From Polyangia bacterium (GTDB lineage Bacteria; Myxococcota_A; Polyangia; Polyangiales; JAUICN01): 64,000 bases of DNA. Shown piece after piece: positions 1 to 64,000 of this stretch; position 1 is the first letter of the stretch; each line of letters begins with the position of its first letter. The translations under genes were made by a program, and so were the position numbers. Where the stretch lies: contig JAUICN010000002.1 of NCBI GenBank assembly GCA_030427835.1, forward strand, positions 310,001-374,000, written 5' to 3'. The notes under the pieces were generated by a model, which did not search any database, was not told where the DNA came from, and saw only the letters and a program-made list of their open reading frames with translations.

Positions 1-2
1 GC

Positions 3-176
3 CGTGGTCGCGATGGTGACCGGGATCGGCCCAGGCGCCCACGCCGTGAGGGCGATGATCGCAGGCCAGCACGTAGCCGTGACGGTGGTGGTGGTGAGGG
101 TGCTGGGGATCAGAGCCGCGAAGGTGCAGAGGCTCCAGCGGCCAAGGTCCCCGCGGTTGCTGAGCCCACCGAGTAG
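3..176 (+). CDS. C-terminal tail of an RNA-binding enzyme, probably polynucleotide phosphorylase (partial)
   Basis: This is the 3' end of a gene that starts outside the window. The frame reads 57 residues and stops at TAG 174-176. It is almost entirely Arg, Gly, Asp and Pro (RGRDGDRDRPRRPRREGDD...), then a short acidic/Ala/Pro tail ending in EPTE. Such RG-rich basic tails follow the S1 domain of PNPases and some DEAD-box helicases in deltaproteobacteria, and pnp often lies just upstream of dut. The PNPase identity is inferred from composition and neighbour only. A competing ATG frame beginning at position 4 lacks this coding-like composition. Confidence 0.5.
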   Translation, partial: RGRDGDRDRPRRPRREGDDRRPARSRDGGGGEGAGDQSREGAEAPAAKVPAVAEPTE

Positions 177-208
177 CCTTTCCATTCCTCGGCCCAGGCC
201 TATTGTCC

Positions 209-655
209 ATGGAAACGAAATTGCTTTTGCATATCCAACGGCTTCGGCCGACTGCCCAGTTGCCCCTTCGCGCAAGCGAGGGTGCGGCGGGCTGGGACGT
301 GCACGCATGCATTGAGGAGCCCTTGGTTCTTGGGGTGGGTAAGCGCGCGCTAGTTCCCACAGGGTTTGCGATGGCCCTACCTGCCGATCATGAGGCCCAA
401 ATACGTGCCCGTTCGGGTTGGGCCTACAAGCATGGGGTGATGGTGCTCAATGGCCCCGGAACGATCGACGAGGATTACCGCGGCGAAGTGAAGGTGTTGT
501 TGGCCAATCTTGGGCAAGAGCCTTTTACCATTCACCCGGGGGATCGGGTGGCTCAGATCGTGGTTCAGAGGGTTCCGTCTATTGTTGTGGCTGAGGTGGA
601 AACGTTGCCGTCCACGGTGAGGGGTGCGGGCGGGTTCGGTAGTACCGGGCAGTAG
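209..655 (+). CDS. dut: dUTP diphosphatase (dUTPase)
   Basis: Hydrolyses dUTP to dUMP and pyrophosphate, keeping uracil out of DNA and supplying dUMP for dTMP synthesis. All five trimeric dUTPase motifs are visible: AGWDVHA near residues 27-34, RSGWA near 68-72, NGPGTIDEDYRGEV near 81-94 with the catalytic Asp, GDRVAQIV near 111-118, and a C-terminal RGAGGFGSTG that closes over the substrate. Length (about 148 residues) is normal. I chose ATG 209 over TTG 203 because the only weak AG-rich upstream stretch is better spaced for it. It begins about 30 bp after the upstream gene, so probably the same transcript. Confidence 0.95.
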   Translation: METKLLLHIQRLRPTAQLPLRASEGAAGWDVHACIEEPLVLGVGKRALVPTGFAMALPADHEAQIRARSGWAYKHGVMVLNGPGTIDEDYRGEVKVLLANLGQEPFTIHPGDRVAQIVVQRVPSIVVAEVETLPSTVRGAGGFGSTGQ

Positions 656-718
656 TTGCGGTTCCTGGGTTGGGTGTGCTGGGTTGGGTGTGCCCGGGTT
701 GCTGCAATGGCCAGCAAC

Positions 719-750
719 GAAAAAAGGACCCCCGAAGGAGTCCTTTTTTC
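719..750. terminator. Bidirectional intrinsic terminator between dut and trxA
   Basis: A perfect 11-bp inverted repeat (GAAAAAAGGAC / GTCCTTTTTTC) with a 10-nt loop lies between the convergent dut and trxA genes. The A-tract on one arm and T-tract on the other give a U-rich tail in both directions, so it can stop transcription from either side. Just upstream, at 667-694, is a 14-bp GGGTTGGGTGTGCY sequence repeated twice. Confidence 0.85.
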
Positions 751-775
751 GCTAAATCAGGAACTGCCTTCGTGA

Positions 776-1105
776 TTAGAGGGCGCCCTCAACAAGTTGC
801 TCGATGGTGTTCTTGGGAACGGCTCCGACCTGTTGGCCCACCACTTCTCCGCCCTTGAATACGTACAGGGTGGGGACTCCGCGGATGCCGTATTTTTGGG
901 CCGTGCCTGGGCTTTCGTCGATGTCGATTTTTGCCACCTTGGCCCGCCCGTCATAGGCGTCAGCCACCTGGTCGATCAGGGGCGCGATTTGCCGGCAGGG
1001 GCCGCACCATGTGGCTGAGAAGTCCACCAGTACGGGTACGTCGGAGCTCAGTACTTCCTGATCGAAGTTGATGTCGTTGACTGTCAATACCTTGTCTGAG
1101 GCCAT
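776..1105 (-). CDS. trxA: Thioredoxin
   Basis: Cytosolic thiol-disulfide oxidoreductase of the thioredoxin system. The 109-residue product has the redox motif WCGPC at residues 33-37 inside VDFSATWCGPCRQIAPL, and the cis-Pro loop GVPTLYVF near residue 77. Length and order match Trx1-type proteins. ATG is preceded by a strong ribosome binding site (AAGGAGG, read on the minus strand just beyond 1105). It stands alone, convergent with dut. Confidence 0.96.
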   Translation of the reverse strand: MASDKVLTVNDINFDQEVLSSDVPVLVDFSATWCGPCRQIAPLIDQVADAYDGRAKVAKIDIDESPGTAQKYGIRGVPTLYVFKGGEVVGQQVGAVPKNTIEQLVEGAL

Positions 1106-1154
1106 GAAGGCCCTCCTTCCTTGACTGAAACCTATTCAGCGCTGTCGTACCTAC

Positions 1155-1183
1155 TACGTAAGCACCGCGGGGTGGGTTGTCAA
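1155..1183 (-). promoter_or_regulatory. Candidate sigma70 promoter of trxA
   Basis: On the minus strand a perfect -35 hexamer TTGACA (1178-1183) is followed after 17 nt by TACGTA (1155-1160), a weak -10 match. It lies about 50 bp upstream of the trxA start. Spacing and the perfect -35 support it; the -10 is poor. Confidence 0.4.
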
Positions 1184-1259
1184 TTCTGCACTGGGGGCAA
1201 TGGCCCCCATCCCCTCGCCGGGGCCATGTTTTTGCCGCCACTTGTGGTAGGCTGGGGAG

Positions 1260-1649
1260 ATGGCAGACCCTCGCCCCAACTGCTTGTTTGTGTCCCAGGA
1301 GACGCTCGATCAGTGGCTCACTGAGGAACGGGTCAATATCGATGACGATAAGATGACCCTATTGCCCGCAAATATTCGATTTCAGGTGGAAACGGCACTT
1401 CGGTTCCTAAGCGAGGTTGCGGGTGGTGGAGACGAATCGAAGCTCGTGGGTAAGGTGAAAGTGCTTGAGGAGGTTGTTTCCTCTGGCGGTGAGTACGCGG
1501 CGGGCACCGTGATCTTGGGTGATAACGCCTATGAGGTGGTGGAGGGGTTTGTTGCAAAACCCTTGATCGATGAGCTGGTGGCCAGGGCAAAGAAGAGCAC
1601 CGATATCTCCCAGTTGATTTCCAAGATTGAGGAAAAGAAGTCCTCGTAG
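1260..1649 (+). CDS. Conserved-looking hypothetical protein
   Basis: A 129-residue soluble protein of unknown function. It has an acidic N-terminal half (TEERVNIDDDKMTLLP), a central region rich in Val and Gly resembling a small beta domain (GKVKVLEEVVSSGGEYAAGTVILGDNAYEVVEGFV), and a Lys/Ser helical tail. No signal peptide, membrane segment or known motif is seen. It lies 18 bp upstream of the HemX-like gene, so it probably heads the hem transcript. The coding character of this frame is clear and no competing frame is credible; I do not recognise the family. Confidence 0.75.
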   Translation: MADPRPNCLFVSQETLDQWLTEERVNIDDDKMTLLPANIRFQVETALRFLSEVAGGGDESKLVGKVKVLEEVVSSGGEYAAGTVILGDNAYEVVEGFVAKPLIDELVARAKKSTDISQLISKIEEKKSS

Positions 1650-1667
1650 GGGACGACTGAGGGTTCC

Positions 1668-2525
1668 ATGGACGCGCAAACGTTGGATGCTGTTTTGTTT
1701 GCGGTTGTGACTGCGCTGTATGCGTTTTCCTTTGGCGGTTTTGTTTCGGTGCTTCTGCGGGGCTCACAGAGAGTGGAGCAGCTTGCGGTGGTGGTGCTTG
1801 GCATTGCACTTGTGGCTCAGTTGGTTCGTATGAGCCTTGTGGTGAGCCAATCCTCCCTGGGGGGGGTGCAGGGTTTGTTTGCACACCGCCTGTCGTCGGT
1901 TGTGGCTTTTGCCATCGGTGTGGCCTATTTGGGGGCTCGCCGTTTTCAGCGAGTCTCTCTTCTGGGGGCCTTTGTGACGCCCATTGCGTTGTTGCTTTTT
2001 GTGGGTTCGGGCCTGGCGCAGGGATCTGTGTTGTTTGAGGGGTCGGGATCCATGGCGCCCGGTGTTCCGGTTCCGCCCCACTGGCATTCCGCGTTACTTC
2101 CGGTGCACATTGGTGCAAATGTGTTTGGTGTGGCGGCGTTTGCCCTGGCCTGTGCGACGGCCGCGGCGTACTTGATTCAGGAACGTTTGCTTCGCAGCAA
2201 GCGCGTGTCTGGGCTTTTTCAGCGGCTGCCGGATCTACAAGCGTTGGATCGTTGGAGCCTACGTATGGATGGCCTGGGGTTTGGGCTGCTCACGCTTGGT
2301 GTTGTGACGGGCGCCATGGTGACCGGAAGTGAGTTCCTGGGGAGCCTTACGGTTTCCCGTTTTGTGGGATTGTTTTGCTGGGTGTTTTTTGGCTCGGTGT
2401 TGTTCATGCGTGTGGTGGCGGGGTGGCAAGGCCGCCGGGCGGCTGTCGGGACGGTGGTTGGGTTTGTGGGATTGCTTGTGGTGCTTGTGGGTTACGCCAT
2501 CGGTGGCTCGGGGGTGGAGGGATGA
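1668..2525 (+). CDS. HemX/CcsA-like integral membrane protein
   Basis: A 285-residue protein with about eight hydrophobic segments, of the cytochrome c assembly (CcsA/ResC/HemX) type. It ends in an ATGA overlap with hemA, matching the hemX-hemA arrangement known in many bacteria, where the product is proposed to influence glutamyl-tRNA reductase level or haem handling. Membrane segments alternate with short loops containing conserved-looking His (PPHWHSALLPVHIG near 140-155). The Trp-rich WWD haem-handling signature of true CcsA/CcmC proteins is not visible; the equivalent loop reads GSEFLGSLTVSRF. HemX-like is therefore safer than a cytochrome c synthetase call. Confidence 0.75.
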   Translation: MDAQTLDAVLFAVVTALYAFSFGGFVSVLLRGSQRVEQLAVVVLGIALVAQLVRMSLVVSQSSLGGVQGLFAHRLSSVVAFAIGVAYLGARRFQRVSLLGAFVTPIALLLFVGSGLAQGSVLFEGSGSMAPGVPVPPHWHSALLPVHIGANVFGVAAFALACATAAAYLIQERLLRSKRVSGLFQRLPDLQALDRWSLRMDGLGFGLLTLGVVTGAMVTGSEFLGSLTVSRFVGLFCWVFFGSVLFMRVVAGWQGRRAAVGTVVGFVGLLVVLVGYAIGGSGVEG

Positions 2526-3835
2526 CCCCCCAGACTCCCACGGGACCGCGGGCCCACCCGATTATTGTGGGTTTGTCGCACCAGACGGCGCCGATTGAGG
2601 TGCGCGAGCAAGTCTCGGGCGGGGTTGAGGCCAATGGTGATTTGCTTCGCCATTTGATGGAGCGCCCCGTGATTCGTGAGGTTGCCGTGTTGAGTACGTG
2701 CAATCGGGTGGAGGTGTACGCCACCAGCCCCCACCCTGATGAGGCGTCCGAGACGGTGAGTGAGTTTTTGCAGTCGCGTGCTCCGGCAACGCAAATTGCG
2801 CCCCATTTGTACCGGCACCGCGATGCCCACGCCACGAAACACCTGTTTCGGGTGGCCTCCAGTTTGGATTCTTTGGTGGTGGGCGAAGCGCAGATTCTTG
2901 GGCAGTTGAAACAGGCGTTTCAGGTGGCTGCGGATTCAGGCACCGCACGAGGGTTTCTCCATCGGTGTTTTGAACGATCCCTGTTTGTTGCAAAACGGGT
3001 GCGTACGGAGACGGGCCTGGCCCAGGGATCCGTGAGTGTCAGTTCCATTGCGGTGGAGCTTGCCCGCAAGGTGTTTGGGGACTTGAACGAACGGACGGTG
3101 TTGCTTTTGGGTGCGGGTGAAATGGCGGAACTTACCGCCCAGAACCTGAAGAAGGACGGGGCCCACATCCACATGGTGGGCAGGCATGCCCAGCGATCCG
3201 AGGCGGCGGCCCAGCGGGTTGGGGTGGATTCAGTGCCCCCGGAGGAGCTGGACTCGGCGCTTCTGACAGCGGACGTGGTGATTTCTTCTACCAGTGCGCG
3301 GGAGCCGGTGTTGACCGAGTCGCGTATGCGGGAGGTGGTGAAGCGACGGAAGCACCGTCCTCTTTTTCTCATCGATATTGCGGTGCCACGGGATATCGAA
3401 CCGGCCGTGGGAGATCTGAACAATACGTATCTTTTTGATATGGACGACCTTCAACGTATTGCCCAGGAGAACATGGAGGGGCGGCGTGAGGAGGCCCAGC
3501 GCGCAGAATGCATCGTGGAGGAGGAGGCACGTCTCTTTGAGCAGTGGCGCGAGTCTTTGGATGCGCAGCCCACGATTCTTGCCTTGCGTGAGCAGGTGCG
3601 TTCATCGGTGGATACGGAGCTGGGAAAAACGTTGCCGAGGCTTTCGTCCCTTTCTACAGATGAACGGAAGGCTCTTGAACATATGGCCCAATCGATCGTG
3701 AACCGTGTGTTGCACGGGCCGGTGACACAGTTGAAGGGGAGTTGTGGCGATCCGGATTTGATCCACACCACACGGCGCCTGTTTGGAATTAACGATGTGG
3801 CTGCCGACGTGGAATCTTCAGGGGAGAACAAGTGA
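2522..3835 (+). CDS. hemA: Glutamyl-tRNA reductase
   Basis: Catalyses NADPH-dependent reduction of glutamyl-tRNA to glutamate-1-semialdehyde, the first committed step of C5 tetrapyrrole synthesis. The N-terminal domain has the catalytic Cys60 in VLSTCNRVEVYA, followed by SLVVGEAQILGQ. A Rossmann NADPH domain contains VLLLGAGEMAEL, and a C-terminal helical dimerisation domain follows. Length (437 residues) is typical. ATG 2522 overlaps the upstream stop (ATGA), and the gene overlaps hemC at its end (GTGA), so hemX-like, hemA and hemC are translationally coupled. Confidence 0.95.
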   Translation: MTPQTPTGPRAHPIIVGLSHQTAPIEVREQVSGGVEANGDLLRHLMERPVIREVAVLSTCNRVEVYATSPHPDEASETVSEFLQSRAPATQIAPHLYRHRDAHATKHLFRVASSLDSLVVGEAQILGQLKQAFQVAADSGTARGFLHRCFERSLFVAKRVRTETGLAQGSVSVSSIAVELARKVFGDLNERTVLLLGAGEMAELTAQNLKKDGAHIHMVGRHAQRSEAAAQRVGVDSVPPEELDSALLTADVVISSTSAREPVLTESRMREVVKRRKHRPLFLIDIAVPRDIEPAVGDLNNTYLFDMDDLQRIAQENMEGRREEAQRAECIVEEEARLFEQWRESLDAQPTILALREQVRSSVDTELGKTLPRLSSLSTDERKALEHMAQSIVNRVLHGPVTQLKGSCGDPDLIHTTRRLFGINDVAADVESSGENK

Positions 3836-4815
3836 GCTTTCGTGGTAAGACGTTACGCATCGCCACTCGTTCAAGTGCTCTGGCGCTGGTGCAGGCCCGC
3901 GCGGTGGGGGTGGCGGTTTGTGAGCACCTTGGCTGTGAGGTCGAGTTGGTGGAACGGACCACCCGTGGCGATCAGATTCAGGATCGGCCGTTGCACCAGG
4001 TGGGTGGTAAGGGGCTGTTCATCAAGGAGGTGGACGCGGCTATTCTTGATGGGGACGCGGATCTCGCCGTGCACTCCATGAAAGATTTGCCGGCTCTGCT
4101 TACACCGGGATTGCGGTTTCTTTACACGCCGCCTCGTGCGGATCCGACCGACGCCTGGGTGACGCTGCGGGGCGAGGACATTGATGATTTGGAATCGGGT
4201 GCTCGGGTGGGTACCACGTCGCTCCGACGTACTTGCCAGCTCAAGCGGCACCGGCCGGATTTGGATGTTCGACCGCTGCGTGGGAACGTGCAGACCCGGC
4301 TGCGGCGGTTGGAGGAAGGGGCCTTTGATGCGATCGTATTGGCCACGGCGGGGATTCGCCGTTTGAAGTTGGACGTGAACTTTCGATCGATTCCCAAGGG
4401 TGTGTGCTTGCCTGCCGCCGGGCAGGGGATCCTGGCGGTGGTGTGCAAGGAAGATCGGGAGGATCTTGTGGGGGCTTTGCAGGGCCTTGCCGACGAGCGC
4501 ACGTGGGTGGAAGCCATTGCGGAACGGGCCTGTTTGGAAGTGTTGGAGGGCAACTGCCAGGTGCCGGTTGCCGCCCATGCGGAGTTTGATGGTGACCGGG
4601 GCCGGTTGACCCTGGGGGCCATGGTGGGCACTCCTGATGGCCTTCAGGTGCTTCATGCTTCTTCGGATGTGCAAACGCCGGAAGCTACGGATTGGCGAGC
4701 TGCAGCGAGGTCACTGGGTGACGATGTGGCGGCTACACTGCGTGATCAGGGGGCGCTCGATATTGTGAGGGAGGTGCACGCCACCCTTGCGCGCCAGCGG
4801 TTGACGTCGAATTAG
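3832..4815 (+). CDS. hemC: Hydroxymethylbilane synthase (porphobilinogen deaminase)
   Basis: Polymerises four porphobilinogens into hydroxymethylbilane in haem/sirohaem synthesis. Visible features: RIATRSSALALVQA at the N terminus, GKGLFIKEVDAAI near 59-71, the active-site loop AVHSMKDLP near 79-87, GTTSLRR near 127-133, and the dipyrromethane cofactor Cys242 in LEGNCQVPV. GTG 3832 overlaps the hemA TGA stop. At 327 residues it is slightly longer than the E. coli enzyme but complete. Its downstream neighbours are not tetrapyrrole genes. The sulfite reductase CysI at 31.8 kb would need sirohaem from this pathway. Confidence 0.95.
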   Translation: MSFRGKTLRIATRSSALALVQARAVGVAVCEHLGCEVELVERTTRGDQIQDRPLHQVGGKGLFIKEVDAAILDGDADLAVHSMKDLPALLTPGLRFLYTPPRADPTDAWVTLRGEDIDDLESGARVGTTSLRRTCQLKRHRPDLDVRPLRGNVQTRLRRLEEGAFDAIVLATAGIRRLKLDVNFRSIPKGVCLPAAGQGILAVVCKEDREDLVGALQGLADERTWVEAIAERACLEVLEGNCQVPVAAHAEFDGDRGRLTLGAMVGTPDGLQVLHASSDVQTPEATDWRAAARSLGDDVAATLRDQGALDIVREVHATLARQRLTSN

Positions 4816-4891
4816 CGCTACCCTGGGCTTGGGCGGGAATCACGGTCCAGGAATTGGAGGCCCTTTGGGGTTGTGGTGTACGCTCGATTTC

Positions 4892-5275
4892 ATGGATTCT
4901 GAACGTAGGACTCGACGTAGCGAAAACTCGTTTCGGGCCCTTTGTTTTCAGCTGGATCGTGTTCGGCGCCATGAGGACGTGGAGGCGATCGCGCTTGCGG
5001 ATGTGGATGGTTTGCTCCTGGCCCATGCGGGGCCTGAACCCGTGTGCGAGGAGCTGGCGGCCTACGCGCCCTTTTCGCAGGATCCGTCATTTCAGATCAG
5101 TTGGCCGGGTGCCCTGCAGGATAGGACGGTTGTTTTTGAGCCCCTGGTCATGGACGGCCAGCCCCTGTATTTGGTGTGTGCCGGCAGGCCGCGATCCGGC
5201 CGTGAGCCCTTGAACCACTCGGTTCAGGGCGTATTCCGTATTTTGGGTGCTCCTCTGGCCCGAAATCTGGATTAG
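4892..5275 (+). CDS. Small protein, possibly roadblock/LC7-like
   Basis: A 127-residue soluble protein starting MDSERRTRRSENSF. The stretch VEAIALADVDGLLLAHAG resembles the first beta hairpin of roadblock/LC7 domains, which assemble with small GTPases or P-loop ATPases. The rest (VVFEPLVMDGQPLYLVCAG) fits the later strands. The gene lies 46 bp upstream of an ArsA/MinD-type ATPase, a plausible partner. I prefer ATG 4892 over a frame-open start at 4829 because the upstream residues (MGGNHGPGIGG...) look non-coding. No clear ribosome binding site. The family call is tentative. Confidence 0.6.
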   Translation: MDSERRTRRSENSFRALCFQLDRVRRHEDVEAIALADVDGLLLAHAGPEPVCEELAAYAPFSQDPSFQISWPGALQDRTVVFEPLVMDGQPLYLVCAGRPRSGREPLNHSVQGVFRILGAPLARNLD

Positions 5276-5321
5276 TTTTTGCTTTGGATTCGCCGTGGTG
5301 GGGCCAATGCTCTAGGTTTCA

Positions 5322-6614
5322 GTGGTGCTTCTGGATGTGATTCAGGATCGGCGCTTGGTGATTCTTGCTGGGTCCGGTGGCGTGGGCAAAACGACCACTT
5401 CTGCTGCGGTTGCCATGGAACTTGCGCGACAGGGTTACCGCACGCTTTGCTTGACGGTGGACCCTGCGAAACGCCTGGCAGATAGCCTGGGGTTGAAGCA
5501 GGTGGGTAACGAGCCCCAGGAGGTGGATGCGTGTGTGTGGGGCGGCCGTGGTGCGGTGCGTGGGGATGCGGGTGGCGCCGTGAAAGGTGAGGCGGGTTCG
5601 CTTCACGTGGCCATGTTGGATGCCAAGCAGACGTTCGATGGGCTTGTTCGCCAGTACTCCTCAACGGAGGGGGCCGCCCAGGCGATTTTTGACAACGAGA
5701 TCTACAGCTATGTTTCTCGAAACCTTGCCCATGAATACATGGCGGTGGAGCGGCTGTACACGGTTCACCAGGATACCCAATGGGATCGGATTGTATTGGA
5801 CACGCCGCCCACGTCGAACGCGCTGGATTTTCTCGACGCTCCCCAACGGTTGACGGATTTACTTGATTCGCCAGCGACCCGTTGGTTTGCACTTGCGATG
5901 GAGGGACGCGGGAGATTTTCACTGAACCTGTTGACCCGTGGTGCAAAGTTGTTGTTGCAGGGGCTTTCCAAGTTCACCGGTGTTGAGTTTTTGGGCCAAC
6001 TGGCGCAGTTCATCTCGGAGGTAAACGCCCTGTTTGGGGGGGTCCGACAACGGGCCCAGCGTGTGAGTGCAACGTTGCGGGGGCCGGGGGTGGGGTTTGT
6101 GCTTGTGGCCAGCCCAGATCCCATGGCGCTGGACGAGGCGCGTTACTTTCGCAACCGTCTGCGGGAAATGGATATGGACGCGCGAGCACTGGTCGTGAAC
6201 AGTGTGCATCGTGTGGTGCCGGGTGAAGAACGGCCCGAGGAGTTACGGGCACAGTTGGATGGACTTCTTCAGGACATGACCGCCGGGCGTGGCGCAGCGA
6301 ATGTGGAACCAGGGGTTGGGCTGATGGAGAGACTGGACCTGACGTTGGGGGAACAACGGGCCCAGGCCCAGTGGGACGCACAACAGGTGAAGAACTTCAG
6401 GGACCACGGTGGTGGTCGTGGACTTGCTGTGTTTCATGTGGCTACCGTTGAGCCTGGCGCGAATGGTATTGATCTGTTGCACCACGTGGGAGTTGAGCTG
6501 TTTCACGCTCGAAGTGAAACGGATCGTGATGCGGCAGGTGCGGGTTTGGGTTCGGGCTTGCGCGCCCATGGTGTTGCGGACAACGGCATTGACGGTAGAG
6601 GAGAGTTGCCATGA
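5322..6614 (+). CDS. ArsA/MinD-family P-loop ATPase
   Basis: A 430-residue protein with the deviant Walker A motif GSGGVGKTTTS at residues 17-27, Walker B-like RIVLDTPPTSNALDFLD near 160, and TVDPAKRLADSLG shared with the anion-transporting ATPase (ArsA/GET3) family. In deltaproteobacteria such proteins are generally not linked to arsenic; here there are no ars genes. The C-terminal 80 residues (from about 350) have low similarity to any motif I know. The GTG start lies 46 bp downstream of the roadblock-like gene, and the stop overlaps glmU (ATGA). Cellular role unknown; an ATPase switch for membrane-protein targeting or polarity is possible. Confidence 0.8.
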   Translation: MVLLDVIQDRRLVILAGSGGVGKTTTSAAVAMELARQGYRTLCLTVDPAKRLADSLGLKQVGNEPQEVDACVWGGRGAVRGDAGGAVKGEAGSLHVAMLDAKQTFDGLVRQYSSTEGAAQAIFDNEIYSYVSRNLAHEYMAVERLYTVHQDTQWDRIVLDTPPTSNALDFLDAPQRLTDLLDSPATRWFALAMEGRGRFSLNLLTRGAKLLLQGLSKFTGVEFLGQLAQFISEVNALFGGVRQRAQRVSATLRGPGVGFVLVASPDPMALDEARYFRNRLREMDMDARALVVNSVHRVVPGEERPEELRAQLDGLLQDMTAGRGAANVEPGVGLMERLDLTLGEQRAQAQWDAQQVKNFRDHGGGRGLAVFHVATVEPGANGIDLLHHVGVELFHARSETDRDAAGAGLGSGLRAHGVADNGIDGRGELP

Positions 6615-8056
6615 GTGGGAAGGGATTTCAGGCTTGGGTTCTTGCTGCGGGCCAGGGTACGCGCATGAAAAGCGCACTGCCAAAGGTGCTGCACGGCATT
6701 GCGGGGCGACCGATGGTGGGTTGGGCCATGGGAGCCGCCATTGAAGCCGGCGCTGACAGGCTCTGTGTGGTGGTACGCCACGGTGCGCAAGAGGTGGCAC
6801 CCGTTGTGGAAGCCCTGGGCCAATCCTGGGGAGTTTCTGCGCAACTGGTGCAGCAGGGTCCTGAGAACGGCACCGGAGCAGCTGCCCTTGCGGTAGTGTG
6901 CGGGACTGAACCGGTCGCAAGTGAGGATCCGGTTGTGGTGATCCTCTACGGTGACTGCCCGCTTGTGCCGAGCGGTGTGATTCGAGCGTTGGTCGATCGG
7001 TTGGAGCAGGATTCTGCAGTGTTGGCTCTGGTGACCTCGCGATTGGAAAACCCTACCGGGTACGGCCGGATTGTGCGTGACGGAAAGGGAACCATTCAGG
7101 CGATTCGAGAACAAAAGGATTGCAGTGTGGAGGAGCAGGCCATTGCTGAGGTGAACCCGGGGATCTACGCGGCTCGTGCGAGTTTTCTTCGTGGGGCGCT
7201 ACCCTCACTGACCACGGAGAACGCGCAACGGGAACTGCTGCTTACGGATATTGTGGACAGGGCAGTGGGGGCGACTTCTTCTGGTGGACCTGTGGTGACG
7301 TCCATCGACTGGCCCATGGATGAACTGCTTGGCGTCAATGATCGATGGCAGCTGGCCCAGGCGGAATCATGCATGCAGGAGAGGCTGCGGGAGGCCCATG
7401 CCCGCAATGGGGTGACGTTGCGAAACCCTGGATCGATTTCTCTGGAGGCTAGCGTGACGATTGGCGAGGATTCTGTGGTCGAATCGGGGGTGGTGCTGCG
7501 GGGTTCTACGGAGATCGGGCGTGGGGTACACGTGGATGTGGGCTGCGTGCTTGAGAACGTGACGGTGGAAGAGGGTGCACAGTTGCTGCCGTACACGGTG
7601 GCCAGGGACTGCCATATTGGTACGAAGGCTTCTGTGGGCCCGTTTGCCCACTTGCGCCCCAAAACCCAACTCGGACCCCACACCAAAGTTGGGAATTTTG
7701 TGGAGATGAAGAACACGAGCCTCGGTGCCTACTCGAAGGCTGGGCACCTTTCCTATTTGGGGGACGGTGTTGTGGGCGAGGGTGTGAACATCGGGGCGGG
7801 GACAATTTTCTGTAACTACGACGGTTGGAACAAGCACGTGACTCATTTGGAGGACGGCTCGTTCATCGGTAGCGATAGCCAACTGGTGGCCCCTGTGCGC
7901 GTGGGCCAGGGTGCCTACGTGGCTACGGGAACGACGGTAACCCAGGATGTGCCTGCCGATGGTCTCGCGATCTCCCGACCCCGGCAGCAGAACAAGGAAG
8001 GCTATGCCGCACGGTTGCGTTCCCGCCTAAAGTCCATGAAGCCAGAAGCTCCTTAA
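6611..8056 (+). CDS. glmU: Bifunctional GlmU: N-acetylglucosamine-1-phosphate uridyltransferase / glucosamine-1-phosphate acetyltransferase
   Basis: Makes UDP-GlcNAc for peptidoglycan and LPS in two steps. The N-terminal pyrophosphorylase domain opens with LAAGQGTRMKSALPKVLHGI at residues 11-30, with YGDCPLVP further on. The C-terminal left-handed beta-helix shows hexapeptide repeats (IGEDSVVESGVVL...), the catalytic region KVGNFVEMKNTSLG, and GAGTIFCNYDGWNKHVT, ending with SRPRQQNKEGYA. Length of 481 residues is slightly above E. coli GlmU (456). The start overlaps the upstream ATPase stop (ATGA), implying coupling. A 12-bp hairpin follows the stop. Confidence 0.96.
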   Translation: MSGKGFQAWVLAAGQGTRMKSALPKVLHGIAGRPMVGWAMGAAIEAGADRLCVVVRHGAQEVAPVVEALGQSWGVSAQLVQQGPENGTGAAALAVVCGTEPVASEDPVVVILYGDCPLVPSGVIRALVDRLEQDSAVLALVTSRLENPTGYGRIVRDGKGTIQAIREQKDCSVEEQAIAEVNPGIYAARASFLRGALPSLTTENAQRELLLTDIVDRAVGATSSGGPVVTSIDWPMDELLGVNDRWQLAQAESCMQERLREAHARNGVTLRNPGSISLEASVTIGEDSVVESGVVLRGSTEIGRGVHVDVGCVLENVTVEEGAQLLPYTVARDCHIGTKASVGPFAHLRPKTQLGPHTKVGNFVEMKNTSLGAYSKAGHLSYLGDGVVGEGVNIGAGTIFCNYDGWNKHVTHLEDGSFIGSDSQLVAPVRVGQGAYVATGTTVTQDVPADGLAISRPRQQNKEGYAARLRSRLKSMKPEAP

Positions 8057-8091
8057 CGCACTCCTCGATCACGTCAATTGAGGAGTGCGTT
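8055..8091 (+). terminator. Hairpin terminator after glmU
   Basis: A perfect 12-bp inverted repeat (AACGCACTCCTC / GAGGAGTGCGTT) with a 13-nt loop begins in the glmU stop codon. It lacks a long T-tract, so it may be a weak terminator or mRNA-stabilising hairpin. The right arm sits at the very end of the convergent lipoprotein gene, so it can serve both strands. Confidence 0.6.
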
Positions 8092-9373
8092 AGTTGCAGC
8101 TTTCCAGTCGGAGGAATTCTCCCATGTGGGATTTATCAACGTCGGGATCCCCATGGCTCTCCACCCAGGCAAGCATGTCGGCGGTCGCAAGTTCTTCGCA
8201 CTGGTTTTCAATGGGTTGTTTCCAGTATCCTGGCGTGAGTTGTTTTTGATGCTCCAGGGACTTTCGAGCAGGCATTCCAAGCCCGACAATCCAGAACAAA
8301 GTGTTGTTTTCTGCTCGAAATTGGGAGTGTAAGTGTTCGACCTCGGGAATCCCGTATCCAGGACCCACATCCATGCTCATGGTGTGCAGTGAACCGATTT
8401 CTGTCATGAGGTAGCTGAGCCTTGCTTTTGCCACGGGGGATGTTGGCGCCGTGATGATCTGAACGCTTTGGTCCCGTAGGGCACTGCTGATTTCAGTGAT
8501 GAACTGGGTACGTTTTCGTAGATGGATTTCGATTTTTTTTACCGTTTCCTTTGGACTGGTCGCGTAGTCTATGGACAGCTGATCGCCTTCTTTGTGGAAC
8601 TCTCGGATGGCGTTGATCCGATGGTAGTCAAACCCCTCTATTTGGTAGGCGATGGCTGGTGTCATGGGGAGATTTCTTTCGGGTTGTAGTGACTGATGGA
8701 AATCCAGCCACTCTGCCAGCGTGCTGCCTTTCTTAATGCCTGTTGTGCCACCCATTTGGAGAACAAGCGCGTTCTCCACTTCCGCACCGTAGATAGCGAG
8801 TTGCCCGTAGATGGCAGCAGGGGAGGCATCGGTGGCGTTGATGGCACCACAGGACGCTGCAACCGCCCTGGCTAGCCGGTTGGCAATTAACAATGTGCCA
8901 AGGGCTGGCTCCCGGAACAGGTGAAGCAGCGCGGATTGGCTTTCGATGCCGTCAAAGATGATGTGCTGTGTGTCACGTAGGTTTCTTGGGTCGGTGTAGT
9001 AGTGGGAGATGGGGCCGTTTGTGGGGAGCTCGTTGATGAGATCCCATTGCAGATGAAATCTTTCTAGGTGTGAAAGGGGGTGGTTCACAAGATCTCGGAA
9101 TTGGGTTTCGCAGTCTTGGGACCAGCTCGCCAAACGCTGTGATGTTGGAGGAAGTACCGTTGCGGCGTCTTGCAAGAACCAAGCGATCAATTCGCGAGCT
9201 ACAGCGGGTTGTTCATCGGTCATGTTCAGCGTGGTGACGGTTGGCTCCCACCGAAGGCGCACCCCCTTTGCTGCTCCGTGAACCGCATTGGATTCTAGGG
9301 AGCAACTCATGAGGGAACTTGTTGCGAACAATACTGTGGTTAGTTGGAGTGTGCCCTGGGTGATTCGAGTCAT
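8090..9373 (-). CDS. Lipoprotein, possibly imelysin-like
   Basis: A 427-residue secreted lipoprotein. The signal peptide MTRITQGTLQLTTVLFATS ends in the lipobox LMSC with Cys24. I use ATG at 9373 rather than the one at 9403 because it gives a normal lipoprotein n-region. The body is largely helical. Segments such as DTQHIIFDGIES, VENALVLQMGGTTGIKKG and LMTEIGSLHTMSMDVG resemble imelysin (peptidase M75) domains, but the diagnostic GxHxxE motif is not intact. It is convergent with glmU and stands alone. The imelysin relationship is weak. Confidence 0.7.
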   Translation of the reverse strand: MTRITQGTLQLTTVLFATSSLMSCSLESNAVHGAAKGVRLRWEPTVTTLNMTDEQPAVARELIAWFLQDAATVLPPTSQRLASWSQDCETQFRDLVNHPLSHLERFHLQWDLINELPTNGPISHYYTDPRNLRDTQHIIFDGIESQSALLHLFREPALGTLLIANRLARAVAASCGAINATDASPAAIYGQLAIYGAEVENALVLQMGGTTGIKKGSTLAEWLDFHQSLQPERNLPMTPAIAYQIEGFDYHRINAIREFHKEGDQLSIDYATSPKETVKKIEIHLRKRTQFITEISSALRDQSVQIITAPTSPVAKARLSYLMTEIGSLHTMSMDVGPGYGIPEVEHLHSQFRAENNTLFWIVGLGMPARKSLEHQKQLTPGYWKQPIENQCEELATADMLAWVESHGDPDVDKSHMGEFLRLESCN

Positions 9374-9600
9374 TGTGAGCCTGCCAAGCATGGAGCGTGC
9401 CAACTTCGGGCATCCCCAACGTTCTCCATCGAGAAACGACCCACGGTCGTGTGTTAGTGAATGATTTCAAGGGTTAAGGGCTGGGATTTGGCTGTAAATG
9501 GGTGTTTTTGGGGGGATGTGACTGGGTTGGGGTGGGTGAAGGATTTTTTCGTGTCGAAAAATGCCTTTCGGCATGTGTCTTAATTTGGTTCAATGGGTGG

Positions 9601-10455
9601 ATGCCGCAGAATCATTTGGAAAATCGTGAAAATTCGACCGCTGTGAATCCGGCCTACCTTGCTTTGCTTGAGGAGCTGAAGGGGGTGTTGGCCCAGGGGC
9701 GTGGGCGGGCGGAGGCGGCAGTGCGGCAGGCGGTGGTGGAAACCCAGTGGGCCTTGGGCCAGCGATTGCGGCAGGCGATGGCGCAGAACCGGGTATCTCA
9801 CGGAGATGCTTGGACCCACCGTTTGGCCGGCGACCTGGGCGTTCACCCCGACACCCTCTACCAGGCGGTTCGTTTTGCAAAGGCCTTTGGGACCTTGCCC
9901 ACGTACCCCCGCCTTACCTGGTCCCACTACCGGCTGCTGGCGCGCATCGACGAACCCGAGCCGCGTACGTGGTACGCAGAACTGGCATCGGAGGGGGGCC
10001 TAGGTGTGGCACGCCTGAATGAGGCGATCGCCAGCAAGCGCCACCTGGAAACCACAGGACCCAAAAAAAGATCGCCCGGCACGGTCTCGCTGAAGCGGCC
10101 CCAGGATCCGAGGTATGTGTACAGGGCCACCCTCGATCGCGTGGTGGATGGTGATACGTTGGTGATCACCCTGGATTTGGGTTTTGGGGTGCTCAAAAAG
10201 GAACGGCTTCGACTGGCCGGTGTGGACACCCCACCTGGTAGTGAGCCTGCGGGATTACGGGCGACGGAGTTTGTGAGGCGTGCGCTTCCCGTGGGAAGCA
10301 CCCTGTGCGTGCAAACCAAACGCACCGACAGGTACGGTCGTTACATTGCCCACGTGATGTACTCCAAGAAACAGGTCTCCTTTGGCACACTTGCCAAGTC
10401 CGGTGCACACCTCAATCAACAGTTGTTGGACAGGGGCCTGGCGGTACCGGCGTAG
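9601..10455 (+). CDS. DUF1016_N / staphylococcal-nuclease-like fusion protein
   Basis: A 284-residue protein with two parts. Residues 17-145 resemble the DUF1016 N-terminal (YhcG-like) helical region: ALLEELKGVLAQGRGRAEAAV, then VETQWALGQRL, HRLAGDLGVHPDTLYQAVRF and LTWSHYRLLARI. Residues 175-284 form an SNase (thermonuclease) domain: VVDGDT at 181-186, RLRLAGVDTP at 202-211 with the Arg35 equivalent, and RTDRYGR at 241-247 with the Arg87 equivalent. The DTPE glutamate is replaced (DTPP) and the Glu43 equivalent is unclear. There is no signal peptide, so it should act in the cytoplasm. ATG 9601 is favoured; the upstream frame is low in coding character. It stands alone, 14 bp from a convergent gene. 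Confidence 0.8.
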   Translation: MPQNHLENRENSTAVNPAYLALLEELKGVLAQGRGRAEAAVRQAVVETQWALGQRLRQAMAQNRVSHGDAWTHRLAGDLGVHPDTLYQAVRFAKAFGTLPTYPRLTWSHYRLLARIDEPEPRTWYAELASEGGLGVARLNEAIASKRHLETTGPKKRSPGTVSLKRPQDPRYVYRATLDRVVDGDTLVITLDLGFGVLKKERLRLAGVDTPPGSEPAGLRATEFVRRALPVGSTLCVQTKRTDRYGRYIAHVMYSKKQVSFGTLAKSGAHLNQQLLDRGLAVPA

Positions 10456-10469
10456 TGAACGACTCTGCT

Positions 10470-12392
10470 TCAGTGGTCTGCGGTGGCATCTTCCATGGGC
10501 TGGAGATGGAGTGTTTGGTGACCGGTTGCGATGTCGGATGGAACGTCGACTTCTCCGTTGAAGTGGCCGCCCGGCTGTGTGCGCATCACTCCTAGAAACC
10601 TAGGCCTGCTGGAGGACCCGCTGGGTTGGGCCACAAGCCAAACGCCAACGGGAATATCCACCATGCTGTTGTTGCCCTGGGAACGGGTTGGACGCTTGGG
10701 CTCAAGATGACCCTTGAGGCAGAGGGTTCTCCCCCGTACCGGTGCATTTTCTAGGGCAGCTAGGTGAACTTGGTAGGCGGAGTGCCCCCGGGTGGGCCAC
10801 GGGTTGCCGTGTTCTTGTGTGGTTGTCTGTGGTGTGGTCGCTTCTGGCGTGCCCTTTTGGGTTGTGGCGGTGAGTGTCCGATCGAACGAGGAGGCTTCGT
10901 TTGGTAGGGCCCTGTCGTTGGGCCGTGTGGTTGGGTTTGGGTGGGTGATGGGCGCGTTGGCTCCAGCACGTCGCACTTGCCTTTGTCGCCGCTCCATGTC
11001 TGCCAGGTAGGTTTGGGGTTGTGGAAACGGGTCTGCAAGGGCTGGCACGTAGCGTGGAATGTGTTGCAGGCCGCTCGGTCGCAGCCCGTCCAAGGCGCCT
11101 CCAAGGTCGATCCTTCTCCACTCGATACTTGGCGCCTCCATTCCTTGGGATTGGCCTGAGGAGCTTCGATTGGTGTCGCTGGGATTGGCCTTGGGAAACC
11201 CCACTTCCACCCAGGAGTGGGCTTCATTGCGTACGAAGCGTGCGTGTAGCCCTAGGGCCTGGGCCAGGAGAGTGAACCCGTAGGCCCGGTGTCGGCAGAT
11301 GCCCTTTTTGCTGCGCACCAAATCCACAAACAGGTCCCCGGAGTTTTGGGGAGGGCTGTGGGTTTCCTGGAAGCTCCGGAAGTATTGCACGAGTTTTGCC
11401 ACGGCAACATGGGTGGGCGCATTGCGTTGGATTCCAATTTGCTTCAACAGCGGGAAGGCTCTTTGTGCGACGTCTGTGGGCACACTTTTTAATGGCGTTC
11501 CTGGAAGTTGGGTTTGGGGAAGGGGGCCCGCAAAATAGGCTTGGCTTGCATCCATCAGCACCGACACACGTACCGTTGCAATGCCGGCCGTGTTTCCCTG
11601 GATCTCCGCGTAGTGGTTGTCTGCGCTGTCCTTGAAGAACTTGAGGTCGACCCTTGGAAAGGAGTCCACATGGAGAAGGCGCGTGTCCGGGGCGACTGTG
11701 GGAAAGGCCACTCGCGTTGAGTTTGAAAAGTCCAGTGGAACACTGGCCCAAAAACGATCCCTGCCCGGTGCTTCAGTTTCCCTGGGGCGATCGTCGGAGA
11801 CTTCGTAGCGGTGTATTGCAACGGGTTGGGCTTGCAGGTTTCCTACGCCAAGCAACGGGGTGTTGCCGTAGCTTGCGCGATGCAGGATCCTGTCCAGGGC
11901 GGTGACCCGTTTGAATGGAGCGATCGCCGGGCGGAAAATCGCGGCGTAGTCCACCGAGCTGTCGAGGCTTGTGGTTCGGTCTGGCGCAAACAGTTGAGTG
12001 CGGGACTCGTGGTCATCTTTTGGGGGGGCGGCGGTGTCTTGGGATGGGGTGCCAGTTTCTGGGGTGCCAGTTTCTGGGGCACTGGCTGGGCTCGATATTG
12101 TGGTGTCAGGTGCGGGGAGCCATTGGCTGGAGTACAGCAATCCTGAGGGCTTGCCGTTTGGGTCAACAATCAACACATCCGCGGACCCAAACAGGGTGGC
12201 GGGTACCTGGCAGTGGGCGGGGTTGCACGGGCGGTTTGTCCCATTGGCCGTGTCTGCAGGGCTCTGGGCCGTACGGGTGCTGCAGCCGGGCCATGTGAAA
12301 CTGCAGAGTAGGAGCGCCAGCTGGGTTACGCCCTGGGATCGGTACGACCTCTCGACCCCCCAGATCCTTGCGCTATGTTGCTGTCTCCTCAT
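10470..12392 (-). CDS. Exported transglutaminase-like protein
   Basis: About 640 residues. The N terminus has a hydrophobic stretch (VTQLALLLCSFTWPGC) suggesting export, possibly as a lipoprotein, although the lipobox is not canonical. A long Pro/Thr-rich region with PETGT repeats follows. A transglutaminase-like core carries the expected triad: Cys in KKGICRHRAYGFTLLAQALGL, His in RNEAHSWVEVGFP, and Asp in WRRIDLGGALDG. Such proteins may act as cysteine peptidases or cross-linkers in the envelope. The C-terminal 200 residues are low-complexity and then beta-like. The start is uncertain: internal GTG codons at 12356 or 12329 would give a better signal peptide and leave room for a promoter, since rseP starts only 33 bp away. 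Confidence 0.75.
   Translation of the reverse strand: MRRQQHSARIWGVERSYRSQGVTQLALLLCSFTWPGCSTRTAQSPADTANGTNRPCNPAHCQVPATLFGSADVLIVDPNGKPSGLLYSSQWLPAPDTTISSPASAPETGTPETGTPSQDTAAPPKDDHESRTQLFAPDRTTSLDSSVDYAAIFRPAIAPFKRVTALDRILHRASYGNTPLLGVGNLQAQPVAIHRYEVSDDRPRETEAPGRDRFWASVPLDFSNSTRVAFPTVAPDTRLLHVDSFPRVDLKFFKDSADNHYAEIQGNTAGIATVRVSVLMDASQAYFAGPLPQTQLPGTPLKSVPTDVAQRAFPLLKQIGIQRNAPTHVAVAKLVQYFRSFQETHSPPQNSGDLFVDLVRSKKGICRHRAYGFTLLAQALGLHARFVRNEAHSWVEVGFPKANPSDTNRSSSGQSQGMEAPSIEWRRIDLGGALDGLRPSGLQHIPRYVPALADPFPQPQTYLADMERRQRQVRRAGANAPITHPNPTTRPNDRALPNEASSFDRTLTATTQKGTPEATTPQTTTQEHGNPWPTRGHSAYQVHLAALENAPVRGRTLCLKGHLEPKRPTRSQGNNSMVDIPVGVWLVAQPSGSSSRPRFLGVMRTQPGGHFNGEVDVPSDIATGHQTLHLQPMEDATADH
12046..12075. 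repeat. 15-bp direct repeat x2 in the transglutaminase-like gene
   Basis: Two perfect copies of GGGGTGCCAGTTTCT lie in tandem inside the minus-strand gene, followed by a partial third copy. They encode the Pro-Glu-Thr-Gly-Thr repeat in the linker after the signal peptide. Confidence 0.85.
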
Positions 12393-12424
12393 GTCTGGGG
12401 ATGCCGTTTCCCTACCGAGTTCCT

Positions 12425-13468
12425 ATGACTGCTATTGATATTTTGGTTGCCATTTTGGGCCTGTCTATTCTTGTGACTGTGCACGAGTATGGTCACTACA
12501 TTGTTGCTTGCCGCTCGGGCATGCGTGTTTTGAAATTTAGCATTGGATTTGGCCCAGCGATTTGGAAGTTTCGGCCCAAGGGTAGCTCAACCCAGTTCCA
12601 GATCGGTATCGTTCCGTTCCTTGCCTACGTGCAAATCGCTGGAATGAACCCCCAGGACAAGGAAGACCCCAACGACCCGGCGCTGTTTCAGAACCGGAGC
12701 TGGCTTGCCCGGGCGGCCACCATTGCGGGTGGGCCCGCAGCCAACTACTTGGCGGCCTCCCTACTGGCTTTTGGGTTGGCTGTGACCGGGTGGCCTGAGG
12801 ATGTGGCCAAGTCACCCATGACTGTGGGTGAACTTTCGGATGGGTTTCCAGCGCAGCAGGCGGGCCTTCAGGTGGGTGACGTAATTCTCCAGGCAGATGG
12901 CCGCGCCGTAGAGAACGTGGAAGACCTGATCGAGGTGACCAGCCCACGCGGCGGCCAGCCCACGGAATACCTGGTGGAACGGGATGGGGTTCGCCTGCCC
13001 GTATTCACAATCGTGCCCAATGACAACGACGGTCGCGGTGTGATCGGTGTGGTGCCACAGTCGGAGCGCCGTTATGTGCCCATGCCCCTTTGGGATTCCA
13101 CAAAGGCGGCCGTGATGTTGCCGATTCGCATCACCGCCGCGCAAATCGCGGGCATAGGGGATATGATGAAACGTGGTTCCACGGAGGGACTCACCGGGCC
13201 CGTGGGGATGACAAAGATCGTCAGCGATCAAGCCCACGAAGGCCCCGCGGAGTACGTGCGTGTTCTGATTTTGCTTTCCGTTGCACTGGGCATGTTTAAC
13301 CTACTTCCGTTTCCTGCCCTGGACGGCGGACGTTTGGTGTTTCTTTTTGTCGAACTAGTGACGCGCAAGCGCCCCAACGAACGTCTAGAAGCCCTTGTGC
13401 ACACCATCGGGATTGTGTTTTTGTTGTCGATGTTGGTACTGGTGACATTCAGAGACATTGTAGGCTGA
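12425..13468 (+). CDS. rseP: RseP-type site-2 metalloprotease
   Basis: Membrane zinc protease that cleaves transmembrane substrates such as anti-sigma factors. The 347-residue protein has the zinc motif HEYGH at residues 20-24 in the first membrane segment, and a C-terminal NLLPFPALDGG near 298-308 supplying the third ligand. One PDZ domain lies between them (AQQAGLQVGDVILQADG), where E. coli RseP has two. ATG 12425 directly precedes the first membrane helix. No bamA or cdsA gene, its usual neighbours, is adjacent. Its stop codon lies within a palindromic element. Confidence 0.92.
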   Translation: MTAIDILVAILGLSILVTVHEYGHYIVACRSGMRVLKFSIGFGPAIWKFRPKGSSTQFQIGIVPFLAYVQIAGMNPQDKEDPNDPALFQNRSWLARAATIAGGPAANYLAASLLAFGLAVTGWPEDVAKSPMTVGELSDGFPAQQAGLQVGDVILQADGRAVENVEDLIEVTSPRGGQPTEYLVERDGVRLPVFTIVPNDNDGRGVIGVVPQSERRYVPMPLWDSTKAAVMLPIRITAAQIAGIGDMMKRGSTEGLTGPVGMTKIVSDQAHEGPAEYVRVLILLSVALGMFNLLPFPALDGGRLVFLFVELVTRKRPNERLEALVHTIGIVFLLSMLVLVTFRDIVG

Positions 13469-13592
13469 TGTCGGGATCTTTTTCGTTGAGGGCGGCTTAC
13501 CTCCTCGCTACATCCCTCGAAGTACAGCGCCGTACGTCTTCGGGATTTCGCTGCGGGGGCGCTCGCCCTCAACAAAAAATCTCTCCGACATC
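13467..13592. repeat. Palindromic intergenic element with nested inverted repeats
   Basis: The outer arms are 13467-13494 (GATGTCGGGATCTTTTTCGT...) and 13564-13592, imperfect inverted repeats matching at about 24 of 29 positions. Inside lies a second inverted repeat: CCCTCGAAGTAC at 13514-13525 and GTACGTCTTCGGG at 13532-13544. The left arm (from 13469) is also repeated directly at 13612-13635, spanning the GTG start of the next gene, with 22 of 24 bases identical. The structure resembles a REP/MITE-type element that inserted at or copied the 5' end of the downstream gene. It begins in the rseP stop codon. Confidence 0.7.
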
Positions 13593-13610
13593 TGTGGACT
13601 GGGTTTTGTA

Positions 13611-14594
13611 GTGTCGGGATCTTTTTCGCTTAGGGAGCATCGGGTTCGGGCGAATGGGTTGGGGCACCATTTGATTGAATGGGTGCCGACTGGAGAGGTG
13701 GTTCACTGCACTCCCGTGGTGCTTTGCCATGGGTTTTTGGATATGGCCTGGAGCTGGAGCGGTGTCGCGGAGCGGCTTTGTGCACAGGGTTGGCGGGTGT
13801 GGGCGTTGGACTGGCGTGGCCATGGGCAAACCGACTGGTGTGCGGATCACACCCGGTATCATTTTACGGATTACATCTTCGATTTGGACGGGATCTTGCC
13901 CCAGATTTCCAAGGAGGCGGTGCACCTCGTCGGGCACTCCATGGGTGGGGTGGCGTCGTCGATGTACGCGAGCGTTCGTTCCGAGATGGTGGAGACGTTG
14001 ACGCTTGTGGAGGGTTTTGGCCCGCCCTTCCTAGGCCCACTGGATGCGCCCCGGCAGCTTCGAGGGGCGTTGGATTCCCATCTGGCACAACGCGGCCGTG
14101 CGCTTCGCCCGATTCAGGGTTTGCAGGAAGCCATTCGGCGGATGCGTGTACAGCACCCTGAACTTCAGGGGGAATTGGCTGAGTTTTTGGCCAGTCATTC
14201 CACGAAGGCCCATTCTGGGTCGGCAGATCCTGGGTCGGCAGATCCTGGGTCGGGAGATCCTGGGTCGGCAGATTCTGGTAGGGCGGATGGTGAAACACTT
14301 CTGCAGTGGCGGTTTGACCCAAAGCACCGCACCATTTCGCCCACACCGTTTATTGAGGGTGTTTTTGAGGGTTTTCTTCGTCATGTGGATCGGCCCACCC
14401 TTTCGATTGTGGGGGAGCGCGGCTACCGGCCTGCCGATGAGGACAAACGAATCTCCTGGTTGGGGGATGTTCGCATGGAGACCCTCCCTGATGTGGGTCA
14501 CATGATCCATTGGTTTCGGCCGGAGGATCTTGCGAAACGATTGCACAGGTTTTTTTCCGAAGTAGATCCCCCACACTCCAGGGAGGCGCGATGA
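13611..14594 (+). CDS. Alpha/beta hydrolase
   Basis: A 327-residue cytosolic alpha/beta-hydrolase fold protein. Visible: the oxyanion strand VVLCHGFLDMAWSW, ALDWRGHGQTDW, the nucleophile elbow GHSMGG (catalytic Ser), and a C-terminal His in DVGHMIHWF, with a candidate acid near VGERGYRPADE. Substrate unknown. Between the core and cap (about residues 203-225) is a pentapeptide repeat GSADP made by a five-unit 15-bp tandem repeat. The start codon and first codons match the adjacent palindromic element, so the first eight residues may not be original. It overlaps the next gene (ATGA). Confidence 0.88.
   Translation: MSGSFSLREHRVRANGLGHHLIEWVPTGEVVHCTPVVLCHGFLDMAWSWSGVAERLCAQGWRVWALDWRGHGQTDWCADHTRYHFTDYIFDLDGILPQISKEAVHLVGHSMGGVASSMYASVRSEMVETLTLVEGFGPPFLGPLDAPRQLRGALDSHLAQRGRALRPIQGLQEAIRRMRVQHPELQGELAEFLASHSTKAHSGSADPGSADPGSGDPGSADSGRADGETLLQWRFDPKHRTISPTPFIEGVFEGFLRHVDRPTLSIVGERGYRPADEDKRISWLGDVRMETLPDVGHMIHWFRPEDLAKRLHRFFSEVDPPHSREAR
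14213..14287. repeat. Five tandem 15-bp repeats within the hydrolase gene
   Basis: Five successive 15-bp units with consensus TCCTGGGTCGGCAGA, two central copies identical and the outer ones diverged. They encode Gly-Ser-Ala-Asp-Pro units in frame, so copy-number change would lengthen or shorten a linker without a frameshift. Confidence 0.9.
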
Positions 14595-15658
14595 CACGGT
14601 ATTTGAGTTTGGTTCTGGCCCTTGGTGGGGCCGCTCTTTTGAGTTCCCCGTTGGTTTCTCTTGCCCAGGTCGACCCGGAGGGGGAAGGGCCTGTTGTTCA
14701 GGAGCCTTCGCTTGAGAGCCCCCTGGTCGATGGGGAGTCGGCAGAGCCCAATGGGCGTGATGGATGGGAAGGTGAGTCGAACACTAATTTCATACCCGCT
14801 GTTCAGCCCTCCGAGGTTGGGTCCAGTTCTGGGGCCGGGTTGAGTTCTGGTGCTGGGCCGAGTTCTGGCGCTGGGCCGAGTTCCGAGGCTTCACCCACGC
14901 TCGAGGAAGAACAGAAGATGCTGCTCGGGGATGAGCAAGCCATGCTTGAGGAGGAAACCGGGTTTCAAAAAGCGTTGAGCCCCACCGACCCCCATGAGGA
15001 TCCCCACGAGGCCTACTTTTTTGCCGGTTTGATGTACCGGCATATCTTTGTTCCCAAGCTCCTGCTGGATCTGTTTACCCAGGAGAATACCCCGGTGAAC
15101 AATTCGGCTTTTGGTGTGGAGTTTACGCACCGCAAGGACAACTTCGATATGGTCGCAAGTGTGTGGTGGGCGGACTACGGCGGCCGTGGGCCGTTCCTAG
15201 CCACCGGGGATCCGATTGAGGATGTGGAGATTATCGATAGTGATCTGTCCGCGCTTTACCTGACGGCCACCCTGTTGTGGTCCACACCGTTTAACGATGT
15301 GGTGGCGCTCGAGTACGGGATCGGTGTGGGTTTTGGTTTGGTCATGGGCAACCTGTTTCGGACCGAGGCCCATCCTGATGGCAACGGCGGATACTCTGCC
15401 TGCAATGGGCCTGCAAACCCTGCTGATCAGGTTGCGTTTTGCGACGCGACCTCCGTAGGGGATGGGGAGGACGGTGGTCACTACAACTTGAAGGCCCGTC
15501 GATGGACCGAGGGCGGAAGTGTCCCGAATATCATGCCCTGGTTGGCGTTGCCCCATTTGGCCCTGCGAATTAAGCCGATGAAACAGCTCATGATTCGAAT
15601 CGAGGGTGGTGCGGGTCTCGGTTTCTTTGCGGGCGGTTCTGTTAGTTATGGTTTCTGA
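14591..15658 (+). CDS. Exported protein with repeat linker, probable outer-membrane beta-barrel
   Basis: A 355-residue protein with a clear signal peptide (MTRYLSLVLALGGAALLSSPLVSLAQ). A Ser/Gly/Ala-rich linker with SSGAGP hexapeptide repeats follows, then an acidic helix (LEEEQKMLLGDEQAMLEEETGF). The C-terminal 230 residues alternate hydrophobic and aromatic residues (YFFAGLMYRHIF, VVALEYGIGVGFGLVMGN, MIRIEGGAGLGFFAGGSVSYGF) and end in Phe, typical of outer-membrane barrels. The substrate or role is unknown. The start overlaps the hydrolase stop (ATGA), so the two are co-translated. Confidence 0.8.
   Translation: MTRYLSLVLALGGAALLSSPLVSLAQVDPEGEGPVVQEPSLESPLVDGESAEPNGRDGWEGESNTNFIPAVQPSEVGSSSGAGLSSGAGPSSGAGPSSEASPTLEEEQKMLLGDEQAMLEEETGFQKALSPTDPHEDPHEAYFFAGLMYRHIFVPKLLLDLFTQENTPVNNSAFGVEFTHRKDNFDMVASVWWADYGGRGPFLATGDPIEDVEIIDSDLSALYLTATLLWSTPFNDVVALEYGIGVGFGLVMGNLFRTEAHPDGNGGYSACNGPANPADQVAFCDATSVGDGEDGGHYNLKARRWTEGGSVPNIMPWLALPHLALRIKPMKQLMIRIEGGAGLGFFAGGSVSYGF
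14825..14896. repeat. 18-bp tandem repeats (SSGAGP units)
   Basis: Three 18-bp units AGTTCTGGNGCYGGGYYG and a diverged fourth encode Ser-Ser-Gly-Ala-Gly-Leu/Pro in the linker between the signal peptide and the presumed barrel. Confidence 0.88.
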
Positions 15659-15676
15659 GTTAGTTGTGGTTTCTGA
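15641..15676. repeat. 18-bp tandem duplication spanning a stop codon
   Basis: GTTAGTTATGGTTTCTGA, the last five codons plus stop of the barrel gene, is repeated once directly downstream with one change (GTTAGTTGTGGTTTCTGA). This is recent duplication into non-coding sequence and does not alter the protein. Confidence 0.88.
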
Positions 15677-15711
15677 GTTGACTGCGGAGTCCGACGGTGT
15701 GCGGTACTGGA

Positions 15712-16605
15712 ATGAACCTCACCGCTAGGTGTTTGGCATGGCGGGTTCTGGGCCTGGTCGCTTACGTTGGGTTGTTTTCTGCCCCTGGGGTGATGGCTGA
15801 CGATGGATCCACCGATACCCTCCTGGCGGAGGTGGGTGAAATCCAGATCCGTGGGGCGGATTTGGAACGTGCATGGACGGCACGGTACCCCCACCGGCCT
15901 GCGGCTGAGGTTTCCTTGGAGGAATGGCAGTCGTTTTTGGGGGTGCTTGTCCAGGAGTCCTTGGAAGTGCTCGCCGCCAAGAAGTCAGGAGTGTTTGAGG
16001 ATTCTGAGTTTACAGATACGTTGAATCGTGCGGCGGTCGCGGTGTTGATTGAGCGTGAGGTCGATCAGAAAGTGACGCCTTTTTCCGAGTTTACGGACGC
16101 GCAGGTGCAGGAGTACTTGGCAGCCCATCGTGAGGCATTGGTCTTACCGGAGGAGCGTCGTGCGAGCCATGTGCTGTTTGAGACCCGCGAGCAGGCCATG
16201 GCCGCGAGGGAAGCGTTGGCTGCAAAGGACTTGAAGGCGTTTCAGCGGTTTGCCCGGGCCCATAGTAAGGACCCGGAGACGCGCCAACGTTCGGGGGAGC
16301 TTGGGTATTTCACCGTGGAGGGCATTCAGGGCACCTTGAGGGATCGTCGTGTGGAAGCGACGATTGTGGAAGCGGTGTTTGCGCTTCAACATTTGGGTGA
16401 ACTTACGCCTGTCGTTCAACTTGGGTCCCGTTTTAGTGTGGCCATGCTGACCGGGCGGCGAAACACGGAGCCGGACGATGGGGCCCTTGAGGCTCGCATT
16501 CGCACCCAGCTGTGGGAGGAGGCTCGGAACGCGCGGTATCAAGCGTTTATTGCGGAGCTCAAAAAGAAATACCGCCCGGTAACCCACCCAAGGCGGGTGG
16601 AGTAG
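15712..16605 (+). CDS. Periplasmic parvulin-type peptidyl-prolyl isomerase
   Basis: A 297-residue exported protein of the SurA/PpiC family. The signal peptide (CLAWRVLGLVAYVGLFSAPGVMA) precedes a helical chaperone region (residues 35-145). The parvulin PPIase domain runs from about 150 to 245: RRASHVLFETREQAMAAREAL, FARAHSKDPETRQRSGELGYFTVEG, VFALQHLGELTPVVQLGSRFSVAML. A C-terminal helix follows. ATG 15712 gives a normal signal peptide. It may help fold the adjacent barrel protein; that is inference from position. Confidence 0.88.
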   Translation: MNLTARCLAWRVLGLVAYVGLFSAPGVMADDGSTDTLLAEVGEIQIRGADLERAWTARYPHRPAAEVSLEEWQSFLGVLVQESLEVLAAKKSGVFEDSEFTDTLNRAAVAVLIEREVDQKVTPFSEFTDAQVQEYLAAHREALVLPEERRASHVLFETREQAMAAREALAAKDLKAFQRFARAHSKDPETRQRSGELGYFTVEGIQGTLRDRRVEATIVEAVFALQHLGELTPVVQLGSRFSVAMLTGRRNTEPDDGALEARIRTQLWEEARNARYQAFIAELKKKYRPVTHPRRVE

Positions 16606-16686
16606 CCGGCTTTTTTTTGGGGGTGGGGCGATTTTGAACTGGGGACTGTTGACCCCAGGCCGCTCCTCTCCTACCATCGGGTGATC

Positions 16687-18114
16687 ATGATGGAACCCTT
16701 GGACGTTGTTCATACCAAGGTGACGTATTTGGATGGCGGTGCCCCCACTGTCACGCTTCGGCGCTGCCGAATCATCGTCACTCGTAAGGGGGAGCAGCAG
16801 GAGCATGTCTTTGAACGGGACAACCTGCTTATCGGCGCATCGGAGGACAATGATCTCTGTATTGACGATGAAACCGTGAGTCGTCAGCACTGCCGCATTC
16901 GATTGGAGGGTGACGAATATGTCATCCAGGATTTGGGATCCACCAACGGAACGTTCGTCAACGGAGTTCGCATCAAGGAGGCCTATCTCGCCCAGGATTG
17001 TCGCGTGTTTTTGGGGAAATCTGAGATGCGCTTTCAACCCGTGGATGAACGGCTGCGTGTGGTGCCCTCCAATAGCGATCGCATGGGGGAGATGATTGGC
17101 CGCCATGCCAAGATGCGTGAGATCTATGCCATCCTAGAAAAGATTGCTCCCACGGACGCCACCATTGTGGTGGAGGGTGAAACCGGAACCGGCAAGGAAG
17201 TGGTTGCGCGTACGGTGCACCAGGAGTCGAAACGCCGTGAGGGGCCGTTTATGGTGTTTGATTGCGGTGCGGTGCCAGCAAATCTGATCGAGAGTGAACT
17301 TTTCGGGCACGAAAAGGGTGCCTTCACGGGGGCCGTTTCCACCCGACAGGGTGTGTTTGAAATGGCCCATGGCGGCACGGTGTTTCTCGATGAATTGGGG
17401 GAACTCGCGTTGGATCTACAGCCCAAGTTGCTGCGTGTGCTGGAGCAACGTGAGGTAAAACGCGTGGGCGGACAAAAGCCGATCAAGGTGGATGTTCGTG
17501 TGGTGGCAGCCACCAACCGGGATCTGGAGGATGAAGTCCGGGGAGGGCGATTCAGGGAGGATTTGTTTTACAGGTTGAGCGTGGTTCGGTTGAAGTTGCC
17601 GCCCCTTCGTGATCGTACGGAGGATATTGCGTTGTTGATTCAGCACTTCCTGAAATCGGGAAACTTCAACCGGGATCGTGGTGGAGAGCAGAAGGTGCGA
17701 AGCATTTCACCTTCTTCCATGGCTCGGCTTTTGGAATATGGGTGGCCAGGCAATGTTCGTGAGCTTCACAACGTGGTCGAACGGGCTGTGAGTTTTGCGG
17801 AATCGACTGTCATTGAATCGGAAGATTTACCCCATCATATTTCCCACAACGAACAGCCCATCGCGGTCATTCCTGAGGATACCCAGGTGGATGCGTTGAA
17901 ATCCCAGAGCCCTTCCATCAATTTGGGAGGGACGTTCAAGAACGCCAAGGAGCAATGGGTGACCGAGTTCGAAAAGGACTACATCACCCATTTGTTGCAG
18001 CGAAACAACAACAATATTTCCCATGCGGCACGGGAAGCGGATATCGACAGGAAGTATTTTCGTAAGCTGATGAAGAAATACGGTATCGGCTCCTACGAGG
18101 CTGAGGAAGCGTAG
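16687..18114 (+). CDS. FHA-domain sigma54-dependent transcriptional activator
   Basis: Enhancer-binding protein controlled by an FHA phosphothreonine-binding domain instead of a receiver. The FHA domain covers about residues 44-114 with SRQH and [12 protein letters not shown]. The AAA+ domain has Walker A GETGTGKE, the sigma54-contacting GAFTGA loop intact, and Walker B-like [10 protein letters not shown] Fis-type helix-turn-helix ends the protein ([27 protein letters not shown]). FHA-sigma54 activators are common in myxobacteria and are thought to read Ser/Thr kinase signals; a kinase is encoded at 28.6 kb. GTG 16681 is an alternative start. The next gene starts within 5 bp of the stop. Confidence 0.95.
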
Positions 18115-18118
18115 ATTG

Positions 18119-18568
18119 ATGTACAAGCGTGTCTTACTCCCTACTGACTTTTCGTTGGCGTCTGAGCTGGCGGCGGAAACCGCCGCGTTGGAAGCCCAGT
18201 TGCACGGCGCGGAGGTTCACCTTCTCTACGTAATGGTCACGGCCCCCTTTGCACCGGTGGAGAAGGATCCGCAGACCGACCAGGCCCAAATTGAACCGGA
18301 AATCCAAGCCACGATTCATGGGGAGCTGGAACGCATACGCAGGGAGAAATTGAGTGATATTTCCCAGGTGAAGCTGGCCACGGCGGTGGCAAGAAACGCC
18401 GCGTTGGGCATTTGTGACTACGCAGAACAGCAGCAGGCCGATCTCATCATCATGGCAAAGCGGGGTCGGAGCGGCCTTTCTAGAACCCTGATTGGTGGCG
18501 TGACCGAAAAGGTGGTTCGGCACGCACCCTGTGCAGTGCTGACCTTCCGCACGAAAGCTTACGAGTAG
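18119..18568 (+). CDS. Universal stress protein UspA family
   Basis: A 149-residue single-domain Usp. It starts KRVLLPTDFSLASE, the usual first strand and helix, and has the ATP-binding signature GRSGLSRTLIGGVTEKV (G-2x-G-9x-G-T type) followed by APCAVLTF. Usp proteins with this motif bind ATP and act in stress survival. The ATG at 18119 is four bases past the stop of the sigma54 activator, suggesting one operon; TTG 18116 is an alternative start. Confidence 0.92.
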   Translation: MYKRVLLPTDFSLASELAAETAALEAQLHGAEVHLLYVMVTAPFAPVEKDPQTDQAQIEPEIQATIHGELERIRREKLSDISQVKLATAVARNAALGICDYAEQQQADLIIMAKRGRSGLSRTLIGGVTEKVVRHAPCAVLTFRTKAYE

Positions 18569-18580
18569 TCGGGCCCGGCT

Positions 18581-18614
18581 GGGTTGCCGGTGTGGGTTGC
18601 CGGTGTGGGTTGCC
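18581..18614. repeat. 13-bp tandem repeat, intergenic
   Basis: Two perfect copies of GGGTTGCCGGTGT plus a partial third lie between the universal stress gene and the PrsW-like gene. Confidence 0.8.
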
Positions 18615-18644
18615 TTGCCGGGTAGGGTATGATCTGCGAGTTCT

Positions 18645-20240
18645 ATGCCGATGCCTCACCTACAAAAAGGGCCCTGCTGTGTTTGTGGCAAGGCGGCCGG
18701 GTCCATGCCGCTTGGGGGCCGTTTCTACTGCGCGCCGCACCGGGTGGAGGCCCTGCGTTCCATCCAGTTTAGTTGGGGGCGTTCAGGCCTGGTGGAGATT
18801 GTTGCACTGGTGGGTTTTGTAACCCTGGCTTCCCTTTGGGGGTACGGGGCCCTGGTAGGGCACACCGCACCGGACGCGCTTCCCACCACCCTTCTAACGG
18901 GCATTTTGCTAGCCTTTGTGCCCACTGCCATTTGGATGCGCTACGTGTACCGGCTCGATCGACTTGAGCCAGAACCCAAATGGGTGGTTGCGGGTGTGGG
19001 CGCATTGGGGGCGCTTTTGGCCATGGCAGTGGCCGTTCCCGTGGCCCGTCAGTTTTTTGAAACCCAGGCCTGGCAGCACCGGTCGGTGCTTTCCGAAGCC
19101 GTCGCGATGGTGATGGTCGATGGGGTACTGCAGCAGCTTTGTACCTTTGCTGCGGTACGTTTTACGGTTTTTCTGACAGACGAGTTTGATGATCCGATCG
19201 ACGGCGTGGTTTATGCAACGGCGGCCGCATTGGGGGTGGTCACGGTCACCAACGTGGACTTTGTATTGTCCCATCAGGGTGTTCTTCCCCTGGAGGGGGC
19301 CACGCGACTGGCGTCCCATGCCCTGGTGCACGTGGCTGCCGCGGCGGTGCTTGGGTATGGAATGGGTCGTTCTAGGTTTGCATCAGATCACCGTGTTCTG
19401 GGTCGTGGTGAACTTTGGAGTGTGCTTGGTTTGGTGGGCTCGATTCTAGTCAATGGTTTCGCCAAATTGGGCGCGACGTTTGCGGGGATCGATGGTGGGG
19501 ACGTTTCTCCGTGGGTGATGTTGTCGGTGTCTTTGGTGAGTGCACTGGTGGTGCTCTTGTTGGTGGATCGCCTGATCCTTCAGCTGACGCGTGAGGCACT
19601 CACCGTAGGTGTTGTCCCTGCGGAAGATAGCGATGGAGTTCCTGGGGTTGGGATCATGCGGATGTTTCCCCGCTGGCTTGGGTGGAGTGCGGCCCCTGTG
19701 GCCGTGCTGGGAATGGCGGGCGCCTGGGCCCACGTTGCCACGAGTATGAGCCCTCCCAAGAGCATTCAAGCATTGGATGGGTTGGTTTCGCTTACCCTTC
19801 CTGGTGGGTGGACTGCGGATATGACGGAGGAGGGGGTTTTTGCACAGCGCCCGTCCCTGGGGGAGCACACCCCTGAGGTGCATCTCGAACAGATGGAGGT
19901 GCCGAGTCACATGTCCGAGGACCTTTTTGTGAGTGTTGCTCGGGCGAAACGGGAACGATCCCTAGCGACTCAGCACCTGGGGTATCGGGTGCTTGAGGTG
20001 GAGACCGTAACCCTTCTGGGTCAGGAAGATGCCACCCGTGCCCACTACGCGTTGGTCCGTTTGCCCCCGCTCGATACCCCTCGCGCCCTGCCGTGGGTGG
20101 TGCTGGGTACCGATACGTATGTTCCGCTTCGGGGTCGTGGAGTGATTCGTGTAATTACGACCCAGGATGCCTACAGTTTGGAGCAGACCGAGGAAGTGGA
20201 ACGGATTGTACGCTCCCTGGATCTTGTGGGTGTGCCGTGA
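18645..20240 (+). CDS. PrsW-like multispanning membrane protein with altered catalytic site
   Basis: A 531-residue protein. Residues 10-33 form a small Cys/His motif (CCVCGK...FYCAPH) that may bind zinc. Eight or so membrane segments follow, with the PrsW landmarks LEPEPKW at 108-113, DDPIDGVVYATAAALG at 182-197 and SHALVH at 224-229. In PrsW glutamic proteases the conserved EExxK precedes the DG motif; the aligned position reads QQLCT (163-167), and the later LEN Glu is Thr (VTN). Both catalytic Glu are therefore absent. The C-terminal 160 residues are a soluble domain (LDGLVSLTLPGGWTADM...). The stop overlaps the next gene (GTGA). Catalytically inactive by my reading. Confidence 0.75.
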   Translation: MPMPHLQKGPCCVCGKAAGSMPLGGRFYCAPHRVEALRSIQFSWGRSGLVEIVALVGFVTLASLWGYGALVGHTAPDALPTTLLTGILLAFVPTAIWMRYVYRLDRLEPEPKWVVAGVGALGALLAMAVAVPVARQFFETQAWQHRSVLSEAVAMVMVDGVLQQLCTFAAVRFTVFLTDEFDDPIDGVVYATAAALGVVTVTNVDFVLSHQGVLPLEGATRLASHALVHVAAAAVLGYGMGRSRFASDHRVLGRGELWSVLGLVGSILVNGFAKLGATFAGIDGGDVSPWVMLSVSLVSALVVLLLVDRLILQLTREALTVGVVPAEDSDGVPGVGIMRMFPRWLGWSAAPVAVLGMAGAWAHVATSMSPPKSIQALDGLVSLTLPGGWTADMTEEGVFAQRPSLGEHTPEVHLEQMEVPSHMSEDLFVSVARAKRERSLATQHLGYRVLEVETVTLLGQEDATRAHYALVRLPPLDTPRALPWVVLGTDTYVPLRGRGVIRVITTQDAYSLEQTEEVERIVRSLDLVGVP

Positions 20241-21847
20241 GGGGTGGATTTGGTTTTGGCATTGTCACCGCAGGCAGGCCTGTGCGGTGGCGAGTGTGTC
20301 TTGTGTTATTGTGCCTACCGTTCTTTTTGAGGAGTGAGGATGTTCGCGGCCAGGAGCTGGAACTTGCGGATCTTCAGGCGGGGGTTCGTGCTTCTGTGCG
20401 TATTGTTTCCACAGGTGATCAGTCCCACGTGGGCACTGGCGTGATTGTTCATCCAAGGGGGTTGGTTCTCACCACCTATGATTCGGTGGGATACCTGCGC
20501 GCTGCACCGGGTGTGCTGCCTGGTTCCCTGCGTTCTGGTTCCCTGCGCTCTGGGGACAACGAATACATTCTCATGGCGTCCAATCGTTTGGGTGAACCTG
20601 CACAGGCCCGATGGGTGGCGGAAGTGGTGCAGGGGGATCTTCATCAGAACTTTGCCTTGTTGCTTGTGCGGTCCGATTTGCAGGGGCGCTCCCTAGGTTC
20701 GGGTACACGTTTGCCCTTTGTTCCGTTGGCCAAGGGAACTGGATCGGGGCCCCTGCGGGTGGGTGCTCCCACATGGCTTTTTGGGTTCTCGGAGCGGAGC
20801 GCGGGGGCCCAGGTGCATCGTCGTTCTGTGGCGCGAAGAACCCGTGATGGGCTTGATGAACTGCTCACCTATCAGTTGGATGAAGGGCTTCCTTCGGGGC
20901 TGTCCGGCGGTCTTGCGGTGGATTCGAAAGGCAGTTTGGTTGGGTTGGTAGCTCCCCGTGTGGATTCTGGGGTGGGTGGCGCAGTGGGCCAGGGAGAGTC
21001 CATTCATGTGCAGCCCCTGTCGCGGATCAACCCGGTTTGGAAACGACGGGTGGTTCGCGGACAGGTCGGAACGCCTCGGTTGGGCGCTGAACGGTTGGTG
21101 CAGGGCTATTCCTATGAGGGTGTGCTCGCTGGTCAGGGAAGTCATTCGGTTCATTTCTACGGGCTTCCCGCACGGGCAGACGGATCAGGAGACCGCATAC
21201 TTCACGTGGATCCCCCATTTCAGATCACCGTGCTGGATAGGAAGGGGAGCGTTCTTCAGGCTGCGAATGGCCGGCTTGTGGTACCGGAGGGAGCCGCTGT
21301 GGTTGGGGTGGACAATTCCACGAAGATTCGAGGGTCGGGCACCTACCGAATCTGGATTGCGGGGGCCACAGAGGGTGGCGCTGAGGGCGAAGACGAAGTG
21401 CCCCCGCTTTTGAACCTGGATGAGGGGGCCATGCGGGACCTGGCCACTTCCAACGAGTTCGCGGACACGGATCTGGGAGACGGCGCGCGCGTGGCAGGTA
21501 CGTCTCGTTTTGATCAGGGGGCCAATGCATGGGGATCCCTGCATGATGCGGCCACCGGCCGCCCATTGACGACAGGTCGCATTGTGGTTGCACGGCCAGG
21601 AACGTTCATGCGCGATCATTTGACCGCTTATCTGACGGGGCGGATCACGGAACGGGAGTTTCGGGAACCGTTGCTGGGGCGTGCCCGGGTAGATTTCAGG
21701 GGGCGGTTTGATATTCCGGGTCTTCCCGAACAACGGGTATACCCTGCAGCAGCCTTTGCTCCCGGGTATCGTCCTGCTTTTTTTGAGGTGCGTACCCGCC
21801 CTGGGCTGGATGACATCTACCTGGGGCGTATTCGCCTCACGCGATAG
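20237..21847 (+). CDS. Exported trypsin/HtrA-like protein with an incomplete catalytic triad
   Basis: A 536-residue protein with a signal peptide (VRWRVCLVLLCLPFFLRSEDVRG). Residues 50-245 align with HtrA-type serine proteases: VGTGVIVHPRGLVLTTYDSV, HQNFALLLV, LPSGLSGGLAVDSKGSLVGLV. The His position reads Asp82 (TTYDSV in place of TNxHVV), the Asp position Asn138, and only Ser223 is kept. A beta domain (about 290-410) resembles pre-peptidase C-terminal folds, and the end (ARVDFRGRFDIPGL...) resembles a carboxypeptidase-regulatory domain. GTG 20237 overlaps the stop of the PrsW-like gene, so the two are co-translated. Probably a binding or scaffold protein, not a protease. Confidence 0.75.
   Translation: MRGGFGFGIVTAGRPVRWRVCLVLLCLPFFLRSEDVRGQELELADLQAGVRASVRIVSTGDQSHVGTGVIVHPRGLVLTTYDSVGYLRAAPGVLPGSLRSGSLRSGDNEYILMASNRLGEPAQARWVAEVVQGDLHQNFALLLVRSDLQGRSLGSGTRLPFVPLAKGTGSGPLRVGAPTWLFGFSERSAGAQVHRRSVARRTRDGLDELLTYQLDEGLPSGLSGGLAVDSKGSLVGLVAPRVDSGVGGAVGQGESIHVQPLSRINPVWKRRVVRGQVGTPRLGAERLVQGYSYEGVLAGQGSHSVHFYGLPARADGSGDRILHVDPPFQITVLDRKGSVLQAANGRLVVPEGAAVVGVDNSTKIRGSGTYRIWIAGATEGGAEGEDEVPPLLNLDEGAMRDLATSNEFADTDLGDGARVAGTSRFDQGANAWGSLHDAATGRPLTTGRIVVARPGTFMRDHLTAYLTGRITEREFREPLLGRARVDFRGRFDIPGLPEQRVYPAAAFAPGYRPAFFEVRTRPGLDDIYLGRIRLTR
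20521..20550. repeat. 15-bp direct repeat x2 in the HtrA-like gene
   Basis: TGGTTCCCTGCGTTC and TGGTTCCCTGCGCTC encode two successive Gly-Ser-Leu-Arg-Ser units in the pseudoprotease domain. Confidence 0.8.
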
Positions 21848-21883
21848 TTCGTAAACTGGGTCACTGCCAACTCCCGAAGTGGT

Positions 21884-22627
21884 CTAGGAGTAGCCCAGTA
21901 CCAGGCCACGGGTGAGTACGTACCATCCATCCACGGCTACGAAGAGCAGCAACTTAAACGGTAGGGATACCGTGGTGGGCGAAAGCATGTGCATGCCCAG
22001 TGCCAGGAGAAGGTTGGCCACGACCATGTCGACGATAAGAAATGGGATGAAGATGAAGAAACCCATTTGAAAAGCTTCCTTGAGTTCGGTGATCAGGAAG
22101 GCAGGAAGAGCCACCATGAAGTCGGTCTCTTCGATGGAGGAGTGTGGGGTAGCCTTTGCACTATTGTTTGAGCCCCGGGGCTGTCGTCCACGTTGGGCAA
22201 GGCTTGCGAACAGCGCCCGTTCTCGGGCTCCGGAGTTGCGCACGAGGAAGTCCCGTATGGGTTCCTTTCCCTTGTCCCATTTTTCCCAAAGGGCGGTGAA
22301 ATCTAGATCCTGGTTGTTGCTCGACTTCGAGGACCCTGATTTCGAAGGAATCTTCGCGCCGGAAACCCCCGCAACAACAGATTGGGCGCTGAGCCCCCCG
22401 GCCTGGTCGGAGGCATCGAGGAAAACGGGATACATGATGTAGAGCGACAGCAGCGCGGAGAGTGCGGTGACCACGGTGCCGGATGGAACCTGGCCTGTGC
22501 CCATGGCGTTGCGGAGAATGGAGAAAACAACCGACAGTTTGACGAAGCTTGTTCCCACCATGAATGCAAAGGGTACCAGGGCCAAAAGGCCGAGCAGCAG
22601 AAGTGTGGAGAGGGTAGGCGATGCCAT
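21884..22627 (-). CDS. SctR/FliP-type export gate protein of a type III secretion system
   Basis: A 247-residue inner-membrane protein. N-terminal segments (LLLLGLLALVPFAFMVGTSFVKLSVVFSILRNAMG) and the C-terminal block IPFLIVDMVVANLLLALGMHMLSPTTVSLPFKLLLFVAVDGW are hallmarks of SctR/FliP. It lacks the cleaved signal peptide of many FliP proteins, and MLSPTT in place of the flagellar MLPPVT also favours SctR. The loop between the second and third membrane segments (residues 85-165) is longer than usual and Ser/Asn-rich. It lies at the end of a minus-strand run after a FliO-like gene. No other export-apparatus gene is within the window. Confidence 0.88.
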   Translation of the reverse strand: MASPTLSTLLLLGLLALVPFAFMVGTSFVKLSVVFSILRNAMGTGQVPSGTVVTALSALLSLYIMYPVFLDASDQAGGLSAQSVVAGVSGAKIPSKSGSSKSSNNQDLDFTALWEKWDKGKEPIRDFLVRNSGARERALFASLAQRGRQPRGSNNSAKATPHSSIEETDFMVALPAFLITELKEAFQMGFFIFIPFLIVDMVVANLLLALGMHMLSPTTVSLPFKLLLFVAVDGWYVLTRGLVLGYS

Positions 22628-22673
22628 GGTTTAGAAGATGGTGTGGTTCCCTGTGTTTTCAAGTGGACGGGAT

Positions 22674-23024
22674 TCAATCCGTCGGGGAGGGATCGGCGCT
22701 GGATTCTGGCCCGTTCGGTGTTGATTCTGATCGGAGCAGGGTGGGTGGCCCACTTGCGCCGGTGCCCACGAGCAGCTCCTCGTTGTCGACCTGGATTCGC
22801 CATATGGAATGCTTGGCGTCCAGCGGAAGCTTTTCAAGAACTTTCATGGTGCTGGAGGTGTGTCCCTTGGCGTGTAGCCAGCGCAGGTTGCCCATGCCGT
22901 GCTTTGCGCCCCACTTCAGGACTATCCAAGCGAGCAAGCAGATCGCCACCAGAGACAGCAGTATTTGCAGTAGATCCCAGCCGTAACCTTCGGGAAACCA
23001 ACCCTGCTGTGCGACCTCAGGCAC
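22674..23024 (-). CDS. FliO-like membrane protein
   Basis: A 116-residue protein with one membrane segment (LLQILLSLVAICLLAWIVLKWGA, about 18-40) and a cytoplasmic part reading MKVLEKLPLDAKHSIWRIQVDNEELLVGTGASG, which matches the FliO pattern of a short Lys-rich beta domain. FliO assists FliP assembly in flagella. It is 46 bp upstream of the SctR/FliP gene on the same strand, which supports the call. The tail is Ser/Pro-rich. Similarity is short, so moderate confidence. A start near 22837 in another frame is a shadow. Confidence 0.65.
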   Translation of the reverse strand: MPEVAQQGWFPEGYGWDLLQILLSLVAICLLAWIVLKWGAKHGMGNLRWLHAKGHTSSTMKVLEKLPLDAKHSIWRIQVDNEELLVGTGASGPPTLLRSESTPNGPESSADPSPTD

Positions 23025-23030
23025 GCCTAT

Positions 23031-25136
23031 TTACAGTACCGATTGGCTCAGAAGTTCGACCACGTCCAGTTGGGCGATCTCTTCTTCTTTTTCGTAGGCC
23101 TTGAGGCCGTCGGTGAGCATGGTCATGCAGAAGGGGCAGCCGCTGGCGACCGTGTCTGCGCCAGTGTCGAGCAGTTGTAGGGTGCGTTTTTTGTTCACCC
23201 GGTTTTCGTTCTGCTCTTCCATCCACATTTGGGCACCGCCCGCGCCGCAGCAAAGCCCCTTGCTTCGGTTAGCGTTTTCTACCTCTACCAGTTCCACCCC
23301 TGGAATGGATGAGAGTACCTCCCGGGGGGATTCGTAGACGTTGTTGTAGCGGCCGAGGTAACAGCTGTCGTGAAAGGCCACTTTCGCTTGGACGGACTTT
23401 TCGGGCACGAGCTTTCCTCGGGCGATGAGGCCGTTGAGAAACTCCGTGTGGTGGACCACGTCGAACTTACCACCGAAGTCCGGGTATTCGTTGGCCAGCG
23501 TGTTGAAACAGTGGGGGCAGGTGGTGACGATGGTCTTCTTGCCAACACCGTAACCATTCATGGTTTCGACATTTTGCTCTGCCAACATCTGAAAGAGGTA
23601 TTCGTTGCCCGCGCGCCGTGCGGGGTCACCGGTGCAGGTTTCCTCGGAACCAAGGATTGCAAAATCCACCTCGGCTTTCTTGAGTAGCTTGGCCATGGAC
23701 TTGGCGGTTTTCTGGGCACGCATGTCGTAGCTGGCGGCACAGCCCACCCAATAGAGTACGGCGGCGTCCGGGTGGTCGGCGATCAGGGGAATCTCTTCGC
23801 CATCGGCCCAGTTGCCACGATCCATGGCGGATTGGTTCCAGGGGTTGCCGTTGGTTTCCATTCCCATGAAGGGGCGTTGCAGTTCGGCGGGCATTTCTCC
23901 CTGCATCATGACCTGGTCCCGGCGCATGCCGACGATCTTGTCCACGTAGGAGATCATGACGGGGCATTGTTCCTCGCAGGCGCCGCAGGTGGTGCAACCC
24001 CAGATGACATCGGGGTTGATGATCCCTGGGATGAGTTCGATGCCCTGTTCGGCACGGAAGTAGGCGTCCGCGGGGGGCTTGGGGAAGGTGTGAATTTCCT
24101 CTTTTTCACCGATGGGCGGGTTCGCATTGGCCCATTCAAAGGGCTCTTCTCCCGTGAGTGCGGCTTCGGCGTCGTACAGGTTGTCGCGCAGGGCAAGCGT
24201 GAGGTGCTTCGGGGAGAGTTTTTTGTCGGTGGTGTAGGCGGGGCAGTTGTCGCTGCATCGGCCACATTCGGTGCAGGTGTAGAGGTCAAGGATTTGGGCC
24301 CAGGATAGGTCGGTGACCTTGGAAATGCCGATGGGCTCGTCGCGTTCCACTTTGCCTTCCAAGTCCTCCACGTTGGGTAGGGCGCCCCTGGGGGTGCGAT
24401 CCCGTACGAAGACGTTGGGAATGGCGGTGATGATGTGGAAGTGCTTTGAGAAGGGCAGGATGTTGAGAAAGATGAGTACCAGGGCGATGTGCACCCAGAA
24501 TCCTGCGTGGGCCATGACGGTCAGGAGGCTTTCATCCAACCCTTGAAACAGAAAGGAGAGGCTCGAACCCAACCATTCGGCATGGAGGTGCAGGGGTTCG
24601 CCGGTCACCCGGGATTGCAACACAAACCAGGCGCCGTCATACACGGCATCTGCGATCATCATGGTGCCAATGATGCCAAGTATGACCAGGCCTTCGGTGC
24701 TGAGGGTCATGCGTTGGGATTTGACGACCGCTCGCAGGTACACGAAGGCGCCCACTCCTGCGAGCACCATGGCGATTACCGTATCCTTGGCGAAGCCGTA
24801 GAGTTGGCCCAGAAGCGATTCCTGGCCCAGGATTCCCCAGAAGTCGAAGTAGGGGTCGTACCCGCGGGCGGCGAGCATTAGACTTCGAATGGTAAGTACC
24901 TGGAAGCCTACGAAAATCATGATGTGGGCCACGCCCGCGAGGCGGTACTTGGGCATCTTCAGTTGGCCAAACGCGTACACCACGGTGTCGCGAATGCGGC
25001 CCATCAGTTCGCCGTCTGCCAGGGTGAAACGGGGCTCGGGCACGCCGACCGTAAGCTGCCGCCATCGCCGGGCTGCCGACCATGCAAAGAAACCCAATGT
25101 TCCGAAGAACAGCAATGTCATGTAAACGGGACCCAC
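23031..25136 (-). CDS. Membrane-bound iron-sulfur oxidoreductase, HdrD/GlpC-like
   Basis: A 701-residue protein. The N-terminal 260 residues have about six membrane segments of the nitrate-reductase-gamma/HdrE type. Two 4Fe-4S clusters follow: CTECGRCSDNCPAY and CTTCGACEEQCPVM. Two cysteine-rich CCG domains come last: VGCAASYD..TCPHCFN and CYLGRYNN..LCCGAGGAQMW..GCPFCMTM. Such proteins move electrons between a quinone pool and a soluble partner, often linked to acyl-CoA or lactate oxidation; here no etfAB or lldE is adjacent. A gap of 6 bp separates it from the FliO-like gene downstream. Substrate unknown. Confidence 0.9.
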   Translation of the reverse strand: MGPVYMTLLFFGTLGFFAWSAARRWRQLTVGVPEPRFTLADGELMGRIRDTVVYAFGQLKMPKYRLAGVAHIMIFVGFQVLTIRSLMLAARGYDPYFDFWGILGQESLLGQLYGFAKDTVIAMVLAGVGAFVYLRAVVKSQRMTLSTEGLVILGIIGTMMIADAVYDGAWFVLQSRVTGEPLHLHAEWLGSSLSFLFQGLDESLLTVMAHAGFWVHIALVLIFLNILPFSKHFHIITAIPNVFVRDRTPRGALPNVEDLEGKVERDEPIGISKVTDLSWAQILDLYTCTECGRCSDNCPAYTTDKKLSPKHLTLALRDNLYDAEAALTGEEPFEWANANPPIGEKEEIHTFPKPPADAYFRAEQGIELIPGIINPDVIWGCTTCGACEEQCPVMISYVDKIVGMRRDQVMMQGEMPAELQRPFMGMETNGNPWNQSAMDRGNWADGEEIPLIADHPDAAVLYWVGCAASYDMRAQKTAKSMAKLLKKAEVDFAILGSEETCTGDPARRAGNEYLFQMLAEQNVETMNGYGVGKKTIVTTCPHCFNTLANEYPDFGGKFDVVHHTEFLNGLIARGKLVPEKSVQAKVAFHDSCYLGRYNNVYESPREVLSSIPGVELVEVENANRSKGLCCGAGGAQMWMEEQNENRVNKKRTLQLLDTGADTVASGCPFCMTMLTDGLKAYEKEEEIAQLDVVELLSQSVL

Positions 25137-25220
25137 GTGACCTCCTTAAATCGTCTGGCTGATTGCCTGGCCGCCCTGTCGTCAGACTGGGTCGTCAGGC
25201 TCGTTTGTTACTGTGAGTGG

Positions 25221-25808
25221 CTAGTACTCGCCGAACAGATCCTGGATGCGCACCTCGAGGGAGGTGGCTACCTTGTACAGGGAGCTGATGGACGCGCTGG
25301 ATTCGGCACGTTCGATTTGGCTAAGTAGGGATACGCTGAGACCGGTTCGGCGGGCCATTTGCTTGAGCGTGAGGGTGCGATCCTTGCGGAGATTACGAAT
25401 GGTTTCGCCGATGACGCGGTGGAGGTTTTCTTCGGGGGTGCGTAGCAGTCCCTTTTTCCGCATGACCCGGTTGACGACCTCGCGGAACTCCTCAGGATTG
25501 AAGGGTTTCTTTAGGTAGTCCACGGCGTCGAGCTTCATGGACTGCACGGCCGTCTCAAACGAGGGATAGCCGGTGAAAATTACGACGGCCACATCCGTGT
25601 CGATGCGGCGAACTCGTTGTAGGAGTTCCAGGCCGTCGATCTGGGGCATCATGAGATCCAATACGACGAGGTGGTAGCCACCCACCTTGACCTCCTGTTC
25701 GGCACCCTGGGGATCGGTTAGGGTTTTGACTTGAAAGCCGTCCTTTGCGAGGAACGTTTCCATGTACTCACAGATGGCCTGATCGTCGTCGACCACCAGT
25801 ACCCTCAT
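25221..25808 (-). CDS. Response regulator with an XRE-type helix-turn-helix
   Basis: A 195-residue regulator. The receiver domain (1-115) starts MRVLVVDDDQ, with phosphoacceptor Asp51 in VVLDLMMP and the conserved Lys in DYLKKPFNP. The C-terminal 70 residues are a cro/C1-type HTH (RKDRTLTLKQMARRTGLSVSLLSQIERAESSASISSLYKVATSL). This replaces the usual OmpR/NarL/Fis output domain. The start ATG at 25808 has a GGGAG-type ribosome binding site. It lies 84 bp upstream of the Fe-S oxidoreductase on the same strand and could control it. No sensor kinase is nearby. Confidence 0.9.
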   Translation of the reverse strand: MRVLVVDDDQAICEYMETFLAKDGFQVKTLTDPQGAEQEVKVGGYHLVVLDLMMPQIDGLELLQRVRRIDTDVAVVIFTGYPSFETAVQSMKLDAVDYLKKPFNPEEFREVVNRVMRKKGLLRTPEENLHRVIGETIRNLRKDRTLTLKQMARRTGLSVSLLSQIERAESSASISSLYKVATSLEVRIQDLFGEY

Positions 25809-25918
25809 CGGCGTTACTCCCTTCATCTGTGCCTCCATTTGCTCCCCCTCGTTTACCTGTTTGTTTATCTGTTTTGCTGGCTGTGTTGCTTGATTGTGGC
25901 CAACAGTGTCCTGCGGCC

Positions 25919-25994
<76 letters not shown>

Positions 25995-26032
25995 ATCCCA
26001 GAACCCAATTTTTTGAGTTCCAGTGTCGGCGG

Positions 26033-26061
26033 AAGCTAGTGGCAGGGACATGGAGTGTCAA
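26033..26061 (-). promoter_or_regulatory. Candidate sigma70 promoter of the tRNA-Pro gene
   Basis: On the minus strand TTGACA (26056-26061) is followed by 17 nt and TAGCTT (26033-26038). It is 38 bp upstream of the tRNA 5' end. The -35 is a perfect consensus and spacing is ideal; the -10 is a weak match. Confidence 0.45.
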
Positions 26062-26258
26062 ACCCTGAGATCCAAGTTCTTCAGTCTCATCAAACTTGTT
26101 TGGCTTTGGGAGTTGGATAGCTAGGGACCGAAACGGATTTTCAAACCGCTCCACGGATCGGTGTCGGATCGTACTAGTACGTTTGAAATGATTGATTAAT
26201 TTTCGAACCTGGGTCGTTTTTTTACGTGGATAGGTGCGTGTTCTTTTAGGGCAGGACG

Positions 26259-27692
26259 CTAGGATATGGGGTTGTTCCAGCCGAAGAGTTGGTAGATGTC
26301 GCAGTCCTCGAGCCAGGGGCCGATACGGTGGGCGCCGTCTGGGTCCCGTTCTACAGGAGCAGAACAATCCGTTGTTGCTGTACTCGCGTTGGATTGGGGA
26401 TTGATGCGTTGGAATTGGGGGCACTGGGCTTCGAAGGCCTGGGCGACCTGAAGGCCTTCTTCCTGGGTGGGTGAGCACACGCTGTACCAAAGGGTGCCGC
26501 CGGGGCGGACGAGTTGGGCGGCTCGGGCGAGGATTGCGGTTTGGATTTTTCCCATTCGCCTTGGATCTTCTTTTTCAACGCGTAGGAGAATTTCGGGGCG
26601 CCGGTGAACCGTACCCAGGCCGGTACAGGGGACGTCGGCAAAGACCACGTCGAAGTCCTGGGGGACGTTTGCGGTCCCCACGGTGAGGTCCACGGCAAGG
26701 CATTGGAGATTGGCGGTGTTGAGGTGAATGCGTTCCGCCGCGGGAACCATCTTATCCAGGGAACGGTCGTCGATGTCGATGGCCACGACTTTGCTCCCGG
26801 TGTTTTCGAGGCGTTCCAGGAAGTAGAGTGTCTTTCCTCCGTGCCCCGCGCAGAGGTCGGCTACCTTCTCTCCAGGTTTCAGGGGAACGAGGCCGGTGAC
26901 GAGCTGCGCGCCCAGTTCCTGTAGGGAAAAATCCCCCTCCTGGTACGGCCCAAGATCACGGGGATTGCCCAGGCTCTTGGCCAGGATAGCGTGGGGCAGG
27001 AGCTGCGATGGCTGAAGAGTCGCCTTGGGCCGCTGGGCCGACAGGGCCTGGATGACCCTGTCCCGTGTGGTCCGGTGGCGGTGAATGCGGATGCCCATGG
27101 GAGGAGGTCCGGTTTCTGTTTGGTGGGCTCGACCGGTAAGGAAGGTCTCCGCGCGCTCGTCTCCTAGGGATTCCCGCAGGTTTCGTGCAAGCCACTCGGG
27201 AACGCTGAGGCGGTGACGGTCGCAGGGAAGGTCATCGGCGTTTTCAGCGACCCTTCGGAGAATGGCGTTGCAGACCCGCGCAAGGGATTGGCCCCGTTTC
27301 ATCCGTACGATATCCACTGAGGTATGGACCACGCCATGGGGCGGTTTGCGTTTGAGTCCAATGAGTTCGTAGGTCGCGCTGCGAAGCACGGCCTTAAGCC
27401 AGCTGTCCAGTTGCTCTGGGGGCTGCCGAAGGAAACGGCCGTAGGCGGCGTCGATTTGGGGCAGGGCCCGGAGGGTCCCGTAGACCAGCTCCGTGGATAG
27501 GCCGGAGTCCCGGGTGTCCAGGTTGGCGCGGCGAAGTTCCGCGTCCAGGGCTCGGGACGCAAAGGCGCCCTGATCGTCCACGCGGTGCAGTACGTGGGCC
27601 GCCACCCCCCGGGCGCCGTCAAGTACGGGTTCAGCCACGGCCGGGCCCCCGGGTAGGGGTGAAACAACTCTTTCGGCGGAAGGAAGTCCCAT
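26259..27692 (-). CDS. rsmB: 16S rRNA (cytosine-967-C5)-methyltransferase RsmB
   Basis: Methylates C967 of 16S rRNA. The N-terminal NusB-like helical domain (about residues 25-165: ALDAELRRANLDTRDSGLSTELVYGTLRALPQIDA) precedes the SAM-dependent methyltransferase domain: VADLCAGHGGKTLYFLE for SAM binding, VVAIDID, then DVPCTGLGTVHRRPE with motif IV Cys and WYSVCSPTQEEG with motif VI Cys. The product is 477 residues, longer than E. coli RsmB (429). Its start codon is 23 bp from the divergent receiver gene. No fmt gene is adjacent. Confidence 0.92.
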   Translation of the reverse strand: MGLPSAERVVSPLPGGPAVAEPVLDGARGVAAHVLHRVDDQGAFASRALDAELRRANLDTRDSGLSTELVYGTLRALPQIDAAYGRFLRQPPEQLDSWLKAVLRSATYELIGLKRKPPHGVVHTSVDIVRMKRGQSLARVCNAILRRVAENADDLPCDRHRLSVPEWLARNLRESLGDERAETFLTGRAHQTETGPPPMGIRIHRHRTTRDRVIQALSAQRPKATLQPSQLLPHAILAKSLGNPRDLGPYQEGDFSLQELGAQLVTGLVPLKPGEKVADLCAGHGGKTLYFLERLENTGSKVVAIDIDDRSLDKMVPAAERIHLNTANLQCLAVDLTVGTANVPQDFDVVFADVPCTGLGTVHRRPEILLRVEKEDPRRMGKIQTAILARAAQLVRPGGTLWYSVCSPTQEEGLQVAQAFEAQCPQFQRINPQSNASTATTDCSAPVERDPDGAHRIGPWLEDCDIYQLFGWNNPIS

Positions 27693-27715
27693 GGTAGGCT
27701 GAGCATTGAATTTTC

Positions 27716-28582
27716 ATGAGCTCCGTGGTTCTACTCGCAGAAGCTGATCCCTTCGACCTGAAACTCCTTGAAGAGGTGTGTGAGAACGCCGGCTATGAGG
27801 TGATCACTGCGTCCAATGGGGAGGAGATCCTTGATATTATCGCCCGGGACCGCCCGGATCTCGTGGTGATGGACATTGCGGTACCGGTCATGGACGGGCT
27901 GAAGGTGTTGCGGATCCTGAAGGAGGATCACGACCTTTCCCGGATCCCGGTGGTGATGGCGGCGCCAGTGGATGATGACGAGTTGCGCGCGAAGGGCATT
28001 GAACTGGGCGCCCAGGATTACATTACCAAGCCCTACCGTGTGTTTGAGGTGCAGCAGCGCATTCGCAACCTAATCCGGGTGCGTAGCGCCGAGAATGAGG
28101 CCGCCCGTGCCCGGGCCTTGGTGCGCAATGCGGACGTCATCGACCCGGAGACAAAGGCGGGCACGGAGCTGCAGCTGCATATCAGTTTGGACTATGAACT
28201 AACCCGCGCCGCTCGCTACAAGCACAATCTTTCCTGTGTGTTGGTGAAGTTGAAGAACGCGGGGGCCATTCAAATGGCGACGGACCCGGTGACCCGTGCT
28301 GAGATATTTGGCAAGGTCGGGGACGTATTGAGATCCTGTATTCGGGGTATCGACCACATGTTTCGCTCTGGCTCCACCGAGTTTGCGCTGTTGTTGCCGG
28401 AAACCGACAAGGAAGGCACTGCAGTTGTGGCCGGGCGTATTCAGGAACGCTTGGATGCGCACGAAATTAGCCATTCGGAGGAACACCCCAAGCCCATTGT
28501 GAGCGTGGGGGTGGCTAGTTACCCCGAAGACGGGACGGCCGCCGATCAGAGCTTGTTACAAAAAGCGCGCGATCAACTTTAG
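27716..28582 (+). CDS. Receiver protein with degenerate GGDEF domain
   Basis: A 288-residue protein. The receiver (residues 4-120) has phosphoacceptor Asp53 in LVVMDIAVPVMDG and Lys105 in DYITKPYR. The C-terminal half has diguanylate-cyclase fold features (YELTRAARYKHNLSCVLVKLKN, VSVGVASYPEDG) but the active-site motif reads GSTEF (219-223) instead of GGDEF, so catalysis is doubtful. The protein may act as a phosphorylation-controlled binding partner. The last 27 bp overlap the 3' end of the convergent kinase gene. Confidence 0.85.
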   Translation: MSSVVLLAEADPFDLKLLEEVCENAGYEVITASNGEEILDIIARDRPDLVVMDIAVPVMDGLKVLRILKEDHDLSRIPVVMAAPVDDDELRAKGIELGAQDYITKPYRVFEVQQRIRNLIRVRSAENEAARARALVRNADVIDPETKAGTELQLHISLDYELTRAARYKHNLSCVLVKLKNAGAIQMATDPVTRAEIFGKVGDVLRSCIRGIDHMFRSGSTEFALLLPETDKEGTAVVAGRIQERLDAHEISHSEEHPKPIVSVGVASYPEDGTAADQSLLQKARDQL

Positions 28583-29881
28583 TGCGGCGAAAACGGCGCC
28601 CGCCGTGAGCAATGTAATGCCTGTGCCCAGTAGGATTGTACCCAGTAGGTTGGTGCGGGGCCGGATTGTGCGGTTCTGGGTGGAGCGCCGGACGGTCTGA
28701 AGATCCAAGGGGATGGATGGATCGTTGGGCCGTTGGGGTTTGGACGCAACGGTTGCGGGCAGTGCATTTCGTTGGGGTGCGGGTGACCCCTGTTCTGGTC
28801 GTGTTGGTTTGCTCTCGGGCCGTGGCTGTTCTTGGGTGGCCTGAAAGGGGAGGCTATCGAAGGTGGCTTGGGCCTGGGTTGAGGCGGGTTGCACTGTGGG
28901 TTGTACGGTGTGTTGCGCTGGGTGTTCCGAGGGGTGGGGTACGGTGCCCATGGGTCCAGTTCGTGCGGGTTCTTGGTTCCTATTGTGAGCCTGCGTTGGG
29001 GCGGGTAGGAGTTGTTGCAGGGACCGCTTGAGTAGGCTGGCGCTTTTGGGGCGAACGTCGGGGATGCGGGCCATGGCGGTGAGTACGAGATCCACAAGTG
29101 GCTGGGGTAGGTCTGGGCGGTGCTGGTGTAGAGGTTCTACCTGGCCGCTAAGAATGGAAGCCAGTGCATCGGTTGCGGTTCTTCCCGTGAAGGGGGGTGT
29201 TCCTGCAAGCATTTCGTAGAGCACGATGCCAACGGCGTAGACGTCTGTTTGTGGGGTTACCTGGGTGTCGTCCTGCAGTTGTTCCGGGGCCATGTAGCGT
29301 GGGGTGCCGAGGAACTGGCCGGTGTGGGTAAGGCGTTCTCGATCGAAAGCCTTGGCAATGCCGAAGTCGAGCAGTTTGAGCAGGGGCGTGGGGTGCTCAT
29401 GCTCCTGGGAGTTCTGTGGTGGAACGATGAAGATATTCTCGGGTTTTAGGTCGCGGTGGATCACGCCTGCTTCGTGGGCCGCCTGCAGGCCATTGCAAAT
29501 CGCGATGCCGAATCCCAGAGCGGTGTGCAGCGGCAAAGGCCCAGTTTCACTCAGGTACTCGCGTAGGGTTTTGCCCTCCAGGTGTTCCATGACCACGAAG
29601 ACGCGCCCGTCGTCGAGCTCACCGTAGGTTTCGGTGCGTACCAGGTTGGGGTGGCTTAGGTGTTGGAGCAGGGCGCCTTCCCTACGCAACCGTTCTGCGG
29701 CGTGATGGGCGTTGACGAGGGAGGATTTAAGGACTTTGGCGGCCTTGGTGGCCTGTTGAGGATTTGTGCGTTCCAATGCCAAGTCGGTGACCTGGTAGAC
29801 CGTGGCCATGCCACCCGTGCCGAGTACACTTTGCACACGAAAACGACCGGCGAGGATTTCGCCCTTGGATAGGGTTTTCAT
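28556..29881 (-). CDS. Serine/threonine protein kinase with C-terminal membrane anchor
   Basis: A 441-residue Hanks-type kinase. GTGGMATVY at 21-29 is the Gly loop, with Lys49 likely the ATP lysine. The catalytic loop is IHRDLKPEN with Asp144, the metal motif LLDFG at 170-174, then GTPRYMAPEQ. After the kinase domain (about residue 290) comes a Pro/Gln/Thr-rich linker. A single membrane segment near the C terminus (NLLGTILLGTGITLLTAGAVFA) leaves almost no periplasmic part, so the kinase does not sense through a PASTA domain. I start at ATG 29881; upstream residues look non-coding. It may serve FHA proteins such as the 16.7-kb activator (inference). Confidence 0.92.
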   Translation of the reverse strand: MKTLSKGEILAGRFRVQSVLGTGGMATVYQVTDLALERTNPQQATKAAKVLKSSLVNAHHAAERLRREGALLQHLSHPNLVRTETYGELDDGRVFVVMEHLEGKTLREYLSETGPLPLHTALGFGIAICNGLQAAHEAGVIHRDLKPENIFIVPPQNSQEHEHPTPLLKLLDFGIAKAFDRERLTHTGQFLGTPRYMAPEQLQDDTQVTPQTDVYAVGIVLYEMLAGTPPFTGRTATDALASILSGQVEPLHQHRPDLPQPLVDLVLTAMARIPDVRPKSASLLKRSLQQLLPAPTQAHNRNQEPARTGPMGTVPHPSEHPAQHTVQPTVQPASTQAQATFDSLPFQATQEQPRPESKPTRPEQGSPAPQRNALPATVASKPQRPNDPSIPLDLQTVRRSTQNRTIRPRTNLLGTILLGTGITLLTAGAVFAALKLIARFL

Positions 29882-29906
29882 GGATGGGTCTAAATTCCAA
29901 CGTGGT

Positions 29907-31274
29907 CTAGGGTTCGGTGGGGCGCCCACGTAGGAAGGGTTGCAATGGCCCGAGGGGATCCATGATCTGGCCGTCCACGTGGAACTCAAGGTGGAGGTGG
30001 GCCGCAGAGCTGCGCATTCCGGTGCGGCCTACGGTTCCCAATTGTTGGCCAAGGGCCAGGCGGGTGCCGCGGGAGACATGAACCTCTTGCAGGTGCATGT
30101 AGCAGGTACGAAAGGTAACGGGTTCGTGCGTGTCTGTTTCGGTGGTCTGTTGTGGTTGGGTTTCGAGGGTGGCGTGGCGCACGCACACGAAACGCCCTCC
30201 GGCTCCCAGGCTTCGCCGCGGAACGGTGTTGTATTCGCTGGGCTCAAGGGGTTTTCGGTGTTTGGGTCCGGGAAGGTCGACACCGGCGAAAATCACGGTT
30301 CCGTTGGCCATGGCGCGTACGGGTTCACCCGGCATGGATTCCAGATCGAGGCCGCGATGCCTGCGGGCACCGTGCTCCCTTTCGGTGCCGAGGCCACTGC
30401 TGGGTACGCGTGGTGCGCCATCCAGTGGTGCGCCCAGCATGACCCCCCGAAATGGGTAGGGGGGCACAGAAGCATGGGCACCGTAGTATTGGAGCAGCCG
30501 CCGGCGATCGGTGAATAGGCGGTCCTCCTGCCGGGCGCTTCGTACGCGGTCGCCCCAGATGTAGTGGGAAACGGCGTGCCGGTGGGGTTGTTGGGTGTAG
30601 TGCTGGTCCACTTCCTCGTGTTGGTGGTTCCAGCTGGAGAGGAAGGCGGCGGCAAAGTAGAGGCTCTCCTGGGTGCGTTCAATGCGTGCGGGGCCAAATA
30701 TGAAGGGCGTGATGGGTAGTTGGGTTTTGGACCAGGCGCTGTTTTCTTTGATGTAGTAGTGGTAGGCGCCGCCCTTGATGGAGGTGCGGTACATGGCGGG
30801 CTCGAGGCCCATGGGGCCCACACCACCGTAGAGATGTTGGGGGGTATTGGGTCGGCAGCCCCCCAGCGTCTGGCGGTAGAGTAGGGCGCCCAGGAGAAAC
30901 GGATCGGTGTCGAACTGTTTTCCGTAGGTGATCATCCAGTCCGCGTAGCGGTGCGCACGTTGTGGCCCCATGCCCTGGCAAAGTTGCCGAAGTGCGGTGG
31001 ACATGCGCTCGATGTCAACGGTCTGGGGGCTGTGGGGTTCCTGGGGCCATTCGGTGGGGGTCACCCGCACGGCAGCCACATGGTTGGGCTGGAGCCCTAT
31101 TCGCCTGCGGGTCCGCCAGGGGGTGCGCGTGGTTGGGTGGGTTTGTTGGGATGGGGTTGCGGCTGTTTCCGCGGTGATGTGGGTTTGGGTGCCGGTATCT
31201 GCCCTGACCCGTTGGAACATCAGGAGGCTCGGCACGAGTAGGCATAGAAAGGCCAGGGTGGGTTTCAGGGTCAC
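29907..31274 (-). CDS. Exported M23 (LytM-type) peptidase
   Basis: A 455-residue protein with a signal peptide (MTLKPTLAFLCLLVPSLLMFQRVRA). The middle (about 95-260) is a helical region like a lytic transglycosylase (PFLLGALLYRQTLGGCRPNTPQHLYGGVGPMGLEPAMY), with no obvious catalytic Glu in my reading. The M23 domain covers the last 150 residues: HRGLDLESMPGEPVRAMANGTV contains HxxxD, and HLHLEFHVDGQIMDP contains HxH; both zinc motifs are intact. It likely cuts peptidoglycan cross-links in the periplasm or at the surface. The start is GTG. It is 25 bp upstream of the kinase gene, suggesting co-transcription. Confidence 0.88.
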   Translation of the reverse strand: MTLKPTLAFLCLLVPSLLMFQRVRADTGTQTHITAETAATPSQQTHPTTRTPWRTRRRIGLQPNHVAAVRVTPTEWPQEPHSPQTVDIERMSTALRQLCQGMGPQRAHRYADWMITYGKQFDTDPFLLGALLYRQTLGGCRPNTPQHLYGGVGPMGLEPAMYRTSIKGGAYHYYIKENSAWSKTQLPITPFIFGPARIERTQESLYFAAAFLSSWNHQHEEVDQHYTQQPHRHAVSHYIWGDRVRSARQEDRLFTDRRRLLQYYGAHASVPPYPFRGVMLGAPLDGAPRVPSSGLGTEREHGARRHRGLDLESMPGEPVRAMANGTVIFAGVDLPGPKHRKPLEPSEYNTVPRRSLGAGGRFVCVRHATLETQPQQTTETDTHEPVTFRTCYMHLQEVHVSRGTRLALGQQLGTVGRTGMRSSAAHLHLEFHVDGQIMDPLGPLQPFLRGRPTEP

Positions 31275-31321
31275 GTACTAAGACTAGCTCCCGGTAGCCC
31301 TACGCCCAAGGAACCGTACCC

Positions 31322-31374
31322 GGTCGCTGTGTGCCCAGTCGCCGTGCCCAGTCGCTGTGCCCAGTCGCCGTGTC
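31322..31374. repeat. 13-bp tandem repeat, intergenic
   Basis: Four near-identical units of CAGTCGCYGTGCC, the first being 14 bp and diverged, lie in the divergent interval between the M23 peptidase and the DUF2849 gene. Confidence 0.8.
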
Positions 31375-31509
31375 CAGCAACAGGGTGCTGTTCACCCAGG
31401 GTTTGCGCTGTGGCCGGTACTGCACTAGAGTAACCGGTATTCCCGATGGGTTATTTGCTTCTGGTTTTTTGGAGCGTAGTTGCCATCGGGAGACTAAGGT
31501 CGGCGGCCC

Positions 31510-31821
31510 ATGTCAGGTGAAAAGTTCCAGGTGATTACAGCAAACCGAACCGATGACGGGTACGTGGTGTACCTGGCTGCCGATCGGTCCTGGACCACTT
31601 CGTTTCAGGATGCCCTTGTTTTTGACAGCGGAGCTACGGATTCTGGTGAATCCCTAGATGGGTTACTGGCGTGGGCTGGTTTGCAGCAGCGGGATGTCTG
31701 CGACCCGTATTTCTTTGCGGTGGAACGGGGCGACGATGGGGCTCTCGGTACCCTGAGCGCCCGGGAACGAATTCGTGCGGCTGGCCCTGAAGCCACGCTG
31801 CGCGTGTGGGGCTACGCCTAG
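31510..31821 (+). CDS. DUF2849 family protein of sulfite assimilation
   Basis: A 103-residue soluble protein. GYVVYLAADRSWTTSFQDALVF and DPYFFAVER match DUF2849 proteins, which are encoded immediately upstream of the sulfite reductase gene in many alphaproteobacteria. Their exact role is unknown. It lies 15 bp upstream of cysI on the same strand. Confidence 0.85.
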   Translation: MSGEKFQVITANRTDDGYVVYLAADRSWTTSFQDALVFDSGATDSGESLDGLLAWAGLQQRDVCDPYFFAVERGDDGALGTLSARERIRAAGPEATLRVWGYA

Positions 31822-31836
31822 GTTAGGAATCGACGG

Positions 31837-33510
31837 ATGTACCAATACAACGAGTTTGATCAGAAGATTGTTCGGCAGCGTGCGGCGCAGTTTGGGGATC
31901 AGGTACGCCGTAGGCTTTCGGGAGAGGTGACGGAGAACGAGTTCAAGCCCCTGCGCTTGCAGAATGGTCTCTACATGCAGTTGCACGCGTACATGTTGCG
32001 GGTTGCGATTCCCTATGGGCTGCTTTCCTCGGCACAACTGCGTAAGCTCGCGCACATCGCGCGGACCTACGACAGGGATTACGCCCACTTCACCACGCGG
32101 CAGAACATTCAGTACAACTGGCCCAAGCTGCAAGACGTGCCGAAAATTCTGGAGGAACTGGCCGAGGTGGAGATGCATGCCATTCAGACCAGTGGCAACT
32201 GCATTCGAAACATCACTTCCGATCCGTTTGCGGGCGTGGCCAGGGACGAGATCGAGGACCCGCGGCCCTATTGCGAATTGCTGCGGCAGTGGTCCACCTT
32301 TCACCCGGAGTTCGCGTACCTTCCACGTAAGTTTAAATTTGCTGTGACCGGTGCGGAGGAAGACCGGGCTGCGATTCAGGTGCACGACATTGGCATTCGG
32401 CTTGTGCGCGGCGAAGACGGAACGGTGGGTTTGGCCTTCTACGTGGGTGGCGGCCTTGGGCGAACACCTTTTGTGGCTCCCTGCATCCAACCGTTTGTGC
32501 CGAAGGCGCACCTGCTGACCTATTCTGAAGCCATTTTGCGGGTCTACAATCGATTGGGGCGTCGCGACAACATGTACAAGGCCCGCATTAAGATCCTGGT
32601 GAAATCCATGGGTGCCGAGGCCTTTGCACACGCCGTGGAAGAAGAGTGGCAGTACATCAAGGATGGGCCGTTGCAGTTGCGCGAGCAGGATATTGCGCGT
32701 GTGAAGAGCTACTTCCAGGAACCGGAGTACCCGGTGTTCCAGGGAACGGCGCCGACGGTGGAGTCTTTGATGCTCTCCAAGGAGAAGCCTTCTGACCCTG
32801 CGTTTTCTGCGTGGGTGGACAACAACGTGGTGGGCCACCGCAAGCCGGGGTACGTGGCGGTGTCGCTTTCCATGAAAAGGGAAACCCTTCCCCCGGGTGA
32901 CGTGACCGACAACCACTTGGATGCCCTGGCAGATTTGGCAGATCGCTACAGCATGGGTGAGGCCGTGGTGACGCACCGACAGAACGTGGTGTTTCCCAAC
33001 GTGCAGGTGGCCCTGTTGCCTCCGCTTTGGGAGGAACTTACCCAACTAGGATTTGCGACCCCCAATCTTCAACGACTGACCGATGTGATTGCATGCCCTG
33101 GTTTGGACTTTTGCAACTTGGCGAACGCACGCTCCATCCCGGTGGCCATGCGAATCACCGAACGGTTCCAGGATTTGGAAAAACTCTACGAGTTGGGCCA
33201 GGTGACGTTGAACATCTCGGGTTGCATCAATGCTTGCGGGCACCACCACGTGGGCAATCTAGGTGTGCTTGGGATCGATAAGTTGGGTGTGGAGCACTAC
33301 CAGCTGATGTTGGGCGGCTCGTCGGCCAATGACGCGTCCATCGGAAAGATTCTGGGCAAGGCGTTTACGGAACACGAAATTGCGGATGCGGTTGAAAAAG
33401 CACTGCTTTGCTACATCGGGTTGCGTACCTCCCCCCAGGAGTCGTTTTTGGCGACCTACCGCCGGGTGGGTGCCCAACCGTTTAAGGATGCGGTCTATGG
33501 AGATCATTAG
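31837..33510 (+). CDS. cysI: Sulfite reductase haemoprotein subunit (nitrite/sulfite reductase family)
   Basis: A 557-residue sirohaem and 4Fe-4S protein that reduces sulfite to sulfide. The first half has HFTTRQNIQYNWPKL and SGNCIRNITSDP. The cluster ligands are visible as two Cys pairs: ACPGLDFCNL and NISGCINACGHHHVGNLG. No flavin domain is present, so electrons come from an unidentified partner. Position between DUF2849 and DUF934, with cysH downstream, indicates assimilatory sulfite reduction over nitrite reduction. The 3' end overlaps DUF934 by 14 bp. Confidence 0.93.
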   Translation: MYQYNEFDQKIVRQRAAQFGDQVRRRLSGEVTENEFKPLRLQNGLYMQLHAYMLRVAIPYGLLSSAQLRKLAHIARTYDRDYAHFTTRQNIQYNWPKLQDVPKILEELAEVEMHAIQTSGNCIRNITSDPFAGVARDEIEDPRPYCELLRQWSTFHPEFAYLPRKFKFAVTGAEEDRAAIQVHDIGIRLVRGEDGTVGLAFYVGGGLGRTPFVAPCIQPFVPKAHLLTYSEAILRVYNRLGRRDNMYKARIKILVKSMGAEAFAHAVEEEWQYIKDGPLQLREQDIARVKSYFQEPEYPVFQGTAPTVESLMLSKEKPSDPAFSAWVDNNVVGHRKPGYVAVSLSMKRETLPPGDVTDNHLDALADLADRYSMGEAVVTHRQNVVFPNVQVALLPPLWEELTQLGFATPNLQRLTDVIACPGLDFCNLANARSIPVAMRITERFQDLEKLYELGQVTLNISGCINACGHHHVGNLGVLGIDKLGVEHYQLMLGGSSANDASIGKILGKAFTEHEIADAVEKALLCYIGLRTSPQESFLATYRRVGAQPFKDAVYGDH

Positions 33511-34066
33511 AAAAGCAACACCTACCGATACCGTTCCCCGTTGGGAAGTGGTGCAAGAGGATTGTGTGCATGCGGAGGATTCCCAGGCTCTTGCCAGTTC
33601 TGGTCAGGTGACAGTGACGCTTGAACGTTGGCGGGCAGAGGCTGACGCCTTGAAGGCGCGGGGGCAGGTGGGTTTGCGCGTGCTGGGGGAGGTGGATCCT
33701 GGTGACTACGCAGATGTGCTGCCCCATGTGGATTTGGTGTGTATCCAGTTCCCAAAGTTTGCCGATGGACGCGGTTATTCTGCTGCACGCCTTTTGCGTG
33801 AGCGTTATGGTTTTACGGGTACGTTGCGCGCCCTGGGCGATGTGTTGCGGGATCAACTGAACTACATGGCTCGGTGTGGATTTGATTCCTTTGTCATGGC
33901 ACCGGGTAAGGATCCCCGGGCCAGCCTCTCTGCGTTTGAGGATTTTTCGGAGTCTTACCAACCTGCGGCTGACGAGGTGTTGCCGTTGTGGCGTCGTGCG
34001 TCCCTGCCTGGCTTTTCCTTGTCTGACTTTTCCAAGGTGGACGGCAACCGGGAAGGCGCGGCGTAG
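33497..34066 (+). CDS. DUF934 family protein of sulfite assimilation
   Basis: A 189-residue protein. The core VDLVCIQFPKFADGRGYSAARLLRERYGFTGTLRALGDVLRDQLNYMARCGFDSF is the defining part of DUF934, encoded next to cysI and cysH in proteobacteria. It is proposed to assist sulfite reductase, though its biochemical function is not established. ATG 33497 is inside the cysI 3' end, so translation is coupled. Confidence 0.9.
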   Translation: MEIIRKATPTDTVPRWEVVQEDCVHAEDSQALASSGQVTVTLERWRAEADALKARGQVGLRVLGEVDPGDYADVLPHVDLVCIQFPKFADGRGYSAARLLRERYGFTGTLRALGDVLRDQLNYMARCGFDSFVMAPGKDPRASLSAFEDFSESYQPAADEVLPLWRRASLPGFSLSDFSKVDGNREGAA

Positions 34067-34090
34067 ACCGTATCGTTTTTCGGGGGAACT

Positions 34091-34876
34091 ATGGGCGCCA
34101 GCGATTCGTCTGAGATTGCCCGTTTTCATCGGGAGTTGGAGGGGGCAACCGCACAGGAGGTGGTTGCGTGGGTCGCTTCCCGTTTTTGGGAGGATGCCCG
34201 CCCTGAACAGGTGGTGATGACCTCTAGTTTTGGGGCCCAATCTGCGGTGATGCTGCACCTGGTGACCCGGGTCATGGCACGTGTACCGGTGGTGCTCATC
34301 GATACGGGATACCTCTTTGCGGAAACCTACCGGTTTGTGGAGGAACTGAAGGCTCGGTTCTCCTTGGATGTGCGTGTGTTTCGTTCGGCGTGGAGTGCGG
34401 CCTACCAGGAGGCCGTTCACGGCAAGCTTTGGGAGCAGGGGGAAGAGGGGGTGCAGCACTACCTTGCGCTTAACAAGGTGGAGCCCATGGCTGAAGCGGT
34501 CCGAACGTTGCAACCCAGGGCTTGGATTTCAGGTGTGCGTGGGAGCCAAACGGATCACCGAAAGGATTTACGGTTTGTTGAGGAGGGCCATGCTCCAGAA
34601 GCGAAAGGGCAGTCTGCCCATTCCTTTTTTCGGGTGCATCCGCTGCTGCAATGGAATGACGATGACGTGCATGCCTATCTTCGGGAGCACGGCCTGCCGG
34701 TACATCCCCTGGTGGCCGACGGATATCATTCCATTGGGGATGTTCATTCCACCCTTCCCACGGTGGAGGGGCAGGACCCAAGGGAAGGCCGTATTCTGGG
34801 GAAAAAACACGAGTGCGGGATCCACACGGAGCTGTCCGCTGCGGCCAATCGAAGTTTGACCTCCAGCAAGCTGTAG
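34091..34876 (+). CDS. cysH: Phosphoadenylyl-sulfate (PAPS) reductase
   Basis: A 261-residue thioredoxin-dependent reductase giving sulfite. SSFGAQSAVMLHLV is the PP-loop, then VVLIDTGYLFAETYRF, WISGVRGSQTDHR and the C-terminal KKHECGIH with catalytic Cys242. The extra Cys-Cys and Cys-x-x-Cys pairs of APS reductases, which bind a 4Fe-4S cluster, are missing; the corresponding stretch reads HSIGDVHSTLPT. This indicates PAPS specificity. Starts 24 bp after DUF934. No sulfate adenylyltransferase gene is in the window. Confidence 0.92.
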   Translation: MGASDSSEIARFHRELEGATAQEVVAWVASRFWEDARPEQVVMTSSFGAQSAVMLHLVTRVMARVPVVLIDTGYLFAETYRFVEELKARFSLDVRVFRSAWSAAYQEAVHGKLWEQGEEGVQHYLALNKVEPMAEAVRTLQPRAWISGVRGSQTDHRKDLRFVEEGHAPEAKGQSAHSFFRVHPLLQWNDDDVHAYLREHGLPVHPLVADGYHSIGDVHSTLPTVEGQDPREGRILGKKHECGIHTELSAAANRSLTSSKL

Positions 34877-34929
34877 TCGTGGGAGGGTCCCCGTGATTCG
34901 ACCTTTTGATTCGTTGGGCCAGGTGTGCC

Positions 34930-35763
34930 ATGGATGGTGCCATGGGTTCATTTGAAGGTAAGACAGTTTTTATTACGGGTTCGAGTCGTGGTTTGGGCAA
35001 GGCCATCGGCCTTCGCTTTGCGGCGGAGGGTGCCAACGTTGTGGTGGTTGCTAAAACCGTGGAACCCCACCCTCGACTTCCTGGCACGATCTATACCGCT
35101 GCGGAAGAAATGAACGCTGCAGGTGGCAAAGGCTTGGCTATTCAGACGGACCTGCGATCTGAGGAGCAAATCAATGCTGCAGTGGACAAGGCGGTGGAGA
35201 CCTTTGGTGGCATCGACATTTTGGTCAACAACGCCAGTGCCCTGCATTTGATCAACACCTTGGGTACCACAGCCAAGCGTTACGACCTGATGACACAGGT
35301 GAACGTTCGTGGAACTTTCTTTGCGGGCAAGGCCTGTATTCCCCATCTTGCGAAGGCTGAGAACCCCCACATTCTGAATATTTCCCCACCGTTGAATTTG
35401 GATCCCCGTTGGTTTGCGCAGTCGTTGGCCTACACCATTACCAAGTATGGAATGAGCATGTGCGTGTTGGGTTGGGCTGAGGAACTCAAGGACCAGGGCA
35501 TTGCGGCCAACTGCCTGTGGCCCAAGACCCTGATCGACACCTCGGCGGTGCAAAACCTGTTGGGTGGTCCAGATATGGCCAAGCGCGGGCGCACGACGGA
35601 CATCGTGGGTGATGCGGCCCATGCGATTTGCAGTCGGCCCAGCCGAGAATGTACGGGCAACTTTTTTATCGACGAAGACATCCTTCGTGAGACGGGTGTG
35701 GAAGATTTTGATAAATACGCCATTGATCCCAGTCAGGAACTGGTGCCTGATTTCTTCCTTTAG
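34930..35763 (+). CDS. Short-chain dehydrogenase (HSDL2-like)
   Basis: A 277-residue NAD(P)-dependent oxidoreductase. The cofactor motif is TGSSRGLGKAIG, followed by ILVNNASALHL, and the catalytic Tyr and Lys in YTITKYGMS. The usual catalytic Ser region reads LNISPPLNL, which is typical of the hydroxysteroid-dehydrogenase-like 2 subgroup. LWPKTLIDTSAV and ECTGNFFIDEDILRETGVEDFDKYA also fit that subgroup. Substrate unknown; the group is linked to lipid metabolism. The ATG at 34942 is an alternative start. It is 24 bp upstream of the squalene-synthase-like gene. Confidence 0.88.
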   Translation: MDGAMGSFEGKTVFITGSSRGLGKAIGLRFAAEGANVVVVAKTVEPHPRLPGTIYTAAEEMNAAGGKGLAIQTDLRSEEQINAAVDKAVETFGGIDILVNNASALHLINTLGTTAKRYDLMTQVNVRGTFFAGKACIPHLAKAENPHILNISPPLNLDPRWFAQSLAYTITKYGMSMCVLGWAEELKDQGIAANCLWPKTLIDTSAVQNLLGGPDMAKRGRTTDIVGDAAHAICSRPSRECTGNFFIDEDILRETGVEDFDKYAIDPSQELVPDFFL

Positions 35764-35787
35764 GGGTATCGCTCCAGGGGGTATCTA

Positions 35788-36867
35788 TTGAGTGTACTGG
35801 GATCATCTTCTGGCGAGTTTCGTTCTGTCCTTGAGGCGCCCCTCGAGTCCGTTGGAAACGAATCGGACTGGGAGTTTTGTGTCCGTTCCTTGGAGGAGGT
35901 TTCCCGTACCTTTGCGCTCCCCATTGCGTTGCTGCGGTCCGAGCTGAAGGAACTGGTGACCTGTGGCTATTTGCTTTGCCGCGTGGCGGACACGGTGGAG
36001 GATCATCCGTCGCTTCCCCTTGAGGTTCGTGATGACCTGTTTCGCGATCTGCTGCTAGCGGTGGAGCAGGGAGCAGGTGAATCGGTATTTGTGCAACGTT
36101 TTCGTCCATGGGCGACGCCTGGGGATCCCTGTCACGGGCTGTGCCTAGAGTTGGGTCGGGTGCTTGGCGTATTTCGCTCCTTGCCGGTGGAACTCACAGA
36201 TCGATGTACACCCTGGATTGGAGAGTTGGCCCGTGGAATGGGTGTCTACGCTCATCGACCGTTAGGCGACCAGGGAGTTGTGACGCTCCACTCCATGGGA
36301 GATCTGGAGCGGTACTGCTATTTTGTGGCCGGCACTGTCGGGCACCTTTTGACAGAGGCGTTTGTCCATGTGTTGGCCTGGGAGGGATCGAGCCACGCGG
36401 CGGCTCTGCGTTCTGGTGCTGAGGAGTTTGGGCTTGCCCTGCAGTTGACGAATATCTTGAAGGACGTGGCCGAAGATGGCGCCCGTGGAGTGTGTTTTGT
36501 GCCCCGGTCCATGTTGGAGCTGGAAGGCTTGGACGGGGAGTCGCTTTTTCAACCTGGGCTTGAGGCCGCCGCCCATCGGTGCCTTGCTCCGATCTTTGAG
36601 CGCGCCTGGACCGCGTTGGACCATGGGTTCGAATATGTGTCGGTGCTTCCCGTGGAAGAACGGGATTTGCGCTTGTTTTGTTTGTTGCCTTTGTGGATGG
36701 CCGCCAAAACCCTATCGTTGATTCAACACGACGATCGGGTACTGAATCCGCAACACCCTGTGAAGATGAGTCGGCGGGATGTCATGTCCCTGATTCAGGA
36801 CTGCGAAAGTCGTTGTGACGATCGCGCGTTGCTCGCATCGGGCTGGGCGCAACTCCGACACTTGTAG
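35788..36867 (+). CDS. Squalene/phytoene synthase family protein, probably squalene synthase
   Basis: A 359-residue trans-isoprenyl diphosphate synthase. The first Asp-rich motif is CRVADTVEDHPSLP and the second is LTNILKDVAEDGARGVCFVPRSM; both acidic clusters are intact. The spacing and the RGVCFVP sequence after the second motif resemble farnesyl-diphosphate farnesyltransferases more than bacterial CrtB. It could feed hopanoid or sterol synthesis, but no cyclase gene is in this window. The start is TTG 35788. The neighbouring SDR, possibly a lipid enzyme, may be functionally linked. Confidence 0.85.
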   Translation: MSVLGSSSGEFRSVLEAPLESVGNESDWEFCVRSLEEVSRTFALPIALLRSELKELVTCGYLLCRVADTVEDHPSLPLEVRDDLFRDLLLAVEQGAGESVFVQRFRPWATPGDPCHGLCLELGRVLGVFRSLPVELTDRCTPWIGELARGMGVYAHRPLGDQGVVTLHSMGDLERYCYFVAGTVGHLLTEAFVHVLAWEGSSHAAALRSGAEEFGLALQLTNILKDVAEDGARGVCFVPRSMLELEGLDGESLFQPGLEAAAHRCLAPIFERAWTALDHGFEYVSVLPVEERDLRLFCLLPLWMAAKTLSLIQHDDRVLNPQHPVKMSRRDVMSLIQDCESRCDDRALLASGWAQLRHL

Positions 36868-36984
36868 AACTCCGAGTGTAGGCGACTGGGCCTGTCACTG
36901 TTTGGGGGTACTCATATGGGCTTGTTCAGCCGCTGATCCTCTGGGAGGTGCATGGATCACCTGCAGCTACGCGTGAAATCTCTT

Positions 36985-37021
36985 TTGAAAATGCAGTATT
37001 TTGGTAATATTGCGTTAACGC
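36985..37021 (+). promoter_or_regulatory. Candidate promoter with palindromic operator
   Basis: A -10-like TAATAT (37005-37010) lies in an AT-rich patch with TTTTGA-type -35 candidates upstream. It is followed at once by the perfect 10-bp palindrome GCGTTAACGC (37012-37021), which could be an operator at the transcription start of the c-di-GMP gene. Hexamers are weak and spacing is not ideal. Confidence 0.3.
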
Positions 37022-37054
37022 GGAGGCCTGACGATTGGGGCGGATGCTGAAGTA

Positions 37055-38938
37055 TTGGATATGGGATCATCGAGCAGCGCCGAAGCGAAGATAATGGCCC
37101 GGTCCACACGGCCGCCGGCCCGGTCTTCCATACCTATCGCCTCCGGCCGGTCTACCACCGGGGTTGAGGAAGCGCTGATCAACAGCCTTGCGGATTTGGA
37201 GCAACTGTCCAGTTCGCCCCATGTACGTGCAGGGATTCATGCGGGTGCCGCCGAGGCCTTTCGGGTGCTTCTGGTGGAGGACAATCCAGCCGATGCGTTT
37301 CTTGTGAAGCGCCACCTGGAAAGATCGTCCTTGCACAATGCTGACGTGGTGGTGGAGACCCGTGTGGAGGACGCCATTGCTCAGGTTAGGGGAGGCACGT
37401 TTTCTGTGGTGCTTCTCGATCTCACTCTCCCGGATGCCCATGGCCTGGAGGGTATCTCCATGTTGCGGCATGTGTTGGGCTGCCCACCGATTGTGATTCT
37501 CACTGGAATGGATGATGAGCAGATGGCGCTGAATGCCTTGAAGCATGGCGCTCAGGACTACTTGGTGAAGGGTGAGTTTGAACAACCCCTGCTGTGTCGT
37601 GTGGTGCAATATGCGGTGCACCGCAACCGCATCGAGTCACGGCTTTCCTACCTTGCCCGGCATGATCTATTGACGGGTCTCTCCAATCGGGTGGCGTTCC
37701 AAGAGCGGCTGGAGGCGGTGCTTTCACGCAACCGTAGGCAGGGGACCCAGTTTGCTTTGTTCTTTTTGGATCTGGATAACTTTAAGGTGGTGAACGATAC
37801 GTTTGGCCACGACGCTGGAGACGATCTTTTGCGTAAGGTGGGCGTAGCTTTGCGAAATGCAGTTCGTGATTACGAGACCGTGGCGCGCCTGGGTGGCGAC
37901 GAGTTCGGTGTGATCGTGGAACACGTGGATGGTGTGGAGGACGCCGCCACCATTGCTCACCGTATTGAGGATGGTGTCCTGAAGGTGACGGAATCTTGGA
38001 ATGATATGCTCCGTGTGGGAATCAGTGTGGGCATTGTCATGTACCCGGAAAATGGTCTCGATGGGGAGGAACTTCTTAAGTGTGCGGACAGCGCGATGTA
38101 TCTGGCGAAAGAAAACGGCGGCGGTTGCCAGTTTTTTAGCCAGGAAATGCACAGCCGGGAACAACGTCTGGTGCTGTTGGAGCAAAAGCTCCGGGAGGCC
38201 CTGCGCGACGGTAAGTTCTACATGCACTACCAGCCCCAGGTGGATGCCCGGAGCGGAGAACTTTTGGGTGCCGAGGCGTTGTTGCGTGTGCATTGGGATG
38301 GCCCCGACAAGCCGGGTCCTGCGGAGTTCATTCCGGTGCTGGAGCGCGCTCGCCTCATTGATGATGTGGGCCTTTGGGTGCTGCGTGATGTGTGTGGGCA
38401 GGTGGCGCGATGGAAGGATCGTCTTCCGGAGCGATTTCGAGTTGCCGTGAATCTTTCTGCTCGGCAGTTTCGGCACCCCATGCTGACCACGTGGATCTCA
38501 AGTACATTGGCGCAGACCGGTTTGGACCCTTCCTACCTGGAGTTGGAGCTCACCGAGAGCATGCTTGTGGAAGATACCAAGGCGACCGAGGCCACCTTGC
38601 GTGAATTGAAGGATAGGCTCGGTGTACGTCTGGCCATCGATGACTTCGGTACGGGGTATTCTTCGCTTGCCTACTTGATGCATTTTCCATTTGATGTGCT
38701 GAAGGTGGACCGGTTGTTTGTGAAGGATCTTGGCCCCTCCAACGACAATCTGATCACCTCCGGTATTGTGACCCTGGGCCACAGCTTGGGCTTGAGCGTG
38801 GTGGCGGAAGGGGTGGAAACGGACTGCCAGGAAGACATCCTAAGGGACTACGGGTGTGATGTGCTCCAGGGCTATCACTGTGGAAGGCCCATGTCTGCGG
38901 AAGCGTTTGAGGAGCGCTTTGTTCGGACCGAGAAGTAG
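37055..38938 (+). CDS. Receiver-GGDEF-EAL protein (c-di-GMP turnover)
   Basis: A 627-residue bifunctional c-di-GMP protein. The receiver (70-190) starts VLLVEDNPAD with phosphoacceptor Asp122. The GGDEF domain keeps the active motif RLGGDEF at 278-284, but the upstream inhibitory site is RDYE, not RxxD, so product inhibition is probably absent. The EAL domain keeps AEALLRV, ELTESML, IDDFGTGYSSL, KVDRLFV and VVAEGVET, so phosphodiesterase activity is plausible. An unstructured N-terminal tail of about 65 residues has no membrane segment. TTG 37055 or ATG 37061 may start it. It stands alone. Confidence 0.93.
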   Translation: MDMGSSSSAEAKIMARSTRPPARSSIPIASGRSTTGVEEALINSLADLEQLSSSPHVRAGIHAGAAEAFRVLLVEDNPADAFLVKRHLERSSLHNADVVVETRVEDAIAQVRGGTFSVVLLDLTLPDAHGLEGISMLRHVLGCPPIVILTGMDDEQMALNALKHGAQDYLVKGEFEQPLLCRVVQYAVHRNRIESRLSYLARHDLLTGLSNRVAFQERLEAVLSRNRRQGTQFALFFLDLDNFKVVNDTFGHDAGDDLLRKVGVALRNAVRDYETVARLGGDEFGVIVEHVDGVEDAATIAHRIEDGVLKVTESWNDMLRVGISVGIVMYPENGLDGEELLKCADSAMYLAKENGGGCQFFSQEMHSREQRLVLLEQKLREALRDGKFYMHYQPQVDARSGELLGAEALLRVHWDGPDKPGPAEFIPVLERARLIDDVGLWVLRDVCGQVARWKDRLPERFRVAVNLSARQFRHPMLTTWISSTLAQTGLDPSYLELELTESMLVEDTKATEATLRELKDRLGVRLAIDDFGTGYSSLAYLMHFPFDVLKVDRLFVKDLGPSNDNLITSGIVTLGHSLGLSVVAEGVETDCQEDILRDYGCDVLQGYHCGRPMSAEAFEERFVRTEK

Positions 38939-39007
38939 TTTTCGGGGGTAGGGCGCGTTTCGCACAAGTCGGGCATTTCTGGGGGGCAGCATGTTACCGT
39001 TTCACCC

Positions 39008-40738
39008 ATGGGTGCAACGCATCGGTGGTCGAACATTGCGGTAGTGCTGGCATACTTAGGGTTGGCGTTTACCGGATTGCTGTGTGGTGGATGTGGTGGT
39101 CGCCCCGTTTTGGCGCCGGTGGTGGAGCCCATTGACCCGAGTATTCGCCCGCCGATATCTGCGGCAGATGTTTACCACACCGAGGCCCAGGCGAATCCCG
39201 TGGTCGCTCGCGCAGGGGCGGAGGGATACGTCGATGAAGTGCAGCGCCGGGTGGGTGAGGTGGCGCAGGTGCTGGAGATCCCACTTGTGGGCGACGGACG
39301 GTTGGCCCAACTGGCAGATTGGTTGGTGGACCCACAGGTCATGGGCGTTCACGGAGATGCCTCCGTGGAAAGGCTTGTGCCCCGGCGTGAGACAATACGG
39401 TTCTTTTGCCAACACCTGGGTTTGGTGGAGCGTATGGTTGACGTGGTGACGGTGGTGCAAACGGAGCCCCGCAATAGGGGTGCCAAGGGTGTTGGCTCGG
39501 TACCCGCTGGCGTGGCGGATGCGGTGGCCGAACGCTTGTCGCGGCAGGTGTTTACCCATTTCGGGGTTGCGATGGTGAAGCGGGGGGGCCTTGTGGTCAC
39601 GGTGGTGGCGCTTTCCCAGCGCTGGGTTCGGCTTGAACCTGTAAAACGGGTGCTGGAAATGGGAGGCGTGCTTGTGCTGCGTGGTGATGTACACGATTCG
39701 CGGGAGCTTGTGGCGGTCACGGTTACTGCACCGGATGGATCTGCCCATCGTATTACGGAGATGGAGGAACTTGGGTTTGATCTTCAGGTTCAGCTCCAGC
39801 TCGAAGGCATGTACCAGGTGGAGATGACGGCGCTCGGGTTGGATGGTATTGCGGTCGTGGCGGAGTTTCCGGTGTATGTGGGTACTTCCGCACCACAGGC
39901 CCTATTGTTAGAGCCCACGACTTCCGGTGGATCACGATCGACCGAACAGGTGGATGCGGCACTGCGCCAGAGGCTGGTTGAGGCACGCGGCAACCTGGGC
40001 ATGACCCTGTTGATCCGGGATAGGGGTCTGGATTCGGTTGCCTTGTCCCATAGCCGGGAGATGGCAACCGGTGGGAAGGTGGCCCACGAAGCTGAGGGTG
40101 GCCTGGGCCCGGCGGCCCGTGTTTCCCAGGCTGGGTACGGTAGCGGCATGGTGCTTGAGAACGTGGGAGTCGGCGCGGACGCGGGCGAGGTGCACCGTGG
40201 TTGGATGTCCCGACCTTCCGATCGGGCGAACCTGGCCAATCCAGATGTGACTCACTACGGTTTGGGTGTGGTGGAAGCGCCTGGGCCCGGGTCCGTGCCT
40301 GGATCCGGTGAGCCACGCTATTGGGCCACGGAGTTGTTTGTGCGCATGGTGCGGCCCATCGATGTGGAGGGCGCTCCAGCACGGTTGCTCGGTATGTTGA
40401 ACAACATGCGCGAGGCCCGTGGTGCGGATTGGCTGGAGGCGGACGAGCATTTGGCCGGAGTGGCCCGGGTGTCGGTGGCCCGGTTCTTTGGGGATCCTGA
40501 AATGACCCAACAGGATGTGGTGGATGATGCCAACCGTGAGCTGAAGAAGTTTGCGGTGGCCTACGCCCGGGTATCTGCCTTGATGGTGCTGGTGTCCTCG
40601 CTGGACGAGGCGGTCCGGCTGGAACCCGCGTTGGACCCCACCGCCAAGTTTGTGGGGGTTGGGGTCATGCAGGGCAGCCGGCCGGATACGGACTCCAACG
40701 TCATCGGCGTGGTCTGGGTGCTCGGCTGGGATAGGTAG
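39008..40738 (+). CDS. Exported CAP/SCP-domain protein, probable lipoprotein
   Basis: A 576-residue protein. The N terminus has a signal peptide (VVLAYLGLAFTGLLCGGC) with Cys29 the likely lipidated residue, although the lipobox is unusual. Residues 60-300 form an unrecognised beta-rich region. A CAP domain follows (about 310-440: RLVEARGNLGMTLLIRDRGLDSVALSHSREM, VLENVGVG, THYGLGVV). A second, degenerate copy (MLNNMREARGADWLEADEHLAGVA...FVGVGVMQGS) covers the C terminus. CAP domains bind lipids or act in surface interactions; function here is unknown. Stands alone. Confidence 0.82.
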   Translation: MGATHRWSNIAVVLAYLGLAFTGLLCGGCGGRPVLAPVVEPIDPSIRPPISAADVYHTEAQANPVVARAGAEGYVDEVQRRVGEVAQVLEIPLVGDGRLAQLADWLVDPQVMGVHGDASVERLVPRRETIRFFCQHLGLVERMVDVVTVVQTEPRNRGAKGVGSVPAGVADAVAERLSRQVFTHFGVAMVKRGGLVVTVVALSQRWVRLEPVKRVLEMGGVLVLRGDVHDSRELVAVTVTAPDGSAHRITEMEELGFDLQVQLQLEGMYQVEMTALGLDGIAVVAEFPVYVGTSAPQALLLEPTTSGGSRSTEQVDAALRQRLVEARGNLGMTLLIRDRGLDSVALSHSREMATGGKVAHEAEGGLGPAARVSQAGYGSGMVLENVGVGADAGEVHRGWMSRPSDRANLANPDVTHYGLGVVEAPGPGSVPGSGEPRYWATELFVRMVRPIDVEGAPARLLGMLNNMREARGADWLEADEHLAGVARVSVARFFGDPEMTQQDVVDDANRELKKFAVAYARVSALMVLVSSLDEAVRLEPALDPTAKFVGVGVMQGSRPDTDSNVIGVVWVLGWDR

Positions 40739-40860
40739 CGCTGGGGTTGGGCGTTCCCACTGGGACGAAAAAAACACACTGTCCGGTTGGTTTTTTGTTG
40801 GCGTAGGGCAAAATTTAGGCCAGATCGCTGATGGCACAAATTCTGCTTTAGCGATTCACT

Positions 40861-42222
40861 ATGTTGTTCCCCCCCCGACTTATTTCATGGTTGAACGTCC
40901 TGTTTTCACTCGTTTTTCTTTCAGTGGGAGCCCTGGGCTGTTCGGCTACGCCGTTTGATTCCACTGAGATTGATTCCACTGCGAAGGACTCTGTTGAAGG
41001 GGACTCCGCTACGTCGATTCTGCGTGAGGATGGGTCGACTTGGGTGAGCAGCGTGCCTGTTGGGTACAGGGACTGCGTTCCCAACTATGCGTTGGTTGGT
41101 CAACTCCCGTTTGATCTTCCCAACGACGCGTGGGTGTGTACCCCGTTTGCACTGAAACCGGTCACGATTGGTAGCTACACCCTGTTAGAGGGAGAGATCC
41201 TTCCCCCGCCCTACGATCGGGTGACGGTGGCAGAGGGGCACAGGTTTGCGGCCATTGCGCACGAGATTGATAGCTTGCCTTTTGACCTTGAGAACAGTCG
41301 CGACTTTTTGGACAAACTATTTGGCTGGAACAACGACTCGTTTCCTGGGGTGTTGAAGTTTGGTCGTCCGACGCCAAACGTGGTGCGACTCATGAATCGA
41401 TCGGATGTGGATGTGTTGCGCGCCGCAGGAATGAAGATTCCTGAGCCAGGGCATGCAGGTTCACTGATCATGTTGACAGGCGAACTCAACCCCGGCTCGA
41501 GCAAGGCGCTTATCGCGGCAAATGGTCAGCCGGACGTGTTGGTGGAGGGCACCATGTGGGTGAGCCCAGATGCACTACGGATGGGATCGTTGCCCAAGCT
41601 CAAGGTGTACAAGGGGATTGCCGTTGACAAGGGCTATTTCGTCGAGCCGGATCAGGTGAACGCCGGGGCGATTGTTGTGGGAGGTGTGCGGTACCTTGGC
41701 ACCGCGGTGCTTAGCCAGCTGGTGTCGTTCGGTGATTCCGTTGTGGCACCTGGTTATGTTGTCGGCCTGAACAACGCGGTCTCCTACAACGGTCGCGTGG
41801 CCACGTACGTGGGTACTTTGGATCCGCTGGTGTTGAATGTCGGAGCGGAGGCTGATGCTGAAGGTATCTTCATAGCCGATCGGCGGTACGCGGACGTACA
41901 AAGTGTTCACGACGACGCGTTGCTGGAAGCTCCCCACTGTGTTTCAGGGGGCAAGGTGATGTTCGAGTCGTGTCGGAGGATGAACGACGTGCAGGGAACA
42001 ATCGTAGCATGCGCCGCGGGAGAGTTAGCCTTTCTTGTTGGATGTTTGGGCGCGAAGATCGCAACACAGAGCAGCCCCTATCAGGAAGGAATACACTGCC
42101 GTGCCGGGGAGAGCAGTTGCGACCTTTACTTTTCCTCATTTTCCAAGGCACCAGAGTTTATTCCCAGTTGTGTGGTGGGTCGACAGGCTTGTTTCGAGGC
42201 GGCGCTCCGCAATATTAGATAG
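40861..42222 (+). CDS. Lipoprotein of unknown function
   Basis: A 453-residue protein with a signal peptide ending in SVGALGC, the likely lipidation site. A short Asp/Ser/Thr repeat linker (DSTEIDSTAKDSVEGDS) follows. The body has beta-type segments (GSYTLLEGEILPPPYDRV, VLVEGTMWVSPDALRMG) and many Val-Gly turns. The C-terminal 100 residues hold nine or so Cys (CVSGGKVMFESCRRM, CAAGELAFLVGCLG, HCRAGESSCDLYF, CVVGRQACF), suggesting disulfides. I recognise no family. Codon use is slightly more AT-rich than neighbours near the 5' end. The ATG at 40861 is the only sensible start. Confidence 0.78.
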   Translation: MLFPPRLISWLNVLFSLVFLSVGALGCSATPFDSTEIDSTAKDSVEGDSATSILREDGSTWVSSVPVGYRDCVPNYALVGQLPFDLPNDAWVCTPFALKPVTIGSYTLLEGEILPPPYDRVTVAEGHRFAAIAHEIDSLPFDLENSRDFLDKLFGWNNDSFPGVLKFGRPTPNVVRLMNRSDVDVLRAAGMKIPEPGHAGSLIMLTGELNPGSSKALIAANGQPDVLVEGTMWVSPDALRMGSLPKLKVYKGIAVDKGYFVEPDQVNAGAIVVGGVRYLGTAVLSQLVSFGDSVVAPGYVVGLNNAVSYNGRVATYVGTLDPLVLNVGAEADAEGIFIADRRYADVQSVHDDALLEAPHCVSGGKVMFESCRRMNDVQGTIVACAAGELAFLVGCLGAKIATQSSPYQEGIHCRAGESSCDLYFSSFSKAPEFIPSCVVGRQACFEAALRNIR

Positions 42223-42238
42223 CCCTTGGGTTATCGTT

Positions 42239-43273
42239 TCAGGGTTGCCACTTCACGGCGACTTTGCCGATGGATTGTCGGTGGGTGAGGTGGTTGTGGG
42301 CTTCTGTTAGTTCTTCGGCGGGGAAGGTTTTGCCGGCGACTGGGTTTAGCTTTCCGTCCTTGTAGAGGCTCATGACTCCGTGGATGCAGCGTTCGAGTAC
42401 GTGGGGTTGGTGATCGGCCACGCGTAGCATGTTCACGGTGGCTAGGGTTTGGGATTGCATCATGAAGCGAATGGGGTTGTAGAATCCGAACCCTGCGGCC
42501 GTGTTGATCTGGCGCATGAGGCTTTTGCCCTTGCCCTTACCCGCGATGGTGGAGGCTCCGTACAGAACGGCCCGTCCTCCGGGGGCCAATAGGTTAAGTG
42601 TCTTTTTAACGGACTTGCCGCCCACGGCATCGAAGGCCACGTCGATACCCGCGTCGCTTCTTTGTTCCCGGATGTACTGTGCGAAGTCCTGTTCGGCGTA
42701 GTTGATGGGGTGGTGCACTCCCTGTGACCTGAGGTACTCCAGTTTATCTTCGGCGCTTGCGGTGCCGTAAAGAGTGCAGCCCCGGGGCTTCAGCAGTTGA
42801 ATGAGGGCGGTGCCCACGCCGCCTGCCGCTGCTTGAATGAGCACGTGATCTTCAGGGTGCACGGTGGTGCAGATTTCAGCAGCGTAGTAGGCGGTGCAGT
42901 ATTGGGTGGCTAGCGCAGTTGCGGCGCAGGCGTCCAGGTCTTCGGGTACTTCGGCCACGGCCCGGGCATTTGCGGTGACTTGGGAGGCGTAGCCGCCAAA
43001 GCGGGTCATGGTGACCACACGGGTACCAACGGCGGGTGAGTTCACGCCCTCGCCGTGGCCTGTGACCCGGCCGACCACGTCGTAGCCAATGATGGTGGGC
43101 AGTGGTGGGCAATCCTGGTAGTAGCCCAGGCGTGCCATCACGTCGGCAAAGTTAAGGCCAAAGGCTTCCACCTCGATCCGCACTTCGCCCTCACTGGGTG
43201 TGGGATCAGGGGCTTCTATGAGCTCAAATGCCTTTTCGGGCGTGCCGTGACGGGTAAGTTGAAATGCTTTCAT
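42239..43273 (-). CDS. Medium-chain dehydrogenase, quinone-oxidoreductase type
   Basis: A 344-residue NADPH-dependent enzyme resembling VAT-1/quinone oxidoreductases. The GroES-like N domain has FGLNFADVMARLGYYQDCPPLPTIIGYDVVG, and the Rossmann motif is VLIQAAAGGVGTALIQLLKP, followed by YGTASAEDKLEYLRSQGVHHPINYAEQDF. The Cys/His zinc ligands of alcohol dehydrogenases are absent, which fits the zinc-free group. ATG 43273 gives the usual MKAFQLTRHG start; upstream residues are non-coding in character. The TIG lipoprotein gene lies upstream on the same strand with an 82-bp gap. Confidence 0.92.
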   Translation of the reverse strand: MKAFQLTRHGTPEKAFELIEAPDPTPSEGEVRIEVEAFGLNFADVMARLGYYQDCPPLPTIIGYDVVGRVTGHGEGVNSPAVGTRVVTMTRFGGYASQVTANARAVAEVPEDLDACAATALATQYCTAYYAAEICTTVHPEDHVLIQAAAGGVGTALIQLLKPRGCTLYGTASAEDKLEYLRSQGVHHPINYAEQDFAQYIREQRSDAGIDVAFDAVGGKSVKKTLNLLAPGGRAVLYGASTIAGKGKGKSLMRQINTAAGFGFYNPIRFMMQSQTLATVNMLRVADHQPHVLERCIHGVMSLYKDGKLNPVAGKTFPAEELTEAHNHLTHRQSIGKVAVKWQP

Positions 43274-43355
43274 GGTCCGCTGGACCATACAGCTGGGGAA
43301 ATCGGTGACAAGCAGCTGGGCCAATTGTGGTGCTGGGTCTATTGTGGTGCTGGGC

Positions 43356-43778
43356 CTATTGCGGTGATGGGCCGGCCACGTATTCGTAGGCCTGTTTGAT
43401 TCGGAACGCGGGGCCATGATCCGCGAGTACCACCACGTCCACCCTGCCGGCTTCCTTTTGGGACGGAGCCTTCAGTAACAGCGTGTCGGATTCTTGAATC
43501 GTGACTGCGTCTCCCCGTTGGGTGCCGAAGTACACGGTGTAGCCAGAGTCGTTTCGAAAGGCTTGCCCTGTGATTTTGATGGGGGTTTCCCCAACAACGG
43601 GGCCGGATCTGGGCTGAATATCGAAAATGGCCATTTCTGTGGGTTCCGAGCAGCCACCTACGGATAGGCCCAGGAGCACTCCCCAGGTGCGCAGGGACCG
43701 AAGACCCGAAGTACGACGCGATGACGAACAGCGGGGTAGGAAACGAATGGTGGAGCTCAGGTTGGCCATCCTTCCCAC
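43356..43778 (-). CDS. Small lipoprotein with an IPT/TIG domain
   Basis: A 140-residue protein. The N terminus is Arg/Ser-rich, then a hydrophobic segment (TWGVLLGLSVGGC) ends in a lipobox VGGC. The rest is one IPT/TIG immunoglobulin-like domain: IFDIQPRSGPVVGETPIKITGQAFRNDSGYTVYFGTQ, ending in DVVVLADHGPAFRIKQAYEYV. Such domains occur in surface-binding proteins. Start could also be a later codon since the n-region is long. Confidence 0.8.
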   Translation of the reverse strand: MGRMANLSSTIRFLPRCSSSRRTSGLRSLRTWGVLLGLSVGGCSEPTEMAIFDIQPRSGPVVGETPIKITGQAFRNDSGYTVYFGTQRGDAVTIQESDTLLLKAPSQKEAGRVDVVVLADHGPAFRIKQAYEYVAGPSPQ

Positions 43779-44102
43779 GCTAACGACTGACCGGGATCCA
43801 GGTCAAGTCACCGGTAGATTCCTGGGGATTCAGGATCGAACTTCGAAACGAAATACAGTTTTATTGAATGATTTCTTTATTTATGCAATTCTAAGAATGT
43901 CCTTAAACGGCGATCTTTGTTTGGTTACGTTCTGTGTTTTGGCGGTACCCCGTCCCCCTGGGGTACTGCTGATGTTGAGAAGTTCCCCAGCCACTGGGTG
44001 CAATGTCCGGCGGCTGGGGGACACTCATTTTTGGATATGTCTCAAGCTTGACGTGCGTGGGCCTGTCTTCGACACTGGTGGGAGACGTAGCTTACCCGTG
44101 TC
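43779..44102. promoter_or_regulatory. Long AT-rich upstream region with two hairpins
   Basis: This divergent intergenic region of 324 bp has an AT-rich patch at 43855-43900. It is followed by a 7-bp stem GTACCCC/GGGGTAC at 43945-43966 and an 8-bp stem CCCCAGCC/GGCTGGGG at 43985-44019. The patch may hold the promoter and the hairpins would fall in the leader of the 44.1-kb receiver gene. No known riboswitch class is recognised. No gene is seen here. Confidence 0.4.
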
Positions 44103-46901
44103 GTGTCCCATTCCCTAAGTTTACTAATTGTTGACGCAGACTTGCGTAGCCGCCGCGTGCTGGAGGTCAGCTTGCGTAAGGCGGGGTTTGTGGTGCGTGC
44201 GGTGGAGAACGCAGGGGATGCGCTTCGTGCCATGCACGAGTCCACTCCTGATCTGGTCATGACGGATACGAAGCTTCCCGGGATGGACGGGTTCAGTCTG
44301 GTTTCGAAGATTCGAGAAGAACCCAAGTTTTCGTCGTTGTCGTTGATGTTTGTTTCGAGTGACGCGTCGTTGGATGCCAAGGTTCGCGGGCTTGAGCTTG
44401 GTGTGGAGTACGTGACCAAGCCGGTGTACATCAAGGAGGTCATCACTCGAGTTCGGCTTCAGTTGGATCGCCGATATGGGCCCGAGGGTCCGCCCTCAGA
44501 AAAGGCCCGCATGCAGGGGTCGCTTGAGGATATGGGGGTGGTGGATCTTCTGCAGTCGGTGGATGCGGGGCGCAAGACGGGCGTGCTCTACGTGAGTTCG
44601 GGCCGCAACCGCGGTGTGATCTATTTTCGGGAAGGGCAGGTCCTTGACGCTCAGGCTGGGGATTTGCGTCGAGAAACGGCCGTGTACCGTATTCTAACCT
44701 GGGGCTACGGCGATTTTGAGGTGGATTTTCGGGAGGTACGCGACGAACCCCAGATCACTACGCCTACACGCGGGCTGTTGATGGAGGGGATGCGTCGTAT
44801 CGACGAGTGGGACCGATTGGTGGATGGATTGCCACCGCTCACTACCGTGATGGAAGTGGATGGGGACCGACTGTTGGATTACCTATCCCACATTCCGGAC
44901 AAGGTGAACACGGTGCTGCGACACTTCGATGGCCGTCGATCCCTTGAACACGTGATCGACCTGGCAGGGCAGGACCCCTTGGAAACTTTGGCCGCCCTTC
45001 AGGAGCTTGTGAAGGGCCAACTGTTGCTTGCGGTGAACGGCGGAGTTGTGGACCCGGGGAGAAGCTACCCGAGTGATCCCGCATTGAACTACGGTGTCGT
45101 GCCCAAGGAAGGGTCAGTGGAGGTTCCCTCCAAGCCCCCCGGTATGCATCAACCCTACACGTTGGTGCCGGGGGCGCGGCCGTCCTGGGAGCCTGAGGCG
45201 AGTGATTCTCCTGACCATGTGCCTGGCCCTGCTGCAGGTGGTCCCGACCACAACGGTGCCAAGTCACCTTCCCTTCAGGTGGAATCCCTGGTGCCCCACG
45301 ATCGTCATTCTGCCCTCACGTCGGTGCCGCCCGCCCTCGAACAGGCAGCTACCGGTGCGGGAGTTGAGGGGTCCGCTTTACCAGATTCGCCAGGGGGCTC
45401 CTCTCCGTTTGATCGTCCGGAGGCCACGCAGGCGTTTGAAGCCCCGGTCCCTGCGGACGCCTATCGGGGACAATCGTTGATCCCCAGGGGTGCGGTCTCT
45501 GGATCCACTCATCCGGTGGATGGTTCGGTGGATGGGGTTGTGCGTTCCAAAACAGCCACCCAGGTGATGCCTGCATTTGTTCCGCCGGCGGAGGCGTTTC
45601 CTGCAGTGGGTGCTGCAGAAGGTGGATCGGGTGCGCACACCCCCGGAAGTGAACTTCCCGGCCCGCAAGAGTCGAGCGATGAGGCGGGTGTGGGTTCGGT
45701 TGCGGACGATGAAAACACTATTGTGGGGGTGCCCCCCCCGTCGGTACCCGTTTCCAAGAAAACCCAGCGCGGGTACGGTGCAGTTCTTCCTTCCCCTTTT
45801 CCCCCTGCGGCAGACGTGGAGGATTCGCCGCTGGCGAGGGGCCCATCGGTCCCTGTCGGTCCCGGAGTACTTGGGGGTGCAACCCAGGATGATGAACGGA
45901 CTTCGCCCGGTGTGGGCACCCTTGTGGGTACTGGCGTGGCCGAAGCAGCAGCGGTCGTCTCTTCTGTGCCTGAGGAGGAAGCCACCATGCCCTCTGTTGG
46001 GCCTGATGCCCTGTTGTCGACGGCTCCTTCTGTCGCGCCGTCTTCGATTGCACCGCCTGCGGAGCTGTCTGATCGGTCGCCCTTTGGCCCCGTGGAGGAG
46101 GGCTCCGTTTGGAACGATCCGGTGTGGGAAGAGGATGCCTTGGACCTGGAATCCGGTGGGAATCCTTCCGCATTGAAGGAGGACTGGTTTGAGGTTGCAG
46201 GTGCTGGAAAACCCAAGCGAAAGGGGCGTTGGGTGGCCTTTGCTCTTGTGGTTGTTGTTGGGGTTGCTGCCTGGTTCGGCAAGGACATGTTGTGGCCGGT
46301 TGCAGGTGAATCAGGGGAGCCCATTGCCGTCGGTGATGCTGTAGATCCGGCCACGGATGCGGCACCCACGGCCTTGATTCCCGAATCGCCAATCGGCTCA
46401 GTTGAGGATGGCGAAAACAATGCCGATCGGGAGCCTGGTGTGGCAGGTGAAACGGTGGGTGAGCAACCTGTGCACGTTCCCGATCCAGGAGCCGATGTTG
46501 ATCCCGGAGACGACCCTGGTGAAGAACTTGGTTCTGTGGTGGAGGGTTCAGGAGGTGCAAGTTCAGCCGAGGTGGACGCACTTTTGGAACGTGCCCGCAC
46601 TGCTCGGGGAAAGAAGCAACTGACGTTGTTGCGGGAGGCGGTTGCTCTGGATGGCGATCGTGAGGACGCCGTTGGGGAGTTGGCGTTTCGCCTACTGGCC
46701 GCAGGTCGCAATCGTGAGGCGGCCGAACATGCGGATCGTGCAACACGCTTGAACCCGAAGGATGCCCGGGCGTGGGTGACTTTGGGTGCGGCTTTGCAAG
46801 GGATGGGTGAACGGTTTTCTGCGCAACAGGCCTATCGAAGTTGCGTGGAACAGGGGGAAGGGCCTTTTGTGAAAGAATGTCGCCCCATGGTTCGCCGTTA
46901 G
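44103..46901 (+). CDS. Receiver-DUF4388 protein with membrane segment and TPR
   Basis: A 932-residue regulator. The receiver (1-125) has phosphoacceptor Asp55 in VMTDTKLPGMDG and Lys in EYVTKPVYIKEV. A DUF4388 (PATAN-type) domain follows at about 138-240 (GSLEDMGVVDLLQSVDAGRKTGVLYV, YFREGQVLDAQ). A long Pro/Ser/Ala-rich disordered stretch (about 320-690) leads to one membrane segment (WVAFALVVVVGVAAWFG, near 710). The last 110 residues contain TPR-like helices (ALLERARTARGKKQLTLLREAVAL, REAAEHADRATRLNPKDARAWVTLGAAL). This architecture is typical of deltaproteobacteria. The GTG start is at 44103; no kinase is adjacent. Confidence 0.9.
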   Translation: MSHSLSLLIVDADLRSRRVLEVSLRKAGFVVRAVENAGDALRAMHESTPDLVMTDTKLPGMDGFSLVSKIREEPKFSSLSLMFVSSDASLDAKVRGLELGVEYVTKPVYIKEVITRVRLQLDRRYGPEGPPSEKARMQGSLEDMGVVDLLQSVDAGRKTGVLYVSSGRNRGVIYFREGQVLDAQAGDLRRETAVYRILTWGYGDFEVDFREVRDEPQITTPTRGLLMEGMRRIDEWDRLVDGLPPLTTVMEVDGDRLLDYLSHIPDKVNTVLRHFDGRRSLEHVIDLAGQDPLETLAALQELVKGQLLLAVNGGVVDPGRSYPSDPALNYGVVPKEGSVEVPSKPPGMHQPYTLVPGARPSWEPEASDSPDHVPGPAAGGPDHNGAKSPSLQVESLVPHDRHSALTSVPPALEQAATGAGVEGSALPDSPGGSSPFDRPEATQAFEAPVPADAYRGQSLIPRGAVSGSTHPVDGSVDGVVRSKTATQVMPAFVPPAEAFPAVGAAEGGSGAHTPGSELPGPQESSDEAGVGSVADDENTIVGVPPPSVPVSKKTQRGYGAVLPSPFPPAADVEDSPLARGPSVPVGPGVLGGATQDDERTSPGVGTLVGTGVAEAAAVVSSVPEEEATMPSVGPDALLSTAPSVAPSSIAPPAELSDRSPFGPVEEGSVWNDPVWEEDALDLESGGNPSALKEDWFEVAGAGKPKRKGRWVAFALVVVVGVAAWFGKDMLWPVAGESGEPIAVGDAVDPATDAAPTALIPESPIGSVEDGENNADREPGVAGETVGEQPVHVPDPGADVDPGDDPGEELGSVVEGSGGASSAEVDALLERARTARGKKQLTLLREAVALDGDREDAVGELAFRLLAAGRNREAAEHADRATRLNPKDARAWVTLGAALQGMGERFSAQQAYRSCVEQGEGPFVKECRPMVRR

Positions 46902-46957
46902 TTGGGGGCTGTTGTCGGGGGCTGGTGTTGTTGACGGGATTGGGGTAGGTCGCACCT

Positions 46958-48139
46958 GTGGGCCTAGGCGGGAAGACACTGGCGGGGAAAACATTTGGTG
47001 GCCGGGAGCCGATCGGTGTCGCGGTTGTGGGTGCAGGAGCGTGGGGAAGGAACCATGTTCGTGTTGTTCAGCAGCACCCTGGAACCCGATTGGTGGCGGT
47101 GTGTGACAGGGATGGGAAATCCTTGAAGTCGCTTTCCCTTTCCCAGAACGCTGATGGCCAAGGGGTTTTCTTGTCCACGGAGTTGGACACGTTGCTCATT
47201 CGTGATGATGTGCACGCTGTGGTGGTGAGTACCACGACGCCGAGTCATGCGAGGATCGCCCGTGCTTGTATTGATGCGGGGAAGCACGTGTTGGTGGAAA
47301 AGCCGTTGAGCTTGCGCCATGGGGATGCCGAAGACTTGGTTTTGCGTGCTCGAATGGCTGGTGTGCGGTTGATGACGGGCCATTTGCTGCTGTTTCACCC
47401 TGTGGTGCAGAGGCTTCGTTCCATGATTGCAAAGGGGGATCTGGGAGAGGTCGTGGGGCTCTCTAGTGCGCGCCTTAACCTTGGGGTGGTTCGCGGTCAG
47501 GAAAACGCTTGGTGGTCCTTGGCACCCCATGACGTGGCCCTGGCGAACTATCTGTTGGGTGAGGTTCCGGTGGAAGTGATGGCCCTTGGGGATCGATTGT
47601 TGCAGCGGGGTACGGAGCGACGTGTGGATGCGGAGCAGGATTCAGTCCACCCCTTTCAGGATGGGCGCGAAGATACGGTATTTGCGAGTTTGGGGTACCC
47701 CTCTGGGGTGCGCATGCATGTTCATGTGAGCTGGCTGTGCCCCACCAAGGTTCGGCGTTTTAGTGTGATCGGCACCCAGGGGGTGGCGGTGTTTAATGAT
47801 GTTTCCCCGGACCGAAAACTCGTCATGCTCGGTGTGGGCTCCCGCGATCTGTCTCCCAAGGGCCGTGATGTGGCGGTGGAGGGTGTGGAGGAGGAGGTGG
47901 TGTGCTCCGGTCAGGGCATGGAGGAACCCCTTGTGGCTCAACTTACGGCGTTTGTTTCTGCAATTGAGGAGGGGAAGATCCCCTGTTCCGGTGCCGAGTT
48001 TGGTGCAGAGGTTGTGCGTGTTTTGGAGGCGGGTGCCCAGTCCTTGCGGGATGGTGGTTTGCCTGTTTGGATGCCTGAGCAGCCCACCCGCGCGGTCGCG
48101 GCCAACGACAACATGAGCGACGCGTTTGTGCCCCTATGA
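46958..48139 (+). CDS. Gfo/Idh/MocA oxidoreductase, WlbA/WbpB-like
   Basis: A 393-residue NAD-dependent sugar dehydrogenase. The Rossmann motif is GVAVVGAGAWGRNHVR, then HAVVVSTTTPSHARIARACIDAGKHVLVEKPLSL contains the conserved EKP. Gene order (oxidoreductase, acetyltransferase, aminotransferase) matches wlbA-wlbB-wlbC, which convert UDP-GlcNAcA to UDP-diacetamido-glucuronic acid for surface polysaccharide. Substrate is inferred from order. The start is GTG. Its end overlaps the next gene (TATGAGGG). Confidence 0.83.
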   Translation: MGLGGKTLAGKTFGGREPIGVAVVGAGAWGRNHVRVVQQHPGTRLVAVCDRDGKSLKSLSLSQNADGQGVFLSTELDTLLIRDDVHAVVVSTTTPSHARIARACIDAGKHVLVEKPLSLRHGDAEDLVLRARMAGVRLMTGHLLLFHPVVQRLRSMIAKGDLGEVVGLSSARLNLGVVRGQENAWWSLAPHDVALANYLLGEVPVEVMALGDRLLQRGTERRVDAEQDSVHPFQDGREDTVFASLGYPSGVRMHVHVSWLCPTKVRRFSVIGTQGVAVFNDVSPDRKLVMLGVGSRDLSPKGRDVAVEGVEEEVVCSGQGMEEPLVAQLTAFVSAIEEGKIPCSGAEFGAEVVRVLEAGAQSLRDGGLPVWMPEQPTRAVAANDNMSDAFVPL

Positions 48140-48732
48140 GGGTTCCGGTGAGTGACGGAACTAAAGGGGAAACGCCCTCCGGTGGAGTTCACCCAACCGC
48201 AGTCGTTCACCCAACCGCAGTGGTGGATCCGGGTGTTGAGTTGGGTGCCGGGACCCGCATTTGGCATGGTGTGCACGTGAGTACGGGTGCTCGAATTGGG
48301 CAGGATTGCATGTTGGGGCAGAACGTTTTTGTGGGAGAAGATGTTTCCATAGGCCATGGGGTGCGTATTCAGAACAACGTTTCTGTCTATGCGGGGGTGA
48401 CCCTTGGTGACCGGGTGTTTCTTGGTCCCGGTTGCGTGTTTACCAACGTTTTGCGCCCCCGGGCGTTTCGTGACCAACGGGCGGATTTTTTGGGGACGGT
48501 TGTGGAAGATGGTGTGACCGTGGGCGCGCACGCGACTGTCCTTTGTGGCAATCGACTGGGGGCCTATTCCATGCTGGGTGCAGGTGCAGTGGTAACCCAC
48601 GATGTGGAGCCCTATCGCCTGGTGGTCGGGGTTCCTGCACGGCCCGTGGGATGGGTGTGCCGTTGTGGCGAACCGGTGGGGCGATCCGGGGTAGACACTT
48701 GTGGGGCATGCGAGAAGGAAGCTTTCCCGTGA
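48136..48732 (+). CDS. Left-handed beta-helix acetyltransferase, WlbB/WbpD-like
   Basis: A 198-residue trimeric acetyltransferase. Hexapeptide repeats run through the centre (VELGAGTRIWHGVHVSTGARIGQDCMLGQNVFVGEDVSIG), with NVLRPRAF and a C-terminal helix and Cys-rich end (GWVCRCGEPVGRSGVDTCGACEK) that is usual for WbpD-type enzymes. It would acetylate the 3-amino group of the UDP-sugar. It begins inside the oxidoreductase gene and ends overlapping the aminotransferase (GTGA). The start region has an 18-bp tandem repeat giving VHPTAV twice. Confidence 0.88.
   Translation: MRVPVSDGTKGETPSGGVHPTAVVHPTAVVDPGVELGAGTRIWHGVHVSTGARIGQDCMLGQNVFVGEDVSIGHGVRIQNNVSVYAGVTLGDRVFLGPGCVFTNVLRPRAFRDQRADFLGTVVEDGVTVGAHATVLCGNRLGAYSMLGAGAVVTHDVEPYRLVVGVPARPVGWVCRCGEPVGRSGVDTCGACEKEAFP
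48187..48222. repeat. 18-bp tandem repeat x2
   Basis: GTTCACCCAACCGCAGTC and GTTCACCCAACCGCAGTG lie in tandem, encoding VHPTAV twice at the first coil of the acetyltransferase beta-helix. Confidence 0.85.
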
Positions 48733-49865
48733 GGGTGGCACTTGCATCGACGGCCTCGGGTGAGATCCACAGCAGGGCCATGGAGGCGGTGGAACGGGTA
48801 TTGCGTTCGGGCCGCTATATCCTCGGTGAGGAGGTGGAGGCCTTTGAACAGGAGGTTGCCCAGCGGCTTGATGTTGAACATGCCCTGGGTGTATCCAGCG
48901 GAACCGACGCGTTGCTCGTTTCTTTGATGGCCCTTGAGTTGGGCCCCGGAGATGAGGTGATTACCACCGCGTTTTCATTCGTTTCCACGGTGGAGTGCAT
49001 TTTGCGGGTGGGTGCCACTCCTGTGTTCGTGGATGTGGATCCCGCCACCTTCAATCTCGATGTGGCCCACGTGGCTAGGGCGGTCTCTTCCCGCACCCGG
49101 GCGGTGATTCCAGTGCATCTTTTTGGTCATCCAGTGGACGTGCCCAGGTTGCGGCAACAGGTGGGCCCGGAGGTGGCCATTGTGGAGGACGCGGCACAGG
49201 CATTCGGGGCAACTCAACCCAACGGAAAGGGCGATTGCGCCGTGGGCACGTTGGGAAACCTGGGGTGCTTTTCCTTTTTTCCCACCAAGAATCTGGGTGG
49301 GTTTGGTGATGGTGGGCTTGTGGTGACTTCAGATGCTGCCCTGGCTTCCAAGCTTCGTTCCCTTCGCTCCCATGGGGCGGGTGAAGAAAAATTTTTGAGC
49401 GTTGCCCTTGGTGGGAACTTTCGCCTCGATGCATTGCAGGCTGCGTTGTTGCGGGTGCGTTTGGGTGCTCTTGGCCCTTCGTTGGAGCGTCGACGGCAGA
49501 TCGCCAACGGGTACGGCCTCGCGTTTGCCGCGTCAGGTTTGGTAGCGAGCGACCTTGTTTCTCCGCCTAGGATTGGCCCTGGGCATGGGTGCAACCAGTA
49601 TGTGGTTCGGGTTCCGGGGTCTGTTCGTGCCGATCTTCAGGGGTATTTGCACGGCCGTGGAATCGCCAGTGCGGTGTACTATCCCCGCGGTTTGCATGAG
49701 CAGCCCATGGTGCGCCGCCTTGTGCCAGATCTTCCAGAGCTGCCACATACCGAAAAAGCCTGTTCCGAGGTGCTTGCGCTGCCCATGCATTCGCGGATGG
49801 GGCAGGGTGATGTGCATCTTGTGGTGGAGGCTGTGCAGGCGTTCTTTGATGGACGTGGACCCTAG
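48729..49865 (+). CDS. DegT/DnrJ/EryC1 aminotransferase, WlbC/WbpE-like
   Basis: A 378-residue PLP-dependent sugar aminotransferase. GVSSGTDALLVSLMALELGPGDEVITTAFSFVSTVECILR and EDAAQAFGA are PLP-binding segments, and the Schiff-base Lys is in FFPTKNLGGFGDGG. In the WbpB/D/E set it makes the 3-amino sugar that the acetyltransferase uses. GTG 48729 overlaps the upstream stop; an upstream open frame is non-coding in character. It completes an operon of three. Confidence 0.9.
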   Translation: MRVALASTASGEIHSRAMEAVERVLRSGRYILGEEVEAFEQEVAQRLDVEHALGVSSGTDALLVSLMALELGPGDEVITTAFSFVSTVECILRVGATPVFVDVDPATFNLDVAHVARAVSSRTRAVIPVHLFGHPVDVPRLRQQVGPEVAIVEDAAQAFGATQPNGKGDCAVGTLGNLGCFSFFPTKNLGGFGDGGLVVTSDAALASKLRSLRSHGAGEEKFLSVALGGNFRLDALQAALLRVRLGALGPSLERRRQIANGYGLAFAASGLVASDLVSPPRIGPGHGCNQYVVRVPGSVRADLQGYLHGRGIASAVYYPRGLHEQPMVRRLVPDLPELPHTEKACSEVLALPMHSRMGQGDVHLVVEAVQAFFDGRGP

Positions 49866-49884
49866 CCGGTTGTAGTTTCTACCC

Positions 49885-51378
49885 GTGTCTACGGTGCAAG
49901 AAACGGGTTTGGGTGGATTGTGGGGTTCCGTGGGGGGGGGCCTTTCTAGGTATCGTGCTCCATTTCTTCCCGGCGGATCCCACGCGGTGGATGAGACATT
50001 GCTTCAACGGTTGCTTTCCGTGGCGTTGCAGCGGGGAGGGGATTACGCGGATCTGTTTTTCGAGTACCGTGTGGGGGGCGGCTACTCGTTTGACGAAGGT
50101 ATTCTCAAACGTGCGGGTCGGTCTGTGTCCATGGGTTTGGGAGTTCGGGTGATGAAAGGGGAGGCTACGGGGTATGCCTTCGTGGAGGACTTCAGCGAGA
50201 AGGCCATGGTTCGGGCGGCTACCACTGCGGGTCAGATTGCCAGTTCAGGTGGCCGTGGTGTTCCCCTAGGGTTGCAGCCCGTGGAGGTAGCCTCCCGGTA
50301 TGCGGTTGAGGATCTTTCCTTTGAGGTGGATGGTGAAAGTAAACGTTTGCTTTTGGAACGTGCTGATCGGGCCGCGCGTGCGGAGGACACGCGGGTGATT
50401 CAGGTGAACGCTTCCCTGAACGAGGAGATGCGTGAATTGCTGATCGCCACGAGCGACGGCCGCGTGGCCACCGATCGGCAGCCCATGGTTCGATTTGGGG
50501 TGGGCGTTATTCTGGAAGATGGGACCCAACGGGAATCGGGTTCTTCGGGCGGTGGAGGCCGCGTGGGCTTAGGGTATCTCGATGAACGTACGCCGGAACA
50601 CCATGCCAGGGAGGCGGTGCGCCAGGCGGTGGTTATGTTGGATGCGCGGGAGGCACCAGCGGGGGAAATGGAAGTGGTGCTGGCGCCGGGAGACAGCGGT
50701 ATTTTGCTCCATGAGGCAGTGGGCCATGGCCTTGAGGCAGATTTCAACCGCAAGGGAACCAGCAACTATTCCGGGCAAGTGGGCGAAATGGTGGCAAGCC
50801 CCCTGTGCACGGTGGTGGATGATGCCCGGTTTGAGCACGGCCGTGGAAGCATCAACGTGGATGACGAGGGGTGTCGCCCCGAGGCCGTGACGCTCATCGA
50901 AGATGGAAAGCTTCTTGGGTACATGCAAGACAGGCATTCCGCGGGTCACTTTGACGTGCACCGGACGGGCAATGGCCGGCGTGAGAGCTTCCAGTGCAAT
51001 CCCATGCCTCGTATGACCAATACGTTGCTCAATGCAGGGCAGGACGATCCCGAGGAGATGCTTCACGGCGTGAAACGGGGTGTGTACGCTCGGAAGTTTG
51101 GGGGAGGCCAGGTGGATATTTCCAATGGAGACTTCGTGTTTTCCCTGACGGAGGGATATCTCATCGAAGATGGAAAGCTCACTTCGCCGCTTAAGGGTGT
51201 GAACCTGATCGGGAATGGCCCCGATGTCATGCGTAAGGTGACCCATCTGGGGCATGACTTTGCGGTTTCAGATGGGATTTGGACCTGCGGTAAGGATGGC
51301 CAATCCGTACCGGTGGGTGTGGGGTGCCCCACCGTTCGAATTTCTGCGGTGACCGTGGGTGGAACTCAGGTTGGATAG
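49885..51378 (+). CDS. tldD: TldD-type metalloprotease
   Basis: A 497-residue subunit of the TldD/TldE cytosolic protease, which degrades flexible peptides and matures some RiPPs and antitoxins. The zinc motif HEAVGH (276-281) is intact with the following Glu in GLEAD, and RDRHSAGHFDVHRTGNGRRESFQCNPMPRMTNT is conserved. It has about 35 extra N-terminal residues compared with E. coli TldD. The start is GTG 49885. TldE is encoded immediately downstream with an 10-bp gap. Confidence 0.93.
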   Translation: MSTVQETGLGGLWGSVGGGLSRYRAPFLPGGSHAVDETLLQRLLSVALQRGGDYADLFFEYRVGGGYSFDEGILKRAGRSVSMGLGVRVMKGEATGYAFVEDFSEKAMVRAATTAGQIASSGGRGVPLGLQPVEVASRYAVEDLSFEVDGESKRLLLERADRAARAEDTRVIQVNASLNEEMRELLIATSDGRVATDRQPMVRFGVGVILEDGTQRESGSSGGGGRVGLGYLDERTPEHHAREAVRQAVVMLDAREAPAGEMEVVLAPGDSGILLHEAVGHGLEADFNRKGTSNYSGQVGEMVASPLCTVVDDARFEHGRGSINVDDEGCRPEAVTLIEDGKLLGYMQDRHSAGHFDVHRTGNGRRESFQCNPMPRMTNTLLNAGQDDPEEMLHGVKRGVYARKFGGGQVDISNGDFVFSLTEGYLIEDGKLTSPLKGVNLIGNGPDVMRKVTHLGHDFAVSDGIWTCGKDGQSVPVGVGCPTVRISAVTVGGTQVG

Positions 51379-51388
51379 GGTGGCGGGG

Positions 51389-52780
51389 ATGGATAGGTCG
51401 ATGGGAACGCAACAGGATCAAGAAACCGCGCAGGGAACTGTGGAGCGAGCCCGCGCACTGGGTGCAGATGTGGCGGAGGCTGTGGTGCAGCGGGGGCAAC
51501 ACCTGTCCACCCGTGTTCGGGATAGGGCCCCGGAGTTGGTGGAGGAGTCTGGGTCCAGGTCCCTGGGCCTGCGGGTCATGGTGGGACAGCGTGTGGCCAA
51601 TACCCATACCAACGACCTTTCGCCCGAGGGCGTTCAGCGATTGGTAGAGGACGCCGTGGAGCTCGCTAAGTTGGCGGAGGAAGATCCCTTTGCTGGCGTG
51701 CCTCACCCGTCTGAGTTGTGCCGGCCTGGGGAGTTGTGTCAGCCAAAGAACCTGGGTGATTTGGATCTTTACGACGCAGCTGTTTCTTCCGTGGATGGTG
51801 AAATCGCCTTGGCGTCTGCCCTGGAAGCGGAGGAGGCCGCATTTTCCGAGGATCCGCGGATTACGAATAGCGAAGGTGCGTCCTATGGCCGTGTGGAAGG
51901 GGCGAGTACCCTTGTCACAAGCGGTGGTTTTGTGGGCTCGGTTCAGGGCACCTACGCATCCCTGTCGGTGCGCCCTGTGGCAGAGGATGGGGACAAGGTG
52001 AAGAGAACGGGAAGCTATTGGTCTGCCTGCCGCCATCTGGGGGATATGATCCCCAATGGGGAGGTGGGTCGACTGGCAGCGGAGCGTACGGTGCGAAAGC
52101 TCGGTGCCCGAAAGGTGCCGAGCCAGGATGTGGCTGTGGTGTTTGATCCGGATACGGGCCGTTCTATTCTGGGGTTGCTTGCGGGATGCGTGATGGGCAA
52201 TGCGGTTTGGCGTAAGTCCACCTACCTTGCAGATCGCGAAGGTTCCGAGGTCGCGAGTTCAAACGTTACCCTGACCGATGATCCCTTGATTCATCGTGGT
52301 CCTGGTTCCCGTTTGTATGATGGTGAGGGCCTTGCTTCTCGGCGCAATGTGGTTGTGGAACAGGGCGTGCTGAAAACGTTTCTGATGGATAGCTACAGTG
52401 CACGGAAGCTGGGTAAGGAAAGTACGGCCAGCGCTTCCCGTGGATCCAGCGGTGGTGTTGCCCCGTCCACCACAAACCTTTGTATGCAACCTGGGGATCT
52501 GAGCCGAGATGCGTTGATTTCGAGTACTCAAAAAGGTTTTTATGTCACTGAAATGATGGGTTTTGGATTCAACGCCGTGACGGGTGATTTCAGCCGCGGA
52601 GCCTCTGGGTTTTGGATTGAAAACGGTGAACTTACATTCCCTGTGAACGAGGTCACCATCTCACTCAACCTGGATGCGCTACTGAAGCGCATTGATGGGG
52701 TTGCGAACGACGTGGACCGGCGAAGTTCCATCATGTGCCCCACGTTTCGGGTGTCTTCCATGACCCTTGCAGGTAGTTGA
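51389..52780 (+). CDS. tldE: TldE/PmbA-type protease subunit
   Basis: A 463-residue partner of TldD, homologous but without the HExxxH zinc motif, as expected for TldE. GLRVMVGQRVANTHTNDLSPEGVQRLVEDAVELAKLAEEDPFAG and the C-terminal GFGFNAVTGDFSRGASGFWIENGELTFPVNEVTIS are hallmark segments. A short Cys-containing insertion SELCRPGELCQP near residue 108 comes from an 18-bp duplication. The ATG at 51389 follows a GGGGATGG stretch; ATG 51401 is possible. Adjacent tldD and tldE indicates one heterodimer. Confidence 0.92.
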   Translation: MDRSMGTQQDQETAQGTVERARALGADVAEAVVQRGQHLSTRVRDRAPELVEESGSRSLGLRVMVGQRVANTHTNDLSPEGVQRLVEDAVELAKLAEEDPFAGVPHPSELCRPGELCQPKNLGDLDLYDAAVSSVDGEIALASALEAEEAAFSEDPRITNSEGASYGRVEGASTLVTSGGFVGSVQGTYASLSVRPVAEDGDKVKRTGSYWSACRHLGDMIPNGEVGRLAAERTVRKLGARKVPSQDVAVVFDPDTGRSILGLLAGCVMGNAVWRKSTYLADREGSEVASSNVTLTDDPLIHRGPGSRLYDGEGLASRRNVVVEQGVLKTFLMDSYSARKLGKESTASASRGSSGGVAPSTTNLCMQPGDLSRDALISSTQKGFYVTEMMGFGFNAVTGDFSRGASGFWIENGELTFPVNEVTISLNLDALLKRIDGVANDVDRRSSIMCPTFRVSSMTLAGS

Positions 52781-52811
52781 GCGGAGTTGGAAGTTGTAAT
52801 CCGGAAGCGGT

Positions 52812-53420
52812 CTATTGAAGGTGTTCCACGATCTGACGGTGAACTTCATGGACCTGTCGTTCCGTTTCCTGGGGTGAAGTGTCCGTGTGGATGACGTGAT
52901 CCGCCAGGGCAATTCTTTCATCGTTTGTGATTTGAGCGTTTAGCCGGGCTTCGATTTCCTGGGTGCTTAGTTGATTGCGTGCCGCAAGGCGGGCGCGTTG
53001 GATCTCTTCTGGGGCGGTGGTGACGATGAGGCCATGGAATCGATCCTGTTGTTGGGTTTCCACAAGTAGGGCGGCCTCATACAGTACGTATGGGTTGTGC
53101 TTGGTCAGTTCATTGCATTGTCGGGCACTTTCCATGGCAATGCGAGGGTGCATGATCTGGTTTAGGTCGGTTCTTGCTTTGGGATCCCCAAACACAATGT
53201 CCGCAAGGGCGGTGCGGTTTAGGGTGCCGTCTGGCAGGAGAACTCTGGGCCCGAATTTCGCCACGACTTCCTTAAGGCCTGGTGTGCCCGGGGCGACGAC
53301 TTCCCGTGCGACCCTGTCGGCGTCGACGCAGGGCACCCCCAACTGGGAGAACATCTTGGCCACGGTGGATTTGCCGGTGGCAATCCCCCCTGTGAGCCCG
53401 TAGATGACGCCGTTGTTCAA
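52812..53420 (-). CDS. coaE: Dephospho-CoA kinase
   Basis: Phosphorylates dephospho-CoA to CoA. The 202-residue product has the P-loop GGIATGKST near residues 11-19, DADRVAREVV, and LVETQQQDRFHGLIVTTAPEEIQRARLAAR with the LID-type region. Length is normal. It is on the minus strand, 33 bp downstream of hom. Confidence 0.93.
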   Translation of the reverse strand: MNNGVIYGLTGGIATGKSTVAKMFSQLGVPCVDADRVAREVVAPGTPGLKEVVAKFGPRVLLPDGTLNRTALADIVFGDPKARTDLNQIMHPRIAMESARQCNELTKHNPYVLYEAALLVETQQQDRFHGLIVTTAPEEIQRARLAARNQLSTQEIEARLNAQITNDERIALADHVIHTDTSPQETERQVHEVHRQIVEHLQ

Positions 53421-53453
53421 CTTTTGATCTCGATCGTTGGAAATTTGAGGCTT

Positions 53454-54770
53454 CTACTCAGGCGAGGGTTCGATGGGGAGCCGTTTTGGCGCGTCACCCA
53501 TTCCTTCGAGTTTTTCAATTTGCACGAGAGCGCTCTGGAGCTGCCGTTCCCTGCAGGCTCGGGTGATGATGATCACGGTGATGTTTCCGGCTTGCGCATT
53601 CTCGCGCTGGTAAAGTTGTTCGATCGACACTTCATAGTGGCCCAGTGCCTGGGCAATCTGGGCGAGAATTCCGGGTTTGTCTTCCACGTGCATTCTTAGA
53701 AAATACTTGGAGTGATGATTCTCTAGGCCTTGAATTCGAACGGCATTGAGGTGTTCTTGATCCACGGACCAGGGGGCCACACGCCGGGGCTTGCCCCGAA
53801 GGAGGCTACGTGAGGTATCGATGATGTCACTGACGATGCTGGAGGCTGTGGGGGCGCCGCCTGCACCTTCCCCTGAGATGAATATGGGGCCCGTGACGGC
53901 TCCCTGGATTTGCACCGCATTGAGCACACCAGGAACCTCAGCCAAGGGGTGGTTTAGAGGGATCATGGTGGGCTGCACACGCAGGCTTAGCGCCCCGGAC
54001 GCACCCCGATCGGCGCAGGCCAACAGCTTGATGTGGTACCCCATTCGATGGCCGAGCTCAATGTCCTCGAGTGTGATGTCCTCGATGCCCTCGGTGGGGA
54101 TCTGGTCTGTGCTCACCAGGGTTTTGTAGGCCAGGGTGGATAGGATGGTGAGTTTATGATTGGCGTCTCCACCGTTGACGTCCAGGGCGGGATCGGCTTC
54201 CGCGTAGCCACGTTTTTGGGCGTCTTTCAATGCCCTATCAAAATCCCAACCCTGGCTTTCCATCTGGGTGAGAATGTAGTTGCTTGTGCCGTTGACGATG
54301 CCGCGAATGGACTCGAACTCGTCTGAGGCGAGGTTTTCTCGGATCATACGGAGAATGGGGATACCGCCACAGACCGCGGCTTCAAACATGAGGTCCACGT
54401 CCTGTTCCTGGGCTGAGGCCACCAGTTCGTGCCCATGTTCCGCGATGAGCGCCTTGTTTGCAGTGACTACATGTTTGTGTTGTTGAATGGCCGACTGTAC
54501 GAAGCCCCGCGCAGGATCAATACCGCCCATGACTTCCACCACAATGTCGATGTCGGGATCCGTGAGTACCTTTTGGGGGTCGTTGGAGAGTTGGCTTGGG
54601 CTAATCCCGTTTCGCGTCTTGCGAGGGTTCTTTACTGCGATGTGTTTGATGGCCAGGGGCGCGCCAATTCGGTGATGAATGGTTTCCCGATGGTTGGCGA
54701 GTAGGTCCACCACGCCCTGGCCCACGACTCCACACCCAATCATTCCAATTTGGATTTCTCCACCGTTCAT
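53454..54770 (-). CDS. hom: Homoserine dehydrogenase
   Basis: Reduces aspartate-semialdehyde to homoserine on the way to Thr, Met and Ile. The 438-residue protein has IGMIGCGVVGQGVVDLL at the cofactor site, VTANKALIAEHG, GIVNGTSNYILTQM and GYAEADPALDVNGGDANHKLTILS, and a C-terminal ACT domain (HHSKYFLRMHVEDKPGILAQIAQALGHYEVSIEQLYQ) for feedback control. It is monofunctional, with no aspartate kinase domain. coaE lies downstream in the same direction. Confidence 0.95.
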   Translation of the reverse strand: MNGGEIQIGMIGCGVVGQGVVDLLANHRETIHHRIGAPLAIKHIAVKNPRKTRNGISPSQLSNDPQKVLTDPDIDIVVEVMGGIDPARGFVQSAIQQHKHVVTANKALIAEHGHELVASAQEQDVDLMFEAAVCGGIPILRMIRENLASDEFESIRGIVNGTSNYILTQMESQGWDFDRALKDAQKRGYAEADPALDVNGGDANHKLTILSTLAYKTLVSTDQIPTEGIEDITLEDIELGHRMGYHIKLLACADRGASGALSLRVQPTMIPLNHPLAEVPGVLNAVQIQGAVTGPIFISGEGAGGAPTASSIVSDIIDTSRSLLRGKPRRVAPWSVDQEHLNAVRIQGLENHHSKYFLRMHVEDKPGILAQIAQALGHYEVSIEQLYQRENAQAGNITVIIITRACRERQLQSALVQIEKLEGMGDAPKRLPIEPSPE

Positions 54771-54803
54771 GGGTCGTGTTTAGCACACCTGGTCCAGAGG
54801 CGT

Positions 54804-56120
54804 CTAAAGCAGGGAAACCACCCAGGTGGCGCCGGTCCAGCTTCCTATGGCGGACCCGATGGTGACCAATACTGCAACTACCAATACGCGGGTGAAGGGG
54901 TTTTTGTACATGCCTCGGAGGGTTTTGGAGTCCTCCTTGACCCGTTTGCAGTCGCCCACCGTGGGTTTACGTAGCCATGCTTCCACCAGGCCCGCCACGA
55001 TGCCGGCGCCGATGGTGGGGTTCAGGGACGTAATCGGTGAGGCCACAAAGGAGGTCACCACCGTGAGAAACTTTGCCCGGCCAAGAATGGCAAAAAGGGT
55101 GGCAAAAATGGAGTTGGGAAGGACCCATGCGTAGAGCATTTGGGTAAGCCCCTCGCCTGAGTGTTTGCTGTAGCCGAAATAGAATGCCCCAAGTACAGCA
55201 ATTGGAATCAGCCAGGGGAGTACGCGCCCCAATAGGGAAGGGGGCGGCACAACGTTGAGCTTGTCTCGGTCCACAGGAAGTTCTGCGTTGGCGATCATTC
55301 CCGGTACGTGACCTGCACCGACGACGGTTACGATTTTCGTGCCCGGAGCCTCGCGGGTCATGGAAATCAGGTATTGATCCCGTTCATCGATCAGCGGGCG
55401 TTTTGCGGCGGGAAGTTGCGTTGCAAACTCCTGCATCGCTTCGGCCAGTTGGTCCTTTTTCTTGAGGTCTTCAATTTTTTCTTCGGTGAGTTCCTCTGGA
55501 GACGCAAAGGCGCTTCCGGAAAGGCCACCAAGGACCCGTATTTGATCCCAAAGGGACATGGATCGCCATGTTCGCTTGAGAGTGATTTGAATGTCCCGGT
55601 CGGCAAGCGTTAGGGCTGCTCCATGTTGTTTTGCTGCTTCGATGGCGGCGAGCATTTCGGCCCCGGGTTTGACGCCCAGTTTTTCGCCCACACGCCGTTG
55701 GTAACTGGAGAGCAGGAGGTTGCTTAGTAGCAGTAGGGTTTTGCCCTCCTTGATGATCTGAAAGATGTCGATCTTTTCCCACTGTTGTTCGTCGATGAGG
55801 GCTTGCTTGCGCCCAGCGTCCAGTTCCACACACACGGTATCAGGCTGCACTTCGGCTATCACCTGGCGAACTTCCTCGACGCTCTGTTTTGAGACGTGCG
55901 CGGTACCCACGATCCAGATGTGCTTGTCACCGATTTGTAGTTCTGTGACGGATTCCCGTCGTAACGCTGGGGCGCCTGATGCTGTGGCGTTCGATGCTGG
56001 GGCGTCCGATGCGGGGGCGTCCGATGCGGGGGCGTCCGATGCTGTGGCGTTGGGCGTTGAGCGGCTTTCGGCCGCGCTTGTGCCTATTGGGTTGGCGTCG
56101 GTTGGGTTGGTGTCGTTCAT
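54804..56120 (-). CDS. TraB/PrgY family membrane protein
   Basis: A 438-residue protein. The TraB domain (55-290) begins WIVGTAHVSKQSVEEV, with ELDAGRKQALI, and IVTVVGAGHVPGM, which are the conserved TraB His/Glu motifs. Three or four membrane segments close the protein (VLPWLIPIAVLGAFYFGYS, FATLFAILG, VLVVAVLVTIGSAIG). The N-terminal 55 residues are an Ala/Ser/Asp/Thr linker built from 15-bp repeats. The family includes the enterococcal PrgY pheromone shutdown protein, but the bacterial role is unclear. 33 bp upstream of hom on the same strand. Confidence 0.88.
   Translation of the reverse strand: MNDTNPTDANPIGTSAAESRSTPNATASDAPASDAPASDAPASNATASGAPALRRESVTELQIGDKHIWIVGTAHVSKQSVEEVRQVIAEVQPDTVCVELDAGRKQALIDEQQWEKIDIFQIIKEGKTLLLLSNLLLSSYQRRVGEKLGVKPGAEMLAAIEAAKQHGAALTLADRDIQITLKRTWRSMSLWDQIRVLGGLSGSAFASPEELTEEKIEDLKKKDQLAEAMQEFATQLPAAKRPLIDERDQYLISMTREAPGTKIVTVVGAGHVPGMIANAELPVDRDKLNVVPPPSLLGRVLPWLIPIAVLGAFYFGYSKHSGEGLTQMLYAWVLPNSIFATLFAILGRAKFLTVVTSFVASPITSLNPTIGAGIVAGLVEAWLRKPTVGDCKRVKEDSKTLRGMYKNPFTRVLVVAVLVTIGSAIGSWTGATWVVSLL
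55966..56055. repeat. Six tandem 15-bp repeats in the TraB-family gene
   Basis: Six 15-bp units (consensus GCGGGGGCGTCCGAT), with two perfect neighbouring copies at 56011-56040, encode Ala-Pro-Ala-Ser-Asp and related pentapeptides near the N terminus. Confidence 0.9.
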
Positions 56121-56185
56121 CTAGGGGTTTGTTTAGCAGTTGGGCCGGGTTGACGCTTGGGTTAGGGGCGGGAACAGTGGTTTCC

Positions 56186-56488
56186 ATGGGTTCGCAGGTT
56201 TCGGTGGTGGTTGGGGTAGGCACCCGGTTTCAGGGGAATATGCTTTGTGTTGGGGTTTGTCGGATCGATGGTCAGTTTACGGGAACGATCACCGGCGAGG
56301 GAACGTTGGTGATAGGCCCGGCGGCCATGGTCGACGCGAGTGTTCATGTGGACGATGTCCTGGTGTTGGGCGGCACCGTGCAGGGGCAAGTGCGGGCCAA
56401 CAACGGCATTGAGGTGCACCCGGGTGCAAACGTGGTGGCGGAACTCCATGCGCCAGGGATTTGGCAGCTCGATAAGCCTGGGCAGTAG
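56186..56488 (+). CDS. Bactofilin
   Basis: A 100-residue bactofilin (DUF583) protein. The sequence is a run of short beta turns of the right-handed helix type (FQGNMLCVGVCRIDGQFTGTITGEGTLVIGPAAMVDASVHVDDVLVLGGTVQGQVRANNGIEVHPGANV, read as successive hexads). It polymerises without nucleotide and can scaffold envelope or polar complexes. I prefer ATG 56186; the long upstream frame is the mirror of the TraB repeats. It is convergent with the pseudoprotease cluster, 4 bp away. Confidence 0.85.
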   Translation: MGSQVSVVVGVGTRFQGNMLCVGVCRIDGQFTGTITGEGTLVIGPAAMVDASVHVDDVLVLGGTVQGQVRANNGIEVHPGANVVAELHAPGIWQLDKPGQ

Positions 56489-56492
56489 CGGT

Positions 56493-58250
56493 TTAGCGGT
56501 TCACCAGGATGGCGTTTTTCACGTCGTTCCAGGTGTGGTCCGAGGGGCGGGAGGCTTCTCCCAGATCGAACTGAATTTTTTTGATGAGGTGATCCACGGA
56601 CTCGACCTCGTCGTTGTGGTGGCAGTTGCAGTTTAGATACCTGATATCTGAGGTTGCTACGCCGTGTTCCTTGCACGGCGGCATGTAGCTTGGGCACTGT
56701 GGAATTAGGGTTCGGGTTTCCATGGGGCGGCCCGCGAACCAGGAGGATGGATTTTTGGGTTCGTGATTGGGTGGGTAGTTGAGTTGAGGGGAATCAAGAT
56801 GGAACTCCCTGCCTGGGATACCGTTGTCGATGGGGTTTTGGGCGATCCATTCGTATCGGAACGGCAGTGACGTGTCCGAGTCGGTGACGATGATCGTGCG
56901 TTGACCTACGATGCGGGTGCGATTGTTTTCTACCCGACAATGGATGGATTCAACACCGGTTACCAAAACCTGAAGCCCGCCGATTTTGAACTCCTGGTCA
57001 CCCTCCATCCCTTGGGCGGAAGGGCAGGTGACCCGCAGCAAATCGGGGGATGTTCGATATCGTTCCGCTTCCCTGCGTGCGCAAAGAAAAAAATCTTTTG
57101 CATTTTGAATGGGTGCAATGGCGATCTGAAATAGCTCCGCCCAAGCTTTGTTTTTGATAGGTTTTGCGTTGGTGACAACTCCGATGAGCGTTTCTTGGGA
57201 GTCCTTTTCAAGTAGGTATCCACTGCCTATCTGTTCTGGGGTGATTTTTTGACCGCTGGTTAGGATCAGGGCCTCTTCCGTGGTGAAGTCGTAGTTGGGG
57301 AACCACACGACAGGAAAACCTTCGTGATTGTTTCCCATACTCACCATTTGCAAGCGTGTTGTTCCAAGCGTGCTTTCCGGGAGGGAAATTTGGGCAGTCG
57401 GTGCTGCGGATCCACTTTCGTTTTCCGCAAGAACGAGAGCGATATGGGGAGTAGCGTTTGCAGCCTGACGGTGGGTGATCACGAGGTTTGGTTGAATGAG
57501 GCGGCCACTTCCGAACTGTCCTGTTCCTAGCTCGAAATCGATGTCGTCTACGCAGCTTGCAGCGGTGATAATTGCGGTCCCGTAGGGTGGGATGGGATCG
57601 ATTTCTGTCGCGGAACAGGTGAGTTCACCCATGTGGTCTGCTTTGGTGCCCGGGTAGGTTTTCAGAATATAGGCGCTGGGAAACTGCTCCGCCGCTTGCT
57701 TGATGCTTGAGTGGCTCTGGGTTTGCAGCATGCGGAATATGATGCTTGCTCGTTGGACGACTTCCCGGGGCAAGGTTTCAACGGTGACTCCCGATTCCAT
57801 GAATGTATTGAGGGTATCTGCAATGCGTTTTGTGGTGACCCACAGTGCTTCGGGCTCATCCATGTGAATGTCCTCGCAGGCCTCTGGCGGAATCTTTCCG
57901 GCCTTGTCTGTTCCCACAAAGTAGCGGTTCACCCACAAGCTACGGTGTATCGTGATGGGAAAGACGGATTGTACGGGGTAGTCTTTTTTCTGGTACTGAA
58001 GCGTGATCGTAAGCCGCTGAATGATACGATGCTCGTTGTAACAACCCAGGTGCCGAGTGAGCGTGGGCATGGGTGGATTGGAGAGGCTCCACCCGCCACC
58101 CAAGTCAATGGGTGTATGGGGCAATAGGCCCCCTTGAATGCCCTTCTGTTCAGCAGATGTTTTGGATATTCCAGGGGTGCACGCGCCGATCTGCAGTGCC
58201 CAGCATAGGTGCAGCAGTGCGGTAAGGCACCTGATCTTGGGAGTGGTCAT
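56493..58250 (-). CDS. Exported lipoprotein with degenerate trypsin-like domain (paralogue 1)
   Basis: A 585-residue protein with a lipobox-like signal peptide end ALQIGAC (Cys24). The N-terminal region (45-210) shares PIDLGGGWSLSN and IPPEACE with the next gene. Residues 210-385 resemble a trypsin fold: TCSATEI, ITAASCVDD in place of TAAHCV, HRQAANATPHIALVL in place of the HPxY..DIAL strand, and EQIGSGYLL in place of GDSGGPL. The three catalytic positions read Ser232, His269 and Ile341. It ends with an unrecognised Cys-containing tail. Last gene of a minus-strand cluster of three paralogues, 5 bp after the second. Confidence 0.72.
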   Translation of the reverse strand: MTTPKIRCLTALLHLCWALQIGACTPGISKTSAEQKGIQGGLLPHTPIDLGGGWSLSNPPMPTLTRHLGCYNEHRIIQRLTITLQYQKKDYPVQSVFPITIHRSLWVNRYFVGTDKAGKIPPEACEDIHMDEPEALWVTTKRIADTLNTFMESGVTVETLPREVVQRASIIFRMLQTQSHSSIKQAAEQFPSAYILKTYPGTKADHMGELTCSATEIDPIPPYGTAIITAASCVDDIDFELGTGQFGSGRLIQPNLVITHRQAANATPHIALVLAENESGSAAPTAQISLPESTLGTTRLQMVSMGNNHEGFPVVWFPNYDFTTEEALILTSGQKITPEQIGSGYLLEKDSQETLIGVVTNAKPIKNKAWAELFQIAIAPIQNAKDFFLCARREAERYRTSPDLLRVTCPSAQGMEGDQEFKIGGLQVLVTGVESIHCRVENNRTRIVGQRTIIVTDSDTSLPFRYEWIAQNPIDNGIPGREFHLDSPQLNYPPNHEPKNPSSWFAGRPMETRTLIPQCPSYMPPCKEHGVATSDIRYLNCNCHHNDEVESVDHLIKKIQFDLGEASRPSDHTWNDVKNAILVNR

Positions 58251-58255
58251 ATAGG

Positions 58256-59995
58256 CTACTGGCCGATGGGAGCAGCCTGTTGGGTTGTGGTGCGGGGTGC
58301 TGTATTGAGGTGCTTGAGGAGGGTTTGGATCTGCACGTGGTTTTCTGGATAGGTGGCGGGGCTGTTTTCTCCATGGATTTGCATCCAGATGAGCTGTGCA
58401 GCGTCCCTGGCGGCGAGTTCCAGGGTGTCGCGTTTGCAATGGCAGCTTGGGTCCCTGTGGGGGGTATGGGTGCAGGTGCCGAAGGTGCTGGGGCATTGGT
58501 GGGTGTTGCGGTGCGCGCTAGCCAGGTAGGCGGTGGCGAAGGTTGCTTCCGACGGGTCTGGGGAGGGGCCCATCTCTAGGTGGATCCGTAGGGGGGGGCC
58601 GTCGGTGCTCAATTCAATCACCCGTCGCCAGCTGTATTGGACACCGCCTGCTGCCGCCGAGTAGTGCACCTGTTCCCACGCAAAGATGTGTGCGGGCACA
58701 TCCTCGATCTCCAGCTCCACGGGTTCGTCCGGTAGGTCAAAGCGATCTCTGCGATCGTCACCCGGTAAACTTTGTTGTTTTGAGGACCCCTGGGGGCAGG
58801 TGGTTTTGTCCACCACGACGCGCCCTTCCACAGGTTGAAGTTGCTGAGCAAGCGCGTAGGCGCAGTCGATGAAATCTTCGTTTTGCTCAATGGAGACTGC
58901 GGTTGAGTGGCCCGTGCCACTGGGCCTGTCCACTTCCACTCCACTTACAATCCCATGGAGAACATATGCGCTGAGCCCCTCGAGGTCTTTTGCAAGTTTG
59001 CCTGTGGGATGGGTAAAGAGACCGCCCCCCACGTCTTCCTGTAGCAAAGTGGCGGGCCCTGTGGAGCTGTAAAACCAATGGGAGTTGTCCAAGGTGGTTT
59101 CACGTGATTCCCACCTTGCGGGGCGCCCTGTTTGGTTGCCAGACATCCCCATCACGAATGCGTTGTTTGCCGTTCGGTATTCTTCAGCGGGCGTGACATA
59201 CCCTTCGGGATCGATTGAGGTCGGTGCGAAGAAAATAGCCACGTTGTGTTGGGGGTGTGCGTAGTTGCGATGAACAATGGCCATGGTGGGTTGCACGTCG
59301 TGTTTGGTGCTGAAGAGTAGGAACTTGCTAGAGAATTGGACCGTTGGGTTGTCCACAGAAAGCACACATTCCTGGGCCGTTGTCATCAAAGGTTGCATCG
59401 GTCGATCATAGGTGGGTAGGAGTACCGCGGAACAGCGGGTACGGCGCAGGTAGGGGCGCTCCTGATCAAGCACAAAGCCCACGGGGAGTAGGGATTCTGG
59501 GGCTCGGCTTTTTACCGTGTCCCTGAACAACGCGTCCACAATGTCCAGGCTACGGTTGGTGATCTGTTCCTCCATGTTCTCTTCCAAGGAATGGTGAAGG
59601 TGGGTGTTGATTTCCCCATGTATTTTTTCGTGGGTTTCCCTTAATGTTTCTGCGTAGTTGAACGTGAAGGATTCGCATGACTCGGGTGGAAGATTGGCTG
59701 ACTGTGGTCCGTTCAGGTGTGCTCGACGCGTTGTTGAGTCGTAGTGCACTGAAAAAACGCTGACTGCATCGCGCTGTTCTGGCCCGTACAGGTAGAAGCT
59801 GTTGCTGCGAATGCGGCCACATTGGGAATGCAGGAAAAATTTGGGTTGTGAATCGTTTTGTAGTTCCCAGCCGTGGCCGAGATTGATGGGGGCGTAGGGG
59901 ACGATGTGGTGGGCGGATTTTTGCGTGGCCTGGGGTGCGCCAAGGGCGGTGCATGCCGTGCAAAGAAGAGCGAGAAGTGGCGTGACGGATCTCAT
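58256..59995 (-). CDS. Exported protein with degenerate trypsin-like domain (paralogue 2)
   Basis: A 579-residue protein with a signal peptide (MRSVTPLLALLCTACTALG). It shares APINLGHGWELQN and LPPESCE with paralogue 1. Trypsin-like landmarks: CSAVLLP, MTTAQECVLS (His to Glu209), IVHRNYAHPQHNVAIFF (Asp to Asn251), LLQEDVGGGLFTHP (Ser to Val322) and VLHGIVSG. All three triad residues are replaced. The C-terminal third has paired Cys (QCPSTFGTCTHTPHRDPSCHCKRD). ATG 59995 overlaps the stop of the upstream frame (ATGA at 59992-59995), indicating that that frame is or was translated. Confidence 0.72.
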   Translation of the reverse strand: MRSVTPLLALLCTACTALGAPQATQKSAHHIVPYAPINLGHGWELQNDSQPKFFLHSQCGRIRSNSFYLYGPEQRDAVSVFSVHYDSTTRRAHLNGPQSANLPPESCESFTFNYAETLRETHEKIHGEINTHLHHSLEENMEEQITNRSLDIVDALFRDTVKSRAPESLLPVGFVLDQERPYLRRTRCSAVLLPTYDRPMQPLMTTAQECVLSVDNPTVQFSSKFLLFSTKHDVQPTMAIVHRNYAHPQHNVAIFFAPTSIDPEGYVTPAEEYRTANNAFVMGMSGNQTGRPARWESRETTLDNSHWFYSSTGPATLLQEDVGGGLFTHPTGKLAKDLEGLSAYVLHGIVSGVEVDRPSGTGHSTAVSIEQNEDFIDCAYALAQQLQPVEGRVVVDKTTCPQGSSKQQSLPGDDRRDRFDLPDEPVELEIEDVPAHIFAWEQVHYSAAAGGVQYSWRRVIELSTDGPPLRIHLEMGPSPDPSEATFATAYLASAHRNTHQCPSTFGTCTHTPHRDPSCHCKRDTLELAARDAAQLIWMQIHGENSPATYPENHVQIQTLLKHLNTAPRTTTQQAAPIGQ

Positions 59996-60861
59996 CGATT
60001 TTTCCTCACGGGCTTTTCTGCCAGCAATTGTTCTAGGAAGTGTTCGGGCTGGTCGTCGACCGGGTTGCAATCGGTGAGGCGCGCTCTCATGTGCTTTGCA
60101 ATATCGAGTACGGCCGAGGCTACGCTTGGCCTTCGAATACGGCAGGTAAGAATGTTGGCGTTGGAGTTAGGCACAGGCGATGAACTTGAGGTAACGGTGG
60201 ATGGGGTAGACTTCTACCTTGGAGTGCGGCACTCGCGGTTGTTTGGATTGGTACACAGATCGTCCTACGCCATGCAGCGTTTGAAACCTATCGGATCGGG
60301 GTTGTTGGCGAGGATGGCTCCACCACGATCTTCACGGGTTAGGGCTGGGGGAGCCAAGAACTTCCATGGGTTACTGCGCTCTTGGGGTTTTTCTGGGAAC
60401 GGCCTCCAGGTACTCGGTGACAGGATGTTTGTTCTGCCGCTGCCCACGCCGAAGAATCTGTCTTGCACCTGGGGATTCGGAAAACGTTGTGCGAGTAAAA
60501 AGTAATCTTTCTGCTGTGGCCCGTTGGACGGACTGGGTGCAGAAGTATCCTCAGGAGAAAAAATTCCTGCTAGCTGTTCCCGGGTGTGAAAGACCGCGAG
60601 TTTTGGTGCGACAGAGTGGGGCCGTGATCCCCGGTGTTGGAGGGCTATGGATTGGGCATCCGTGCTCAGGCACAGTTTGTTGGTCAGGGCCACTTGGTTG
60701 CGGTGTTCCTCGAACCCCGTGTCTTTGAGGTCCTGAAGAGCCCCAGGAATCGCTGTGCAGGACAGTAGAGCCGTGCACGGAAGCAGGGCCGCCAGGGCTG
60801 CCCAGGGGGTGGGAATGAATTTCTGTGATTCAGGGCGGCGGGGCACAACATGAGGCAGCAC
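59992..60861 (-). pseudogene. Frame-disrupted third paralogue of the trypsin-like cluster
   Basis: The 5' part (60265-60861, 198 codons) is a shortened paralogue: signal peptide with lipobox LLSC, VALTNKLCLSTD (TAAHC equivalent), KLAVFHTREQLAGIFSPED, and LTREDRGGAIL in place of GDSGGPL. It hits TAG at 60265-60267. The similarity to paralogue 2 then continues one frame over (LHGVGRSVYQSKQPRV from 60277), and returns to the first frame, which ends at TGA 59992 and overlaps the next ATG. In-frame stops also occur at 60214-60216. Two compensating indels, or sequencing errors, explain this best. All triad positions are already degenerate. Confidence 0.55.
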
Positions 60862-60882
60862 AGCAATCTTGGTGCCAGGGGA

Positions 60883-62241
60883 CTAATTCCAGTTGAGGCC
60901 CAGGGTGGCCACGAGCTGGGTGCGGCGATCGACCCCATCTAAGCCTGTTTCTTCTAGGATGGCCCCGCTTCCATCCAGTGTTGCGTCGTAGCGGGTGTAG
61001 GTGGCTTCTACGCCGTATCGAACGCTGATGTGCGGGTGGCTGAGTTGCCGGTGGATGGGAGCGGAGCCACCTAGGCTGAAGGTTCCAGAAAAGGCCCATA
61101 TTTTGGAATCCCGGGCGAATCTCGGGGTGAGATCTCCGTCGTGAAAGACGTAGTGGCCCCCTAGGTTGGCCCGGGCCAGGAGGCGTGCGCCAAGCAAGGG
61201 GTAGAACACGTCCACCCGTGGCCCACCGTGGATGTAGGTGGTTGTGGGCATAATGGTGTTGTTCTCAAAGGCGAATCGATCCACGCCGCCCTGGATACCT
61301 GCCATGACCGTGACGTCGTTGGATCGAACCACGTCGTAGAGCACTCGGATTCCTGCAAGTTCGGCGTGGGTTTGGATGTCCTGCCCAAGATCGTCGGTGG
61401 ATTGGATGCGTAGGGCCTTGGCTGCATGGATCCCGAAAGAGAGGGGGGACCGGCGCCAGGGCCGGGCAGACAGGTCCAGTTGAAGCCAGGGTACGTACTC
61501 CGACCGGTAGGTGCGATCGGTGCCGTTCACGAGTCGAAAGGTACTTTCGCGTAGGCCGAACCCCAGGCCCACGTCTAGGGTTAGTGTGGGTGCAGAGGAT
61601 CCGTCTTTTGGTTGCTTGGGCCTTTTTTTGTGGCGTTTTCTCCTGGCGCGGGTTTCCTCCTCGGGTTTTTGGTCTCGCGCTGCTTGTTGTGTGTCCTGGT
61701 CGACGTTGCTGACGTGGTCTTCAACACCAGGAGCCGATGGGCCGATGTGGGGCGTGAGTAAGGTTCGCAGGCCTTCCTGAACTCGGTTTGTTGTACCCTG
61801 ACCTCCCAGGGGGCCCACCAGTTGTTCACCTAGGTTGGTGCCCGTGGGTGAGTGGAGGGTGAGGGTGACTGCGATTTGCGCCCCGGTTCCCATGACTCGA
61901 CCGCTTAGGAACCAGAGTTGAGATCCCGGATGGGCCGAGGCGTAGGATGTGGCGGTTTCGTGGTGTTGGGTATTTGTGTTCGAGGCTGCGCTCTGGTGCG
62001 GTTCCACCTCTGTGCGCGCCACCACCTGAAAGTTCAGCTGTTGGGACAAAGCCTGGCTGTTTCGAACGATCAGATTGCGCACCGCCACCCTGTTGGGGCC
62101 TTCAAAGTTTGGAATAACTAGGTGAGCTTTTGTGGAGTTCTGGGCTTGCGCCACGGTTGGGTAAACCCCGAGGACTGCCGCAAACCCGTTTGAGGTGATC
62201 AGGGCGAGCCCAAGAACGATGCTGTTGTGGGCAGGTGCCAT
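60883..62241 (-). CDS. Exported protein with C-terminal beta-barrel
   Basis: A 452-residue protein with a signal peptide (IVLGLALITSNGFAAVLGVYPTVAQAQ). Residues 35-150 form an alpha/beta domain (HLVIPNFEGPNRVAVRNLIVRNSQALSQQLNFQVVA) like those that bind or assemble at the outer membrane. A strongly basic linker (RARRKRHKKRPKQPKDG) precedes a barrel-like region (TLTLDVGLGFGLRES..., YVPWLQLDLSARPW, ISVRYGVEATYTRY, LVATLGLNWN). ATG 62241 gives a better signal peptide than 62280. 21 bp before the pseudogene, so maybe one operon. Confidence 0.8.
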   Translation of the reverse strand: MAPAHNSIVLGLALITSNGFAAVLGVYPTVAQAQNSTKAHLVIPNFEGPNRVAVRNLIVRNSQALSQQLNFQVVARTEVEPHQSAASNTNTQHHETATSYASAHPGSQLWFLSGRVMGTGAQIAVTLTLHSPTGTNLGEQLVGPLGGQGTTNRVQEGLRTLLTPHIGPSAPGVEDHVSNVDQDTQQAARDQKPEEETRARRKRHKKRPKQPKDGSSAPTLTLDVGLGFGLRESTFRLVNGTDRTYRSEYVPWLQLDLSARPWRRSPLSFGIHAAKALRIQSTDDLGQDIQTHAELAGIRVLYDVVRSNDVTVMAGIQGGVDRFAFENNTIMPTTTYIHGGPRVDVFYPLLGARLLARANLGGHYVFHDGDLTPRFARDSKIWAFSGTFSLGGSAPIHRQLSHPHISVRYGVEATYTRYDATLDGSGAILEETGLDGVDRRTQLVATLGLNWN

Positions 62242-62342
62242 GGGCAAGAACCTAGCAATCTTGAACGTATTTGGGGACATTCATGGAATGGTGAATGGTT
62301 TTGAAATATATGTCGTCCCATGGGCGTAGGTTGGGCACACAC

Positions 62343-62990
62343 ATGAAACACGTACTGCAGGGAAAAGAGCATCGGGCCCATCGGGCGGCTCCAGGGGTTG
62401 GAGCCAGCCTATTTTCGGCAATTTTGGTATTTGCAAGCCTCAGTACGGGGTACACGGCGCGGGCGGATTGGGCGTCGGATCGTGCCGGCCGCATCGGTTC
62501 CAGCATTGTATCCACGAATACGAGGTCCGAGTCTCGTGTTCAATACGGTGTGGCCGAGGCCGTGGTGAATGCGCCGATGGACAAGGTACTTCAGGTGTTG
62601 GGCGATTATTCCAACTACCATGAGTTTTTGCCCCATTTTGAGCAATCTAGGGTGCTTTCGCGCCGCAATGACGATGCCATGGTCTACATGGAAGCCACGA
62701 TTCTCTACGGTGCGGCTTCCCTCTGGGCGCAAATGCGGCTTTCCAGCAGTACCCCCAAGGAGGGTGAACGCCTCATCGAGGGCCGTATGGTTCAGGGCAA
62801 CATGTCTACTTTTCATGCGCGCTGGAAGGTGACCAATGCCGGGGAAAATAGGACTCTAGTGTCGTTTCAGCTTCTTGTGGATGTGGATATGCCGGTGCCG
62901 GCATCGCTTGTGGACGAGGAGAACCGCAAAGCCGCACGGAGTGCCATGAAAGCACTTCGCCGCCAGGTGGCCCATCCCCGTTACCAATAG
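62343..62990 (+). CDS. Exported SRPBCC/START-like protein
   Basis: A 215-residue protein with a signal peptide (GASLFSAILVFASLSTGYTARA). After it, a polyketide-cyclase/SRPBCC fold is seen: YGVAEAVVNAPMDKVLQVLGDYSNYHEFLPHFEQSRVL, METATILYG-type strand, WKVTNAGENRTLVSFQLLVDVDMPVPASLVDEENRKAARSAMKALRRQV. Such proteins bind hydrophobic ligands in a cavity. ATG 62343 is chosen because the signal peptide follows at normal distance. It is divergent from the barrel gene with a 101-bp interval. Confidence 0.85.
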   Translation: MKHVLQGKEHRAHRAAPGVGASLFSAILVFASLSTGYTARADWASDRAGRIGSSIVSTNTRSESRVQYGVAEAVVNAPMDKVLQVLGDYSNYHEFLPHFEQSRVLSRRNDDAMVYMEATILYGAASLWAQMRLSSSTPKEGERLIEGRMVQGNMSTFHARWKVTNAGENRTLVSFQLLVDVDMPVPASLVDEENRKAARSAMKALRRQVAHPRYQ

Positions 62991-63068
62991 TTTTTTTTGC
63001 AAAGGGGCGCGGGTCGGCCGGTTTTCCTGGCTCGCATTTCGAGCGGGTTTTTCAGGGCAATACCACCC

Positions 63069-63097
63069 TTGACCGCCCCTAGGGCCACTGCTAAATA
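63069..63097 (+). promoter_or_regulatory. Candidate sigma70 promoter of the ATP synthase genes
   Basis: TTGACC (63069-63074) is followed by 17 nt and TAAATA (63092-63097). About 20 bp downstream lies the 15-bp palindrome CGACGGTGACCGTCG (63117-63131), a candidate operator or 5' leader hairpin. Confidence 0.45.
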
Positions 63098-63188
63098 GCC
63101 GGCCGCTGCGTCCGAGCGACGGTGACCGTCGTAACCCTAGGGTGTCGGGTGTGGCGGAGCTTGTAGCCCCTGTAAAGGAAGTGATTGA

Positions 63189-63695
63189 ATGGCCGTCGCC
63201 GCGACAACGTTGCTCTCCGGAGGAGCACTCATTGACCTAGACGGGACACTCTTTGTTCAGCTTCTCCTGTTCTTTCTTACCTTTTTTATTCTTAGGGGGT
63301 TTGTTTTTAAACCCATGCTTCGTCTGATCGACGCACGGGAAGCCGCAACGACCGGTGCCACCGCAGAGGCCGAGGCTCTTCAGAAGGAAGCCAAGGAGAA
63401 GGAAGCCGCGTTTCTTTTGGAGATGGGCAAGGTTCGTCAGGAGGCTTCCCAGGAGCGTGAACGGCTGCGAAAGGAAGGCATGCGGGTGGAGCAGGAGTTG
63501 CTTGCGAGCGTGCGTGCAGAAACCGATGGCGAAGTTGAAAAGGCCCAGCAGGCGCTTCGAGAGTCCGTAGGGTCGGTGCGTAGCCAGTTGGTGCAGGAAA
63601 CACCCCGATTGGGTGAAGCGATTGCGGAGCGCCTGTTGCAGGGAACGTCGGCGGCGGTGGCCCAGGCAAGTGCGCCACGGGTGGGAGCACCATGA
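63189..63695 (+). CDS. atpF: ATP synthase F0 subunit b (first copy)
   Basis: A 168-residue peripheral-stalk subunit of the F-type ATP synthase. One membrane segment (LFVQLLLFFLTFFILRGFVF, about 20-40) is followed by the conserved FKPMLRLIDARE and a long charged helix (EAEALQKEAKEKEAAFLLEMGKVRQEASQERERLRKEG). ATG 63189 has AAGGAAG 8 bp upstream. The next gene is a second b-type subunit; two-b arrangements are usual in deltaproteobacteria. The stop overlaps the next ATG (ATGA). Confidence 0.92.
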   Translation: MAVAATTLLSGGALIDLDGTLFVQLLLFFLTFFILRGFVFKPMLRLIDAREAATTGATAEAEALQKEAKEKEAAFLLEMGKVRQEASQERERLRKEGMRVEQELLASVRAETDGEVEKAQQALRESVGSVRSQLVQETPRLGEAIAERLLQGTSAAVAQASAPRVGAP

Positions 63696-64000
63696 ACATG
63701 GAACGTACTCAAGGACTTTTTCGGGTAAGGACCCTCGCCCTGTTGGTATTTGTGGGCTGTGGAGTACCCGCAGGTTTCGTTTTTGCCGATGAGGGCGAAG
63801 TTCACGGTGTAGAGGACCATGGGGTTGAAGCGCATGGTGTCGAAATTCACGGTACTGAAGCTCATGGGGCCGAAGTCGGCCTGGGTGAGGTTTTTGGCAG
63901 TGTGCAGTTTTGGGGGTCGGTGTTTAACTTCACTGCCCTTGTTTTGCTGCTGGTTGTGTTCGGCCGGAAGCCCTTGTCTGGTTTTTTGAAAAACCGTCGT
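63692..64000 (+). CDS. ATP synthase F0 subunit b (second copy, N-terminal part)
   Basis: The gene runs off the window after 103 residues. It has a signal peptide (TLALLVFVGCGVPAGFVFA), as is usual for one of the b subunits of deltaproteobacteria. An unusual His-rich segment of five pentapeptides (EVHGV, EDHGV, EAHGV, EIHGT, EAHGA) follows, then the membrane segment (FWGSVFNFTALVLLLVVFGRKPLSGFL). The remaining stalk helix lies beyond the window. It overlaps the first b gene by four bases. Confidence 0.85.
   Translation, partial: MNMERTQGLFRVRTLALLVFVGCGVPAGFVFADEGEVHGVEDHGVEAHGVEIHGTEAHGAEVGLGEVFGSVQFWGSVFNFTALVLLLVVFGRKPLSGFLKNRR
63797..63871. repeat. Five tandem 15-bp repeats encoding His-rich pentapeptides
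   Basis: Five 15-bp units (consensus GAAGYNCATGGTGTN) encode E-x-H-G-V/T/A after the signal peptide of the second ATP synthase b subunit. In this topology they would face the periplasm. Confidence 0.88.

Follow-up and report, generated by a model that had tools for sequence, protein, structure and literature searches.

Predicted lipoproteins with a mostly triad-less trypsin-like domain form a divergent paralogous family in a myxobacterial genome

Pseudoproteases are well known in animals, whereas to our knowledge few bacterial cases have been described. In bacteria, MamO and the degenerate copies of MamE are trypsin-like pseudoproteases whose retained role is non-catalytic (PMC4794232). The degenerate MamE copies are duplicates of an active protease, and MamO is a metal-binding protein of the HtrA type, present in few copies and with a nearly complete active site in which Thr stands for Ser (PMC4794232). 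Insect serine protease homologues likewise belong to large S1 expansions in which a single genome encodes both active and inactive paralogues; these proteins are eukaryotic, often carry clip domains and function in cascades such as melanisation. The SitA toxins of Myxococcus are modular, polymorphic lipoproteins with N-terminal escort domains, C-terminal nucleases and immunity genes (PMC5562445, PMC8546572).

The family of the two genes described here, p1 and p2, differs from MamO and MamE in that 15 divergent copies, all lipoproteins, have an eroded site, and from the insect proteins in that its extra domains match nothing known. Like SitA, its members are modular myxobacterial lipoproteins, but the escort, nuclease and immunity arrangement is not seen, and no Pfam nuclease match was found in p1 or p2. 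The nearest relatives are ordinary trypsins (S1, PF00089/PF13365) that other members of the order secrete, to which the middle domain is homologous, with the same motif order and a pair resembling Cys42-Cys58. These trypsins are intact enzymes without the lipoprotein architecture, whereas p1 and p2 lack the triad and any Pfam match. The open-access literature that we searched holds no report of such a bacterial lipoprotein pseudoprotease family. Pseudoproteases as such are already known; a large bacterial radiation of lipoproteins of this kind is, as far as we have searched, new. Since one genome holds the whole series, from three members with an intact triad through partly and fully eroded members to a gene wreck, the loss of catalysis by a protease scaffold and the reason for its retention become testable. 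In addition, p1 and p2 match no family model, which means that such families escape annotation.

The window, i.e. the whole stretch of 64,000 nucleotides that was analysed, contains the features listed in Table 1.

Table 1. Position and description of the features in the window.
Feature	Position	Strand	Description
p1	56493..58250	-	585-aa predicted lipoprotein; lipobox ..QIGA/CTPG; start reassigned to ATG 58250; N-terminal domain, triad-less trypsin-like domain and C-terminal CPS..C..C.C domain, in this order
p1 trypsin-like domain	57048..57707	-	57 = Ser (codon 57557-57555), 102 = His, 195 = Ile
p2	58256..59995	-	579-aa predicted lipoprotein; lipobox ..LCTA/CTAL; three-domain architecture as in p1
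p2 trypsin-like domain	58829..59530	-	57/102/195 = Glu/Asn/Val
p3 piece 1	60265..60861	-	lipobox signal fused directly to degenerate trypsin-like domain (profile 208-347), then stop
p3 piece 2	60170..60292	-	other reading frame; end of trypsin-like domain (LHGVGRS..FIACA, profile from 345)
p3 piece 3	60019..60150	-	first frame again, beyond stops; C-terminal helices (profile 522-565)
barrel gene	60883..62280	-	beta-barrel of the sequence-only reading; single copy in genome; not a family member

The genes p2 and p1 are consecutive on the minus strand, with 5 nt between the stop of p2 and the ATG of p1, which leaves no room between them for an immunity gene. The earlier starts at 58496 (p1) and 60070 (p2) were replaced by 58250 and 59995, which place a lipoprotein signal peptide first. 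From these starts, a signal peptide with a lipobox is found by pattern at both N-termini (IGA/C in p1 and CTA/C in p2), as in the paralogues. The lipobox backs the earlier claim that the products are exported, but they are predicted to be lipid-anchored and not free. In Escherichia coli, the residue after the lipobox Cys bears on sorting to the outer membrane. Asp follows this Cys in none of the aligned members, so that by the E. coli rule an outer-membrane location is suggested for p1, p2 and their paralogues. We regard p1 and p2 as a tandem pair of predicted lipoproteins, probably anchored in the outer membrane. Promoter and terminator scans gave nothing above shuffles, and searches of plasmids and phages and of genome contigs with p2 returned no match and no relative, respectively. 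By eye, a bactofilin-like gene (56150-56488, plus strand) is convergent with p1.

The sequence-only reading counted three consecutive genes here. Two of them are real and full-length, but the third, p3 (60265-60861), is a pseudogene. A profile built from the 18 full-length members, with p3 excluded, was compared with the three translations of 59991-60900, and it matched three collinear pieces: profile positions 208-347 in frame 0, 345-417 in frame 2 and 522-565 in frame 0 again, with E-values of 8.5e-8, 5.6e-4 and 3.7e-3 in this search of three sequences. The N-terminal domain and profile positions 417-522 are missing, and the GC content at third codon positions is lower than that at first positions, opposite to p1 and p2. 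As a wreck, p3 is no evidence for a selected non-catalytic protein. It does show that copies of this family decay, and p1 and p2 could in principle be duplicates heading for the same fate. We consider this very improbable, because both are full-length, their GC content at the third codon position exceeds that at the other two as in neighbouring genes, and more than 2 changes per site have left their lipobox, cysteines and three domains in place.

The motifs quoted earlier are present as stated (TAASC, PHIAL and EQIGSG in p1; TAQEC, HNVAI and EDVGGG in p2; TNKLC, QLAGI and EDRGGA in p3), and the alignment matches them to positions 57, 102 and 195 of trypsin, where the catalytic residues are replaced in all three (Table 1; L/Q/R in p3). 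The trypsin-like core that had been proposed is not recognisable in any window product alone, whereas its homology is beyond chance through family profiles. Pfam and NCBIfam searches, Pfam profiles having been put forward earlier as a check, gave no match to p1, p2, p3 or the barrel gene up to E=10. Against a trypsin HMM from 74 loci (E at Z=1000), the single proteins gave E-values of 0.11 (p1), 46 (p2) and 120 (p3), at or near the level of 1,050 shuffles, the best of which reached 1.5. Several paralogues match the same HMM (C18a, 3e-10; C15a, 7e-9; C1b, 9e-7; the handles give the contig). In HMM-HMM comparison with nine ordinary trypsins of the order, p1 and p2 together gave a probability of 82% (E=1e-5), and a profile of the 15 triad-less paralogues reached 99.1% against ordinary trypsins (E=6.3e-19). 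The family profile also matched solved chains of the chymotrypsin family (S1) in the PDB, with a best E-value of 5.3e-8; MamO appeared only at E=0.047, ranked below the S1A chains. Since p1, p2 and p3 are unmatched singly, their link to trypsin is transitive, through the 18 full-length paralogues. The profiles thus compared argue strongly for such transitive homology of the triad-less members to S1 trypsins.

Structure prediction is compatible with this assignment. The alignments for these jobs contained named ordinary trypsins, taken from a contig search with the trypsin alignment, and left out the family paralogues. The AF2 model of the p1 domain (pLDDT 72.4, pTM 0.75) was built with 50 trypsins in its alignment, and with this input it matches chymotrypsin folds (Foldseek E 1e-7; VIA Z 19.5, rmsd 3.0 over 197 aligned residues). 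Because real trypsins were in the alignment, the model indicates compatibility with the fold and is not an independent fold determination. The model of p2, predicted from its single sequence, was unusable (pLDDT 33.7).

A six-frame search of the host genome (3.32 Mb, 30 contigs) with 13 members revealed at least 18 full-length three-domain members on seven contigs: three on C1, one each on C2, C12 and C25, six on C15, two on C17 and four on C18, p1 and p2 included. Their frames are open over about 580-640 codons at only 18-22% identity to p2, and the median end branch is 1.66 changes per site. A lipobox was found in the members by pattern or by eye, being weak in C17b. The triad is not lost throughout the family: C17a, C17b and C18a, all outside the window, keep His, Asp and Ser at positions 57, 102 and 195. 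The other 15 of the 18 lack Ser195 plus at least one other triad residue, and eight lack all three. Their residues at 57/102/195 are H/N/D (C1a), H/N/E (C1b), S/D/R (C1c), S/D/E (C15a), S/D/C (C15b), S/D/G (C15c), S/N/D (C15d), D/G/T (C15e), D/H/L (C15f), Q/N/R (C18b), R/D/T (C2), G/G/R (C12) and D/N/Q (C25), besides those of p1 and p2. A few members are probably active enzymes, judging from the triad. Gly193 is kept in C17a and C17b, and C18a has Ser at this position. A residue other than Gly at 193 can block the oxyanion hole, as argued in the MamO study (PMC4794232), which makes the activity of C18a less sure.

The presence of paralogues with an intact triad raises the question whether the triad-less members, by analogy with insect clip-domain homologues and with MamO beside MamE, serve as their cofactors or regulators. 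Three members have the full triad, intact C18a directly adjoins dead C18b, and the MamO study reports that active copies are repeatedly paired with inactive ones (PMC4794232). However, an active copy is missing next to most dead ones, among them p1, p2 and the clusters on C15 and C1, and the ratio of dead to intact members, 15:3, is far from pairing. We therefore consider a cofactor role unlikely.

The sequence-only reading took the loss of the triad to be independent in all copies. The maximum-likelihood tree requires two changes at Ser195, four at His57 and five at Asp102, whether the catalytic columns are included or left out; its branches are long, and support is weak at several deep nodes. 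A topology that unites the three intact members in a single clade is not rejected (p-AU 0.076), so that the loss of Ser195 could shrink to one event. As p1 and p2 are sisters on the tree (88/84, not starred), they most likely inherited the loss. The loss of Ser195 was probably confined to one or two events that predate p1 and p2, and changes of His and Asp are, on this tree, repeated in the family. Independent loss in three copies is unsupported, because the loss of Ser is probably older than p1 and p2 and because p3 is a pseudogene.

Position 195 is occupied by ten residue types in the 15 triad-less members, none of them Ser (3.19 bits, the 93rd percentile of 188 columns). Around it, Gly196 is kept in 15/15 and Asp194 in 13/15; elsewhere, Cys58 and Ala104 are each kept in 14/15. 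The earlier claim of selection for a non-catalytic role gains indirect support from the long open frames and from the retention of Cys58, Asp194 and Gly196 at about 20% identity, but it can no longer draw on p3. The preserved cleft loop, together with Cys, Asp or Glu at 195 in some copies, might also be read as a cleft that is still enzymatic through different residues. This seems hardly credible, because residue 195 differs among most copies (Ile in p1, Val in p2), His57 has mostly become Ser or Asp, and no alternative set is shared.

We propose, with a probability of roughly 0.5, that the triad-less members are non-catalytic binding scaffolds at the cell envelope, that is, pseudoproteases on the S1 fold. 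Their ancestor would have been a working protease; three paralogues still carry His-Asp-Ser. The nucleophile Ser195 would have been lost in the line leading to most members and the remaining active-site residues eroded afterwards, the fold, Cys58 and the 194-196 loop being retained throughout. The trypsin domain, held between N- and C-terminal domains specific to the family, may then bind a ligand without cutting it, candidates being a peptide, an inhibitor, a surface molecule or a partner protein, and the old cleft would be free to differ among copies. Copies would be born by duplication and lost by deletion, p3 being an example. The sequences show the homology, the lipobox, the residues at the triad positions, the retained constraint, the narrow distribution and the decay of p3; the outer-membrane location, the binding and the ligand are what we infer from them. 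Going further, the fold might be a variable recognition scaffold, with a hypervariable residue 195 in a conserved loop and gene birth and death, for recognition of kin, prey or host; we entertain this only tentatively, and the variation at 195 could stem from relaxed constraint and not from selection for new specificities.

Five or six additional lipoproteins possess the C-terminal Cys-rich domain but have a different middle region in place of the trypsin domain (one on C7, three on C30, C18:170227, and one on C13, L177 6546-7148, cut by the contig end). A shared N-terminal domain in five of them was unsupported (probability 1.1%). Since at least five lipoproteins carry the C-terminal domain without a trypsin domain, it could be the working part. 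The trypsin domain would then be a passive spacer whose unneeded active site decayed, the C-terminal and perhaps the N-terminal domain doing the work. In line with this, a 201-aa ORF (C25:32867-33469; L176 9868-10470) has no trypsin domain between its signal peptide and the C-terminal motif and is probably a deletion derivative of its neighbour. Nevertheless, Gly196, Asp194, Cys58 and the 102-104 strand are conserved among members whose overall identity is very low, which argues that the structure of the trypsin domain is maintained, and we hold the spacer explanation to be possible but doubtful in comparison with a binding scaffold. A further protein of 507 aa (C15:232060; L038 1507-3027) is trypsin-like, with His and Ser motifs (TAAHV, NDSGA), no clear Asp and no Cys58, and its stop is reached without a C-terminal domain.

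As judged from these searches, the family is lineage-restricted, so far to one myxobacterial genome, which is the sole member of its taxonomic family among the searched genomes of the order. Across 184 genomes of the order, matches beyond the host genome are confined to the trypsin domain (best E=3.3e-12). Those inspected are ordinary trypsins, mostly with the three motifs intact; a simple pattern missed one or two motifs in three of them. The C-terminal domain matches at 25 places in the host genome. A search of 378 other genomes of the phylum added only four matches at about chance level for that number of genomes (E 0.004-0.009), none convincing. The three-domain architecture was not found in any other genome searched. 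The adjacent barrel had been considered a possible conserved partner. It is present once, its relatives occur in 11 other genomes of the order in which the family architecture was not found, and the 16 other full-length members cannot adjoin it, so that a conserved partnership is unsupported. The family clusters sit among unrelated genes, and PADLOC defence models gave no match to 13 members at E<=0.01.

Between the pseudoprotease genes on C1 lie two alternating pairs of large lipoproteins of about 720 and 930 aa (C1:16310-26580; L006 8311-18581). The larger pair is 35% identical, with no further copy in the genome and no Pfam match, and has by eye GEGAG and GTGAG motifs reminiscent of a lipase elbow that lacks the serine. 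An assignment as lipases with a lost serine was dropped, as Pfam and PDB gave no support. Near C18a and C18b, a PEGA-repeat-like protein with a barrel-like C-terminus was noted by eye (L016 3986-6085), and an ordinary trypsin of the host genome ends, also by eye, in a MYXO-CTERM-like tail.
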